From: Clostridia bacterium
GTDB lineage: Bacteria > Bacillota > Clostridia > Christensenellales > Borkfalkiaceae
Assembly (NCBI GenBank): GCA_017621155.1
Contig: JAGATP010000059.1
Location: forward strand, 1 to 51,166
Direction of reading: 5' to 3'
Length of the DNA: 51,166 nt
Shown here: in pieces, positions 1 to 51,166 of the stretch
Layout of the letters: each line of letters opens with the position of its first letter
Numbering within the stretch: the stretch's first letter is position 1
The notes under the pieces: model-generated
The model's input: only the letters and a program-made list of their open reading frames with translations
The model's database searches: none
What the model was told of the DNA's origin: nothing
Program-made: the position numbers and the translations under genes

Positions 1-726
1 GTTTTCGATGGAGTTGATTCCCAGAAGATACCCGACGAGCGTAAACAGCAGAATGTTGACGGCGAGCACCAAGAACAAAAAGGTCGTCCCGCAACGATCG
101 TGCACTCTCGAACAGCCGCGCACGTTTTCCACCGTCAATTCCTTGCCCGCCTCGAAGCAGGCAATCGTCTTATGCTCCGCCCCGTGGTACATGAACGTGC
201 GGCGCATATCCTTTAACAGGAGCATCAGACAGAGATACCCCAAAAAGATGAGGAGCTTGATTCCCCCCACGATGAGATAGTACCAACCGCTGTCCTGCGG
301 GAGCGGGGTGAATCGGACGATGAGCCCGCCCAAAAACTGAGGGAGAAAGAGGAAGAGCCCCACCGCAAGGAGAATGCCCAAAAGGAGAGAGACGGTCGTC
401 ACGACGTCCATAAGATCGAGGTGAAATTTCTCCGAGAGAAATTTTTCGAATTTTCCGGGCTCTCCTTCCTCCTCGTCGTCGGCATAGACCTCTGCCGAAC
501 GCATCAGACACCCCATTCCGTCTTTCATGGAAGTAATGAGATTAAAGATCCCCCGCACAAAGGGAAGGGAAGAAAATCCCCTCTTTTTTTCGGGCAAATA
601 GCGCGCTTCGATCTGAATCTTGCCCTCGCTGTCCCGCACCGCCGTGGCAATCGAACGCTTGCCGCGCATCATGACGCCCTCTAAGACGGCTTGTCCTCCG
701 ATGTAAGTCTGTTTGCCTTTTGCCAT
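1..726 (-). CDS. DUF1385 (YqhQ-family) membrane protein, C-terminus cut by window edge
   Basis: The frame is open from an ATG at 726 to the window edge (242 codons, no stop seen), preceded by a good AAGGAGG site. The N-terminus carries GGQAVLEGVMMRG, the hallmark of DUF1385. It is followed by hydrophobic segments around residues 108-130 and 148-168 and by a conserved YHGAEHKTI motif near residue 180. The family is a multi-pass membrane protein of unclear biochemical role; B. subtilis YqhQ is the named relative. It lies just downstream of rpmE, and in many Clostridia the order continues into prmC and prfA, which would lie outside the window. The function is not established, but family membership is clear. 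Confidence 0.9.
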   Translation of the reverse strand, partial: MAKGKQTYIGGQAVLEGVMMRGKRSIATAVRDSEGKIQIEARYLPEKKRGFSSLPFVRGIFNLITSMKDGMGCLMRSAEVYADDEEEGEPGKFEKFLSEKFHLDLMDVVTTVSLLLGILLAVGLFLFLPQFLGGLIVRFTPLPQDSGWYYLIVGGIKLLIFLGYLCLMLLLKDMRRTFMYHGAEHKTIACFEAGKELTVENVRGCSRVHDRCGTTFLFLVLAVNILLFTLVGYLLGINSIEN

Positions 727-740
727 AAGTCCTCCTTGCA

Positions 741-773
741 TAAAAACAGCTCCAAGCAGGTGGGCTTGAAGCT
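741..773 (-). terminator. Hairpin between rpmE and the DUF1385 gene
   Basis: On the minus strand a 10-bp stem with one mismatch (AGCTTCAAGC and GCTTGGAGCT around a 6-nt loop) is followed by GTTTTTA. It could end the rpmE transcript or act as a partial terminator before the DUF1385 gene. Confidence 0.55.
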
Positions 774-781
774 GAATTCGA

Positions 782-985
782 TTAGATACCGTATCTTTTC
801 TTGAATTTATCGACACGACCACCGGTGTCCACAAGCTTCTGTTTGCCTGTGAAGAAGGGATGGCACTTGCTGCAAATATCGATTTTTAAAACGTCGCCGT
901 CTTTGGTCGTACCCGTTTTAAAGGTTTCGCCGCAAGCACATACTACTGTGACTTCATGGTACTTGGGATGGATATTAGCCTTCAT
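782..985 (-). CDS. rpmE: 50S ribosomal protein L31, zinc-binding form
   Basis: This 67-residue protein has the usual length and pattern for L31. It has CAC near residues 16-18 and CSKCH near residues 38-42, the four cysteines that bind zinc in the C-plus form. It is a large-subunit ribosomal protein at the central protuberance. GCGAGGT precedes the ATG. A consensus promoter lies about 45 bases upstream at 1027-1055. The C-minus (zinc-free) paralogue that replaces it under zinc starvation is not in the window. Confidence 0.97.
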
Positions 986-1026
986 TTCTTTTACCTCGCC
1001 ATTTATTTCTTTTCAGATGCATGCAC

Positions 1027-1055
1027 ATTATACCCTCTTTTTGCCTTTCCGTCAA
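1027..1055 (-). promoter_or_regulatory. Sigma-A promoter of rpmE
   Basis: TTGACG, a 17-bp spacer and TATAAT read on the minus strand toward rpmE. The predicted start lies about 35 bases before the rpmE ATG. Confidence 0.75.
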
Positions 1056-1135
1056 TCTTTTTCGATCAAGATTCCGAAAAAAAATACGCCCGAAGGGTAT
1101 TTTTTTGAAATCGCCCCGAAATTTTCGGAAATTTG

Positions 1136-1164
1136 TTGCCAAAATGACGCCGATATGCTATACT
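1136..1164 (+). promoter_or_regulatory. Promoter of the dehydrogenase-HAD-phosphodiesterase operon
   Basis: TTGCCA, 17 bp, TATACT with an upstream TG (ATGCTATACT). The predicted start is near 1171, about 24 bases before the first ATG. It is divergent from the rpmE promoter. Confidence 0.7.
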
Positions 1165-1194
1165 GAAAGGGAACTTCATTTGGGGGAATAATCC

Positions 1195-2211
1195 ATGAGA
1201 GTTTGGATGCTACAAAAAAACGGAACGCTGGAAGAACAGGACAGACCGGAAAAAGTGACCGAGGCGCTGCAAATCAAAGCCCGCGTGTCCAAGGTTTTAC
1301 TGACGGAAAGCGATAAAAGCCTGATGCTCGGCAGAGATCGCTCCGCTATCTTTCCCATCATACCGGGCAGGGCTGCCGTCGGCGTCGTCTCGGAATCGTG
1401 CGATTGCGGAATCGACCTTCCCAAGGGGTCAAGGGTCTACCTTCACCCCATCTTCTCCTGCGGCGTCTGTGAAAACTGCAAAAAGGGAGACTCCTATCAC
1501 TGCACCGACGTCAAAATCACGGGCTACAACGCCCACGGCTTCCTGCGGGAATTTGCCGTTGTCAACATCAACGACGTGACGCCTCTCCCCTCTTCCGTAT
1601 CCGATGAAACCGCACTCTACGTCGAGTGGATCGCCATTGCCGAATCCGTTCTCGATACGCTGGAATGCTCGAAGGGCGAGCACATCGTCATTCTCGGCGC
1701 GGGACTGCTCGGAAACCTCTTGGCCCAACTCCTCATCTACCGCAGAATCGTGCCCATTCTCATCGATTCGAACGAAGAGCTCTTAAACTATGCCAAGCGC
1801 TGCGGCATCTATTATACCTTCAAAACGGACGAAACCCTCTACGACAACGTCTCGAGGGTGACGGGCGGAAGGCTCGCCGAGGCTTCGGTGCACATTACCG
1901 ATTCGGGTATCGACCCGTCCCTCCTCTTTTCCCTGACCGCACCCCGCGCCAACGTCGTCTATGCGGGATTCGGGCAGAAGGATCTCACCGTCAACCTGCA
2001 CGCCGCCATGCAAAAGAGCTGTACCATTCACTGCGTGACGGGCTCAAAGAAGCACATTCCCTCCGCGATCAACCTGCTTGCCAACAAGGCGATTACCATT
2101 CCCGACTTCCGATTCACCTACGGAACGCCGGAGACCTTCCTCTCCTACGTGCACGAAACGGCGGACTCTCCCGTCGATTTTCGGAATCCCTACATCGTCA
2201 AATTGCTTTAA
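1195..2211 (+). CDS. Zinc-type alcohol/threonine dehydrogenase-like oxidoreductase (MDR family)
   Basis: At 338 residues it is the normal size for a medium-chain dehydrogenase. The GroES-like half carries the structural-zinc motif CGVCENCKKGDSYHC (residues about 84-98). The Rossmann half has GAGLLGNLLAQ near residue 170 for a dinucleotide. The catalytic-zinc ligands look lost: where the family has a Cys before Ser-Asp this protein reads LLTESD, and the GHE motif reads GRA. It may therefore work without catalytic zinc or on an unusual substrate. It is the first gene of a three-gene plus-strand operon, and only 3 bases separate it from the next start. The substrate cannot be told from sequence. 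Confidence 0.88.
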   Translation: MRVWMLQKNGTLEEQDRPEKVTEALQIKARVSKVLLTESDKSLMLGRDRSAIFPIIPGRAAVGVVSESCDCGIDLPKGSRVYLHPIFSCGVCENCKKGDSYHCTDVKITGYNAHGFLREFAVVNINDVTPLPSSVSDETALYVEWIAIAESVLDTLECSKGEHIVILGAGLLGNLLAQLLIYRRIVPILIDSNEELLNYAKRCGIYYTFKTDETLYDNVSRVTGGRLAEASVHITDSGIDPSLLFSLTAPRANVVYAGFGQKDLTVNLHAAMQKSCTIHCVTGSKKHIPSAINLLANKAITIPDFRFTYGTPETFLSYVHETADSPVDFRNPYIVKLL

Positions 2212-2214
2212 CCC

Positions 2215-3006
2215 ATGATTCGACTCATTGCCACCGATCTGGACGGCACTTTGCTTACGCCCGACAAGCGCCTACCCGAAGGGATTTTTCCCCTCATCGA
2301 AAAGTTTGCGCAAAAGGGCGTTCTGTTTGCTCCCGCGAGCGGCCGTCAGATTGCAAACTTAAAACAGCTCTTTGCCCCCGTCAAGGACAAGGTTCTCTTC
2401 CTCGCCGAAAACGGGGCAATCGTCTCCTATCGCGACGAAATATTATTTCAGGATCCCGTTCCCAAGGCGGAAATTCCCCGCGCCCTTGCGGAGATTCGAG
2501 GCATCGCGGGACTTTACCCCATGCTCTGCACGCCCGACTACGCCTACATCGAGAGCATGGAAAAGCCCTTTTCGGACTATGCGTTTGCGAGCTACACGCA
2601 TTGCCGCTATGTAGAGCGATTGGAAAACGTGATGGAGCTTCCCGTCCTGAAAATTGCAATTTACGACGCCGTCGGCTCGGCGGTTAACTGTATGCAAAAG
2701 CTTCCAAAGCGCCTCCCCGCCCTCCGCACGATGATTTCGGGTGCGGATTGGTGCGACGTCTCCAAGAAAGACGCCTGCAAAGGAAAGGCGATCTCCTTTT
2801 TGCAGAAGCACTTTTCGATTGCAAAGGAGGAGTGCGTCGCCTTCGGGGATCATATGAACGACTTTGAAATGCTGAAGGAAAGCGGGATTTCCTTCGTACC
2901 CGCAAACGCCTATCCCGCAATGCTGAACGCCTTTCCGAATCACATTCCGTCGAACGGAGAAAACGGGGTGTGCCGCACGTTGGAACGGCTCTTGGAGGAA
3001 TTATGA
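2215..3006 (+). CDS. HAD-family (Cof-type) sugar-phosphate phosphatase
   Basis: This 263-residue protein starts IRLIATDLDGTLL, giving HAD motif I with nucleophile Asp and acid/base Asp at residues 8 and 10. It has a Cof-type C2 cap insertion and ends with motif IV GDHMNDFEML near residues 213-222. The Cof/YidA branch dephosphorylates small phosphorylated metabolites with magnesium; the exact substrate is unknown. It is the middle gene of the operon, and its TGA overlaps the next ATG. Confidence 0.92.
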   Translation: MIRLIATDLDGTLLTPDKRLPEGIFPLIEKFAQKGVLFAPASGRQIANLKQLFAPVKDKVLFLAENGAIVSYRDEILFQDPVPKAEIPRALAEIRGIAGLYPMLCTPDYAYIESMEKPFSDYAFASYTHCRYVERLENVMELPVLKIAIYDAVGSAVNCMQKLPKRLPALRTMISGADWCDVSKKDACKGKAISFLQKHFSIAKEECVAFGDHMNDFEMLKESGISFVPANAYPAMLNAFPNHIPSNGENGVCRTLERLLEEL

Positions 3007-3533
3007 AATATCTGTTTGCGTCCGACCTGCACGGGTCGGCATACTACGCCGAAAAACTCATCGCCCGCTTCGAGGAAGAAAGGGCGGACAGGCTGGTGCT
3101 GCTTGGCGATCTTCTCTACCACGGACCGCGCAACCCTCTGCCCGAAGGGCACAATCCGCAGCGCGTCGCGGAGCTTCTCAACGAAAAAAAGGACGTCATC
3201 TTGGCAGTTCGGGGAAACTGCGACGCCGAAATCGATCAGATGCTGCTCGCCTTCCCTTGCCTTGCGGACTACGCCGTCATCGATTTAGGGAAAAAGCTCC
3301 TCTATCTGACGCACGGACACCTTCCCCTGCCCCCTCTGCAAAAGGGATCTCTCCTTCTCAACGGGCATTTCCACGTGCCCGCCTGCGAAGAGCGTGAAAA
3401 TTATACGTATCTCAACTGCGGGTCGCTCTCCCTGCCCAAGGAAAATTCCCCGCACTCCTATCTCGTCTACGAGAACGGGCTCTTCGTTTGGAAGGACGAA
3501 AACGGAACAGAATTTATGCGGTATTCCGTCTAA
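3003..3533 (+). CDS. YfcE/MJ0936-type metallophosphoesterase
   Basis: This 176-residue protein has the full calcineurin-like phosphodiesterase set: SDLHG (DxH) at residues 7-11, GD near 38, GNCD near 75, THGH near 106 and NGHFH near 122. The start at 3003 is chosen because its ATGA overlaps the HAD stop and the protein then begins exactly like YfcE. E. coli YfcE hydrolyses phosphodiester model substrates; the natural substrate is not known. It is the last gene of the operon. Confidence 0.92.
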   Translation: MKYLFASDLHGSAYYAEKLIARFEEERADRLVLLGDLLYHGPRNPLPEGHNPQRVAELLNEKKDVILAVRGNCDAEIDQMLLAFPCLADYAVIDLGKKLLYLTHGHLPLPPLQKGSLLLNGHFHVPACEERENYTYLNCGSLSLPKENSPHSYLVYENGLFVWKDENGTEFMRYSV

Positions 3534-3570
3534 AAAAATGGGGCGAATCGGCTTTTCGATTCGCCCCTTA
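3533..3570. terminator. Bidirectional terminator between convergent genes
   Basis: An 11-bp perfect stem (GGGGCGAATCG at 3540-3550 and its complement at 3557-3567) has a 6-nt loop. On the minus strand it is followed by ATTTTTTTA, a strong tail for the amidase gene. On the plus strand the tail is weak. Confidence 0.85.
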
Positions 3571-3572
3571 AA

Positions 3573-4262
3573 TTATGCGGGGTACCTTAACAGAAAGGCG
3601 AGAATGCCCCGCGCAATGCGCCCCGCGACTTCCCGACGGTAGTCCTCCGTATTGAGGAGCGCCTCGTCGTCGGGATTGGACAAAAAGGCGCATTCGACGA
3701 TGACCGAAGGATAAGCCGTACAATTGAGCATATAATAATCTCCCAGAAGGGGCGCGCGCGTCTGCGGCGTCCCTTCTTTGCCGCGAAATTCGCTGAGGAT
3801 AGAGGAAGCGAGCAGCTCCCCGTTTCCGTCCCCGTGCTTGTAAAACACATTCGCACCGCGCTTGCTGCGATCGGCGAAAAAATTTTGATGCACGGAGACG
3901 ACGAGGGCAGGCGAAGTCCGTTCGATGATCTGCCTGCGCTTTTCCATGTCCCGCTTTTTAAAGTATTTTTCCGTCGTGCCGTAAAGCCCCCCTTCCGAAG
4001 AACGGGTAAGCGTCACCTCGATCCCCGCGCTCTTCAATTCCTCTTTCAAGTAAAAGACGATGGAAAGGTTGACGTCGCTCTCCTTGATCTTCGTCTCCCT
4101 GCCCTGTACGCCCCCGTCGATTCCGCCGTGCCCCGCGTCCAACACCACGCGCACGCCGCCGCGCTCGCAGGAAGCCGTGTGCGCGATGACGCCGAAACAA
4201 CAGAGAAACGCCGCAATCACGCCGAGCGCAAGGGCGGCAATGCCGATGATTTTTGCTTTCAT
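3573..4262 (-). CDS. CwlD-like N-acetylmuramoyl-L-alanine amidase (Amidase_3)
   Basis: This 229-residue protein has an N-terminal hydrophobic segment (residues about 5-27) followed by the amidase_3 zinc enzyme. DAGHGG supplies the first His (near residue 45), IKESDVN a Glu, SVHQNFF the second His and VIVECAFLSN the catalytic Glu. The family cleaves the MurNAc-L-Ala bond of peptidoglycan. CwlD helps make muramic-delta-lactam in spore cortex, so this hints at, but does not prove, sporulation ancestry. No Shine-Dalgarno site is visible. A TACAAT hexamer ends only 5 bases before the ATG, so a leaderless or very short leader mRNA is possible. Confidence 0.88.
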   Translation of the reverse strand: MKAKIIGIAALALGVIAAFLCCFGVIAHTASCERGGVRVVLDAGHGGIDGGVQGRETKIKESDVNLSIVFYLKEELKSAGIEVTLTRSSEGGLYGTTEKYFKKRDMEKRRQIIERTSPALVVSVHQNFFADRSKRGANVFYKHGDGNGELLASSILSEFRGKEGTPQTRAPLLGDYYMLNCTAYPSVIVECAFLSNPDDEALLNTEDYRREVAGRIARGILAFLLRYPA

Positions 4263-4296
4263 ACGGTATTGTATGCGCCCATCGGACGGGCTATGT

Positions 4297-4325
4297 CAAA
4301 AAAAGAGAGGGGCTTCCTCTCTCTT
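4297..4325 (-). terminator. Terminator after the MBL-fold gene
   Basis: Stem AGAGAGG/CCTCTCT with a 5-nt loop. On the minus strand it is followed by a run of seven or more T, just after the MBL-fold stop codon. Confidence 0.85.
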
Positions 4326-4328
4326 CTA

Positions 4329-5162
4329 CTATACTTCGACGGTCATACCGTCATAGGCGCAGATGACGCCGTATTCTCTCTCCAATCGGTCGAGATTTTC
4401 CTTTAGGGGCGCTTGGTTGTGCGAAAAATGAGTGACGACGTATTTGGTATCCTTCCGCACGGCGTCCACCCGCTCAAGCTCCGCCTTGACCGCCATGTTG
4501 TCCCCGATGCCCATGTGACGGGCGTTTACTCCCCTCGATTCGAAGACGAAGGTGCAGTCGAAGCTGACGAGATCGACCTTTTTCCCCTGCAAATGGGGAT
4601 AGACTTCGGGAGAAAGCCTGCCCGTATCGTTGAGATAGAGAAGCCGCTTGTCCCCCTTTTCGATGAGGTAGACAAAGCACTCCTCCCCTTTGGAATGGTT
4701 GGCGGGAAGGGGCGTCACCGCATACTCTCCGATCTTTGTCCTCTCATATCTCTTTAAAACGGTGCAGGAAATCGTACCCCCGACCTCTTTGCGCATCTCC
4801 CGCCGCGTGCACTCCTCAAAGACCGCCTTCACCTCCCCGTTTCCGTAAATGGAGAGGGTGGGGCTCGTCATTGCGTGCGCGTACTTATAGCCGCGCAGGA
4901 TAAAATCGTGCGCATAGAAATGATCCATGTGCGAATGCGTCACCAAAAGGTGGGAAATTGCGGACAAATCTACCCCGTTCCGAACGGAATGAAAGTAGGA
5001 ATCGGGCGGAAAATCGACGCAAAAGCTCTCGTCGATGAGAACCTGCGAGCGCGTTCTGATTTCTCTCCCGCCGCGCCGACGGACTTCTTCACACGTTTTA
5101 CAATGGCAAAAAGCGGCGGGGATTCCCTCCGCCGCTCCCGTACCGAGATAGGTAAGTTTCAT
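4329..5162 (-). CDS. MBL-fold metallohydrolase (PhnP-like)
   Basis: This 277-residue protein opens MKLTYLGTGAAEGIP and has an N-terminal Cys/His cluster (CHCKTCEEV), as in PhnP-type enzymes. The metal motif THSHMDH lies near residues 75-81. Later metal positions are likely the Asn-His of PLPANHSKGEE, Asp in FDCTF and the His of VVTHFSH. PhnP hydrolyses cyclic phosphodiesters in phosphonate use, but no phosphonate genes are here, so the substrate is open. It follows dtd with no gap and is the last gene of the pepP-efp-dtd operon. Confidence 0.88.
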   Translation of the reverse strand: MKLTYLGTGAAEGIPAAFCHCKTCEEVRRRGGREIRTRSQVLIDESFCVDFPPDSYFHSVRNGVDLSAISHLLVTHSHMDHFYAHDFILRGYKYAHAMTSPTLSIYGNGEVKAVFEECTRREMRKEVGGTISCTVLKRYERTKIGEYAVTPLPANHSKGEECFVYLIEKGDKRLLYLNDTGRLSPEVYPHLQGKKVDLVSFDCTFVFESRGVNARHMGIGDNMAVKAELERVDAVRKDTKYVVTHFSHNQAPLKENLDRLEREYGVICAYDGMTVEV

Positions 5163-5600
5163 TCAGACCTCGTAGACGATCGTCACAGGACCGTCGTTGT
5201 ACTGGTTGATTTTCATGTCCGCCCCGAAAATCCCCGTTTTGACGGGAATTCCGTAGGCACGGAGACGCTCCGCCGTATACTCGTAGAGCGGTGCGGCAAC
5301 CTCGGGGCGCGCCGCTTCCGTAAAGCTGGGACGAAACCCCTTTTTACAGTCTCCGTAAAGAGTAAACTGAGAAATGAGCAGAATTTCTCCGCCCACTTCC
5401 TTGACGGCAAGATTCATCTTGCCGTTTTCATCTTCAAAGATTCGAAGTCCTGCCACCTTTTTGGCGATGAGGTCGGCTTGCGCAGGGGTGTCTCCCGCCT
5501 TGATTCCGAGGTATACGGCGAGCCCGAACGGAATTTCCGAGACGAGCTTCCCGTCCACCGAAAGGGAAGTCTTTCCCACCCGCTGAACGACGACCTTCAT
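5163..5600 (-). CDS. dtd: D-aminoacyl-tRNA deacylase
   Basis: This 145-residue protein has the standard length and both signature motifs: SQFTLYGD near residues 77-84 and NDGPVTIVYEV at the C-terminus, where the family has NxGPVT. It removes D-amino acids (and glycine) wrongly loaded on tRNA, recycling the tRNA in the cytoplasm. Its ATG shares one base with the efp stop, suggesting translational coupling. Confidence 0.97.
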   Translation of the reverse strand: MKVVVQRVGKTSLSVDGKLVSEIPFGLAVYLGIKAGDTPAQADLIAKKVAGLRIFEDENGKMNLAVKEVGGEILLISQFTLYGDCKKGFRPSFTEAARPEVAAPLYEYTAERLRAYGIPVKTGIFGADMKINQYNDGPVTIVYEV

Positions 5601-6169
5601 TATCTCTTGACGCGGTCGAGGTATTCGCCCGTTCTCGTATCGATGCGGATGACGTCGCCCTCGTTGACGAACATGGGAACCATGAGCTTATAGCCCGTTT
5701 CGACGACGGCGTTCTTCATGACGTTGGTCGCAGTGCCGCCCTTGACGCCGGGATCTGCCTCCGTGACGGTGAGTTCGACGAAGTTTTCGGGCTCGACGGA
5801 GAAAGGAGAATCGTAGAGGGAACGAACGGTTACGGTGTCATTTTCCTTGATGAAATTGAGCGCGTCCGCTACCATATCGTGAGAAAGGGGAACCAAATTG
5901 TACTCTTCATCCATGAAGTAGTAGAATTCACCGTCGTTATAGGAATAGGTCATCTTCTTCGTTTCAACCTGCGCGGTCTCGAGCTTTGCCGTGGGGTTGA
6001 AGGTTTCGTCGGAAAGAACCTGTCCGGTCTTGACGTTTTTCAGGGTGCATCTTACGAATGCCGCGCCCTTACCGGGTTTGACGTGCTGGAACTCCGTGAC
6101 GGTGTAAACCCCGCTCTTGTATTCGAAAGTGACGCCCTTTCTGATTTCGCCTGCAAGAATCTGTGCCAT
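5600..6169 (-). CDS. efp: Translation elongation factor P
   Basis: This 189-residue protein has the normal EF-P length, with KOW-like N-domain and two OB domains. The tip loop reads KPGKGAAF with the conserved Lys (near residue 34) that reaches the peptidyl-transferase centre and is modified in B. subtilis and E. coli. EF-P relieves ribosome stalling at polyproline. No modifying enzyme is recognisable in the window. It sits 21 bases after pepP, the common Firmicutes pairing. Confidence 0.97.
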   Translation of the reverse strand: MAQILAGEIRKGVTFEYKSGVYTVTEFQHVKPGKGAAFVRCTLKNVKTGQVLSDETFNPTAKLETAQVETKKMTYSYNDGEFYYFMDEEYNLVPLSHDMVADALNFIKENDTVTVRSLYDSPFSVEPENFVELTVTEADPGVKGGTATNVMKNAVVETGYKLMVPMFVNEGDVIRIDTRTGEYLDRVKR

Positions 6170-6190
6170 AATAAAATCTCCTTAAAATGT

Positions 6191-7240
6191 TTATAAAATC
6201 AAAAGTTGTTTGGAAGAGGTCATGAAGGTCTGAACCTTGCCCCCCTTCATGGTGCAGGAATCCTCGATGCGGATTCCGAATTGTCCGTCAAAGTAGACGC
6301 CCGGCTCGTCGGAAAAGACCATGCCGTCCACGATCTTCGTCTCGCTCCGCTGTGCGATGACGGGGTGTTCGTGAATGTTGATGCCGATTCCGTGTCCCAG
6401 AGAATGGGTGAAATACTTGTCCAGCCCCTCTTTTGCGAGAGAATTTCTCGCGATGGAGTCGATTTCCTGTCCCGTCATGCCCGCGCAAGCAGTTTCGAGG
6501 ACGAGGTTATGCGCGTCGAGCACGGCTTGATAGCACTTCTTGAACTCTTCGTGCTTTTTGTCGTCGCCGAACAAGAACGTTCTCGTCTCGTCCGAGCAGT
6601 ACCCGTCCACCTTGCAGCCGAAATCGATGAGGACGCTGTCGCCGAACTTGAGCTTGGTCTGATCGGGAACGTGATGGGGCTGCGAACCCGTGCTGCCGAA
6701 GCAGCAGATGGTGTTGAAGGATACTTCCCGCGCACCGCCGCTGATCATGTAGTATTCGAGAAGCGCCGACGCTTCCGTCTCCGTCATGCCCTCTCTAAGT
6801 TCCCCCATCAGCTTTTTGAGGGCTGCTTCCGCGATGTCGCACGCGCGCTGAATGCGGGAGAGCTCCTCTTCCGTCTTGATGGTCATCGCCTGCGTGAAGG
6901 CGGCGGAAGAATCGACGAGCTCGAAGCCCTTGTCGGCAAGCCGCTTGTACTCGAGGTACATGGTCTGCTCAAAGGGAATGGCAAGCTGTTTGTAACCTTT
7001 CAGGTAATCGTCGATGGTCGTTCTCCGCTCCATTTCAACGACTTCGATGCCCGTACCCTTTAAGGCGGCGCGCGCCGCTTCGGTGTAGCGGGAATCGGTG
7101 AAAAACACGTCTTTGTCCTTGTCGGAAAGGACGTAGCCCGCCGAGGATTCAAACCCCGTCAGGTATAAGCGCAGGAAGCTCTTTTTGGTGAGCACGGCTT
7201 CCGCGCCGATCGTTTCGTACAATTTTCTGGCTCTGTTCAT
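6191..7240 (-). CDS. Xaa-Pro aminopeptidase (M24B)
   Basis: This 349-residue protein starts at ATG 7240, chosen for the GAGGAA site just upstream; an upstream in-frame extension of 24 codons runs through the promoter and is unlikely. The creatinase-type N-domain is followed by the pita-bread domain. Metal ligands appear in DFGCKVDGYCSDETRTF (two Asp), HSLGHGIGINIHEHP (His), DEPGVYF (Glu) and IRIEDS (Glu). It removes N-terminal residues before proline. It is the first gene of the pepP-efp-dtd-MBL operon. Confidence 0.94.
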   Translation of the reverse strand: MNRARKLYETIGAEAVLTKKSFLRLYLTGFESSAGYVLSDKDKDVFFTDSRYTEAARAALKGTGIEVVEMERRTTIDDYLKGYKQLAIPFEQTMYLEYKRLADKGFELVDSSAAFTQAMTIKTEEELSRIQRACDIAEAALKKLMGELREGMTETEASALLEYYMISGGAREVSFNTICCFGSTGSQPHHVPDQTKLKFGDSVLIDFGCKVDGYCSDETRTFLFGDDKKHEEFKKCYQAVLDAHNLVLETACAGMTGQEIDSIARNSLAKEGLDKYFTHSLGHGIGINIHEHPVIAQRSETKIVDGMVFSDEPGVYFDGQFGIRIEDSCTMKGGKVQTFMTSSKQLLIL

Positions 7241-7283
7241 GTAATTTCCTCGAAAAAAAGATTCCCTCTCTTTTCCAAAGCTT

Positions 7284-7312
7284 ATTTTACCACGGATTGT
7301 GCGGTTTGTCAA
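7284..7312 (-). promoter_or_regulatory. Promoter of the pepP-efp-dtd operon
   Basis: TTGACA, 17 bp, TAAAAT on the minus strand. The -35 box overlaps the last codons of the nfo-like gene, so the next operon is packed directly onto the previous one. Confidence 0.78.
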
Positions 7313-8154
7313 TCCGTTCGATAGAGTTCCTTCATGATTTTTGCGTCTTCCGCCTGCGTTCCCGCCGATTCGGAGACGATGTACGGCTCTAAGGAGAGCT
7401 GTTTGAGCGCTTTGGCAAGGGGCGCAAATTCGGGGCCGTAAAGGGTGTCCTCGAAGGTCAGATGCTTAATCTCCCCCTTCGCCCCGTACTTGATCTTGGA
7501 AAAGTGCACGTGGAAGTGCTTCACCCGATCGTAACCGAGCTCGTCTATCATGTACGTAAGGCGGGAAAGGTAGTCGTCCACCGTCTTTAACGAGCCCTGC
7601 TCCCGTGCGTTGATGTGTCCGAAATCCACGCAGGGGGTGAACACCTCATCGATTTTACAGAAGGAGACCACCTCTTCGAGCGTTCCGATCTGGGCGACTT
7701 TTCCCATCGTTTCGGGACAGAACATCATGTCCGAAAGTCCGTTCAGATAGATGAGATCGCGCAGAACCTTCATCTTTTCCGTTGTGCGGGAGACCGCCTC
7801 TTCCCTTGTCGCTTTGCCCTGTGCCGCAGGGTGAAAGACGACGCGCCTTCCGCCCATCTTTCTCGCCATGACGGCGCTTTCGAGGATGTAGCGGTACGAA
7901 TTTTCGACCTTTTCCTCCTCGGGGGAAGCGAGGTTGACAAAATAAGGCGCGTGAACGGAAATCTCCACGCCCTCCTTTTCGAAGGCGCGGCGAATGGCTT
8001 CCGCCTTTGCGTCCGTCATGCGCACGCCTCTCCCGAAGGAATACTCAAAGCAATCCAAACCTCTTCCCTTGACGAAGGCGGCGGCTTGCTCCGTCTTTTC
8101 ATAGCCCTCGGCGTAAAAACTTTCGCAGTTTCCGCTCGGCCCGAATAAAATCAT
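7309..8154 (-). CDS. Endonuclease IV-like TIM-barrel AP endonuclease
   Basis: This 281-residue protein has the AP endonuclease family 2 metal pattern: SVHAPYF, VVFHPAA, CPETMGK (Glu), CVDFGHINA (Asp, His), HFHVHFSK and a late SES. These match the nine-ligand trinuclear zinc site of Nfo. Endonuclease IV cuts 5' of abasic sites in base-excision repair. Residues 1-8 (MILFGPSG) match the common clostridial variant. It is the last gene of the rbfA operon, 2 bases after ribF. Confidence 0.9.
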   Translation of the reverse strand: MILFGPSGNCESFYAEGYEKTEQAAAFVKGRGLDCFEYSFGRGVRMTDAKAEAIRRAFEKEGVEISVHAPYFVNLASPEEEKVENSYRYILESAVMARKMGGRRVVFHPAAQGKATREEAVSRTTEKMKVLRDLIYLNGLSDMMFCPETMGKVAQIGTLEEVVSFCKIDEVFTPCVDFGHINAREQGSLKTVDDYLSRLTYMIDELGYDRVKHFHVHFSKIKYGAKGEIKHLTFEDTLYGPEFAPLAKALKQLSLEPYIVSESAGTQAEDAKIMKELYRTD

Positions 8155-8156
8155 AA

Positions 8157-8987
8157 TTACCTCACTGTGCGTAAATCCCGTTCGAGCTGTTCTTTCAGCT
8201 CCTCTTTGGACGAAAACTTCCTGATGTCCCGAATCTTCTTTTCAAAGACGACCTTGACGGTCTGTCCGTACAAGTCCCCCGAAAAGCCGTCGAGATAGAC
8301 CTCGAGCAGGGGAGCTTCCTCCCCGAAGGTCGGTCTTGCGCCGTAATTGGCGATGCCCCGATACTGTCCCACCCGCACGGCATACACGCCGTAGCCGAGG
8401 GGTACTTTTCGTTTCGGATAAACGATGTTGGCGGTGGGAAAGCCGTACGTCCTGCCGACCTCCCGCCCGTGTTCCACCTTACCCATCACGAAAAAGGGAA
8501 GGTACAACAGGGAATTTGCCCGTTCGATTTCTCCCCTCTCGATGAGAAGGCGCACGGCGGAAGAGGAAATCTTTTCCCCGTTTTCCGTAATCAGGGGACA
8601 GCAAATCGTCTCCCGCTTAGAAGAGAGCAGAAGAGGCGTCCCCTTTGCGCCCGCGCCGAAGCGGAAGTCCTCCCCGGAGACGAAGCATTCGACGGAAAAA
8701 TCGGACAAAATGCCGTCCAGAAACGTCTCGGCGGGAATGTCTTTGACCTCGTCGAGATTGACGATCAGGCAAAAGTCGATTCCGAGCTCCTCCGCAATGG
8801 ACAGCCGCTCTTCCTTGGTAAAGAGAACGGTTTCCCCCTTTCCTCCGAGCAGCATGAGCCCCACGGGAAGCCCCCTTTCCTTCGCCCGCGCAACGAGCGT
8901 TTCGTGCCCCCTGTGAATTCCGTCGAAGCACCCCAAAATGAGGGTACAGGGGGGAGAATACCGTTCTCCGTAATTGATAGTCAGCAT
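8157..8987 (-). CDS. ribF: Bifunctional riboflavin kinase / FAD synthetase
   Basis: This 276-residue protein starts at 8987, where the family sequence begins and where it overlaps truB by 7 bases; a longer in-frame extension lies inside truB. The N-terminal FAD-synthetase nucleotidyltransferase part has GCFDGIHRGHETLV and ISSSAVRLLI. The C-terminal flavokinase part has GRTYGFPTANI and LEVYLDGFSGDLYG. It converts riboflavin to FMN and then to FAD. It is slightly short for the family (about 310 residues). Both domains look intact. Confidence 0.95.
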   Translation of the reverse strand: MLTINYGERYSPPCTLILGCFDGIHRGHETLVARAKERGLPVGLMLLGGKGETVLFTKEERLSIAEELGIDFCLIVNLDEVKDIPAETFLDGILSDFSVECFVSGEDFRFGAGAKGTPLLLSSKRETICCPLITENGEKISSSAVRLLIERGEIERANSLLYLPFFVMGKVEHGREVGRTYGFPTANIVYPKRKVPLGYGVYAVRVGQYRGIANYGARPTFGEEAPLLEVYLDGFSGDLYGQTVKVVFEKKIRDIRKFSSKEELKEQLERDLRTVR

Positions 8988-9826
8988 AGTTTGATCCGTA
9001 CCCGACTTATTCCTTCCTCCACGGTCAATACGCCGTAAAAGGAAGCGTCGTTTAAGTAATAAGTATAGTCCCCGTCTTCGAGGGGCAAGCGCACCCTTTG
9101 ACCGTTTAAAAGCTTCCGCTCCGTCTCGCAATCAGCCGTATACGGGGCAAACGGAAGGACGCTGTCCGTGGGGATTAGATAGTTTTCAATGTTTTCCTTG
9201 GTCAAGCAATCGAGCTTAACGCTCTCCTTTTCCGAGAAAATGCCGCTCTCCGTTCTGCGGAGCGCAGTCATAATCCCGAGCGAAGCGCACGCGGCGGCGA
9301 GGTCTCTCGCGATAGAACGGATGTAAGTTCCCCCGCCGCACACGATTTCAAAGTCGTAGGTATCCCCCGCCCCGCCAAGAAGGGAAATGCGCTCGATCTT
9401 CACTTTTTTTGCGGGAAGGGTAAAGTCCACGCCCGCGCGGGCAAGCGCGTAGCCGCGCCTACCACCGATGCTCTTCGCGCTGTAGTTGGGCGGAACCTGA
9501 TCGACTTCGCCGAGCAGCGAGGGAATGGCGGCAAGCAGCTCCTCTCTGGTCGGGAGATAATCGGTGGTTTCCGTGATTTTCCCCTCCGAATCGAGGGTAT
9601 CCGTGGAAACGCCGAAGCGAAAGGTCGCAAGATACGTTTTTCGCTTGGTCAGAAAAAAGTCGAACAGGCGAGATGCCTTGCCGACCCCCACGGGCAAAAC
9701 TCCGCTCGCCAAGGGATCGAGCGTGCCCATATGACCGCAGGGCGTGCCCGTCAGGTATTTGAGGCGATTGACCACGTACCCCGAGCTCTTCCCGCTCTCT
9801 TTGTCGACGTTGAGAAAACCGATCAT
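8981..9826 (-). CDS. truB: tRNA pseudouridine(55) synthase
   Basis: This 281-residue protein has the TruB catalytic motif GHMGTLDPLASGVLPVG near residues 31-47, with the catalytic Asp in TLDP. A GGGTYIRSIARDL motif follows near residue 165, and a C-terminal PUA-like region ends the protein. It makes pseudouridine 55 in the T-loop of tRNAs. It overlaps nrnA by 4 bases (ATGA) and ribF by 7, so the group is clearly one operon. Confidence 0.97.
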   Translation of the reverse strand: MIGFLNVDKESGKSSGYVVNRLKYLTGTPCGHMGTLDPLASGVLPVGVGKASRLFDFFLTKRKTYLATFRFGVSTDTLDSEGKITETTDYLPTREELLAAIPSLLGEVDQVPPNYSAKSIGGRRGYALARAGVDFTLPAKKVKIERISLLGGAGDTYDFEIVCGGGTYIRSIARDLAAACASLGIMTALRRTESGIFSEKESVKLDCLTKENIENYLIPTDSVLPFAPYTADCETERKLLNGQRVRLPLEDGDYTYYLNDASFYGVLTVEEGISRVRIKLC

Positions 9827-10776
9827 AGAAGCTCTCTCGACACGGCAAAGGAAAGCCTGTCGATGACCTCTTCCAGCGTTCCGAACAGCATACAGCCGGA
9901 GGCGAGAATGTGCCCGCCCCCACCGAAGCGCGAAGCCACCGCGTTGACGTTGACCTTGCCCTTAGAACGGAGGGAAATTTTAAACTGTTCCCTTTTGACT
10001 TCGAGGAGGGCGCAGCTCACCTCGACGGAATCGACGGTCAGCGGGAAATCGACGAAGCCCTCCGTCATCTCCTGCTTTGCGCCCGTCTCCTTCAAATCCT
10101 CTTGCAGGACGACGACGAAAGCGAGCCTGTCCTCGAGGGCAAAGCGCACCTTGGACATGACCCTTGTATTGAGGCGGAAGCGCTCCATGCGCTGTCTCTT
10201 AAAGAGGTGATAGCTAAGTCCGTCTAAATCCCCTCCCCGATCGAGAAGATCGCCCGCAACGCGGAGGGCGTCTCCGTCCACGTCGCTGTGGGAAAAAGCC
10301 CCCGAATCGGTCAACAGCCCCATGAGGAGGTAATTTGCCATCTCCTTCGTGAGCTCCACCCCCATCGCCTTGTAGAGCCTTGCCATATTCAGGCAATTGG
10401 CGGAGCATAAATTCACGTAGTTATAGTCGGCAAAATTCGTATTTGAAATGTGATGGTCGATGTTGAATTTCTTCTTTCTCGCACGGAGAAACCAATCGCC
10501 CAGAAGCCCGAGCCGCTTTTCGTCTGAGCAGTCCACGCAGACGATCGCCTCGGCGTCGAGCTTCGGCTCTCTTTTCATCCGCTTTGCCAAGGGAAAATGC
10601 AAAAAAGTATCGGGAATCACGCTCTCGCAGACCATTTCGTTTTCGATTCCCAAAGAATCGAGGGCAAGAGAGAGGGAAAGCGCGCTTCCGAGGGTGTCCC
10701 CGTCCGGTCGCATGTGCGAGAGAATGGTGACGGAGCGAACGGATAACAGAGCCTCCGCAAAGGATTCGATGCTCAT
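9823..10776 (-). CDS. nrnA: DHH/DHHA1 phosphoesterase, NrnA-type nanoRNase
   Basis: This 317-residue protein has SHMRPDGDTLGSA (motif I), VDCSD (motif II), NIDHHISNTNF (the DHH motif) and the DHHA1 end motif GGGGHILASGCML. NrnA degrades 2-5-nt RNAs and, in Firmicutes, 3',5'-bisphosphoadenosine (pAp). The gene between rbfA and truB is typical of Clostridia. Its ATGA overlaps rbfA. Confidence 0.93.
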   Translation of the reverse strand: MSIESFAEALLSVRSVTILSHMRPDGDTLGSALSLSLALDSLGIENEMVCESVIPDTFLHFPLAKRMKREPKLDAEAIVCVDCSDEKRLGLLGDWFLRARKKKFNIDHHISNTNFADYNYVNLCSANCLNMARLYKAMGVELTKEMANYLLMGLLTDSGAFSHSDVDGDALRVAGDLLDRGGDLDGLSYHLFKRQRMERFRLNTRVMSKVRFALEDRLAFVVVLQEDLKETGAKQEMTEGFVDFPLTVDSVEVSCALLEVKREQFKISLRSKGKVNVNAVASRFGGGGHILASGCMLFGTLEEVIDRLSFAVSRELL

Positions 10777-11138
10777 CTGTCCTCCTTCTTTTCGATCTGC
10801 TTCAAAATACTGTCAATTCTCGCCCCGTAGACCATCGAGTCGTCCAACAAAAAGCGGAGCGCAGGCACGGTGCGCATCTCCATGATGTGCGCAAGCTCTT
10901 TGCGGATAAAGCCCGCGTTGTCCTTGATGAGCTCGAAGGAACGAGCCGTCGTCTCCTCGTCCTTTGCGTAAATGCTGATATACACCGTCGCGTTCTTCAG
11001 ATCGGACGAAACGTCCGCCTTTGTGACGGAGATAAGTCCCGAAAGCTCGGGATGCTTGTTCTTCAACGCCCCCGATATGACTTCGGAGATCGCCTTCTGA
11101 TATTCGCCCGAAATGCGGGCGGAGCGGGGAATTTTCAT
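10773..11138 (-). CDS. rbfA: 30S ribosome-binding factor A
   Basis: This 121-residue protein has the single KH-like fold of RbfA: IPRSARISGEYQKAISEVI at the start and MRTVPALRFLLDDS near residue 88. It assists late 16S rRNA maturation and 30S assembly. GAGGT precedes the start. A strong terminator lies between infB and this gene, so rbfA may need its own promoter or readthrough. Confidence 0.96.
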   Translation of the reverse strand: MKIPRSARISGEYQKAISEVISGALKNKHPELSGLISVTKADVSSDLKNATVYISIYAKDEETTARSFELIKDNAGFIRKELAHIMEMRTVPALRFLLDDSMVYGARIDSILKQIEKKEDR

Positions 11139-11197
11139 TTCTTTTACCTCTTAATTTCCCGACGGAACAAGGGGGATGCCCTTTTCCTCGGAGCGAT

Positions 11198-11230
11198 AAA
11201 AACCGAAAGATGACTTATCTTTCGGTTTTT
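11198..11230 (-). terminator. Intrinsic terminator between infB and rbfA
   Basis: A perfect 14-bp stem (AAAAACCGAAAGAT and its complement) has a 5-nt loop and ends in TTTTT on the minus strand, 5 bases after the infB stop. It splits what is usually one nusA-infB-rbfA operon. Confidence 0.85.
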
Positions 11231-11234
11231 CTGT

Positions 11235-13832
11235 TTAGACGGGTTTGATTTCCTGAATGAGATAGCATTCGATGAAATCGCCGATCTGAATGTCGTCGAA
11301 ATTCTCGATGGAGCAGCCGCACTCGAAGCCCGCAGAGACCTCTTTGACGTCGTCTTTAAAGCGCTTGAGCTGACGGACGTTGCCCTCGACGATCATGACG
11401 TCGTCGCGGTAAATGCGGAGCTTGCCGCCGCGAATGAGCTTGCCGTCCGTGACGTAGCAGCCCGCGACCATGCCGACGCCCGTGATCTTGAACGTCTGTC
11501 TGACTTCGCACTTGCCCATATAAATTTCCTGATATTTGGGAGCGAGCATACCCTTGAGCGCCGCCTCGATGTCGTCCAAAAGCTCGTAGATGATGCGGTA
11601 CATTCTCACGTCCACCTTGCTCCGCTCCGCAAGCGCCTTCGCCTTGGTGTCGGGACGGACGTTAAAGCCGACGACGATAGCATGGGAAGAATCCGCAAGC
11701 ATGATATCGCTCTCGTTGATTGCGCCCGCCGCGGCGTGAATGACTTTGACCTTGACTTCCTCGTTGGAGAGCTTTAAGAGAGACTGCTTGACTGCTTCGA
11801 CGGAACCCTGCACGTCGCCCTTGACGATGATGTTCAGATCTTTCAGTTTGCCTTCCGCAACCTGCGCAAACACGTCGTCGAGTGTCACCTTGGAGGTTTC
11901 CTTGATCATGGATTCGCGCTCTTTCGTATGGCGCTCTTCCTGTACCTGCTTCATGAGCGCCTGATCGACCGCATAGATGGAATCGCCTGCGGAGGGCACT
12001 TCCTCGAAGCCGAGGACGGAAACCGCAATGGACGGCCCTGCCTCCTTGATCATTCTGCCCTTGTCATCGATCATCGCACGCACTCTGCCCGTGCTCATGC
12101 CGGAAATGATGTTGTCTCCGACGCGGAGCGTGCCGTTCTGCACGAGGACGGAAGCCATCGGGCCCTTGCCCTTGTCGAGCTTCGCCTCGATGATCGTCCC
12201 CTTTGCCATCTTGGTGGGGTCGGCTTTGAGCTCCAGCATTTCCGCGAGGAGATAGATGTTTTCCAGTAGGGTATCGATGCCCATGCCCGTCTTTGCGGAA
12301 ACGGGGACGAGCATGACGTCGCCGCCCCACTCTTCGGGGACGAGCCCGTATTTGAGCAGTCCGTTTTTGACCCGATCCATGTCGGACTGCGGTTTATCCA
12401 TTTTGTTGACGGCGACAATGATGGGAACGTCCGCCGCTTTTGCGTGATTGATCGCTTCCACCGTTTGCGGCATAATGCCGTCGTCGCCCGCAACGACGAG
12501 GACGACGATGTCCGTCACCTGTGCGCCCCTTGCGCGCATGGCGGTAAACGCCTCGTGACCGGGGGTATCGATGAAGGTGATGGGGTGTCCGTCCACCGTA
12601 ATGGAATAGGCGCCGATGCTTTGGGTAATGCCGCCCGCCTCGCCGTCCGTGACGTTGGTCTTGCGAATGGCGTCGAGGAGAGAGGTTTTACCGTGGTCGA
12701 CGTGTCCCATAACGGTAACGATGGGCGCGCGAGGAACCGCGTTTTCGTCGAAAACGTCCTCATGCGCTTCTTTCAATGCGTCCTCTGCCGTCTTTTCGGG
12801 AATATATTCCAGTTCGATGCCGAAGTCCGCCGCGATGAGCGCTGCGTTGTCCGCGTCAACGGATTCGTTGACCGTCTTCATGACGCCCTCTTTGAATAGG
12901 TGCTTGGTGATCTCCACCGCACTGATGCCGAGCTTTTCGGAGAGCGCCTTGATCTGAATTTCCTTGGTGGTGATAACGACGTGATCGATTTTAATGGTCT
13001 GCGTCTCCGCGCTCTTCTGCTTTTTGGCAGGGCGCATCTTTCTGTATCCGCTCTTATTCTCGTCGAAATCGTCAATACTCATTCCCTGCTGCTTCAAAAG
13101 AGAGCGTTTGGAAACGGGCATCTTCTCGACGTAAGTCTTTTCGAAACTCTTTTTCTTGTCGGCGATGAAGGTCTTGCCCGCAGGCTTTGCCGTACCCGTC
13201 ACGGACGTAGCGGGACGAGGCGAAAGAGGTCTTACCCCCTGCGGACGCGCGTCGCGATTGACAAACGTCGGTCTCGTACCGGGCGTTCTCTCCCTGTTGT
13301 AAGAAGGGCGATCGGAGGGCCTATCCTTGATGTAGGAAGGACGGTCGGAGGGCCTATCCTTAATGTAGGAAGGACGATCGGAAGGCCTATCTTTGATATA
13401 GGAAGGACGGTCGGAGGGGCGATCCTTGATATAAGAAGGGCGATCGGGCTTTTTCTCCGACGGATCGGACTCTTTTGCGGGCGAAGGCTTTTCCTCCGCC
13501 TTCTTTTCGGGAGCAGACGCCTCCTCTTTTTCCGCCTTTTTGGGCTCTTCTTTGACCTCGGGCTTTGCCTCGGTTTTTTCCTCCTGCGTACTTACCTCTT
13601 GTCGAGACGCAACCTCGGGAACTCGATTGACCTCCTCGGGAACGGGAGCGGGCTCCGCCGTCTGCGCCTCTTCCGCTCTCCTCTTTTCGGATTCCAATGT
13701 GGAAATCTTTTTTAAAATATCGGAAAGCTTGCCCTCGGTCTCTCCGATCTTCTTTTGCAGAGCGCCGAGTCCCGTCGGCCCCAAAAGACCGCCGATCTTT
13801 TCGATATTCTCGTAGTTTTTTCCATTTGCCAT
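11235..13832 (-). CDS. infB: Translation initiation factor IF-2
   Basis: This 865-residue protein starts at 13832 (MANGKN) behind GGGAGG; another in-frame ATG 7 codons upstream overlaps that site. Residues 1-130 are charged and Glu/Lys/Pro-rich, followed by about five 11-residue repeats of the type [11 protein letters not shown] (residues about 130-185). The G domain has GHVDHGKTS (around 375), DTPGHEAF and NKMDKP, followed by the C-terminal initiator-tRNA binding domains. It brings fMet-tRNA to the 30S subunit. The repeats make the N-terminus longer than in B. subtilis (716 residues). Confidence 0.97.
13306..13446 (-). repeat. 33-bp tandem repeats inside infB
   Basis: About four to five near-identical 33-bp units encode the 11-residue [11 protein letters not shown] repeat in the IF-2 linker. 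Units differ at third positions (for example GGCC versus GGGC), so the expansion is not brand new but could still change in copy number. Confidence 0.85.
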
Positions 13833-13833
13833 A

Positions 13834-14160
13834 TTAGTTGTTGCCTCCCGCATAAATTCCGAAGCCCTCTTCCGTCACGTTCAGGATTGCTTCGGCAAAA
13901 TTTTTATCTCTCACAGCCACAAACTTGCACAGTGGCTTTTTGACGACGTTTTCCAATAAGTCCCCGCTGCACAAAAGGAGCGGACACGAAAACTTTTTCT
14001 GTAATTTTGACGCCTGCTTTTTGGAGTTTTCGCTCGCACTGTCGCAGACGATCAGAAGATAGACCTGTTTTTTCAGCGTTTCCACCGCATTGAAGCCCAT
14101 GGTGAGCTTTCCCGCCTTGATCGCAAAACCGAGATAGGCGGAAATTTTAGGATTGAGCAA
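13834..14160 (-). CDS. L7Ae/L30e-like RNA-binding protein (YlxQ family)
   Basis: This 108-residue protein sits between rnpM and infB, the position of ylxQ in B. subtilis. It shows the L7Ae-like pattern (ISAYLGFAIKAGKLTMGFNAVE at the start, VYLLIVCDSASENSKKQ in the middle). Relatives bind kink-turn RNAs; the cellular target of this one is unknown. Its start overlaps rnpM by 14 bases, and its stop lies 1 base before the infB ATG. Confidence 0.9.
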   Translation of the reverse strand: MLNPKISAYLGFAIKAGKLTMGFNAVETLKKQVYLLIVCDSASENSKKQASKLQKKFSCPLLLCSGDLLENVVKKPLCKFVAVRDKNFAEAILNVTEEGFGIYAGGNN

Positions 14161-14422
14161 GGAATTCCTCCTCTATCTTGTCGTAAATCTCCAAAGGGAC
14201 TTCCGAAGAAAACGCTTTGTTTAAAAGTCTTCCCTTTCGAAGCTTTAAGACGCACTCTTTCTTGTTGCAAAGGTACGCGCCGCGCCCCGCCGCCTTTCCG
14301 GAAAAATCGATGAAAATGCGACCTTCTTTGTTCTTGACGACGCGGAGCATTTCCTTCTTTGCAATCATCTCCCGACAGGCAAGGCACATTCTTAAGGGGA
14401 TTTTTTTGGGGCTTTGAGCCAT
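14147..14422 (-). CDS. rnpM: YlxR/RnpM family RNase P modulator
   Basis: This 91-residue protein has the DUF448 signature: RMCLACREMIAKKEMLRVV near residues 11-29 and GRGAYLCNKKEC near 46-57. The B. subtilis homologue YlxR was renamed RnpM because it binds RNase P RNA and modulates its activity. It sits 3 bases after nusA, with GAGGAA upstream of the ATG, in the conserved nusA-ylxR-ylxQ-infB order. Confidence 0.94.
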   Translation of the reverse strand: MAQSPKKIPLRMCLACREMIAKKEMLRVVKNKEGRIFIDFSGKAAGRGAYLCNKKECVLKLRKGRLLNKAFSSEVPLEIYDKIEEEFLAQS

Positions 14423-14425
14423 AGA

Positions 14426-15511
14426 TTATTCCTCTTCTCCTTCAGGCTGCCCCAAAATATTCAGCTTTGCGGCCGCCGTTTCGCTCTTGACGTCGATTTT
14501 CCAACCAGTCAGCCTTGCCGCAAGGCGGGCGTTCTGTCCGTCTCTGCCGATGGCAAGGGAGAGCTTGTCGTCGGGAACGATCGCCATGGCGGAATTTTCC
14601 GCTTCGAGCTGCGTCACCGCGATGACCTTTGCGGGAGAGAGCGCCTTGGCGATGAACTCAAGGGGATCTTCGCTCCAGGGAATGATGTCGATCTTTTCGC
14701 CCGAAAGCTCGGAGACGACCGCGTTCACGCGCATTCCCTTGTTGCCGACGCACGCGCCGACCGCATCCACCTTGGGATCTTCCGACCAGATCGCCATCTT
14801 CGTTCTCTGTCCCGGCTCGCGGGAGATAGATTTGACCTGAACGACGCCAGACTTGATTTCGGGAACTTCCTCTTCAAACAGCCGCTTGACGAAACCGGAA
14901 GCGGTTCTGGACACAAGCACCTGCGCGTTTCTGCCGCCGCTCTTTACCTTTTTCACGTACACCTTGATTTTGTCGTTTAAGTTGTACTTCTCTCCGGGAA
15001 TCTGATCTTGAGGGAGCATCAAGCCTTCGATCTGCGCGTTGCCAAGCTCGATGTAGACATTCTTTCCCTCCAGCTTTCTGACCACGCCAACCATGATCTC
15101 GTTTTCCTTGTCGGAGAACTCGTTTAAGGTATTGTCGCGCTCCGTTTCGTGGAGCTTTTGCAAAATGACCTGCTTTGCGGTCTGCGCGGCAATTCTGCCG
15201 AAATCCTTCGGAACAAACTCTTCGATGAGAGTGTCGCCGACCTTGGCGTCCTCCTTAAAGTCAAGCGCCTCTTCGAGGGAAAGCTCCTTGTCCTTATCGA
15301 CTACTTCCTCTACCACGTGGCGAAGAAGGAAACAGCGCATCGTCCCCGTCGTAGCGTCGAGCTTTACCTGCACCTCGCCCGAAAATCCGGGAAACTGCTT
15401 TTTATAGGCAGAGGCAAGGGCGTTTTGAAGGGCCTCGATGAATACGTCGTGTGCAATCCCCTTTTCCCTCTCCAGATCGGCAAGTGCTTCGAAAAATTCC
15501 TGATTGATCAT
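14426..15511 (-). CDS. nusA: Transcription termination/antitermination protein NusA
   Basis: At 361 residues it has the Firmicutes length without the extra C-terminal repeats of E. coli. In order: N-terminal RNAP-binding domain, S1 domain (near residues 135-200), then two KH domains including VGACVGNKGMRVNAV (KH1) and IGRDGQNARLAARLTGW (KH2). It tunes pausing and termination at RNA polymerase. AAAGGAG precedes the ATG. It follows rimP by 26 bases. Confidence 0.97.
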   Translation of the reverse strand: MINQEFFEALADLEREKGIAHDVFIEALQNALASAYKKQFPGFSGEVQVKLDATTGTMRCFLLRHVVEEVVDKDKELSLEEALDFKEDAKVGDTLIEEFVPKDFGRIAAQTAKQVILQKLHETERDNTLNEFSDKENEIMVGVVRKLEGKNVYIELGNAQIEGLMLPQDQIPGEKYNLNDKIKVYVKKVKSGGRNAQVLVSRTASGFVKRLFEEEVPEIKSGVVQVKSISREPGQRTKMAIWSEDPKVDAVGACVGNKGMRVNAVVSELSGEKIDIIPWSEDPLEFIAKALSPAKVIAVTQLEAENSAMAIVPDDKLSLAIGRDGQNARLAARLTGWKIDVKSETAAAKLNILGQPEGEEE

Positions 15512-15537
15512 AATATTCTCCTTTTTCGGTCTTGCTA

Positions 15538-15999
15538 TCAGTCGTCAAACTCGATAGCCCGGTTGATTTTCGCTATTTTGTTGCGTTCGATGACGAGCGC
15601 CTCTTTGCCGCACTCGACGGTGACGGCGTTTTCGTTCCAAGCTTTTAAGACGCCTTCTAAGAGCTTTTTCCCCTTCATAGGCGCATACAGCTTAATTTCC
15701 ACCTTGTTACCGAGGTTTTTATCAAAGTCCCGCGCCGTCTTGAACGCCCGATCGAGCCCGGGGCTCGAAACGTTGAGGGTATAGGCTGCGCCGAAGGTCG
15801 GATCGAGCTCGTCGAGGGGAAGATCGATGGCGTTGTGAAATTTCTCGCAGGTATTGAGATCGACCCCGCCTTCCGTATCGATGTAAACGGTGAGGGAGGA
15901 ATCCTTCGCCTTAAATTCAACCTCGACGATTTCGATTCCCATGGGGGAAGCGATCGTCTCGAGGAGCGCCTGAATGTCCGCAATCGGTTTGATTTGCAC
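15538..15999 (-). CDS. rimP: Ribosome maturation factor RimP
   Basis: This 153-residue protein has the RimP pattern: IVEVEFKAKDSSLTVYID in the N-domain, YTLNVSSPGLDRAF in the middle, and an SH3-like C-domain. It acts in 30S assembly. The start is a GTG at 15999 with AAAGGAGG six bases upstream; the nearby ATG is out of frame. It is the first gene of the rimP-nusA-infB operon, behind a 70-nt structured leader. Confidence 0.94.
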   Translation of the reverse strand: MQIKPIADIQALLETIASPMGIEIVEVEFKAKDSSLTVYIDTEGGVDLNTCEKFHNAIDLPLDELDPTFGAAYTLNVSSPGLDRAFKTARDFDKNLGNKVEIKLYAPMKGKKLLEGVLKAWNENAVTVECGKEALVIERNKIAKINRAIEFDD

Positions 16000-16015
16000 C
16001 GCATGCCTCCTTTAA

Positions 16016-16072
16016 AACAAATGAGAGTGGACAAATCCACTCTCAATCTTAATCGCTTAAGGATTGAAGTTG
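16016..16072 (-). promoter_or_regulatory. Structured rimP leader with two hairpins
   Basis: The leader RNA (start near 16071) can form a CTTAA/TTAAG stem capped by a GCGA tetraloop (16049-16062 area). It then forms a perfect 9-bp stem GAGAGTGGA/TCCACTCTC (about 16023-16044) followed by ATTTGTTTT before the GGAGG. The second hairpin has the form of a weak intrinsic terminator and may attenuate the operon. Confidence 0.5.
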
Positions 16073-16077
16073 CCCCT

Positions 16078-16106
16078 ATTATAACACCTTTTTTTCAGTT
16101 TGGCAA
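16078..16106 (-). promoter_or_regulatory. Promoter of the rimP-nusA-infB operon
   Basis: TTGCCA, 17 bp, TATAAT on the minus strand. The -35 box lies within the last codons of the PolC-like gene's 3' end (stop at 16095-16097 is inside the spacer). Confidence 0.8.
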
Positions 16107-17621
16107 GCATTTTTTCATGCGAATCAGCTCAATAAAAATTTTTGCCGTCGCCAAAGCGTCGTCAAACGCCCTGTGATGGTTGAAGGTGATCTTAAAATGG
16201 TCTGCAACCGTGTTGAGTTTGTAGTTGGAAAGGCTGAGCTGTTCCTGCGCCAGCGTGACGGTATCGTAGAGCCTCGTGTCGAAGCGAACGTCGTTTTGCT
16301 CTCCGTAATAGGACACGAACTTGTAGTCGAACATGACGTTGTGCCCGACGAGCTCCGCGCCGTCCGTAAACTTGTAAAAGTCCACGATGGCGTCCTCGAT
16401 TTCGGGTGCGCCGACGAGCATATCGTCGGAAATTCCCGTAAGGGAGACGATCTCCTTCGAGAGCCGCACGGGACAAGCCACGAAGGTGGAAAATTTTTCC
16501 TTAATCTTTCCGTCCCGAATGCGCACCGCGCCGATCTCGATGATTTTATCGATCGTGCCGCCGACGGGATTGTTGTTGAGCCCCGTCGTCTCGAGGTCAA
16601 AAACAACAAACTCCTTTTTCAGAAAATCCGCAGGAAGCGAGGGCTTTCCGAAGAGGTCTTCCTGGCTGTAATCGAGGATTTCCTCCGGGAAAACGGTGTG
16701 ATAGCTCTTCGGCACGGGGCGGCAAGCCCTCTTTTGCGGGACGAAATCCGCGGGGACTCTCCCGTAATTGATCTTTTTGACGTGAAAGGAAAGCGACCCG
16801 TTGAAGGCTTCGTTCGTGCCCGTACAGACGATGGAATCCCCCACCTTAAGTTCTTTGATCTTGTCGAGGGTCGCCTTTCTCGTGAAATAGACCACCTTGA
16901 CCATTCCCGTTCCGTCCGAAAGGGTAAAGCGGAAATAGGGCTTCCCCTTTTGCGTTTCCCTTTCCTCTATATAGGTGATTGCGCCGCAGAAGTTCATATC
17001 CCCCTCGGTGGAGACGCCGTCCGCAAGGTAAGTCGCGTACTTCGGCTCTTCCTCGCAGCCGTCCAAGGGCGAAAACTCGGCAATTTCGAAGGTGCGGCAG
17101 CCGGGGCGGAAGGTTTCCTCCTCTTCCTCCTCTTCGATTTCGAGGGATTCCTTTTCCTTTTCGCAGACGGTGACGAAGAATTTTCCGCAAAATTCCCCTT
17201 CCAGCTTGTGCGAAAGGCTGTCGAGAATATCCTTCCCCACGATGTTCTTTTCAGAACGGGAGAGCCCCAGCGTCACCTTGACGCTTCCGTCCCTTCCCTC
17301 TGCGGAAATGTCCTCTTCCCGCAAAAAGGCGGAGGTAGCAGGGTGATACTCGTTTAAGAGCTCCTTCGTCTTGCGCACGACGAGATCGCTCGCCGCGACG
17401 AGCTTTTTGATGGAAACTTCCCCTACCAAAGGCGAAGGGACGAACGTTCTCGTCACTTTGCGCGCCCAAGCCTCGTCCTCCTCCCGAAAGGGCAAATCGG
17501 TCAAAAGGCAGAAAGTAACGCGCTTTCTGTCCTTTTCAATCTCTATTTTCTGAATGATGGCGCGCTTTAAACCCTCGCTCTTGCGAATTTGCGCCAGATA
17601 CTGTTCGCTCTTTGTCAACAC
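16095..17621 (-). CDS. PolC-derived protein with OB fold and DEDDh 3'-5' exonuclease, polymerase domain absent
   Basis: This 508-residue protein has a GTG start at 17621 behind AGAGGAAA. Residues about 1-165 resemble the PolC N-terminal region and 190-300 an OB fold (CGAITYIEERETQKGKPYFRF). Residues about 335-500 are a DnaQ-like exonuclease with VFDLETTG, GHNVMFDYKF and HRAFDDALAT. It occupies exactly the polC locus upstream of rimP, but full PolC is about 1440 residues, with PHP, palm, fingers and thumb. None of those follow here; the rimP promoter overlaps the stop. It looks like a stable truncated descendant, possibly a stand-alone proofreading or repair exonuclease. This is inference. Confidence 0.85.
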   Translation of the reverse strand: MLTKSEQYLAQIRKSEGLKRAIIQKIEIEKDRKRVTFCLLTDLPFREEDEAWARKVTRTFVPSPLVGEVSIKKLVAASDLVVRKTKELLNEYHPATSAFLREEDISAEGRDGSVKVTLGLSRSEKNIVGKDILDSLSHKLEGEFCGKFFVTVCEKEKESLEIEEEEEEETFRPGCRTFEIAEFSPLDGCEEEPKYATYLADGVSTEGDMNFCGAITYIEERETQKGKPYFRFTLSDGTGMVKVVYFTRKATLDKIKELKVGDSIVCTGTNEAFNGSLSFHVKKINYGRVPADFVPQKRACRPVPKSYHTVFPEEILDYSQEDLFGKPSLPADFLKKEFVVFDLETTGLNNNPVGGTIDKIIEIGAVRIRDGKIKEKFSTFVACPVRLSKEIVSLTGISDDMLVGAPEIEDAIVDFYKFTDGAELVGHNVMFDYKFVSYYGEQNDVRFDTRLYDTVTLAQEQLSLSNYKLNTVADHFKITFNHHRAFDDALATAKIFIELIRMKKCLPN

Positions 17622-18664
17622 TTTTCCTCTAACATGGCTTTCAGAGCGGCAAAGAAGACCTCTTCCGCCCGCTCCGCCTCAATTTTTCGGTCGATTTTTC
17701 CTTTTTTGAAAAGAATGCAGCAATCCTTCCCTCCAGCGATCCCGATGTCCGCGTCGCTCGCTTCTCCCGGGCCGTTCACCACGCACCCCATGACGGCGAC
17801 CTTCGCCTTGACGGAGTAGGGTCGGACGAACGCCTGCACCTTGTGGGCAAGCCCCATACTGTCCCATTGACACCTGCCGCAAGTCGGACAGGCGATGACG
17901 TCCACGAAGTTTTCGTCGATTCCCGTCGCCCTTAAGAGGTTGCGGGCGGCGTAGACCTCTTCAACGGGGTCTTCGTTGAGGGAAACGCGCAGGGTGTCTC
18001 CGATTCCGTCCAAAAGGAGCGAGCCGATTCCCACCGCGCTCTTGACGATTCCCATCTCCTTCGTTCCCGCCTCCGTCACGCCGACGTGCAGAGGATAGTC
18101 CGTCCGCTTTGCCAAAAGGCGATACGCTTTGACGGTCAGGGGGACGGAGCTCGCCTTGACGGAGATGACGATGTCCCGCACCCCGTGCTTTTCCAAAATT
18201 CCGACGTTATAGAGCGCACTCTCCACAAGGGAATGTTCGTTTTTTCCGTATTTGCGGAGGTATTCGGGCTCGATGCTGCCCGTATTCGCCCCCACCCGCA
18301 CGGGAACGCCGTGCGCCTTGATGCAGTCGGCGACGAAGGCGACGTCCTCCTCTTTTCCGATGTTGCCGGGATTGATGCGCACCTTGTCACAACCGCTCTC
18401 GATGGCAAGAACGGCGTATTTTTTCGCAAAGTGAATGTCCGCAACGATGGGAATATGAATGAAATCCTTGATTTTCTGAAAAGACCTTGCGTCCGCCTCG
18501 TCGAGAACGGAACAACGCACGATTTCACAGCCCGCCTCTTCCAGGCGCAGAATTTGTCCGACCGTCCCCTCGATGTCCGAGGTCTTGGTCGTACACATGG
18601 ACTGAATGGCGGGAATCCGCCCTCCGCCCACGATGACAGAACCTATCTTTACCTCTCTTGTCAT
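17615..18664 (-). CDS. ispG: 4-hydroxy-3-methylbut-2-en-1-yl diphosphate synthase (flavodoxin/ferredoxin)
   Basis: This 349-residue protein is the standard bacterial IspG form: a TIM-barrel N-domain starting VKIGSVIVGGGRIPAIQSMCTTKT, then the 4Fe-4S reductive domain with CPTCGRC and MGCVVNGPGEASDADIG. It converts MEcPP to HMBPP in the MEP isoprenoid pathway. GGAGA precedes the ATG. Its stop overlaps the start of the PolC-like gene. In many Firmicutes ispG follows dxr-rseP; here nrdR is upstream instead. Confidence 0.97.
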   Translation of the reverse strand: MTREVKIGSVIVGGGRIPAIQSMCTTKTSDIEGTVGQILRLEEAGCEIVRCSVLDEADARSFQKIKDFIHIPIVADIHFAKKYAVLAIESGCDKVRINPGNIGKEEDVAFVADCIKAHGVPVRVGANTGSIEPEYLRKYGKNEHSLVESALYNVGILEKHGVRDIVISVKASSVPLTVKAYRLLAKRTDYPLHVGVTEAGTKEMGIVKSAVGIGSLLLDGIGDTLRVSLNEDPVEEVYAARNLLRATGIDENFVDVIACPTCGRCQWDSMGLAHKVQAFVRPYSVKAKVAVMGCVVNGPGEASDADIGIAGGKDCCILFKKGKIDRKIEAERAEEVFFAALKAMLEEKC

Positions 18665-18708
18665 GCTGTCTCCGAAAAAAGCGGCAACCTTGCGATCGCC
18701 GTCTTTGC

Positions 18709-19161
18709 TTATTTGTTTTCGAGGAGCTTTTGCAGCTCTTCCATAAAGGTCGAAATGTCCTTAAAGGAACGGTACACGGAAGCATAGCGGACGTAGGCGA
18801 CCTCGTCGAGGTCTTTGAGCCCCGCCATAACCATTTCTCCGATCGTCTTGGAGGAGACTTCCGCCTCCATGGAGTTATAAATTTCTTTGACGATCCGTTC
18901 GGTCAGCCGATCGATCGCCTCCGCCGTGACGGGTCTCTTTTCGCACGCCTTGACGATGCCCTTCTTAATCTTGTCCGCCTCGAGCTGCTGACGGCTTCCG
19001 TCGTTTTTGATGACGAGAACGGGAGTCGTTTCGATCGTCTCATACGTCGTAAAACGCCTTCCGCACCCGCAGCACTCTCTTCTCCTGCGAATCGTCATAT
19101 CGTCCGCAGATCTCGAATCGATGACCTTGCTGTCAACACATCCGCAATATAAGCACTTCAT
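18709..19161 (-). CDS. nrdR: Transcriptional repressor NrdR
   Basis: This 150-residue protein starts MKCLYCG at 19161 behind AGGTGA. The N-terminal zinc ribbon has CLYCG and CCGCGRRFTTYE. The ATP-cone follows (LVIKNDGSRQQLEADKIKKGI). NrdR senses ATP/dATP and represses ribonucleotide reductase genes. No nrd gene or obvious NrdR box pair is in the window. It lies 44 bases upstream of ispG and may be cotranscribed with it. Confidence 0.96.
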   Translation of the reverse strand: MKCLYCGCVDSKVIDSRSADDMTIRRRRECCGCGRRFTTYETIETTPVLVIKNDGSRQQLEADKIKKGIVKACEKRPVTAEAIDRLTERIVKEIYNSMEAEVSSKTIGEMVMAGLKDLDEVAYVRYASVYRSFKDISTFMEELQKLLENK

Positions 19162-19184
19162 ACCGTCACCTACCGCTTTTCTTT

Positions 19185-19220
19185 TATTATAACACAGACG
19201 AAGAGGAAAAGTAAAGAAAA
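19185..19220 (-). promoter_or_regulatory. Candidate promoter of nrdR
   Basis: A TATAAT lies about 25 bases before the nrdR start on the minus strand, with a weak TTTACT box 18 bp upstream. The -10 is good and the -35 poor. Confidence 0.5.
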
Positions 19221-19384
19221 CGCAGCGAAAAAATTTTGCGAATCTTTTTCTTCCTCGACGTAACCTGCCCAATCCCTTCAGAGGGCAGAAAACGCCTCGC
19301 CACGCCTCCCGTGAGGGTCGGCTCGCTTCTTTTTTCCTGTTCGAACGGTTTTTTTCTTTCTTGACGCAAACCGTCCTGCCTTGT

Positions 19385-20098
19385 TTATAAGGAAGAAAAC
19401 GCTTCGCCGATTTTCATGGGAAGCACCAGCTCCGCACGCGCGTCCTTTGCCGTCGGCGAAAGGTTGACGACGATAAGGTGTTTCCCGTTAAAGTAGTCGA
19501 TCAGTCCCGCCGCGGGATAAACCACGAGGGACGTTCCGCCCACGATCAGGGTATCGGCGGAGGAAATCGCCAGAAGAGAACCTTCCAAAGTGCGCTCGTC
19601 CAAGCCCTCCTCGTACAGCACCACGTCGGGCTTGACGATTCCACCGCAAGAACAGCGGGGAATCCCCTCCGTCTTTAAAATAAAGTCGAGCGGATAAAAT
19701 TTATGACAGCGCATGCAGTGATTTTTCAGCGTCGTTCCGTGCAGCTCGAAAACGCGCTTGCTTCCCGCCTTTTGGTGCAGCCCGTCGATGTTCTGCGTGA
19801 CGACGGCTTTGAGCTTTCCCTCCTCTTCCAAGCGGGAAAGCGCCCTGTGACAGGCGTTTGGCTCGGCACTCGGAAAGAGCATTTTCTTCCGATAAAAACG
19901 ATAAAACTCCTCCGTGTGGGAGAGAAAGAAAGAGTGCGAGAGAATGGTTTCGGGAGGATAATCGTACTCGGTATGATACAGCCCGTCCTCAGAACGGAAA
20001 TCGGGAATGCCACTCTCCGTCGACACGCCCGCCCCGCCGAAAAACACGATATTGTCGCTCTCTTTCACGATCTTGCGAAATAAATCCATCGAGTTCAT
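19385..20098 (-). CDS. Sirtuin-type NAD-dependent protein deacylase
   Basis: This 237-residue protein starts at 20098, chosen for the GGAG 6 bases upstream. Sirtuin motifs in order: GGAGVSTESGIPDFRS (near 21-36), TQNIDGLH, ELHGT with the catalytic His, a zinc ribbon of CMRC and CSCGG, GTSLVVYPAAGL and VVNLSPT. It removes acyl groups from lysine using NAD. It lies 67 bases after the Phd/winged-helix-like gene, perhaps in one transcript. About 220 bases separate it from nrdR. Confidence 0.94.
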   Translation of the reverse strand: MNSMDLFRKIVKESDNIVFFGGAGVSTESGIPDFRSEDGLYHTEYDYPPETILSHSFFLSHTEEFYRFYRKKMLFPSAEPNACHRALSRLEEEGKLKAVVTQNIDGLHQKAGSKRVFELHGTTLKNHCMRCHKFYPLDFILKTEGIPRCSCGGIVKPDVVLYEEGLDERTLEGSLLAISSADTLIVGGTSLVVYPAAGLIDYFNGKHLIVVNLSPTAKDARAELVLPMKIGEAFSSL

Positions 20099-20165
20099 AC
20101 GTATCTCCATCAAAAGAACGATCGGATCAAACTCCGAAAGGGTTGGTTCAATCTATAAGGAAAAT

Positions 20166-21083
20166 TTATAATTTCGGATCGATCAGCTTGATCATATTGC
20201 CGCCGATGGCTGCAAAACGATCGGGACGATGAGAGACCCTTGCTCGAATCTGAACGGGGGTAACGGGAGAGCCGTCTCTCGTCTTATAGAGCCCTCTTTC
20301 ATTGATGACGCGCGCCAAATCAACCGCGTGCATGGTATGCTGCGGGTGCTCGGAGAGCACCTTTGCCATTACGTCCCACAAATTGGAATGCTGACGCCGT
20401 AAAACCTCATAGGGCACGTAGTCAAAAGAAAACTTCTGCTCCCCCTCCGGCTTCTTTTCTGGCTCGGGGTCAGGCTTTTGCTCGGGTTCAGGAACGGGTG
20501 CAGGGGGAACTTGCTCCTTTTTCTGCGCTTCCATCGGTTTCGAAACGGGTTTTCTGGAGCGTTGCAGAGGCAAAAAGCCCGACGTAAAGGAAAAACCGCC
20601 CGATAAAATGGGTTTTTCTTCCTTTTTTTCTTCTAAAACGGGCTTTGGCTCTTCAAAGGCGGGAATGGGCTCGGGTTCTCGTTCAATAAAAGACGGTTCT
20701 TCCGCATAAGACGCCGTATCCTCATAAGGCCTCTGATAAGAAGACGGTTCGGGACGGAAAGAATCTCCCGCAAACCAGGAATCCGCCGTAGAAAACTCGC
20801 CTCGGGCTTCCTCTTTGGGCTGTAAAGGAAGAATCGGCTCTCTTTCTCGCTTCGTCTGATCGGCAAAACGGGAAGAGGCAATGGGAAGAGGCTTCTCCTC
20901 CCGCACCAACGAAATGGAGGGAGTCTCCTTGTCATCCTCCTCTTCGGAAGAAACCCTGGAAACGACGCAATATGGCTCGTTGTTCCAAATTAAGACGAGT
21001 TCACCGTACTTTTCCAATTTATGGATGATCAGATCGGGTTTGTTTACCAATTCATCCAAAGAAATCATCGCTTTTGTATTCAT
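20166..21083 (-). CDS. Unknown protein with Phd-like N-terminus, acidic Pro-rich linker and winged-helix-like C-terminus
   Basis: This 305-residue protein is not of a named function. Residues 1-45 (MISLDELVNKPDLIIHKLEKYGE) look like a Phd/YefM-type antitoxin fold. Residues about 50-215 are low-complexity Glu/Pro-rich. Residues about 220-305 (VPYEVLRRQHSNLWDVMAKVLSEH) could be a HARE-type winged helix. Both ends suggest DNA binding. It is driven by a perfect consensus promoter flanked by phased TTGTAT hexamers and two TATGYCTGACATA palindromes, one overlapping its ATG, so autoregulation is plausible. A sirtuin gene follows. All assignments are from pattern only. Confidence 0.7.
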   Translation of the reverse strand: MNTKAMISLDELVNKPDLIIHKLEKYGELVLIWNNEPYCVVSRVSSEEEDDKETPSISLVREEKPLPIASSRFADQTKREREPILPLQPKEEARGEFSTADSWFAGDSFRPEPSSYQRPYEDTASYAEEPSFIEREPEPIPAFEEPKPVLEEKKEEKPILSGGFSFTSGFLPLQRSRKPVSKPMEAQKKEQVPPAPVPEPEQKPDPEPEKKPEGEQKFSFDYVPYEVLRRQHSNLWDVMAKVLSEHPQHTMHAVDLARVINERGLYKTRDGSPVTPVQIRARVSHRPDRFAAIGGNMIKLIDPKL

Positions 21084-21095
21084 ATGTCTGACATA
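21083..21095. promoter_or_regulatory. TATGTCTGACATA palindrome over the start codon
   Basis: A perfect 13-bp palindrome (TATGTC-T-GACATA) whose left edge includes the ATG of the minus-strand gene. A near copy lies at 21253-21265 upstream of the promoter, so the two sites bracket the control region. Confidence 0.6.
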
Positions 21096-21121
21096 CCTCT
21101 TACGATAGGGGACTTTACACT

Positions 21122-21150
21122 ATTATACAACAAATACAAGCATATGTCAA
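21122..21150 (-). promoter_or_regulatory. Perfect consensus sigma-A promoter
   Basis: TTGACA, exactly 17 bp, TATAAT on the minus strand, about 30 bases upstream of the start codon of the Phd/winged-helix-like gene. A perfect match this strong is usually held in check by a repressor. Confidence 0.88.
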
Positions 21151-21155
21151 GGGTT

Positions 21156-21244
21156 TTGTATGAAAAAATATGGATGATACAATTTTATACATTCTATTGT
21201 ATTTCTTTGTATGATTATTGTATATTGGTTGTATTTTATTGTAT
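21156..21244. repeat. Helically phased TTGTAT hexamer array
   Basis: Five direct TTGTAT hexamers begin at 21197, 21207, 21218, 21229 and 21239, spaced 10, 11, 11 and 10 bp, that is one per DNA turn. A sixth lies at 21156 and an inverted copy (ATACAA) at 21177. They lie directly upstream of the consensus promoter at 21122-21150. Confidence 0.85.
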
Positions 21245-21252
21245 TATAGTAC

Positions 21253-21265
21253 TATGCCTGACATA
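21253..21265. promoter_or_regulatory. TATGCCTGACATA palindrome upstream of the hexamer array
   Basis: Differs by one base from the palindrome at 21083-21095, and extends to ACTATG...CATAGT on its flanks. Likely the same protein binds both. Confidence 0.55.
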
Positions 21266-21269
21266 GTTT

Positions 21270-22215
21270 ATACTTTTAATCGTCATTTTTTGTCATACAA
21301 CCGCCATTTCCTCCTCTTTTTCGCAAAAATCAAAGTTTTCGTTCAAAAATGATCCATTTCCCCTATTTTTCGGACAAAATCCCTTTGTTTTTTGCTCTTT
21401 TTTATCGCATTTTACCCTCTCATCTCCCTTTTTTGTCCGCTATACAACCCAAAACACCCCTTTTTAATCCATATACCCGTCCTTTCCGTCCGCAATTCTC
21501 TTTTCCGCTCAATTTACAAACGCCATTTTATTATTTTCCTCTATCTCACGCCCTGTTTTTCTTACCTCCTCTCCTTTTCGACGTAAAAAATCCCATTTCA
21601 ATCTCTTCTAAGGCAAATCCCCTCACCCCTTCCCCATCCCCTTCTTTTTTCCGTTTTTCTTTCAAAATTTCGGGAACAATTTGAGCCAAAATCGGTATAA
21701 AAATCCCCGATTTGCGCCAAATTCACTCTGTTTGAGCGCATTTTTGTTTACACTTCACTCAAAATCCCTTTTGCATCTATCATCCTTTTCTCCTCTGCTT
21801 GGTCTGCAGCAACAAAACTCTTTTTTTCTTCACACCCTTTCCGCCTTTCTCTCAAAGCTGTATTCACAGCGAGAAATCGAGCGGGGTATTTTTTATTGCT
21901 TGAAAAAAATCTTGTCTTTCGCCCTCTCCCCTTATCCAAATATTCACATGCTTCTTTTTTCCTTCTCTATAGCCACCTCGAACGTTTCTCCCCTTCTTTT
22001 CTGAAGCTTCCAGTTGTTTTCTATCTTTCCTTCGTTATAACCTCCGCTTATCATTCAGAGCACTTTTTTGTTTTTATCCGGATCCGCAAAATGCATTCTG
22101 TCGCAGACTTATTTTATTTGAAAGATTGATTGACAGTATTGTTTCTTTATTTTGTGTTTCCGCCAACCCCATTGGCGTTTCACTCGCCCTCAGAACCCTC
22201 GCCGCCTCCTCTTTC
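21270..22215. other. Long pyrimidine-rich non-coding tract
   Basis: About 950 bases hold no credible gene on either strand. The plus strand is strongly C+T-rich (long runs of CCCTTTT and TTTTTC type with very little G), especially 21340-21720, and GC content is below that of the flanking genes. Short open frames in it are low-complexity Phe/Pro/Ser/Leu products without ribosome sites. Confidence 0.7.
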
Positions 22216-22219
22216 CCTC

Positions 22220-22248
22220 TTGACAATTCTTTCCGCCTATGCTATACT
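22220..22248 (+). promoter_or_regulatory. Promoter of the LURP-one-like gene
   Basis: TTGACA, 17 bp, TATACT, with an upstream TG (ATGCTATACT). The predicted start is near 22255, about 54 bases before the ATG. Confidence 0.8.
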
Positions 22249-22308
22249 TTTGCATGAAAGCTTAAACGGAGTTTGAGTTTATCCATCCCTATTCCCGAGG
22301 TTTCTTGC

Positions 22309-22776
22309 ATGAAGCTACTATTCAAACAACGATTCTTTTCCTGGTTTGATTCCTACGACATTTACGATGAACAGGGAAACACCTATTTTACCGTGGAAGG
22401 CAAATTCGCCTGGGGCCATCTCTTTCACATTTTAAACAGTCAGGGAATGCATATCGGCACGCTCGAAGAGCAGATCTTCCGCTTCCTTCCTCACTTCAAC
22501 CTCTACGAGGGAGCGCGTAAGGTGGGTGAAATCGTCAAAGAGTTTACGTTTTTGCATCCCCGTTTTACCATGGATTGCTCTTCCTGGGTCGTCGAGGGCG
22601 ATTGGATCGAGTGGGATTACACCATTCGCGACGGAAACAGAATTGTCGCCACGATCAGCAAAGAGATTTTCCGATGGACGGATACCTATGTTTTAGACGT
22701 CGCCGACGAGCGCGACGCCCTGCGCGTTTTGATGATCGTTCTCGCCATCGACGCCGTCAAATGTCGCAACAACTAA
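22309..22776 (+). CDS. LURP-one-related (YxjI-like) protein
   Basis: This 155-residue protein starts at 22309 (MKLLFKQRFFSWFDSYDIYDEQGNT) behind CGAGG. It shows the repeated beta-strand pattern of the tubby-like LURP-one family: YDIYDEQGNTYFTVEGKF, ILNSQGMHIGTLEEQ, FTMDCSSWVVEGDWIEWDY and ATISKEIFRWTDTYVLDV. The biochemical role of bacterial members is unknown. It is a single-gene unit with its own promoter, standing between the pyrimidine tract and the palindrome array. Confidence 0.85.
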   Translation: MKLLFKQRFFSWFDSYDIYDEQGNTYFTVEGKFAWGHLFHILNSQGMHIGTLEEQIFRFLPHFNLYEGARKVGEIVKEFTFLHPRFTMDCSSWVVEGDWIEWDYTIRDGNRIVATISKEIFRWTDTYVLDVADERDALRVLMIVLAIDAVKCRNN

Positions 22777-22819
22777 CCCCTTTTTGTCCTTTAAAAAGAA
22801 AAAAACCGCTACAAAATAC

Positions 22820-23420
22820 AGGCGGCGCGAATATTCGCGCCGCCCTATTTATGATTACCAAAACAATGCAGAACTTGCTGCCCATAGGTTTTATTGGAAC
22901 GAAACGAATTTTCGCGCCGCCCCTTTTTTTGACGCAATGCAGAACTTCATTGCCGTTTACCAAAATCAGCCCTAAAATCGCCCCGTAGAGCCAAAGGAAA
23001 GCTCTTTTGAATCCTCTACGACACCTCTTTATTTCCTCTTTTTGTGCCATTTTTGTGCGAAAAACGGGCAGCACCGAAACTTTATACTGCCCACGGGTCT
23101 TTATTGAGGGCGGCGCGAAGATTTTATCGACTCACCCTAAATTATCCACATCCCATAAGCTTTATCAAATCAGAACAAATTCTCACTCAACCATAATAAT
23201 GGGGCGGCGCGAATACTCGCGCCGCCATAAGTTCCATCAAAGCAGAACAACTTCGCACTGCCTTAAGATGGAATGGGGCGGCGCGAGTATTCGCGCCGCC
23301 CCGAAAGTTTTATCAAGACAACGCAGATTCTTTGCGCCGCTCGCAAGATGGATGGAAACGGAACCAATCTTCGCCCCGTCTCAAATTTTATCGGAAAGGC
23401 GAAGCATTCGCCCCCCCCTT
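22820..23420. repeat. Array of GC-rich palindromes with conserved spacers
   Basis: Three full 24-bp palindromes (GGCGGCGCGAAT followed by its complement, with centre variants) lie at 22821-22844, 23203-23226 and 23277-23300, the last two 74 bp apart. Half copies lie at 22911-22921 and 23109-23119. Spacers share a motif of the kind TTTATCAAA-CAGAACAA-TTCGCACTGCC. Units degrade toward 23420. The array lies between the convergent ends of the LURP-one-like gene and aspS. It holds no gene. It resembles a REP/BIME-type or MITE-derived array. Confidence 0.8.
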
Positions 23421-23438
23421 TTAAGAACTTTCTATCCT

Positions 23439-23660
23439 TTATCTGATTTTGATATGCACTTCTCTGAGCTGTTCCTCGGTAATTTCGGCAGGCGCGTTCA
23501 TCATCAGATCCTGCGCGTTGGCGCTCATGGGGAAAGCGATAACCTCTCGAATGGACTCCTCGCCGCGAAGGAGCATAATCATTCTGTCCACGCCGGGCGC
23601 CATGCCCGCATGGGGAGGCGCACCGAAGCGGAACGCCGTATAGAGAGCGCCGAACTTCTT
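23439..23660 (-). pseudogene. aspS: Detached C-terminal 73 codons of aspS after an in-frame TAA
   Basis: Reading on past the TAA at 23661-23663 in the same frame gives [19 protein letters not shown], then [11 protein letters not shown] (class II motif 3), then [14 protein letters not shown], ending at a second TAA at 23439-23441. This is exactly the expected AspRS C-terminus, and the total would be 581 codons plus stop, the normal family length. Confidence 0.85.
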
Positions 23661-25184
23661 TTAAAGAACATCCTCTTCGTAACCTGCAAGGGCGAAGGCC
23701 TTTTTCATGATCTCGATGTCGTGGTTTCTCACCGCACCCGAGGAAAGCTCGACTCCGTTGCACACGATGTCGTACTGATAGGCGAGCACCTCGAGAGGAT
23801 CGCCGTTCAAAGCCTCCAACCCGCCCTGCGGCATGGAGAAGGGATTGTGCGTAAAAGCAAGCTTGCCCGTTTCCTCGTCGATTTCGTACATGGGAAAATC
23901 GTTGACGAAGCAGAAGCGGAACGCCTTTTTCTCGGTCAGTCCGAGCTTGTCACCGAGCTCGTTTCTGATCTGTCCTGCGTATTTGTTGGCGTTTTTCTCG
24001 CTGTCGGCGATAAAGAAAATGGTGTCCCCCGTCTTTAACGAAGCGAGAGCGCGCAGCTCTTCCTTCCTGTCGGCGGGAATGAACTTGTCGATCGGGCCTT
24101 TGTAAGAGCCGTCCTCAGCGACTTCCAAGTATCCGAGCCCGCCCATGCCGATGGAAAGGGCAAACGCAAGCAGCTTTTCGTGGAAGCCCTTGCTCATCTC
24201 CTCGGAGACCTTGATGGCGCGCACCGTCTTCTTTAAAAAGGGTTTGAACGTGCAGCGCTGAAAAAAGTCCGTCACGTCCATAATGCGCAGAGGGTTGCGA
24301 AGATCGGGCTTATCCGTGCCGAATTCGAGCATGGCTTGGCGGTAGGAAATGACGGGATAGGGCGCTTTCGTCACGGAATAGCCCTCGGGCGCAAAGCGCT
24401 CGAAGGTAGCGCCGAGCACCTCTTCCGCCACGGCAAAGACGTCCTCCTGGGTCGCAAAGCTCATTTCGAAGTCGAGTTGATAGAATTCGCCGGGGCTTCT
24501 GTCCGCACGCGCATCCTCGTCGCGGAAGCAGGGCGCGATCTGAAAGTATCTGTCGAAGCCGGAAACCATCAACAGCTGCTTGTAAATTTGAGGGGCTTGG
24601 GGAAGAGCGTAAAACCTGCCCTTGTACTTGCGGGAGGGCACGACGTAGTCCCTCGCTCCTTCGGGAGAAGAAGAGGTCAGAATGGGGGTTTGCACCTCGA
24701 CAAAGCCCATCTCCGTCATCTTGTTCCGAAGAAAGGAAAGCACCTTGCTGCGGAATAAAATCCCCTCCTTGACCTTCTGATTGCGCAAATCGAGATAGCG
24801 GTACATGAGCCGAATGTCTTCCCTCGTCTCCTTCGAAGAGGGCACTTCGAAGGGAAGGCGGTCTTTGACCTTGCCGAGCATGACGATCTTCGTCGCGGAG
24901 AGCTCCACCGTACCCGTGGCAATTTTGGGGTTGTAGGTGTCCTCTCCCCTGTGTTCCATGACCCCCTCGACGGAAATGCAGTCCTCTTTGCCGATCCCGT
25001 CCAAAAGGCTCGTATCCCGCAGAACGACCTGCACGACGCCGTATTGATCCCTCACGTCGAGAAAGACGACGCCGCCGTGATCGCGGATGTTTTCCACCCA
25101 ACCCGCTATTTTTATCTGTTTGCCGACGAGATCTTCTCCGATCTTGTCGGAAGTATGCGTGCGATAAAGTGTTGAAAATTGCAT
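23661..25184 (-). CDS. aspS: Aspartyl-tRNA synthetase, interrupted by an in-frame stop at codon 508
   Basis: The 507 residues seen before the stop cover the OB anticodon domain (IAGWVENIRDHGGVVFLDVRD), class II motif 1, motif 2 (FRDEDARADRSPGEFYQLDFEMS) and the bacterial GAD insertion. Motif 3 lies only in the in-frame continuation after the TAA at 23661-23663. Without it the enzyme could not bind ATP, so the stop must be a sequence error, be read through, or mark a dead copy. A T-box leader with its own consensus promoter lies upstream, and GAGGTG precedes the ATG. AspRS charges tRNA-Asp (or also tRNA-Asn in non-discriminating forms). Confidence 0.9.
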   Translation of the reverse strand: MQFSTLYRTHTSDKIGEDLVGKQIKIAGWVENIRDHGGVVFLDVRDQYGVVQVVLRDTSLLDGIGKEDCISVEGVMEHRGEDTYNPKIATGTVELSATKIVMLGKVKDRLPFEVPSSKETREDIRLMYRYLDLRNQKVKEGILFRSKVLSFLRNKMTEMGFVEVQTPILTSSSPEGARDYVVPSRKYKGRFYALPQAPQIYKQLLMVSGFDRYFQIAPCFRDEDARADRSPGEFYQLDFEMSFATQEDVFAVAEEVLGATFERFAPEGYSVTKAPYPVISYRQAMLEFGTDKPDLRNPLRIMDVTDFFQRCTFKPFLKKTVRAIKVSEEMSKGFHEKLLAFALSIGMGGLGYLEVAEDGSYKGPIDKFIPADRKEELRALASLKTGDTIFFIADSEKNANKYAGQIRNELGDKLGLTEKKAFRFCFVNDFPMYEIDEETGKLAFTHNPFSMPQGGLEALNGDPLEVLAYQYDIVCNGVELSSGAVRNHDIEIMKKAFALAGYEEDVL

Positions 25185-25202
25185 AGTTCACCTCTTTTTT
25201 GA

Positions 25203-25460
25203 TAAAAAAATCCCGAAAATCCAATGTGGATTTTCGGGACGAAATAATTCCGTGGTGCCACCCGAATGACAGAAATTCTGCCTCTCGCAGGTTCAATAAA
25301 ACCTTGCGGTTTGACGCACCGCTCTTCGGCTCCGCTACTCGTTTCCTTTCGCTTTGCAGCTCGTGAAGTGTTATTCGGGAATTCCTCTTTCCGCTCCGTT
25401 CTCACTGTCCGAAGCTCACTGGGGGCGAACGAATCCGTACTTCTCTCCGTCATCGCTTTT
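25203..25460 (-). promoter_or_regulatory. T-box riboswitch leader of aspS
   Basis: On the minus strand the conserved T-box sequence GGGTGGCACCACGGAA (25248-25264 area) pairs with uncharged tRNA acceptor ends. It is followed by a terminator hairpin (TCCCGAAAATCC with its complement, then TTTTTTTAT, 25203-25240). The upstream 180 bases can hold stem I and its neighbours. Uncharged tRNA-Asp should favour the antiterminator and so raise aspS expression. I could not place the specifier codon with certainty. Confidence 0.88.
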
Positions 25461-25465
25461 TTGTT

Positions 25466-25494
25466 ATTATATGCAAAAAACGAATCGTTGTCAA
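25466..25494 (-). promoter_or_regulatory. Perfect consensus promoter of the aspS T-box
   Basis: TTGACA, 17 bp, TATAAT on the minus strand; the start would be near 25459 at the beginning of the T-box leader. Confidence 0.88.
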
Positions 25495-25538
25495 ATGTTT
25501 TTTCAGGAAAATCGAAATTTTTTTCGAAAGAAGGGCGT

Positions 25539-27434
25539 TTATTTCCTCCCTTTTCCGCTCGGATCGACGGGCAAGTCGGGATCGACAGGCAGATCGGGAT
25601 CAACGGGTTCGGGATTGACAAACGTCTCGATGATCGTCACGTTATTTCCCTCTTCGCCGACAATGTTCCCGACCTTTTGGAGTTCAGTCGTAAGTTCGAC
25701 GGAAAGGACGGTATCGGAGATAGTCGCGCCGGAGGCGTAGCCGACGACGCCGCCCGCACTCCCGTAAGGAGAATTGACGTTCATGACGATCGTGCCCGTA
25801 CACCCGGAAATCGTGCCCTTCATGGGAATGCGCCCGACCAATCCGCCCACCTGCACGACGCGGGTCGAGGTCAGGTTCAAGTCAAAGACGACGGAGCAGC
25901 TTTCCACGCTTCCGGAAAGCTCGCCTACAATGCCTCCGACGTAAGTGTAGCTGTTGGTGACGGATAAATTCACCTTTACTTCAAGATTGAGATTTTTAAC
26001 GGTGCCGGAGACGGCGTTGAAGAAGCCGACGGCACGGTTGGAATCGTAGCTCGTGCCCGCATATTCGACGTCCGAAATCACATGTCCGTTCCCGTCGAAA
26101 ATGCCCGAGAAGGGGGTACTCCGCGTGCCGATTCCCGCAAAGGGAATGCCCGCCATGGAAATATCCTTGGTGAGAATGTAATTTCTGTTCCAGAGGGAAG
26201 AATCCTTGGAGAGAATGCGCAGAAGCTGAGGCGCGTCGATGACGTAGTAGCCGCTGTGATCCTGCGAAAGGGTATAGTGCGGCGAATAGACGACGGTGAG
26301 AATGCTGTCCGCGTACAGCTCGCCGCTGACCATCTCCACGTTCGCCTTGTAATAGGCAACCGAGGGAGAAACCACGTTGTACGCACTGCCGCAGGGCAGC
26401 GTCGCCGTATAAGGAGAAAGCGCCGTTTCCCCGTCTTCGTAGACGTAATTGATGGTGAGGTTGAAGTTGACGGGCGTCGCCGAATAGACCGCGCGATAGA
26501 CGCAGTCTCCCGTGACTTCCGAAATCTCCCGATCCCAACCGGAAAAATAGCCGTATCCCTGTTGATATACCTGCATGGAGGGAACGGTCACGGAATCGCC
26601 GTACTTCAAAGAGTATTCGGCAACCGTATTGCCCCCGCCGTCGCAGAATTTGACGAGATAGGTGCGATAGGACTCCGCAAAGGTCGCACGGGCGACGGTG
26701 TCCCCCGTAATGTAGGATAAATCCCCTTTCCAACCCGCAAAGGTGTAATCGTAAATTTCGGTGGAGGGCTTTTGCGGCGGCTCGCAGAGAGACGAAGCGT
26801 CCGAGCCGTACTTTGCCTTGACCTGATCGTAATAAGACCCGTCTTCATTGAGGAAGGTGATGGAATAGCTGCGAAGCTCCGCCCGGTAGAGCGCCACGAC
26901 CGTCATGTCCCCCTTGATGGAATCGGTGTCCTTGTCCCAACCCGCAAAGGTATAGGTGTACTGCACGTCCGATTCTCTTCTCGGAATGGGCGGGAGATAG
27001 GAGACGGACGAGCCGTATTCGGCAATCGTCTCGTAGAGGACGGTCGCCTTGTCGTAATCGACGAAAGTAATGCGATAGGTATTCACCTTGTAATCGTAGA
27101 CCGCCTTATAGACCTTGTCCGACTTCGCAAACTTCTCGACGGGAGAATCCCAGCCGCGGAAGGAATAGGTGTATTGGGCGTCGGCAGGGAAGGTGGGATC
27201 TTCGGGAATCTCGATCTCCTCCCCCTCTTGGTAGGTGCGGACGAGCAGTTCGCTGCCGTCCAGATTCAAAAACACGATGTCGTAAGTGATCGCACCCGGC
27301 TTGATGGGCCGCTCGTTCTGATGGAGATAGCGGTAGAGAATCAGATAGGACGCACCGACAAAGAGAAGCACGACAAACGCCGCGAATCCGCCGAAAAGTA
27401 GATACAGTTGTTTGGAATTCATTCTCTTTGCCAT
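25539..27434 (-). CDS. InlB B-repeat / GLUG-motif surface protein
   Basis: This 631-residue protein has an N-terminal transmembrane anchor (residues about 9-33, LYLLFGGFAAFVVLLFVGAS). Four beta-grasp InlB_B repeats follow, each ending near FxGW (YTYSFRGWD, YTYTFAGWD, YDYTFAGWK, YGYFSGWD). Next come a MucBP-like stretch and GLUG-type repeats (GGIVGELSG, GGLVGRIP, GGVVGYASG). The C-terminus is Pro/Asp-rich with no LPxTG. It is probably displayed outside the cell, held by its N-terminal helix, with an adhesion or binding role that cannot be fixed from sequence. The mRNA has a leader of about 200 bases with a possible short ORF and hairpins. Confidence 0.85.
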   Translation of the reverse strand: MAKRMNSKQLYLLFGGFAAFVVLLFVGASYLILYRYLHQNERPIKPGAITYDIVFLNLDGSELLVRTYQEGEEIEIPEDPTFPADAQYTYSFRGWDSPVEKFAKSDKVYKAVYDYKVNTYRITFVDYDKATVLYETIAEYGSSVSYLPPIPRRESDVQYTYTFAGWDKDTDSIKGDMTVVALYRAELRSYSITFLNEDGSYYDQVKAKYGSDASSLCEPPQKPSTEIYDYTFAGWKGDLSYITGDTVARATFAESYRTYLVKFCDGGGNTVAEYSLKYGDSVTVPSMQVYQQGYGYFSGWDREISEVTGDCVYRAVYSATPVNFNLTINYVYEDGETALSPYTATLPCGSAYNVVSPSVAYYKANVEMVSGELYADSILTVVYSPHYTLSQDHSGYYVIDAPQLLRILSKDSSLWNRNYILTKDISMAGIPFAGIGTRSTPFSGIFDGNGHVISDVEYAGTSYDSNRAVGFFNAVSGTVKNLNLEVKVNLSVTNSYTYVGGIVGELSGSVESCSVVFDLNLTSTRVVQVGGLVGRIPMKGTISGCTGTIVMNVNSPYGSAGGVVGYASGATISDTVLSVELTTELQKVGNIVGEEGNNVTIIETFVNPEPVDPDLPVDPDLPVDPSGKGRK

Positions 27435-27590
27435 AGTTATGACTATTTGCTCCTATTACAAAACCGTTTGGAAAACAGACGCGCGCAAGACAAGGAAACC
27501 GAGTGCAGGCGTATCCCAAATACGACAAACGAGGTTGACAAAGTATTGCAACGGTTTTTGCCGTAAAAACCTTATCCGTCGCACTTGCCT

Positions 27591-27620
27591 CTACCCTCTT
27601 GCACGATGGTTGTTTTTCAA
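27591..27620 (-). other. Possible 9-codon leader ORF upstream of the InlB-repeat gene
   Basis: GAGGAG is followed 4 bases later by TTG and the codons for MKNNHRARG and a TAG. About 20 bases further on lie two mutually exclusive hairpins (ACGG/CCGT and GGTTTTT/AAAAACC, 27552-27571). The layout is that of an attenuator, but a chance arrangement is possible. Confidence 0.3.
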
Positions 27621-27644
27621 ACTTCTCCTCTTTTCTTAACTATG

Positions 27645-27673
27645 ATTATAACATACCTACACGAAAAATGCAA
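27645..27673 (-). promoter_or_regulatory. Promoter of the InlB-repeat gene
   Basis: TTGCAT, 17 bp, TATAAT on the minus strand, about 210 bases upstream of the start codon, divergent from the veg promoter. Confidence 0.7.
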
Positions 27674-27731
27674 GGAATGTAGAAAGAAAAATTTCTCCTG
27701 AGGAAAAGAGGACAAAAACGCGAAAAAACGC

Positions 27732-27760
27732 TTACGAAAAACGAGAAAATATGCTATAAT
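27732..27760 (+). promoter_or_regulatory. Promoter of the Veg-family gene
   Basis: TTACGA, 17 bp, TATAAT with an upstream TG (ATGCTATAAT). It gives a leader of about 65 bases. Confidence 0.65.
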
Positions 27761-27831
27761 ATGGGTAAGATTACAGCGATTTCCGAAGAATTTCGATCGG
27801 AACGTTGCGTAAATCGGCAAAGGAATTACCG

Positions 27832-28092
27832 ATGGCAGACAACAAAACAAACGGCAGGCAATCCCTCTCGGAATGGAAGAAGAAGGTTTCCGCGCTCTAT
27901 GAAAGCGAGACGACCGTATCCCTTTCCTTCAAAAACGCGAGGAGGCAATCGCCTTGTCTTGCGCGCATCGAGGGAGTATACCCCAACTTTTTCACCGTCG
28001 ATCTACTGAAGGAAAAATGCGTGGAGAGAGTCTCCTTCCTCTATTCCGACCTTCTGACCGGAACGGTTTGCATCGCCGCGATCACCGCGTAA
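27832..28092 (+). CDS. Veg-family protein
   Basis: This 86-residue protein starts at 27832 behind AAAGGAAT. It aligns by eye with Veg (DUF1021): a basic N-part, then SLSFKNARRQSPCLARIEGVYPNFFTVDL and ERVSFLYSDLLTGTVCI, where Veg has GVLAETYPSVFVI and FERVSYSYADVLT. B. subtilis Veg is a small SH3-like protein that promotes biofilm formation by an indirect effect on SinR. Here it is a single-gene unit with a good promoter and a strong terminator. Confidence 0.85.
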   Translation: MADNKTNGRQSLSEWKKKVSALYESETTVSLSFKNARRQSPCLARIEGVYPNFFTVDLLKEKCVERVSFLYSDLLTGTVCIAAITA

Positions 28093-28099
28093 AAGACGA

Positions 28100-28147
28100 A
28101 AAACGATCCCGAAAAAGGAAAGCCTTTCCTTTTTCGGGATCGTTTTA
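28100..28147. terminator. Strong bidirectional terminator between veg and tcdA
   Basis: A 23-bp perfect stem running from AAAACGATCCC to GGGATCGTTTT has a 1-nt centre and U-runs on both strands. It serves two convergent genes. Confidence 0.9.
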
Positions 28148-28158
28148 TTTCCGAGCGT

Positions 28159-28848
28159 TCACCTGACGCCGCAGAGCGTCCTGATTACCTCTCCCGCAAG
28201 CACCAAGCCCGCAGCAGAGGGCACGAATGAGACGCTGCCCGGCACTCTGCGCCCCTCCACGGGGGGCAGGATGGGTTCTTCCTCGGAATAGACGACTTTC
28301 AGGTCAGAGACGCCGTTTTCGCGGCATAGCTTTCGCATCGCCTTGGCGAGGGGGCAAACCTTTGTCTCGAAGATGTCCGCCACGCGAAAGCGGGACGGGT
28401 CGAGCTTATTGCCCGCACCCATCGAGGAAATGACGGGAACGTTCGCCCTCTTGCACGCCTTGACGATGGCAATTTTCCCCGAAACGGTGTCGATGGCGTC
28501 GATCACATAGTCGTAGGGCGAAAAATCAAAGGGCGTATCGGGGAGAAAAAAGAGAGGAAAGGTTCGAACAACGCAGTCCGGATTGATCGAGAGAATGCGC
28601 TCCTTCATCACCTCGATCTTTTGCCTGCCCACGCTCTGCCGCGTGGCAATGATCTGGCGGTTTAAGTTGGAGAGGGAAACGACGTCGTGATCCACAAGGT
28701 CGATCGCGCCCACTCCTGCGCGGGCGAGCGCCTCGACAGCATAGCCGCCGACGCCTCCGACGCCGAATACGCACACGTGCGCACGAATTAGTTTTGCGAC
28801 GCCCTCCTCGCCGAGGAGGAGCGCCGTTCTTTCATTCATTTCATTCAT
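28159..28848 (-). CDS. tcdA: tRNA threonylcarbamoyladenosine dehydratase (ThiF/MoeB family)
   Basis: This 229-residue protein starts at 28848 (MNEMNERTALLLGEEGV), whose ATGA overlaps the dgt stop. It has the E1-like nucleotide site VFGVGGVGGYAVEALARAG, then DHDVVSLSNLNRQI and DAIDTVSGK. Family members activate the threonylcarbamoyl carboxylate with ATP and cyclise t6A37 to ct6A37 in ANN-decoding tRNAs. MoeB/ThiF themselves usually keep company with sulfur-carrier genes, which are absent here. Confidence 0.88.
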   Translation of the reverse strand: MNEMNERTALLLGEEGVAKLIRAHVCVFGVGGVGGYAVEALARAGVGAIDLVDHDVVSLSNLNRQIIATRQSVGRQKIEVMKERILSINPDCVVRTFPLFFLPDTPFDFSPYDYVIDAIDTVSGKIAIVKACKRANVPVISSMGAGNKLDPSRFRVADIFETKVCPLAKAMRKLCRENGVSDLKVVYSEEEPILPPVEGRRVPGSVSFVPSAAGLVLAGEVIRTLCGVR

Positions 28849-30245
28849 AGCTTTGCAATGCCCGAAAGCTCCTGATAGAGATTTTTGGCGTAAGAATCCG
28901 TCATGCCGCAAAGATAATCGGTGACGAGCAAGAGGCGCAGATACAGCTTATCCGCCTCGGACTTGCCCTCCGACTCCCTTGCATAAACGTACTTGTAGTT
29001 CTCCGAGAGAATGCACATGAGCTTATCCTCGAGCACGTCCCGTTCCCCGTAATGAATGGCGGCAGGGACGAATTTTGAGAGCAGAAATTCAAAGATGGAG
29101 TAGGCGGAAATCTCGATTTTGAGGATTTCCTTCGAGCGGAAGACGTAGCGATAGGCAATCGCGCCGAGCTGCTTGCAAAGCGCCCCCGCAGGCGTGCCCG
29201 AGAGCAATTCCGTAGCAAAGCTCCCTTCCATGATCTCTTTGTAACAATCCAAAAAGCGATTGGTCGCCTGTCCCAAGAGGTAGCTCTGCACGAAGACCAC
29301 CCAATTTTGCACGGCGTTCAAAGAGGGATCGGGCATTCCGCTCCCGATTGCCCGCTCCTTGCAGGAGACGAGCTTTTCCGCGATCTTACTAAGCTCCGCA
29401 TTGCCCGCACAGGCGGATTGAAGCTCGAAAAGGAGGGTTTCGTAGGAAATTTTTCCCTTTTTCACGGCGTCCTCGATGTCTCCCGTGAGGTAGGCGATGT
29501 CGTCCGCCGCCTCCAAAAGGAAGGTCAAAGGGTGTCTTGCGCCGTTCGTCCCCGTCTCTTTGGCAAGGTCGCGATAGAGTTCCTCTTCCGACTGCATGTA
29601 CCCCATCTTCTTGTCCTTGACGTTGCCGCTTCTTTTATCGATGCCCGTCGAGGGAACGGGGTACTTCACCACTGTGGAGAGCAGGGCGTAGGTTAAGTTC
29701 ATGCCCGTCGTTCCCACCAGGCAATGGAGCTTGGAGAGAATGCGAAGCGCCTGCGCGTTGCCTTCGAAGTGGATCAAATCGCCCATCTGCCGCTTAGAAA
29801 GGACGGAGGAAATGCGTTCGCCCCGATAAAGAAGAGAATCGGCGTGAGAGGAAAACCACATGCGGATGGCGTCCTCGCCGAAATGCCCGAAGGGCGGATT
29901 TCCGATGTCATGCACGAGTCCCGCCGCGCGCAGCACATCCACCATCGCCCCCGCGTCCCGCTCCGTAAAGGCGGAGTCGAGCCTCCTTTCGAGGATTCCC
30001 GTCCCCACGCTCTGCCCGAGCGAAGCGGCAAAGGAGGAGACCTCCAGCGAATGCGTGAGCCTCGTCCTTACAAAATCCCCCCGCTCCAAGGGGAAGACCT
30101 GCGTCTTATCCTGCAAACGGCGAAAAGAGGCGCTGCCCACGATGCGGTGGTAGTCCTTTTGAAATTCCGTCCGATTGTCCGTTTCACTGCGTTTTCCGCT
30201 CACGCCCCGCTGCCGTTTGGGGGAGAGCAATGTTTTCCATTCCAT
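28845..30245 (-). CDS. dgt: dGTP triphosphohydrolase-like HD protein
   Basis: This 466-residue protein starts at 30245 (MEWKTLLSPKRQRG), matching clostridial dGTPase starts. HD-domain motifs: FRRLQDKTQVF, THSLEVSS with the first His, and VHDIGNPPFGHFGEDAI with the His-Asp pair. It hydrolyses dNTPs, typically dGTP, to nucleoside and triphosphate. No Shine-Dalgarno site is present. The -10 box ends 6 bases before the ATG, so the mRNA is predicted to begin at the A of the start codon. Followed directly by tcdA. Confidence 0.92.
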   Translation of the reverse strand: MEWKTLLSPKRQRGVSGKRSETDNRTEFQKDYHRIVGSASFRRLQDKTQVFPLERGDFVRTRLTHSLEVSSFAASLGQSVGTGILERRLDSAFTERDAGAMVDVLRAAGLVHDIGNPPFGHFGEDAIRMWFSSHADSLLYRGERISSVLSKRQMGDLIHFEGNAQALRILSKLHCLVGTTGMNLTYALLSTVVKYPVPSTGIDKRSGNVKDKKMGYMQSEEELYRDLAKETGTNGARHPLTFLLEAADDIAYLTGDIEDAVKKGKISYETLLFELQSACAGNAELSKIAEKLVSCKERAIGSGMPDPSLNAVQNWVVFVQSYLLGQATNRFLDCYKEIMEGSFATELLSGTPAGALCKQLGAIAYRYVFRSKEILKIEISAYSIFEFLLSKFVPAAIHYGERDVLEDKLMCILSENYKYVYARESEGKSEADKLYLRLLLVTDYLCGMTDSYAKNLYQELSGIAKL

Positions 30246-30251
30246 ACAGAC

Positions 30252-30280
30252 AGTATAGCATATTTTTTTTCGTCTTTCAA
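30252..30280 (-). promoter_or_regulatory. Promoter placing the dgt transcription start at its ATG
   Basis: TTGAAA, 17 bp, TATACT with TG upstream (ATGCTATACT) on the minus strand. Seven bases downstream of the -10 is 30245, the A of the ATG. Confidence 0.75.
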
Positions 30281-30332
30281 GCAATTTGCAGGCGAGTACT
30301 TTTTGTTCTTTGTTCCTTTCTTTCTCATAAAA

Positions 30333-30374
30333 ATATGCACCTCCAAAAGTTTGTCTAACTTTTGGGGTGCATAT
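30333..30374 (-). terminator. Terminator after the GH3 gene
   Basis: A long stem runs from ATATGCACC with AACTTTTGG pairing inside, with one bulge. On the minus strand it is followed by TTTTTATG. It lies 27 bases past the GH3 stop. Confidence 0.85.
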
Positions 30375-30400
30375 CACTTTTCATGGCTTTTCGTTTTGCC

Positions 30401-33172
30401 TTAGTTTTCCTTTTTCGATTTTACGAGCATCACGATCGAGAATCCGAGATATCCGAGAATCAAGACGCTGCAACAAATATCGATGGGAAGCGCAACTTTA
30501 TCAAACCAACTCGTATCGAGAGGAGCGGGAGAGACGGAAGTCTGCGCAACCGCATTCAGAATATGTTCGCAAGCCGTCCTCATATAATTCTGATAAGTAA
30601 TGCTGTTCTTTGCGGCTTCGCTGATCGAGGGCTGTTTTGCAAACGGAACGGAGAGCCACGTATCGACGCCTGTGGGGACGCAGAAATCGGGTTCTTCCCA
30701 ACCTGCACTGTCGTACATATCCGTTACGACCGCGCCGTAGAATCCCCATTCGTCGCGAAGAAGATCCTGACAAAGTGCCGTAGAATTCCCGACAAACGTA
30801 TTGCCGATTCTGTTCATCGAAACCATGATGCCGAGCGTTCTGCCTTCCTTCACGGCAATCTCGAAGGGTTTGAAGAAAATCTCTCTCATTGCCTGTTCAT
30901 TGCACCACGTCGCAATCGAAGTAAAGCGTTCGCCACGGTAGGAATCCTGATCGTTGAGCGCAAAGTGTTTGACAAACATCAGCGTTCCTTCTTCCCTTGC
31001 CGCATACGTGACGGCTGCGGAGAACTTACCCGCCATAAATCCGTCTTCCGAATAATATTCGAAGTTACGTCCGCAATAAGGCGTTCTGTGAATGTTGGTT
31101 GCAGGTGCCATAAATGCACCGACGGAAGAAGCGCGCGCCTCACGCGCCATCAATTTCGCTTCCTGAGCGGCAATTTCCGTGTTCCAAGTCTGCGCGACCA
31201 TCATTTCGACGGGGAAGTTCGCGCCGCTCTTGCCTGCCATCCAAGCGCTCAGTCCCTGAGGGCCTTCGCCGACGGTAACGCCTTCGAATCCGATGGACTC
31301 CGTCGCTTGAATCGAATAGGCGTTCTTGATGATCAACTTCTCCATTTCGTCCAACGTCATCTGATCGAGAAGAAGCTGCATCTTTTCCTGATACTCGGGA
31401 TCTTTGTAATAGAGTCCCTTCAGATCGTCAATCGTAAGCCCGTTCTTCGCGCCCGTCGTGATGGGCTTTGCGTTCGGGTCTTCCTTCCAAGCGATGGAAG
31501 CGGAAAACCGTTCCTTATCTTCCGTAGTGGCGGCTCTTCCCACAAGATCGGTTTCGATCACGGAAGGAACTTCATGCGCCACGGGGAACGTTCCCGCAAA
31601 GTTGCCCCTCGAAAGATATTTGACGGGAACCGTTTCGTTCTGTCCTGCCGCATCGTCGAAGAGGTTTTTGATTTCGGTATCCGTCACGGGATCGTTGGTG
31701 ATAGTTACGTTCTGACCGAGCGTATACTCCTTTGCGACGGAAATGACCTCGTGCGCGTTTTTCATCAATTTCAACTCATACTTTCCCTTTTCGAGAACGT
31801 AGCCCGTCTTTCCGTCCCCATTGGCGTCATTATAATCGTACGAAGCGATTTCAAAGGGATCAACTTCGATCGTCACCGTATCCGTTTCACCGGGGGCAAG
31901 GAACTTGGTCTTTGCAAATCCGACGAGATCCACGGCAGACTTCTCGATTCCGCCCTTCGTATAGGGGGCGGTTGCATAGAGCTGTACGACTTCTTTTCCC
32001 GCATGTTTTCCGGTGTTGGAGACCTCAACCGTCACGGTAATCTTGTCGGACGTCAGGTTGCCGCTGACCTCTGTTACGTTCTGTTCAAAGTCGGTATAGG
32101 AAAGCCCGTATCCGAACGGATACTGAACGGTCGCATCGTAGTCGATATAGCCCTCGGCAGCAGCCGTCTCGTAGTACTTATAACCGACGTAGATTCCTTC
32201 CACGTAATCGACGTAATAGTATCTCTTGTACTGTCTTTGACCCGCAGGCTCGTTCTGATAATCGGAATAGACGAAAGAGCCGTTCCGATTCGCATAGTAA
32301 TAGGCAGGGGAAGACTTATGGTCATAGGCGTAAGTATCGACGAGCCTTCCGGAAGGATTCGCTTCTCCGTTTAGAATTTTTCCGAGAGCAACCGCACCCG
32401 TCTTTCCGGGTCCCGGCATGGAGAGGATCGCATCCACGTTCTTTTCCTCAAGATACCCAAGCTCCATTGCCGCGTTGGAATTGAGAATGACGATGACTTT
32501 CGAATAGTTCGCTTTCAGATAATCAATGAGTTCCTTTTCCGCATCCGTCAGGGAAAGATATCCCGCAGGAAGGTCGAAGCCCTCGCCGCTCGTCCTTCCG
32601 AACGTAACAATCGCAACGTCGGAAAATTCTTTCGCTTCTTTTAAAATCGCATCCGAATAGACTTGTTTATCCGTCGATACGGAAGGTTCGGGGATGACGA
32701 ATTGAGGCGTATAACTGCCGTAAATCGTATTGGGGTTCGTGGGATCACCGCTTCTGTTGCCGTTGTATGCCGCATACGCATTGTACAAATTCTCGTTGAC
32801 GGTAAAGCCCGCCTTTTCGAGGGATGCCTTGATGTCCATGCTCGCACCGGACGCACCGCCGGAGCCTCCCGATCCTCCGACGACAAGGTTCGTAGAAGAC
32901 CATCCGAACAAATTCACTTTCCCCTTAGACAGAGGAAGGGCATTTCTCTCGTTGCGGAGCATCACGATGCCTTCTTTGACGATTTCCTCCGTAAACGCTT
33001 CGGATTCCGTCTTTGCAGCCGTTGCTTCGGGGCTGTCCAAAGAGATGCCCATATCTCCGAAGTACATCGTTGCAAGGTCGAATAACGATACAAGGGCGAT
33101 GTTTGCCGCGACAAGAACTGCCGTCAATGCGCCGCTGATGCACGTATTCAGAATCGCTGTTTTTCTTTTCAT
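30401..33172 (-). CDS. Glycoside hydrolase family 3 (beta-glucosidase-like) with inverted domain order and membrane anchors
   Basis: This 923-residue protein starts behind GGAGG. Order: TM helix (residues about 7-31), GH3 C-terminal alpha/beta domain (FGWSSTNLVVGGSGGSGG, SMPGPGKTGAVALG), an Fn3-like domain (residues about 380-480), then the TIM-barrel catalytic domain (KHFALNDQDSYRGERF, GFYGAVVTDM with nucleophile Asp818), and a second TM helix (895-918). Most GH3 enzymes have the barrel first; the reversed order is known from Ruminococcus albus-type enzymes. It likely cleaves beta-linked oligosaccharides at the outer face of the membrane. It follows a LytTR two-component system but has its own promoter. 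Confidence 0.92.
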   Translation of the reverse strand: MKRKTAILNTCISGALTAVLVAANIALVSLFDLATMYFGDMGISLDSPEATAAKTESEAFTEEIVKEGIVMLRNERNALPLSKGKVNLFGWSSTNLVVGGSGGSGGASGASMDIKASLEKAGFTVNENLYNAYAAYNGNRSGDPTNPNTIYGSYTPQFVIPEPSVSTDKQVYSDAILKEAKEFSDVAIVTFGRTSGEGFDLPAGYLSLTDAEKELIDYLKANYSKVIVILNSNAAMELGYLEEKNVDAILSMPGPGKTGAVALGKILNGEANPSGRLVDTYAYDHKSSPAYYYANRNGSFVYSDYQNEPAGQRQYKRYYYVDYVEGIYVGYKYYETAAAEGYIDYDATVQYPFGYGLSYTDFEQNVTEVSGNLTSDKITVTVEVSNTGKHAGKEVVQLYATAPYTKGGIEKSAVDLVGFAKTKFLAPGETDTVTIEVDPFEIASYDYNDANGDGKTGYVLEKGKYELKLMKNAHEVISVAKEYTLGQNVTITNDPVTDTEIKNLFDDAAGQNETVPVKYLSRGNFAGTFPVAHEVPSVIETDLVGRAATTEDKERFSASIAWKEDPNAKPITTGAKNGLTIDDLKGLYYKDPEYQEKMQLLLDQMTLDEMEKLIIKNAYSIQATESIGFEGVTVGEGPQGLSAWMAGKSGANFPVEMMVAQTWNTEIAAQEAKLMAREARASSVGAFMAPATNIHRTPYCGRNFEYYSEDGFMAGKFSAAVTYAAREEGTLMFVKHFALNDQDSYRGERFTSIATWCNEQAMREIFFKPFEIAVKEGRTLGIMVSMNRIGNTFVGNSTALCQDLLRDEWGFYGAVVTDMYDSAGWEEPDFCVPTGVDTWLSVPFAKQPSISEAAKNSITYQNYMRTACEHILNAVAQTSVSPAPLDTSWFDKVALPIDICCSVLILGYLGFSIVMLVKSKKEN

Positions 33173-33212
33173 AATTTACCTCCATTGTTTTCTTCCCTGA
33201 AGAAGTAACCGC

Positions 33213-33240
33213 ATTATAGCAAATCATGAAAAAAATACAA
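33213..33240 (-). promoter_or_regulatory. Promoter of the GH3 gene
   Basis: TTGTAT, 16 bp, TATAAT with TG upstream (TTTGCTATAAT) on the minus strand, about 40 bases before the GH3 start. Confidence 0.65.
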
Positions 33241-33244
33241 GAAG

Positions 33245-33277
33245 AAACGCCCCAAACTTGTATCGTCGAGGCGTAAA
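33245..33277 (-). terminator. Possible terminator after the histidine kinase gene
   Basis: On the minus strand ACGCC pairs with GGCGT across a long loop and is followed by TTTCTTCTTG. It is imperfect, so some readthrough into the GH3 gene is likely. Confidence 0.4.
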
Positions 33278-33284
33278 CTTAAAA

Positions 33285-34616
33285 TCATTGATTTTTGATC
33301 GGGAAAAGAAGTGCCAAAGAAAAAATATTCGAGTCCGTTGCAATCGACATCGTCCCTCCGTATTTTTCGACGACGAGCTGAATGCTCCTGAGTCCGAATC
33401 CGTGGTTATCCTTATCCTCTTTCTGTGTAATGGAAATTCCGTCCTTCATCTCGATTTTTCCACAATAGTAGTTTTGCGCACGAACGGAAAGAAGAGCTCC
33501 CGTTCTACAAATTCTCAGCTCGACAATGCGCATGTCGATTTCGTCGATCTGCTTCACCGCTTCGATCGCATTGTCCATGATATTTCCGAACAAGGAATAC
33601 AAATCCCCCGTACTCATAAAAGCGAGCTGTTCTCCGTCTGCAATCACTTCCAAGCGAATCCCGTTTCTTTCACAATAGAGCGCCTTTTCCGTCAAAATAA
33701 TATCGATGATTTTGTTCCCCGTTTTGATTGCGGAATCGTAAATCGAAACGGCATTTTCGATCTGTTCCAGCTCCGCTCGATCGATCTCCCCCTCTTTCAG
33801 GCGAATGTCGCGAATTTGATGGCGCAGATCGTGACACTTGACGTTGATAATCTCGATATTTTCTTTGGAAATTTCATACTGTTTCTTTTGCTCTTCGAGA
33901 AGCACTTCCACCGCCTTCTTTTCGAGTCGCAGTCTCTCATAATTGAAAAGTCCGAATTGGAAGGACAGCGTCATAATGCAAACGAGCGCAAACGCCCCTT
34001 CCAAAATGATTTCGAGCTCCGTTTGTCCCTGCAATGCGATTGCATACGGATTTAAGACGATACAGATTGCAACGACGATAAACGCCAACCCGATTACCAT
34101 ACCGTTCGATACGTTGACGCACTCTCCCTTGATCAAACGCTTTGCAAACACAAAATAGCATATGAGATAAACGACGAAAAACACGCCGAGCTTTATGAGA
34201 ACGTCGATCGGCTCGGAATGCGTTCCGATGAGCGCAAACAAAATTCGCTCGATTTGAAAGGCGAGGTTTTGCATTGCGTATGCCGCGACTGCCCTAAATA
34301 AAATATCCTTTCCCTTCCCTTCGAATAAGATAAATTGCCCTGCGATGGTGACGAAGTAAAAGGTGAGCCAGATGATCGTATAGCCGACAGCGTGGCGACC
34401 GTATAATTCCGAAATCGCAAAGAAAGAAATCCACGACAGAATAACGCTTTGATTTGCGAGAACGAGGTAAGAAAAAGTCAGGCAAACGGAGACGACCATC
34501 AGAAGTCGAAGCGCAAAATACTTCTTTTTTTGCAAATTCTGCATGAATACGCCTTCCGCAAGCAAAACGGAAGAAATCACTTGAACGTTCAGAAAAATTT
34601 GATACAACAATTCCAT
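33285..34616 (-). CDS. AgrC-like sensor histidine kinase (GHKL ATPase)
   Basis: This 443-residue protein starts at 34616 with GAGG 7 bases upstream. About six transmembrane helices fill residues 1-220. A coiled linker with the phospho-acceptor region KCHDLRHQIRDIR (near 262) follows, then the GHKL domain with N-box GNIMDNAIEAV and G-box GFGLRSI. This architecture senses peptides or cell-surface signals in Firmicutes. No agrB/agrD-type pheromone gene lies nearby, so the signal is unknown. It is cotranscribed with the response regulator just upstream (9-base gap). Confidence 0.9.
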   Translation of the reverse strand: MELLYQIFLNVQVISSVLLAEGVFMQNLQKKKYFALRLLMVVSVCLTFSYLVLANQSVILSWISFFAISELYGRHAVGYTIIWLTFYFVTIAGQFILFEGKGKDILFRAVAAYAMQNLAFQIERILFALIGTHSEPIDVLIKLGVFFVVYLICYFVFAKRLIKGECVNVSNGMVIGLAFIVVAICIVLNPYAIALQGQTELEIILEGAFALVCIMTLSFQFGLFNYERLRLEKKAVEVLLEEQKKQYEISKENIEIINVKCHDLRHQIRDIRLKEGEIDRAELEQIENAVSIYDSAIKTGNKIIDIILTEKALYCERNGIRLEVIADGEQLAFMSTGDLYSLFGNIMDNAIEAVKQIDEIDMRIVELRICRTGALLSVRAQNYYCGKIEMKDGISITQKEDKDNHGFGLRSIQLVVEKYGGTMSIATDSNIFSLALLFPIKNQ

Positions 34617-34625
34617 CCTCAAACC

Positions 34626-35333
34626 TCACTTTTTGCCGAAGTACTCTGTCAATTCCCGCATAAAGAGCTTCTTTCGAGGATGAGAAATCTGCAATTCTTC
34701 CCCCGCGATGTTCACCATAAAGCCTTTTACGCCCCGAACGTAATCAAGGTTGACGAGATAACAGGAATTACACCTTGAAAAGCTCGCTCCCTTCAATTCC
34801 TTTTCCGCGTCGCTTAAACTTGCGCGTTTGGAAAAGACCCCTTCCTTCGCATGATAATAGACGGTATGCCCCATGACTTCCACGTAAAACACGTTGCAAA
34901 CGGGAATGCATTTGATTCCCCCTTCCACGGGAACAACGACGTCGATGTTCTTCTTTTGAGAAAGCAAATCCTCCGCTCTCGTCAATTTCATGGCAAGGCT
35001 GTGATAATTGACAGGTTTCAACAAAAACGCAAACGCCTCGACTTCATAGCCCTTCACCGCATATTGCGCCATATTCGTGACAAAAATCAGCAACACCTTC
35101 GAATCCACCTTGCGAAGCTTTTCGGTGGCTGTCATTCCGTCGATATCCGGAAGCCCGATGTCCATAAACACGATGTCGTAGATCGGTTTATAGGTTTCAA
35201 GAAATGAAATCGCATTGGGAAAGTGCGCAACCCGATACGCATTCCCCGATCGCCTTTCGTATTGCACGATCGCGTTTTCGAGTTCCGCTTTTGCCCTCGG
35301 TTCGTCCTCGACAATTGCAACGTTGATTACCAT
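34626..35333 (-). CDS. LytTR-family response regulator
   Basis: This 235-residue protein starts at 35333 (MVINVAIVEDEPRA) with GAGG 6 bases upstream. The receiver domain has acidic VEDE, phospho-acceptor Asp in FMDIGLPD (near 57) and Lys in LLKPV. A LytTR DNA-binding domain follows (residues about 130-235, VFYVEVMGHTVYYH, SCYLVNLDYVRGV). It pairs with the GHKL kinase downstream. LytTR regulators often control surface enzymes; the neighbouring GH3 and InlB-repeat genes are candidate targets by position only. Confidence 0.92.
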   Translation of the reverse strand: MVINVAIVEDEPRAKAELENAIVQYERRSGNAYRVAHFPNAISFLETYKPIYDIVFMDIGLPDIDGMTATEKLRKVDSKVLLIFVTNMAQYAVKGYEVEAFAFLLKPVNYHSLAMKLTRAEDLLSQKKNIDVVVPVEGGIKCIPVCNVFYVEVMGHTVYYHAKEGVFSKRASLSDAEKELKGASFSRCNSCYLVNLDYVRGVKGFMVNIAGEELQISHPRKKLFMRELTEYFGKK

Positions 35334-35361
35334 TCTATCCTCTCCCAACTCTGTTTCGTCT

Positions 35362-35390
35362 ATTATAGCATAGGCACTGAGAATTTTCAA
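35362..35390 (-). promoter_or_regulatory. Promoter of the LytTR two-component operon
   Basis: TTGAAA, 17 bp, TATAAT with TG upstream (ATGCTATAAT) on the minus strand; leader about 20 bases. Confidence 0.8.
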
Positions 35391-35401
35391 GCCCTTCAAA
35401 A

Positions 35402-35428
35402 CAAAAAAATCATCCCCGAAGGGATGAC
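35402..35428 (-). terminator. Terminator after dnaJ
   Basis: A 7-bp stem (TCATCCC/GGGATGA) is capped by a UUCG-type loop and followed by TTTTTTTG on the minus strand. Confidence 0.88.
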
Positions 35429-35459
35429 TTGAATTAGATTGTGTGAACACGCTCTACCT

Positions 35460-36602
35460 TTAATAGGCCTTTTTGCCGTACAGACCTTCCATGCAGTCGG
35501 CGTATTTTTTCATCGTCTCCTCATCCTTATAGGAAGTGAGCTCATCAAATTCCTTGAGCTTTTTGAGGGCGGCGGCGGAAAGATTCTTGGGCGTCACCAC
35601 GCGAATGGTCGCTTTTAAATCTCCCGTGCCGTTTCTCGTCTTTACGCCCTTGCCCTTGACGGAAAAGACGGTTCCCGTCTGCGTTCCCTTGGGGATATCC
35701 AAATCGATGGCGTCGTCGATGCCGGGAATTCTGATCTTTCCGCCGAGCGTCGCCGTCGCAAAGGAGATGGGAACGGTGACGGTCAAATCGTTGCCCTCCC
35801 GCTTTAATATCTTGTGCGGTTCGATCTTAAAGGTGATGATGAGATCGCCCGGCGTGCCCCCTTCTTCGGAGGCTTGACCGTAGCCGCGTTTTCTCATGTA
35901 GCTGTTGTTGTCCGCGCCTGCGGGAATGGTGATCGTCACCTTTGTCTCCGCGCGGAGGAAGCCTCTGCCCTTACAATCGGGACACTTGTCTAAAATGGTC
36001 TTTCCCGTTCCCTTGCAATCGGGGCAAGCGCCGACGCGAATGGATCTTCCGAACATGGTATCCTGCACCATGCGTACCTGACCCTGTCCGTTGCACTTTG
36101 CGCAGGTTTTGAAGGCGGTGCCGTTTTTGGCTCCCGTTCCCTTACAAGCCGAACAGGGGACGTTTCTCATATAGGAGATGTCCTTGGTACAGCCCTTGAC
36201 GGAATCGAGAAAGCTCAAGCTGACTTGACGGGTGATATCGTCGCCCTGCTCGGGCGCACGGGCTCCGCCTGAGGGCCCACCCCCGAAGAAGCTTTCGAAA
36301 ATGTCCGAAAAACCGCCGAAGCCCCCGCCGAAGCCCCCGCTGAACCCGCCGCTGAACGGATTGCCGCCCGACCCCATGCCGGGATGCTCCAGCTCGAAGT
36401 CGTACTGTTTTCTCTTCTGAGGGTCGGAAAGCGTCTCGTTCGCCTCGTTGATTTCCTTAAATTTTTCCGCACAGGTCGGATCGTTGGGGTGGAGATCGGG
36501 GTGATACTGTTTGACGAGCTTGCGATACGCCGCTTTGATCGTCGCATCGTCCGCATTTTTATCCACACCCAGAATTTCGTAATAATTTTTCTGATCGGGC
36601 AT
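35460..36602 (-). CDS. dnaJ: Chaperone DnaJ
   Basis: This 380-residue protein has the full type I layout: J domain with HPD (YHPDLHPND near residue 34), Gly/Phe-rich linker (FSGGFSGGFGGGFGGF), and a zinc region with four CxxCxGxG repeats (CSACKGTG, CAKCNGQG, CPDCKGTG, CPDCKGRG). Two substrate-binding domains end it. It delivers clients to DnaK and stimulates its ATPase. AAGGAGA precedes the ATG. It follows dnaK, with an attenuating hairpin in between. Confidence 0.97.
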   Translation of the reverse strand: MPDQKNYYEILGVDKNADDATIKAAYRKLVKQYHPDLHPNDPTCAEKFKEINEANETLSDPQKRKQYDFELEHPGMGSGGNPFSGGFSGGFGGGFGGFSDIFESFFGGGPSGGARAPEQGDDITRQVSLSFLDSVKGCTKDISYMRNVPCSACKGTGAKNGTAFKTCAKCNGQGQVRMVQDTMFGRSIRVGACPDCKGTGKTILDKCPDCKGRGFLRAETKVTITIPAGADNNSYMRKRGYGQASEEGGTPGDLIITFKIEPHKILKREGNDLTVTVPISFATATLGGKIRIPGIDDAIDLDIPKGTQTGTVFSVKGKGVKTRNGTGDLKATIRVVTPKNLSAAALKKLKEFDELTSYKDEETMKKYADCMEGLYGKKAY

Positions 36603-36619
36603 ACTCTCTCCTTAACTCA

Positions 36620-36650
36620 AACAAAACCCAAAGCGAGGTTTGGGTTTTGC
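36620..36650 (-). terminator. Hairpin between dnaK and dnaJ
   Basis: A perfect 11-bp stem (CAAAACCCAAA/TTTGGGTTTTG) with a 6-nt loop is followed by TTTGAG on the minus strand. It probably gives partial termination, so dnaJ is made at lower levels than dnaK. Confidence 0.6.
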
Positions 36651-36665
36651 AGACTGTATTTTTTC

Positions 36666-38474
<1,809 letters not shown>

Positions 38475-38492
38475 TTAAAACTTTAACCTTTT

Positions 38493-39020
38493 TTATTGTG
38501 TGACAACGACCTGAGCAAATCTCAGGACCTTGTCTTTTCGCATATAGCCTTTGAGGCAAACCGTTTTTACCATTCCCTTTTCCTCTCCCTCTTCGGCGGG
38601 CGACGCCATGATCGCCTCCGCATAGGTCGGATCGAAGGGTTCGCCGACGGGATCGATCGGTTCGATCCCTTCGCTTTCGAGAACCTTTAAAAAGTTCCGA
38701 AGCACCATTTCGATGCCTTCCTTGGTTTTGTCGTCCTTGACGGAAAGGAGCGCGCGTTCCAAATTGTCCGCAACGGGAAGAATTTTGAGGAGAATGTCCG
38801 CCTTTCCGTCGAGATAAGCGCTCGTCTTGGTCGAAGCGGTACGCTTTCTGTAATTTTCGTACTCCGCGGTCACGTTGTACCACTTGCGTTTGAAATCGTC
38901 GCTCTCCGCCTGCACCTTCAAAAGCTCGGACTTGGGGACGAGCTCCTCTTCCGCCTTGGGCTCTTCGCTCTCCGCTTCGGGAATCTCCTTTTCTTCGGTC
39001 TGGTTATTTTGCTCTGCCAT
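38493..39020 (-). CDS. grpE: Nucleotide exchange factor GrpE
   Basis: This 175-residue protein has an acidic disordered start (EEKEIPEAESEEPKAEEELV), a long coiled coil (residues about 28-90, with DDFKRKWYNVTAEYENYRKRTA), then a four-helix and beta domain ending VLRFAQVVVTQ. It releases ADP from DnaK. It is the first gene of the heat-shock operon. No hrcA precedes it, and I see no CIRCE inverted repeat in the 180 bases upstream, so control of the operon is unclear. Confidence 0.95.
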   Translation of the reverse strand: MAEQNNQTEEKEIPEAESEEPKAEEELVPKSELLKVQAESDDFKRKWYNVTAEYENYRKRTASTKTSAYLDGKADILLKILPVADNLERALLSVKDDKTKEGIEMVLRNFLKVLESEGIEPIDPVGEPFDPTYAEAIMASPAEEGEEKGMVKTVCLKGYMRKDKVLRFAQVVVTQ

Positions 39021-39147
39021 AGTTTTCCTTTTTGCAACTTTGCTTGCACTTTTTTTCTACACTAGAAATATAACGCATTCAACCCCGTTTCAAACAGCGA
39101 TTTTGCACTTTTTTACAAAAAAATTTGCCGCGAGAGGCAAGGCGGGC

Positions 39148-39178
39148 GAAAAAAAACCGATTCGAAGAGAATCGGCTA
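39148..39178 (-). terminator. Terminator after the eight-helix membrane protein gene
   Basis: A 7-bp stem (CCGATTC/GAATCGG) with a 5-nt loop is followed by eight T on the minus strand. Confidence 0.88.
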
Positions 39179-39207
39179 CAATGCTTCTGATTGGATAAAA
39201 TCTCGGG

Positions 39208-40002
39208 CTATCTCCTGAAAACAGCCGCGATCTGCCTCTCGAACGCCTCGCTGCGACCGAGCAGCCCGCATTCGAGCGTCGCTGAAAAAACACCTGACAC
39301 CGCCAGAACAATCATAAGCTTAAGATTGTAAAAGAACATCGAGCACAAAACCATGCCGCTTGCATATTTGCACAGCAAAAGCAAAAGCGTCCTTTTCTCC
39401 ACAAAGGCATCGAAGCCACGAAGCAGAATGACGTACCGAATGCCGTAAACAAGCCCCATTGCCAAAAACGGAACGAACCGATAGAGAAACCCTTGATGAA
39501 AGGAATCCCCCATGCCCCGAGAAAAGCCCCCTGCAATGACAACGAACAAAATCAGAACGCCGGGCAAAACGCCTTCCTGCAAATAGGAGTCCTTCTGATA
39601 AAGGCAGAGGGTAATCCCAAGAAACAGGACGAACAACGTCGTCAAAATGAGCACCAGATCGTTTAAACTTCCCCCGAAGCGACCGAGGCACGTAAAATAG
39701 TCGGTCAAAAAGTCCCCATCCCGAATGCCGAAAATCATCCAGACGAGAAACCCCAAAAAAACAAGAACGGTTTTCCCGAACGAAACGCCCGCGCTTTTCC
39801 TGTCGTAGACGAAACAGCACAGACAAAACAGATAAAGGGTAATCCAGCCAACCAAGAGCAAGCCGGCGGCGACCATCACACCCGTTTGCCCCTCGAGTCC
39901 GCCCGCACGCAGGATATGAACCATGCAATAGCTCGCGGCACAAAGGGAAACGCAGACAGCCAGCGTCTTTTTCACTTTTTCCCATATTTTTCGTTCTTCC
40001 AT
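39208..40002 (-). CDS. Multi-pass membrane protein of unknown function
   Basis: This 264-residue protein starts at 40002 (MEERKIWEKVKKT) behind GAGGAAGG. About seven or eight hydrophobic helices fill the whole protein. I recognise no family. It is transcribed away from the small Xre regulator at 40153, and the two promoters bracket an inverted-repeat operator. It is therefore the likely target of that regulator. A further upstream consensus promoter (40401-40429) could produce a long mRNA antisense to the regulator gene. Confidence 0.75.
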   Translation of the reverse strand: MEERKIWEKVKKTLAVCVSLCAASYCMVHILRAGGLEGQTGVMVAAGLLLVGWITLYLFCLCCFVYDRKSAGVSFGKTVLVFLGFLVWMIFGIRDGDFLTDYFTCLGRFGGSLNDLVLILTTLFVLFLGITLCLYQKDSYLQEGVLPGVLILFVVIAGGFSRGMGDSFHQGFLYRFVPFLAMGLVYGIRYVILLRGFDAFVEKRTLLLLLCKYASGMVLCSMFFYNLKLMIVLAVSGVFSATLECGLLGRSEAFERQIAAVFRR

Positions 40003-40051
40003 ACCCCTTCCTCTGTATTTCAAATTAAAATTCAACAATATCAATGGATTA

Positions 40052-40080
40052 ATTTTAACACACTTTTCGCAAAAAAACAA
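40052..40080 (-). promoter_or_regulatory. Candidate promoter of the multi-pass membrane protein gene
   Basis: TTGTTT, 17 bp, TAAAAT on the minus strand, about 45 bases before the start codon. Confidence 0.55.
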
Positions 40081-40096
40081 GGATTCCAAAGAGAAA

Positions 40097-40135
40097 ATAT
40101 CGGAATACCGATAATTATTATTAATATTCCGATAT
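40097..40135. promoter_or_regulatory. Inverted-repeat operator between divergent regulator and membrane gene
   Basis: An 11-bp perfect inverted repeat (ATATCGGAATA at 40097-40107, complement at 40125-40135) has a nested TATCGG-4-CCGATA palindrome at 40098-40113. The right arm lies between the -35 and -10 of the regulator promoter. Confidence 0.75.
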
Positions 40136-40146
40136 TCTATTATACT
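40118..40146 (+). promoter_or_regulatory. Promoter of the small Xre regulator
   Basis: TTATTA, 17 bp, TATACT. The predicted start, seven bases after the -10, is 40153, the A of the ATG. The mRNA would be leaderless, and no Shine-Dalgarno site is present. Confidence 0.6.
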
Positions 40147-40152
40147 AATAGT

Positions 40153-40353
40153 ATGAACGGATATCGAATCAAAGAAGCAAGAAAGGAAAAGGGATATACC
40201 CAACAGCTTTTGGCGCAAAAAATCGGCTATTCTCAATCGGTGGTCAGCGATTGGGAGAAAGGCATTTCCGACCCGTCGGCAAAGGCGATTGTCGCCCTTG
40301 CGCAGGCACTGGAGGTTTCGGCAGATTATTTACTGGGGCTTCGGGAGTATTGA
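40153..40353 (+). CDS. Small Xre-family HTH regulator
   Basis: This 66-residue protein is a bare HTH_3 domain: RIKEARKEKGYTQQLLAQKIGYSQSVVSDWEKGISDPSAK, then ALEVSADYLLGL. The length is typical of the smallest Xre repressors. Its promoter is overlapped by an inverted repeat, so autorepression and control of the divergent membrane protein are likely. It is probably translated from a leaderless mRNA. It is followed by about 190 bases before a good terminator. Confidence 0.9.
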   Translation: MNGYRIKEARKEKGYTQQLLAQKIGYSQSVVSDWEKGISDPSAKAIVALAQALEVSADYLLGLREY

Positions 40354-40400
40354 TCTCCTCTGCCCTTTTTTCCTCAGCCCTTCCCCTCATTTTTATTTCA

Positions 40401-40429
40401 TTATACAGTAAAAATCCCACATTGTCAAC
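40401..40429 (-). promoter_or_regulatory. Perfect consensus promoter antisense to the Xre gene
   Basis: TTGACA, 17 bp, TATAAT on the minus strand, just past the 3' end of the Xre gene. Transcripts would run antisense through the whole regulator gene and could continue into the membrane protein gene. Confidence 0.8.
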
Positions 40430-40546
40430 AATCAAGACTTTATCAATCACTCTTTATAAGAAAAGAAAAATAAAAAAATGATAAAAATTAAACTTGCAGA
40501 GCGACCCTTTTGTCTCCCCTTTCCGCCCTTTCTTTCTTCGCCGTCC

Positions 40547-40582
40547 CCTTGAAAATGCTATGTTTTCAAGGCTTTTTTGTTT
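40547..40582 (+). terminator. Intrinsic terminator downstream of the Xre gene
   Basis: A 9-bp stem (CCTTGAAAA/TTTTCAAGG) with a 7-nt loop is followed by CTTTTTTGTTT on the plus strand. Confidence 0.85.
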
Positions 40583-40609
40583 CTCCCCTATGGTTAAACA
40601 GCTTATATG

Positions 40610-40645
40610 TGCGGTAAAAATTCGTATTTGCACCTTTTTACCGCA
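40610..40645. other. Hairpin TGCGGTAAAAA/TTTTTACCGCA
   Basis: An 11-bp perfect inverted repeat with a 14-nt loop, the first of a series of large hairpins in this gene-free stretch. Confidence 0.6.
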
Positions 40646-40668
40646 TAAAAAGCAAAACGAAAGACTTT

Positions 40669-40706
40669 TAAGGGCGCCCCGCGCGATTTCGCGCGGGGCG
40701 CCCTTA
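40669..40706. repeat. Very stable 17-bp GC-rich hairpin
   Basis: TAAGGGCGCCCCGCGCG and its exact complement are separated by only ATTT. No gene covers it. The stem is far stronger than any terminator in the window and has no U-run. Confidence 0.85.
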
Positions 40707-40720
40707 TGTAAAAAGGTCGG

Positions 40721-40812
40721 GTTGACTTAACCCGACCTTTCAATGCACTTAAGTCCGATTCCCGCAAAGCGCGAGCCATCGGAAGGGTTAAGTCAACCCG
40801 ATCTTTTTGTTT
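40721..40812. repeat. Nested inverted repeats with a mutually pairing outer pair
   Basis: GGTCGGGTT/AACCCGACC (40724-40738 area) is itself a hairpin. A second element (GGGTTAAGTCAACCCGATC) near 40786 is the inverted copy of the first, so the two can fold alone or with each other. Between them TCCGAT and ATCGGA form an inner stem. The second element ends in TTTTTG. This may be a structured RNA or a small mobile hairpin element. Confidence 0.65.
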
Positions 40813-40851
40813 TGCGCCCGTCAGAGGAGCGCAAAAACCTCTTTCTTGATT

Positions 40852-41409
40852 TTACTTTGCTGATTCGTTTTGCCGTTTTGCTTTTCCGTTTCTCTTTAGC
40901 AAAAAGCAGACGAGCGCAGCGAGATAGCACGCCGTGTAAAGGGCGAAATAGACGATGCCCCCGACCTTGGGAACAATGCCCAAGGAGTACAGGCAGATTC
41001 CGTTTAAAATCATGGAAGCGAGCAAAAACGCGAACAGGAGCAACGTGACGCCGCGCACGGCGCGCGCGTTCCCCCTCTTTTTACGATAGGCAATGCAGGC
41101 AAAAACGAAAACGACGAAATAAGCCGCAAAGAGGCAGAAGAGAAGGATTCTCGCAAAAAAGAATTCGTCAAAGACCTTCGCCACGCCGATAATGGGAAGA
41201 GGCAACATGCCGAAATTCCACAGATAGCTGGTGGCAAAGGTCGCTAAGCCCAAAAGCACCGCAATCGGAAGGGGCAGAAAATAATAAGGATCGGTATTGT
41301 GCGGGTTGATGCTCTCCACCCCGCAGGGGAAGAAGAACAGCAAGACAAGCGCTGCAACTGCAAACGGATTTTCTCGAATGGTATGTATCAGCGATTTCCT
41401 TTCTTTCAC
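40852..41409 (-). CDS. Small multi-pass membrane protein of unknown function
   Basis: This 185-residue protein has a GTG start at 41409 with GGGAGG 6 bases upstream. Hydrophobic helices lie near residues 15-30, 44-62, 85-108, 118-138 and 150-170. The C-terminus is basic (KRNGKAKRQNESAK). I recognise no family. It is the last gene of the HTH-TM operon, 34 bases after the fused gene, and may work in the membrane with those proteins. Confidence 0.75.
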   Translation of the reverse strand: MKERKSLIHTIRENPFAVAALVLLFFFPCGVESINPHNTDPYYFLPLPIAVLLGLATFATSYLWNFGMLPLPIIGVAKVFDEFFFARILLFCLFAAYFVVFVFACIAYRKKRGNARAVRGVTLLLFAFLLASMILNGICLYSLGIVPKVGGIVYFALYTACYLAALVCFLLKRNGKAKRQNESAK

Positions 41410-41443
41410 AGAAACCCTCCCGAAACGGTCGTCAATCTGCCGT

Positions 41444-41926
41444 TCAGATAGACAATAGATTGCCGTTTCCGTCGTACTTCACGACTTCGGTCAACGTCTC
41501 CTGCCAACCGCCGCCGTCGATACGGTAATACGCCCTTCCCTGCCAATATCTGGTTTCGCCGTTGCTCGGCGCGCTCGTAGTCAAAATCTTTCCGATGTCC
41601 AAATCGGCGATGTAAGAAACATTTTTCCGCTCCATTTCTTGATAAGAACTCGCAGGGGTAGCGGAGGAATACAGCTCGATGTAGACCTCTACCGTAGAGG
41701 GGAAGAGGGTGAAAGTATTCTTCACGTTCGCCGTCACGGTCTGTTTTTCAGAATTTAAATAAACATCCAACTTTGTAAAAAGGCGGGGCTCCGCCTCTGA
41801 AGAGACGGCGGTTGAAGCGACGCTCGGCTCTTCGGAAAGACTCTCCGCCGAAGCGAGGCACTCTGCCGAGGGAAACAAATTGGCGCACAGCACCGCGCCC
41901 AACAACAAACCAACTAATTTTTTCAT
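41444..41926 (-). CDS. Secreted protein readable from an internal start within the fused gene
   Basis: An ATG at 41926 has AAAGGAG 6 bases upstream and begins a classic signal peptide (MKKLVGLLLGAVLCANLFPSAE, probable cut after CLA or ASA near residue 26). The 160-residue product has a Ser/Ala/Glu-rich stretch, then a beta-rich domain (TKLDVYLNSEKQTVTANVKNTF, RAYYRIDGGGWQETLTEVVKY). The frame is the same as that of the HTH protein upstream, with no stop between them. The ribosome site and signal peptide argue it is also made alone. The function is unknown. Confidence 0.65.
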   Translation of the reverse strand: MKKLVGLLLGAVLCANLFPSAECLASAESLSEEPSVASTAVSSEAEPRLFTKLDVYLNSEKQTVTANVKNTFTLFPSTVEVYIELYSSATPASSYQEMERKNVSYIADLDIGKILTTSAPSNGETRYWQGRAYYRIDGGGWQETLTEVVKYDGNGNLLSI

Positions 41927-42553
41927 GCTTTTCTCCTTTCTGTCCTTGATTATATTTTTTATATTCTTGATCATCTTGCGCACAATGATGTCCATCCCCA
42001 CAAAAAAGGCGATCCAAACAATCACGCCTAACCAGAATGTCCCCCATGAAAAAGGAAAGTTAATATTGGAATTTGCGCCGTCTCCTTCAAGAGGAAATAT
42101 CATAGTGAAAAAATTCATCGCAACAAAAACGGTCAGAAACAACTCCAAGCAAAGCAAGACAAGCAAAGCGACAATTTGCAGGGCGAGCTGAAGTCGCCGT
42201 TTTTGAGCAAGTGCTTTGCGCAACTCGCTTTGCAGGGAAGCCTCTTCCGCACAGAGAGACGCGTTGCAGCACAAGTCTTCACGCGAAACCACCGAAATCT
42301 CGAGCGAAGGCTCTTCCTTTCCGTCGCTCTTCTCCGCAGCGGTCACTTCGGCAAGCGCCGTTTCCTCGATTGCCTCTATCTCATCGAGATGAAGCAGTTC
42401 GTTCAACGCCTTTCTGTTTTCCTCTTTGGGTTTCGAAACGCCGTTTTCCCAATTGTACAAGGTCGTCGGGGAAACGCAGAGCTGCTCGGCGAGCTGTTCC
42501 TGCGTCATTTTCCTTTTCTTGCGGTACTCTTTCAGCTTTTTACCATAGTTCAT
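41444..42553 (-). CDS. HTH-two-TM protein fused in frame to a secreted domain
   Basis: This 369-residue open frame starts at 42553, with its ATG sharing a base with the stop of the paralogue upstream. Residues 1-60 are an Xre HTH (YGKKLKEYRKKRKMTQEQLAEQLCVSPTTLYNWENGVSKP). A charged linker follows, then a TM helix (about 125-150) and a second (about 170-195). From residue 210 a signal-peptide-bearing segment continues in the same frame. The paralogue stops at the equivalent point, so the stop codon here seems lost. As a fusion the last segment would lie on the outer face, depending on topology. Confidence 0.75.
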   Translation of the reverse strand: MNYGKKLKEYRKKRKMTQEQLAEQLCVSPTTLYNWENGVSKPKEENRKALNELLHLDEIEAIEETALAEVTAAEKSDGKEEPSLEISVVSREDLCCNASLCAEEASLQSELRKALAQKRRLQLALQIVALLVLLCLELFLTVFVAMNFFTMIFPLEGDGANSNINFPFSWGTFWLGVIVWIAFFVGMDIIVRKMIKNIKNIIKDRKEKSMKKLVGLLLGAVLCANLFPSAECLASAESLSEEPSVASTAVSSEAEPRLFTKLDVYLNSEKQTVTANVKNTFTLFPSTVEVYIELYSSATPASSYQEMERKNVSYIADLDIGKILTTSAPSNGETRYWQGRAYYRIDGGGWQETLTEVVKYDGNGNLLSI

Positions 42554-43215
42554 CAAACAAGTTCTCCTTGTTTTCTCCTTTTTCTTTCCTTGACCATGTT
42601 TTTTATGTTCCTGATCATCTTGCGCACAATGGCGAGCATTCCCGCAAAACAGACGATCCACATCAAAAAGCCCACCCAAAACATCCACCACGAGAAGGGG
42701 AATTTGATGGTGGAATTTGAGACGTGTCCCATGTCAATGCGAAATAGCATAATGCAAAAGTTCATCGCGACGAAAACGGTCACGCACAGCTCCAAGCAAA
42801 GCAGGACAACCAGTCCGATCATTTGCAGGGCGAGCTGCAGTCGCCGTTTTTTGACAAGCTCCTCACGAGACGCTTCGTTTTGCAGAGAAACCTCTTCCGT
42901 ACAGATAGGTGCATTGTAGTATAAATCTTCACGCGAAACCACCGAAATTTCGAGCAAAAGCTCTTCCTTTCCGTCGGCTTTCCCGTCCTTCTTCTCCGAA
43001 GCAGAGTCTTCGGCAATCGCGATCTCCTCGCTCACCTCGGTCTCATCGAGATGAAGCAGTTCGTTCAACGCCTTTCTGTTTTCCTCTCTGGGCTTCGAAA
43101 CACCGTTTTCCCAATTGTACAAAGTCGTTGTGGAAACGCCAAGCTTTTCGGCAAGGTGTTCCTGCGTCATATTTCTTTCTTTGCGGTACTCTTTGAGCTT
43201 TTTTCCATAGTCCAT
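42553..43215 (-). CDS. HTH-two-TM membrane regulator (tandem paralogue)
   Basis: This 220-residue protein starts at 43215 behind AAGGAG. An Xre HTH (YGKKLKEYRKERNMTQEHLAEKLGVSTTTLYNWENGVSKP, residues 3-42) is followed by a linker with Glu/Lys runs and two TM helices (residues about 127-152 and 172-197), and a basic tail. Its DNA and protein closely match the next gene, so the two arose by tandem duplication. Membrane-tied HTH proteins of this kind may sense the envelope. A promoter lies at 43242-43270 and a candidate sRNA ends just upstream of it. Confidence 0.85.
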   Translation of the reverse strand: MDYGKKLKEYRKERNMTQEHLAEKLGVSTTTLYNWENGVSKPREENRKALNELLHLDETEVSEEIAIAEDSASEKKDGKADGKEELLLEISVVSREDLYYNAPICTEEVSLQNEASREELVKKRRLQLALQMIGLVVLLCLELCVTVFVAMNFCIMLFRIDMGHVSNSTIKFPFSWWMFWVGFLMWIVCFAGMLAIVRKMIRNIKNMVKERKRRKQGELV

Positions 43216-43241
43216 CGAGAAAGCTCTCCTTATCTGAAACT

Positions 43242-43270
43242 ATTTTAACATGATTTCCCTATTTTGTCAA
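43242..43270 (-). promoter_or_regulatory. Promoter of the HTH-TM operon
   Basis: TTGACA, 17 bp, TAAAAT on the minus strand, about 25 bases before the first start codon and right after the terminator of the candidate sRNA. Confidence 0.8.
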
Positions 43271-43289
43271 TTCTATTTCCGATAAAAAG

Positions 43290-43460
43290 CGCTATAAAAA
43301 TCGCGAGCCTGAAAAAATCCAGGCTCGTGTCCGAAGAGAAAGTTTGTATTTGGCAGGAGATTTCCAAACTGTTGCCGATTGGAAAATCTCCCAACCAAAA
43401 ACGAAAGGATGTGCATGTAGTCGGCAACTTGCCTTGTGTGCCCTTCAAGGAATCCAAAGC
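43290..43460 (-). ncRNA. Candidate free-standing small RNA with pseudoknot and own terminator
   Basis: About 170 nt lie between a TG-extended promoter (43467-43495) and an intrinsic terminator (CGAGCCTG/CAGGCTCG then CGATTTTTAT, 43296-43328). A hairpin GGAGATTTTCCAA/TTTGGAAATCTCC (43355-43392) holds TCGGCAAC in its loop. That loop is perfectly complementary to GTTGCCGA about 40 nt upstream in the RNA (43419-43428), giving an H-type pseudoknot. A CCTTG/CAAGG hairpin lies at the 5' end. No credible protein is encoded. I could not match it to a known RNA family by eye. Confidence 0.55.
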
Positions 43461-43466
43461 GTCTTT

Positions 43467-43495
43467 ATTATAGCAGATGTGTTCGCATTTGTCTT
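43467..43495 (-). promoter_or_regulatory. Promoter of the candidate sRNA
   Basis: AAGACA, 17 bp, TATAAT with extended -10 (CTGCTATAAT) on the minus strand. Confidence 0.65.
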
Positions 43496-43557
43496 TGGGA
43501 TTTTAAAAATTTCTCTTGGGATTTTTTATGAAATTTTGCATTTTCTCTTGGGATTTT
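43493..43557. repeat. Three phased TTGGGATTTT sites at the sRNA promoter
   Basis: The GGG of each copy lies at 43497, 43518 and 43550, spaced 21 and 32 bp, close to two and three DNA turns. The first copy overlaps the -35 box of the sRNA promoter. Confidence 0.65.
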
Positions 43558-43658
43558 CCCAAATTGCTTTGTGATTAACAATTTTTGTCCCGAAAACGGG
43601 GAAATCAGCCCTCTTTTTCTTCCCTTTCGGGCGATCATTCCCCTTTCCCTTTGCGAAT

Positions 43659-43690
43659 CAAAAAAGGAGCGGTTAAGCTCCCTTTTTTTT
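43659..43690 (-). terminator. Terminator after the SSB-like gene
   Basis: Stem GGAGC/GCTCC with a 6-nt loop is followed by TTTTTT on the minus strand, directly at the stop codon. Confidence 0.8.
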
Positions 43691-44382
43691 CAATCGTAGG
43701 TACTTTCCAGGGACACGGGGCTTGCGTAAAGGTCGAATTCCGTGTCAATATCGAACTCTTCCCCGCTGTCAAACGCGGCGAGCTTGGAGATGGAAACCTC
43801 GTAAGCCGTCATGGTTTTCGCCTCGTATTCGGAGATTTTCTTTTGATATTCCCTGCTCTGAATCCTGCCCGACAGGGCGATTTTATCCCCGACGGAGAGG
43901 TTCTTGACAAACCTCGCGTTTCTGCCCCAGGCGATGCAGGGGATGTAGTCCGATTTATTGTAAGCGCGGTTGACCGCGACGAGAAGATCCGCAATTTCTC
44001 GATTGAACGGCGTCGTGCGATAGACGGGCGGCTTGCAGATGTAACCGCTGAGGACGATGCTGTTGGGGTTCTTGAAGGGAGGATTTTCCACCACTTCGCG
44101 CACGAAGACGGTGAGCATCAACCTCGATTTTCCGTTTTCCAGCTTATTGTAGCTCCTGAACTGTCCGACCGCACAGATGGAAGAGCCCACCTTTAAGTCG
44201 TGTCCTTCGATGAGTCGCTCGGAGATGGTGACGGGCAGCACGTCCGCCTGTCCGGACAGGCGCATGACCCGCACGAAAAATTCGTAAAATCCTTCTCCGT
44301 ACACTTCATGGGAAAAGGTCGCTTCGCTGACGATCTCCCCCATGACGTAAACTCTGTTGTTTTTTTCGGCAATGGTATTCAT
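43690..44382 (-). CDS. SSB-like protein with two OB folds
   Basis: This 230-residue protein starts at 44382 behind GGAGG. Residues about 8-105 (NNRVYVMGEIVSEATFSHEVYGEGFYEFFVRV) and 110-200 (NSIVLSGYICKPPVYRTTPFNREIADLLVAVN, IPCIAWGRNARFVKNLSVGDKIALSGRIQSREY) are two SSB-type OB folds. The second is the more canonical. The C-terminus (PVSLESTYD) lacks the usual acidic DDDLPF tip. It probably binds single-stranded DNA. Whether it is the main replicative SSB is unclear. Twenty bases separate it from the deacetylase gene. Confidence 0.85.
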   Translation of the reverse strand: MNTIAEKNNRVYVMGEIVSEATFSHEVYGEGFYEFFVRVMRLSGQADVLPVTISERLIEGHDLKVGSSICAVGQFRSYNKLENGKSRLMLTVFVREVVENPPFKNPNSIVLSGYICKPPVYRTTPFNREIADLLVAVNRAYNKSDYIPCIAWGRNARFVKNLSVGDKIALSGRIQSREYQKKISEYEAKTMTAYEVSISKLAAFDSGEEFDIDTEFDLYASPVSLESTYD

Positions 44383-44401
44383 TTTAGCCTCCACTGATAT
44401 T

Positions 44402-45163
44402 TTATCCTATATTTTCAACGGGAACTTGACGCCCGTTTGAATTTATTGTGTAATTTGCGTGATAGATGAGTTCTCCGATGGGGACGAACGTATAACCTTG
44501 GTTTTTCAGCGTCGAGAGGATGACAGGAAGGGCTTCCGCCGTGTGCTTTCCGTTGTTATGGCAGAGAATGATGCTCCCCTTTTGCACCCTTCCGATGATG
44601 CGAGAGGAAATCTCACCCGCCGAAAGGTCTTTCCAATCGAGGGAATCGACGTCCCACTGAATGGTGTAATAACCCATTTCCGCAAGGGTGTCGATGACGA
44701 GGTCGTCGTAATCGCCATAGGGCGGGCGGAACAGATTGACCTTTTTGCCCGTAATGGCGGTGATCACGTCAGACGAGGTCTTGATTTCGTCCACGATGCT
44801 CTCCTTGGTAAGTTTGGACATGTTCGAATGCGTGCGGGAGTGCGTGCCGATCTCGTGTCCTTTTTCGTCGATTTTCTTCACGTAATCGGGGTATTTGGTC
44901 GTCCAGAACTCCACCATAAACCAGGTCGCCCTGACGTCCTCCGCTTCGAGGGCGGAGAGAATGGCGTCCGTGTGCTCGGTGCCCCACGCGCAATCGAAGG
45001 AAATGGAAACGAGCTTTTCCTCACGCTCCACCGAATAGATGGGAAGAGAGCGCTTTACTTGTCCGAAATATACCCCGACTGCACCCGTCGAGGAGAGCGA
45101 AACGCAAAGCGCAAGCGCGATACAGGTGAGTCCGGACAAAATAGAAATCCCCTTGCCCTTCAT
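44402..45163 (-). CDS. PdaB-like polysaccharide deacetylase (NodB domain)
   Basis: This 253-residue protein starts at 45163 (MKGKGISILSG) with AAGG 7 bases upstream. An N-terminal signal or anchor helix (residues about 5-30) leads into the NodB domain: SISFDCAWGTEHT (motif 1, as in PdaB rather than FDDGP), THSRTHSNM (metal His pair), FRPPYGDYD (motif 3) and ILCHNNGKHT. The family deacetylates peptidoglycan or related glycans. PdaB itself is needed for stable spores, which, with the CwlD-like amidase, hints at sporulation ancestry. Confidence 0.88.
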   Translation of the reverse strand: MKGKGISILSGLTCIALALCVSLSSTGAVGVYFGQVKRSLPIYSVEREEKLVSISFDCAWGTEHTDAILSALEAEDVRATWFMVEFWTTKYPDYVKKIDEKGHEIGTHSRTHSNMSKLTKESIVDEIKTSSDVITAITGKKVNLFRPPYGDYDDLVIDTLAEMGYYTIQWDVDSLDWKDLSAGEISSRIIGRVQKGSIILCHNNGKHTAEALPVILSTLKNQGYTFVPIGELIYHANYTINSNGRQVPVENIG

Positions 45164-45614
45164 TCTTGTACCTTCATGATAACATAATTCGTCATACGAA
45201 ATTTGTCCTCCATTGTCGAAAAAAATCCCCCTTTGTCGCTTCTTTTCCCGCAAGGGAAAAAAACCTCGGTACGGTTTAATCTATGTCCGTCCGCCCCTTT
45301 TTAGAATGATTTTTCGGCAAAAGAAAACTTCTTTGGGAATCGTTTTTCAGCGTCGCCGCCCTTTGTTTCGGCAAAAGAACCGCCCCTTGAAAGCCGTTTT
45401 CGGCAACGACTTTTCGGCATCGCCGCCCTCCTTTGGCGTGATGTTTCGTCTAAAAAAATCCGCCCTGCGGCGGATATAAAAAATTTTTCGAACAAACGTT
45501 TAATTTTTTGACACTGCTCTGCTGCAAACTGCAAAAACCGTGATAGAATGAAAACGTAAAGAAAAGAGCAGCGCGCGGCTTGGACTTTTACAAGTAAAAA
45601 AAGGAGATTGTATT
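45164..45614. other. Gene-free divergent region with degenerate repeats and a minus-strand terminator
   Basis: Two imperfect copies of a unit with TTTCGGCAAAAGAA followed by TCGCCGCCCT lie at about 45309-45440. A terminator-type hairpin (ATCCGCC/GGCGGAT at about 45458-45475, T-run on the minus strand) has no gene upstream of it on that strand. No clear promoter for the RHS gene was found; a TAGAAT hexamer near 45544 is the only candidate -10. Confidence 0.5.
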
Positions 45615-48600
45615 ATGAACAATCAGGAAAAAAAGGAAATGCAGAGCGCAGCAGATGCGCTTTCTGCGACAGTGACGGACGGTGCAAAGAGCACGGTGGA
45701 GTACAAGCAGAGCTACTGCGAAGGCTCGGTCGGCGAAGCGGGCAGCTACAGGGTGAATCAGCGAACGGGCTTTCTCACCTTCGAAAAGGAGCTGTTTGCC
45801 CTCGGCGGCGAAAAAATGCCTATGTGCATGAAGCTCGTATACCGTCAGGAGGAAGCGGAGGCATCGGATATGCAGACGGGATTCCCCCGCGGCTGGAAGC
45901 TCAATTATCAGCAGTATATCTATGCTAAGGAGGGAAAATACGTCTATGTAGACGGAGACTATCAGAGGCACGTCTTTGCGCCCATTACGGCGGGAAGTCT
46001 CTATTACGACACCGATCGGACGGGACTGTTGCTGCGAATTACAAACGGCGTCGTCAAAATTACGGACGACAGAACGTTGGAGTGCACCTTCACTTCGGGC
46101 AAACTCACGGAGATCAAGCAGACGAAGGGCACTTCGGAAATGAAGACCACCATCGCCTACAACGGCAAAAATATGACGATTACGGACGGCATGGGGAGAG
46201 ACGCGACCGTGACGGTGAGCGGGACGAGTATTTCCATCGTCAAACCGGATAAAAAGACCATTACCTTGACGATCGCAAACGGGAATTTGACTTCTCTGAA
46301 AGCAGTTGCCCATGCGAGCGGGGAGAACACAAGCACCTTTGCCTACAGCGGCAACAAGCTGACTTCCGTATCCTCGTACAGCGGGGAAAGCGTTGAATTT
46401 ACCCAAGGAACGACCAACGTAAGCAAAATCGTGGATAAAATCGGCGGGCAGATCGTGCGCGTTCGCACCTTAAAGCGCAAAGAGAAAAGCGTTGAAGTCG
46501 CAACCAGGAACTTCAGCGAAAGCGCACCCCCTATCACCATGAACTACGATTTCAATGAAGATGGAGAGTGCACGGCGAGCATGGAGATCGACGGAACGCT
46601 GAAAACCTCGACGGCGTTTGCCGCATACATGGATGCCGATTATCAGCGCTATACCGTTCGCGATAATCGAACGGCGGAAATCGTCTCTTCGGAAATTTTC
46701 GGCGAATTTATCAGAGATACGGATTTTCAGGATACAACGCCCCGATCCATTCAGCTGAATGGCGGTGAAGAGGCGATGTTCTTCATGGATGCGTATTTGA
46801 AGGGTATTGACGAGGGGCAACAGCTGAGCACACCCGTGACGGTAGACGTATCCTTGATCCAAAATATGGAAACCGTAGGGGAGTTGCACCTTTCGCTTGC
46901 CGAAGGCGGAACGCAGCTGAAAGCATGCAGAGTGCCGAAGCTCACTTCGGGAGCAACCTTTATCTTTGAATTTCACGCCAGAGACATCCCCGTGAACGTT
47001 CCCTTGATGGTAAACGGAGTCGGCGTAACCAAGGCAATCCGATCGGCGACGCTCGATTGTGTGGATATCGATGTTCCGAACGCAGAGTCTTATAAAATCG
47101 GAGACAAGACGTGGCGTGTCGTGCAGAGCTATAAGCTTGCAGGTGTCAGCGACTGCGTAAAAGTGACCGTCGCGGATTACAATCGGACGCTGAGAAATTA
47201 CAAGAAAAACAACAGCTCTTATATCGCATGGTATAACGGCATGACCAAAGCCGCATTAAAGAGCGGAGCGGTATCCTACACGGTCAACGATACAACCCAG
47301 ACGATCGGCTTTTCCTACGGAACGGTCAGCTTGCAGGGTGAAATCGTCACCTCTGACTACGTGCAATACACGGATACGGATGCAACCGAGATTAAGTGCA
47401 CGCAGAAGGGAACGTCTTCCCGCACGGAAACCTCTACTTTCAACAAATACGATCTGACCACGTCCGTGACGGACGGAACAAAGACCGCTTCCTATGACTA
47501 CAATGTTTACGGCTGTCTTTTGAGCGAACAAATCTCTGCGGACAACAGTACCATGTACTTCAAGAGCGACTACTCGACGGACGGAAAATTCCTCGTCGAG
47601 GAAAGGGACTATGCGGGTGCGGAGGCAAACGTGCAGAAATATGCCTATACCGAAAACACGGGCAACCTTTCTTCCGACACCGATCCCGTCTTTCTCACGA
47701 CGAACTACGCCTATGCCGCCGACAACGAGGCGCTTTCCAAGCTCTCCGCGACGGTTGAAAGCAAGGAAAATTCGAATGCCTTTACGTACGATTCCAAGAA
47801 GAGAATCTCCGCTATTGCGCATAACGGCTTTTCTTACACTTTCGGTTACGGCTCGAGAAACGAGATTACTTCCGTTGCCGCAGGCGGTACGACTCTTCTG
47901 ACCAAGACCTATACCTACAACATTTCGGACGGCTCGTATACCGTTTCGGATAAGTATGGAAACAATCAGAGCATTTCAAAGGCATATGACAGATACGGGA
48001 GACTTTTAAGCGACGGAGAGATCCTTTATACCTATGGCGTAAAGGAAAACACTTCCGGAGTCCAACCGATCAATGCAATTTTGCTCAAAAAGGTTGACAA
48101 TGGTTTGACAACGGAGTATAATTATAATGAATTGGAACAGCTGTCTAGTTGGGACAGAAGCGACGACGTGCATTACACGAGGGGCTACGACAAGCAGGGC
48201 AGAGTGACAAGCGAGAGCGTCTCGTTCGGAACTGCGCCGCAAAACACCGTCCTTTCCAATGCTTATACCCACGACGACATCACGCATCCCGGAACGCTTT
48301 CTTCCGAAAGTGCGTCCATCGGAAACCTCAACTACAAGACGTTTTACGACTATGACGCACTGGGCAGATTGTCCTCGAAGACGTTAAAGGTCGGCAACGT
48401 CGGCGTTAAGAATGATGCTCTGATGCAAGTCCTAAAGTACACCACGGCATATGTCGGCGTATCCGTAGCGGATGTTCCCGCCAACACGACGGAAAGACTG
48501 CAAATGTGGAGATGCGTCTGGAGCACAAGCACGTTTACCGATTGGTATACGCAGGATAAAAACGGAAATATTCTATCCGTATTGGGAGAAGGCGGAAACA

Positions 48601-50024
48601 ATTCCGCAAGCTATGAATACGATAAACTAAGCCGCTTGACGCGAGAGAACAACCTTGCTCTGAACAAGACGTATACCTATACCTACGACGCGGGCGGAAA
48701 CATCACGTCGAAGAAGGAATACGCCTATACCACGGGAGCGTTGGGAAGCGTACAAAAGACCTATCCCTACGGCTATCGGACGAGCGGATGGAAAGATCAG
48801 CTCTTAAGTTGGAACGGCAAGTCCTTTGCCTACGACAACGCGGGCAATCCCACCACCTACAAGGGCGAAAGCATGACTTGGACGAGGGGAAGGCTGCTGA
48901 GCGGATACGATCATTCCGGTGTAAACTTCGACTACTTCTATTCCGGAAACGGGGAGAGAAAGACGAAGTCTTATGCCGTGAGCGACACCAACTTCGAGAC
49001 GACGAACTACTATTACGAAGGCGGACGCCTTCTGAGAGAAGAGCGGATTACGCAGGATGGCACGAAAAATATCTACTATCAGTATGATGAAACGGGCGTC
49101 ATCGGGTTTATTTACAACGGGTATCAGTACTATTACCGCAAGAATGCGCAGGGAGATATCCTAAGCGTCCATTGCGGAACGGACTTGCACGCGATGTATA
49201 CCTATGACGCATGGGGAAACTGCACGATCAGCTTTGACGCGGCAGGAATCGGCGCGCTCAACCCCTTCCGTTATCGCGGCTACTATCTTGACCGAGAGAC
49301 GGGGCTTTACTACCTGATGACCCGCTATTACGATCCCGAAATCGGAAGATTCGTCAATGCAAATAGCCTTGCGCGTCTCAATCCGAAAGCCTTGAACGGT
49401 TGCAATCTCTATGCTTACTGCGGAGAAAATCCCGTAATGAGGAAAGTAGCAGTAAATCTCGGCAGAGGAAATTTGCCAGCGTTTTCTCATAGCTCTTCAT
49501 CAGGGCAGGGAAATCATCCTTCCGAAACAGTTGTTCCTGCTTCCCCTTCTTTTTGGCAAGCGATTGGAACTTGGTTCGCCAATACATTCGGAGCATATGT
49601 AGACTTGTCCAAGAATGAGGTGTTATCAAGCAAAGACTATTTCTTTTTCGGACATGAAGTAGGAATTACAGTCGAAGAAACAATAGGAGACAATACAAAG
49701 CCTATTTCGGTCTTTGTCCATAATGCAAGCGAATGGTTTCGTTTTTGGGAATATAAAGCGGGAATTTCCCTCAATTTCGGAGAATTTCATGCTTCCTTAG
49801 GACTATGGTTCAATGAATGGGAGGCTTCTATCGGATGGGGCAATTCATCCTTCGATATTGTATATGGGCTCAATAAAATGGGCATAGGGACTTCTCACAT
49901 CAATGATGAAGGAGATAAGGCTTACAATCAAACCTTTATTCGACCAATTCCTGTAGTTGCTGTAATTGTAATCGTTTGTTTAGCTTTTGGGGCACTACCG
50001 GTGTTGGTTTCTGCATTAGCTTAA
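45615..50024 (+). CDS. RHS-repeat protein with variable low-GC C-terminal tip
   Basis: This 1469-residue protein starts behind AGGAG. No signal peptide is visible. Residues about 20-1215 are beta-rich, with many YD/RHS repeats (YDYNVYG, YTYDAGGNITSKKEY, YQYDETGVIGF). The RHS core at about 1217-1275 reads FRYRGYYLDRETGLYYLMTRYYDPEIGRFVNAN and ends in YCGENPVM. After this the composition drops sharply in GC and a tip of about 190 residues follows, with a final hydrophobic segment (VVAVIVIVCLAFGALPVLVSALA). RHS proteins encapsulate and deliver such tips as toxins. The tip here matches no domain I know. A small membrane protein gene follows as putative immunity. Confidence 0.92.
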   Translation: MNNQEKKEMQSAADALSATVTDGAKSTVEYKQSYCEGSVGEAGSYRVNQRTGFLTFEKELFALGGEKMPMCMKLVYRQEEAEASDMQTGFPRGWKLNYQQYIYAKEGKYVYVDGDYQRHVFAPITAGSLYYDTDRTGLLLRITNGVVKITDDRTLECTFTSGKLTEIKQTKGTSEMKTTIAYNGKNMTITDGMGRDATVTVSGTSISIVKPDKKTITLTIANGNLTSLKAVAHASGENTSTFAYSGNKLTSVSSYSGESVEFTQGTTNVSKIVDKIGGQIVRVRTLKRKEKSVEVATRNFSESAPPITMNYDFNEDGECTASMEIDGTLKTSTAFAAYMDADYQRYTVRDNRTAEIVSSEIFGEFIRDTDFQDTTPRSIQLNGGEEAMFFMDAYLKGIDEGQQLSTPVTVDVSLIQNMETVGELHLSLAEGGTQLKACRVPKLTSGATFIFEFHARDIPVNVPLMVNGVGVTKAIRSATLDCVDIDVPNAESYKIGDKTWRVVQSYKLAGVSDCVKVTVADYNRTLRNYKKNNSSYIAWYNGMTKAALKSGAVSYTVNDTTQTIGFSYGTVSLQGEIVTSDYVQYTDTDATEIKCTQKGTSSRTETSTFNKYDLTTSVTDGTKTASYDYNVYGCLLSEQISADNSTMYFKSDYSTDGKFLVEERDYAGAEANVQKYAYTENTGNLSSDTDPVFLTTNYAYAADNEALSKLSATVESKENSNAFTYDSKKRISAIAHNGFSYTFGYGSRNEITSVAAGGTTLLTKTYTYNISDGSYTVSDKYGNNQSISKAYDRYGRLLSDGEILYTYGVKENTSGVQPINAILLKKVDNGLTTEYNYNELEQLSSWDRSDDVHYTRGYDKQGRVTSESVSFGTAPQNTVLSNAYTHDDITHPGTLSSESASIGNLNYKTFYDYDALGRLSSKTLKVGNVGVKNDALMQVLKYTTAYVGVSVADVPANTTERLQMWRCVWSTSTFTDWYTQDKNGNILSVLGEGGNNSASYEYDKLSRLTRENNLALNKTYTYTYDAGGNITSKKEYAYTTGALGSVQKTYPYGYRTSGWKDQLLSWNGKSFAYDNAGNPTTYKGESMTWTRGRLLSGYDHSGVNFDYFYSGNGERKTKSYAVSDTNFETTNYYYEGGRLLREERITQDGTKNIYYQYDETGVIGFIYNGYQYYYRKNAQGDILSVHCGTDLHAMYTYDAWGNCTISFDAAGIGALNPFRYRGYYLDRETGLYYLMTRYYDPEIGRFVNANSLARLNPKALNGCNLYAYCGENPVMRKVAVNLGRGNLPAFSHSSSSGQGNHPSETVVPASPSFWQAIGTWFANTFGAYVDLSKNEVLSSKDYFFFGHEVGITVEETIGDNTKPISVFVHNASEWFRFWEYKAGISLNFGEFHASLGLWFNEWEASIGWGNSSFDIVYGLNKMGIGTSHINDEGDKAYNQTFIRPIPVVAVIVIVCLAFGALPVLVSALA

Positions 50025-50042
50025 TACTAGGAGGGTTCATCA

Positions 50043-50537
50043 ATGACAGTTGAATACGAACTTACGTCAGAACAGATGAGAAAAATGATGGTTCAATTGT
50101 TTTATTACAAAAAGAGAGCTGGGATTTGGATTGGAATTATATTTAGCGTTATCTCTTGTTGTAACATTTTTATCGGAATTATGGGATATGAGGACGCTTT
50201 GATAAGTGGTATTTTTGGGCTCATCGGTTCGATGTCGGTTTTGGTAGCTCTTTTGATTTCTTACAGTATTCTCCAAAAACAACAAAATGTTATTCTTCAA
50301 TATCCTAATGCAGACGGAAAATTGAAACGCAAATTGGAAAGAGAAGGGGATGACTATACTTATACGGATTTGATCAGAGGAAACGTTTTCCACTTTTCCA
50401 AGGCAGAAATTTCTAAAGCGGGGATTTACAAGGAAACCATTATTGTTTCCATGAAGGCGTTAAATAATTACGCCTTTCCGAATACCGAGGAAATCCGAGC
50501 GTTATTCAACCTGTCAATGAAAAATCCAACGAAATAG
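50043..50537 (+). CDS. YcxB-like membrane protein, putative immunity to the RHS tip
   Basis: This 164-residue protein starts 18 bases after the RHS stop, with AGGAGG upstream. Two TM helices lie at about residues 26-48 and 53-78. The cytosolic tail (DYTYTDLIRGNVFHFSKAEISKAGIYKETIIVSMKALNNYAFPNTE) resembles the YcxB-like domain. GC is low, like the RHS tip, so the two were probably acquired together. Position right after a polymorphic-toxin gene suggests immunity; this is inference. A strong terminator closes the unit. Confidence 0.75.
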   Translation: MTVEYELTSEQMRKMMVQLFYYKKRAGIWIGIIFSVISCCNIFIGIMGYEDALISGIFGLIGSMSVLVALLISYSILQKQQNVILQYPNADGKLKRKLEREGDDYTYTDLIRGNVFHFSKAEISKAGIYKETIIVSMKALNNYAFPNTEEIRALFNLSMKNPTK

Positions 50538-50550
50538 GAAAGCCAAGCTT

Positions 50551-50582
50551 GAGAGAAGAGGAATGTCCTCTTCTCTCTTTTT
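50551..50582 (+). terminator. Terminator of the RHS-immunity unit
   Basis: A 12-bp perfect stem (GAGAGAAGAGGA/TCCTCTTCTCTC) with a 3-nt loop is followed by TTTTT. Confidence 0.9.
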
Positions 50583-50708
50583 ATCCCCCGCCGATAACGA
50601 GGAAATTTCTAAGTGATTTTAAGGCTGTAAAACCATATTGAGATATTCTATGCCTTATCTTTTAAAGCACTTCCGCAAGGTTGAAATACACCCTGCGGAT
50701 TTTCTCTA

Positions 50709-50737
50709 TTGACAAATACCCAAAACTGTGTTAAAAT
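50709..50737 (+). promoter_or_regulatory. Promoter directly upstream of the orphan RHS cassette
   Basis: TTGACA, 17 bp, TAAAAT on the plus strand, about 35 bases before the cassette homology begins. Confidence 0.7.
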
Positions 50738-50768
50738 GATAATGAAATCATCCCTTCCGCTCCTTTAA

Positions 50769-51166
50769 AAGGGATACGCCTATACCACGGGAGCGTTGGG
50801 AAGCGTACAAAAGACCTATCCCTACGGCTATCGGACGAGCGGATGGAAAGATCAGCTCTTAAGTTGGAACGGGAAAACTTTTGCTTACGACAATGCGGGC
50901 AATCCCACCACCTATAAAAGCGAAAGCATGACGTGGACGGGAGGTAGAAGACTTTCTACCTATACCCACAACGGAACAAAGTATACTTTTACCTATGACG
51001 GAGAGGGACAGCGCAAGACAAAGATCTTTGGCGACACGACCGTTCGGTACGTTTACGTGGACGGAAAGCTTCTCAAGGAATTGCAAACGGTAAACGGCGA
51101 AGAAAAAGAAATTCTCTATCAGTATGATGAGACGGGCGTCATCGGGTTTCTCTACAACGGGTATCA
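50769..51166 (+). pseudogene. Orphan RHS C-terminal cassette (runs off the window)
   Basis: The frame is open from just after a TAA at 50766-50768 to the window end, with no start codon of its own. It begins with 99 bases identical to 48719-48817 of the main RHS gene (YAYTTGALGSVQKTYPYGY). It then diverges in its middle (GGRRLSTYTHNGTKYTFTYDG) and rejoins at YQYDETGVIGF. It is a displaced tip module of the kind found downstream of rhs genes, able to replace the main tip by recombination. The toxin end lies beyond the window. Confidence 0.85.

Follow-up and report, generated by a model that had tools for sequence, protein, structure and literature searches.

A probable tip-switching RHS toxin locus with an uncatalogued tip and a likely two-helix immunity partner in a Clostridia bacterium

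The stretch of DNA analyzed here (the window) is the entire contig C23, 51,166 bases long, from an assembly of 59 contigs that is 97.8% complete, and it stops within a fragment of an RHS gene. A sequence-only reading had described, toward this end, an RHS gene with a low-GC tip, a two-TM neighbor, a terminator and a start-less RHS fragment, and all of these were present on recheck. That reading did not include the contig break in the fragment, the main gene's lack of the self-cleavage aspartates or the promoter predicted ahead of the fragment. The features of the locus are the following:

45615..50024, forward strand: RHS main gene, 1469 amino acids, ATG start with AAAGGAGATTGTATT ahead of it
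45753..45977, forward strand: DUF6531 (PF20148), residues 47 to 121, 24.5 bits against a cut-off of 24.1
48719..48817, forward strand: main-gene copy of a 99-base exact repeat, the longest one between main gene and fragment
49203..49439, forward strand: RHS-associated core end (TIGR03696), model positions 1 to 69 of 76
49380..49448, forward strand: site of a DPxG-x18-DPxG-like motif
49440..50021, forward strand: tip, residues 1276 to 1469, with a linker of about 35 residues, a predicted helix, 11 strands and a C-terminal helix
49941..50021, forward strand: C-terminal hydrophobic helix of the tip, residues 1443 to 1469
50043..50537, forward strand: gene for a 164-amino-acid two-TM protein, the likely immunity protein, with an AGGAGG ribosome-binding motif
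50551..50577, forward strand: terminator-like hairpin with a T run, after the likely immunity gene, fold z of -4.81
50672..50699, forward strand: second hairpin, ahead of the promoter-like site, z of -2.59
50709..50737, forward strand: sigma-70 promoter predicted in the direction of the fragment, TTGACA-17-TAAAAT, its second hexamer preceded by TG
50769..51166, forward strand: start-less RHS core fragment, cut by the contig end
50774..50872, forward strand: fragment copy of the 99-base exact repeat

The main gene is an intact frame of 1469 codons with a good ribosome-binding site upstream. Its repeats score 30 bits with PF05593 and 37.4 bits with TIGR01643, above the curated cut-offs, and a Pfam scan of the entire protein at an E value of ≤1 returns RHS_repeat and DUF6531 only. 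The match to TIGR03696 (62.2 bits; cut-off, 32.5) stops at residue 1275, the point at which the core had been proposed to end. The tip (GC content of 0.414) and the 164-residue gene, which follows after a gap of 18 bp (0.36), are lower in GC than the core (0.508) and positions 1 to 44000 of the window (0.517). Among the hydropathy windows listed, values above 1.6 occur solely in the last ~27 to 32 residues of the RHS protein, where a helix is also predicted, in agreement with the claim that the tip ends in a hydrophobic helix. At 48094-48122, within the coding sequence, lies a perfect sigma-70 consensus (TTGACA-17-TATAAT) pointing to the tip and the 164-residue gene, which may be due to chance because its second half encodes a Tyr-Asn repeat. 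Elsewhere in the window (30404-33172, reverse strand), a GH3-type glycosidase has its C-terminal domain (residues 69 to 331) ahead of its N-terminal domain (residues 648 to 820), in reversed order.

The 194-residue tip has zero matches in Pfam, NCBIfam and PADLOC, and fold searches gave middling matches only. In these searches soluble barrels and lipid-transfer folds (PRELID/Ups1, dirigent and nitrobindin) score almost as high as membrane barrels, and the agreement of the two tip models is not independent, as both were built on the same six sequences. An alignment of the tip searched against PDB sequences gave two weak matches, both to a teneurin-like core end (E values of 0.13 and 0.45), and these were rejected. 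Among the papers listed in the literature searches, none showed a description of this tip.

The tip belongs to a rare family, of which seven members were found. Among 398 genomes of the taxonomic family (G000 included), G359 and G346 carry related tips, and for a fourth match, in G267 (E value of 0.007), no RHS gene is visible in its 3.2 kb. A protein database search added P0004 to P0007, with P0003 corresponding to the G346 copy; one protein of the tip family is filed under Clostridiales. In G359, G346, P0004, P0006 and P0007, the residues ahead of the tip are those of an RHS core; P0005 begins inside the tip, and G359 is the sole other complete locus. In 396 genomes of the order, four weak matches outside G000 (E values of 6e-4 to 0.01) were judged to be chance because none lies in an RHS-looking frame. 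Scans of genome and viral contigs with the tip or its family gave no matches, and a region search of the tip returned only itself. A plasmid scan with P0004 retrieved seven Leptospira records, which were set aside because the listed spans (query residues 1 to 39 or 1 to 100) take in the core end and extend no further than the beginning of the tip.

The hydrophobic tail is present in the aligned members that reach the C terminus. The seven members share ten invariant columns, namely three glycines and one each of Glu, Lys, Pro, Phe, Trp, Tyr and Asn, among which no catalytic-looking set of residues stands out. Strand alternation has a p value of <0.01 in two of the seven members, of 0.06 to 0.08 in two and of >0.2 in three, and owing to this unevenness it was dropped as a sign of membrane strands. 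In a sample of 39 tips from 16 loci (the window, L012, L013, L026, L027, L068 to L075 and L077 to L079), 34 contain a hydrophobic segment, which falls within the last 60 residues, as in this tip, in only 9.

The 164-residue protein encoded after the tip has two stretches with hydropathy above 1.6, at residues ~25 to 48 and ~53 to 76. A lipobox pattern also matched this protein and was taken as a false positive. It had been called a two-TM YcxB-like protein, of which the two-TM part holds. YcxB is the name of a Pfam family, and this family is absent from the matches listed at an E value of ≤1 for the protein and four relatives, so that the label finds no Pfam support and a distant relation is possible. 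The top Pfam match is DUF993 (17.1 bits; cut-off, 24; E value of 0.003), and other weak matches are to two NCBIfam equivalogs (E values of 0.07 and 0.13) and to ThsA1 of PADLOC (E value of 0.01). A region search returned the protein itself only. The protein is rare, with matches in 9 of 398 genomes at an E value of ≤0.01, its own included. The surroundings of four clear relatives were inspected (G359, G395, G284 and G302; L023 to L025 were left out), and those in G395, G284 and G302 have no RHS gene within the 2.4 to 3.5 kb fetched around each. The concern that this protein might be widespread without RHS genes is therefore borne out as to the missing RHS genes, in three of the four clear relatives, but not as to abundance.

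The pairing of the tip with a two-TM neighbor recurs in a second genome. In G359, a 157-residue two-TM protein follows directly after the RHS gene with the related tip, and it matches the 164-residue protein with 26% identity over 105 amino acids (pairwise E value of 7e-8). Among 51 other distinct neighbors, only that of G359 matches the window's at an E value of <0.01 (3.6e-6). In G346, a lipoprotein-like open reading frame comes after the tip. The coupling was examined across the cassettes, in which 58 distinct tips were found and 52 with a distinct neighbor, from 28 genomes, were used; tips were compared over their last 100 residues and in cross-genome pairs only. Neighbors are related in 20 of 34 related-tip pairs versus 5 of 1252 unrelated-tip pairs, and none of 5000 permutations reached 20. 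A looser first count, within-genome pairs included, gave 22 of 58 versus 4 of 1268. The neighbor gene is coupled to the tip in these comparisons, in keeping with the toxin/immunity pairing proposed earlier, and its immunity function is predicted. Among 39 hand-picked cassettes, one of them the window's, a hydrophobic segment is found in 28 of 36 neighbors (the window's among them) versus 13 of 39 control open reading frames, and two or more such segments in 24 of 36 versus 8 of 39.

Other tips occur on nearly the same core in the same genome. Contigs C16 and C28 start inside this core, with 87% and 88% DNA identity to that of the window, and bear different tips, followed in C16 by a 222-residue lipoprotein-like open reading frame and in C28 by one of 80 residues. 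This supports the proposed tip switching and excludes the alternative that the tip is a conserved structural end of the RHS protein. The N-terminal region of the RHS protein was found in one copy only in this genome. The first 24 bases of C28 differ from the last 24 of the window at one position, and the matching stretch of C16 differs too; with overlaps this inexact, any join of the window's end to either contig would be tentative. A second RHS locus in the same genome (C25, positions 46000 to 60000; L014) carries the core-end stretch DYTLDRNGIMCDNILELLPYMYAIYTMQELSADP in several copies, with core-end fragments followed by other tips and with three related open reading frames of 168 to 197 residues that show hydrophobic stretches by eye. 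This RHS gene has no match in the genus's two further genomes, which are 79% and 84% complete. Across the family, the RHS core is found in 92 of 398 genomes at an E value of ≤0.001, in 84 of them over the family cut-off. Arrays were taken from 12 regions chosen among the top core matches (L076 was dropped because the pattern found no core); they hold up to five cassettes, and tandem cassettes are seen in several relatives. In L027 (contig C15 of G346), tandem tip cassettes are linked by a repeated 26-residue core piece before the core-end motif, and TTGACA-17-TAAAAT stands at both junctions.

The region between the 164-residue gene and the contig end agrees with the earlier claims of a terminator at the first hairpin, of 99 identical bases in main gene and fragment, and of a start-less fragment. 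The exact bases sit in a 179-bp stretch with 92% identity between the two copies. The fragment has four in-frame start codons, and a strict ribosome-binding motif is absent at all four. Its description as an orphan tip cassette is backed by this layout and by the tandem cassettes of relatives, but any tip of its own lies beyond the window, which is the whole contig, so that the cassette can only be inferred from the paralogous contigs. The second hairpin is stronger on C16 and C28 (z of -4.77 and -7.43 in L012 and L013). A 33-base pattern around the predicted promoter has, with ≤3 mismatches, three matches genome-wide, found on C23, C16 and C28, and in every case the match follows a tip/neighbor pair. 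The similarity between the window and C28 reaches base 50770 and that of the fragment to the main gene starts at 50769; given that one ends where the other starts, the promoter element apparently belongs to the repeating unit. The promoter-like element also follows the cassettes of C16 (L012, 1898-1930) and C28 (L013, 1416-1448); the gene after it is RtcB-like in C16, and the next likely gene in C28, on the other strand, is rubrerythrin-like.

At the junctions of relatives (L078 left out of the counts), near-consensus promoters point forward in 13 of 23 cases and in reverse in 1 of 23, or, counted by array, in 9 of 11 and 1 of 11. A first count that included two array ends gave 13 of 25 versus 1.7 expected from mononucleotide shuffles. 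These counts are a hint only, because copies from one array cannot be counted as independent and several of them fall within the fragment's open frame. The strict ribosome-binding test is positive in 10 of 34 likely immunity genes and in 1 of 23 orphan cores; 22 of 23 downstream core fragments, that of the window included, have no start codon with such a site.

Rhs toxins of the Tse5/RhsA type free their tip through an aspartyl protease with the motif DPxG-x18-DPxG, and when one aspartate of Tse5 is changed, sensitive cells are not outcompeted any more (PMC10684867). In the window gene both aspartates are absent from the motif site; the first position (codon 49380-49382, residue 1256) is Asn and the second (codon 49446-49448, residue 1278) is Val. 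Among the 61 distinct core ends, Asp is kept at the second position in 58 and at the first in 40, and two, one of them the window's, lack both. The first position is not strict in this lineage, as Asp is absent there in 21 of 61 core ends, among which are P0006 and P0007 of the same tip family. C16 and C28 have both aspartates at the same spacing, with DPET or DPEA in place of the first DPxG. The loss leaves two options: the tip may work without release or once it is cut in some other way, or the main gene may be a parked toxin.

Signatures of delivery were also sought. The genome, whose assembly is 97.8% complete, has zero WXG100 matches for a type VII system, and its best EssC match (107.3 bits) is below the cut-off of 778.4. 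By hydropathy, a Sec-like N terminus is absent, the top 19-residue hydropathy being 0.34 among the first 60 windows of the RHS protein. Rhs effectors of T6SS carry a PAAR domain at the N terminus, and the Pfam scan of the whole RHS protein has no PAAR match.

The layout is already known from CDI and Rhs loci (PMC3150448, PMC3967940, PMC3482391). As in the orphan CdiA-CT/CdiI and Rhs-CT/RhsI modules of Escherichia coli EC93 and Salmonella LT2, a full-length gene and its neighbor are followed by a start-less core fragment, with a common core stretch that could recombine; in EC93 the orphan immunity protein is made and the orphan toxin was not detected (PMC3150448 and PMC3967940). The EC93 orphan region is cotranscribed from an upstream promoter (PMC3150448), whereas in the window the fragment comes after a terminator and a predicted promoter, and the common stretch of LT2 is 522 bp at 95% identity (PMC3967940), compared with 179 bp at 92%, 99 of them exact, here. 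The pore-forming Rhs toxin Tse5 of Pseudomonas aeruginosa (PMC10684867) resembles this protein in its RHS shell, its membrane-acting tip (here inferred) and its cognate immunity protein (here likely). It differs in requiring the aspartyl protease motif, there given as DPXG-x19-DPXG, for killing, of which the window protein lacks both aspartates, and in its tie to the T6SS. WapA/Rhs proteins of Streptococcus suis likewise have polymorphic C-terminal toxins, adjacent immunity genes and truncated downstream duplications named Rhs orphans, but WapA is apparently exported by an N-terminal Sec signal (PMC12704120) and the window protein has no hydrophobic N terminus. TspA/TsaI of Staphylococcus aureus is a firmicute polymorphic toxin that reportedly depolarizes membranes and has its own immunity protein, but it is delivered by the T7SS (PMC9484751), for which this genome has no WXG100 or EssC match over the cut-off.

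The different tips on paralogous cores, the tip family and the tip-neighbor coupling mark this as a polymorphic toxin locus of the tip-switching kind, with a likely immunity partner alongside. We consider it slightly more probable than not that the uncatalogued tip is an antibacterial toxin that damages the target membrane and is neutralized by the two-helix neighbor. The RHS shell would hold the tip, whose hydrophobic C-terminal helix and beta-rich domain would engage the cytoplasmic membrane of the target cell; siblings would be protected by the neighbor protein because it would be located in the same membrane. The downstream fragment would be part of a displaced tip/immunity cassette, the tip of which could be moved onto the main gene by recombination through the common core with its 99 identical bases. 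From the predicted promoter before the fragment, the displaced immunity gene might be transcribed while the toxin stays untranslated.

Action on the membrane is likely, and a doubtful but serious competitor is a toxin that does not damage membranes, in which a soluble beta-barrel-like binding or enzymatic domain works at or outside the cell surface and the C terminus anchors or translocates it. The near-equal scores of soluble folds, the lipoprotein-like partner in G346 and the inconsistent strand alternation fit such a domain, but the membrane itself is favored by the hydrophobic tail of members reaching the C terminus and by the two-TM partners seen in two genomes, and the invariant columns offer no catalytic-looking set. 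About the same guarded weight belongs to the possibility that the main gene encodes a toxin that has decayed or been parked, unable to release its tip because both aspartates are gone, at a locus whose main role is now to bank immunity genes. The Asn and Val at the motif, the second of them at a position that is Asp in 58 of 61 core ends, agree with decay, as do the effect of the aspartate change in Tse5 (PMC10684867) and the lack of strict ribosome-binding-site starts in 22 of 23 downstream fragments. However, the frame is intact behind a good ribosome-binding site, 21 of 61 core ends, including P0006 and P0007, lack the first Asp, and a tip with a hydrophobic tail might insert without prior release, or a different protease might cut it.

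It is quite unlikely that the 164-residue gene is an unrelated membrane gene that merely lies downstream. Relatives without a nearby RHS gene in three genomes and the different neighbor in G346 would suit this, but G359 pairs a homologous tip with a homologous neighbor, the coupling across cassettes is strong (20 of 34 versus 5 of 1252), and this gene lies 18 bp after the RHS gene and shares the low GC of the tip. A chimera in which core and tip were misjoined through near-identical core copies is highly improbable. Three contigs of the assembly do break inside this core, but the core end adjoining the tip differs from those of C16 and C28, so that a chimeric join would have to be upstream of it, and G359 carries a related tip on a complete RHS gene.

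If the membrane-damaging reading is taken further, the locus might represent a new class of RHS toxin, in which a beta-meander with a hydrophobic tail inserts while attached to a shell without protease and is countered by two-helix immunity, and in which displaced cassettes of this family carry their own promoter, leaving tips silent and immunity constantly expressed; we regard this extension as unlikely. New in this locus are the tip family and its partner, together with the missing protease pair and the promoter predicted ahead of the fragment. Through it, a lineage in which RHS cores occur in 92 of 398 genomes gains, among its polymorphic toxins, a rare and uncatalogued tip family along with the likely immunity partner. 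The locus raises the questions of whether a tip may still be delivered by an RHS shell without the aspartyl protease pair and of whether displaced immunity genes may be transcribed from promoters within their cassettes, rather than from that of the main gene.
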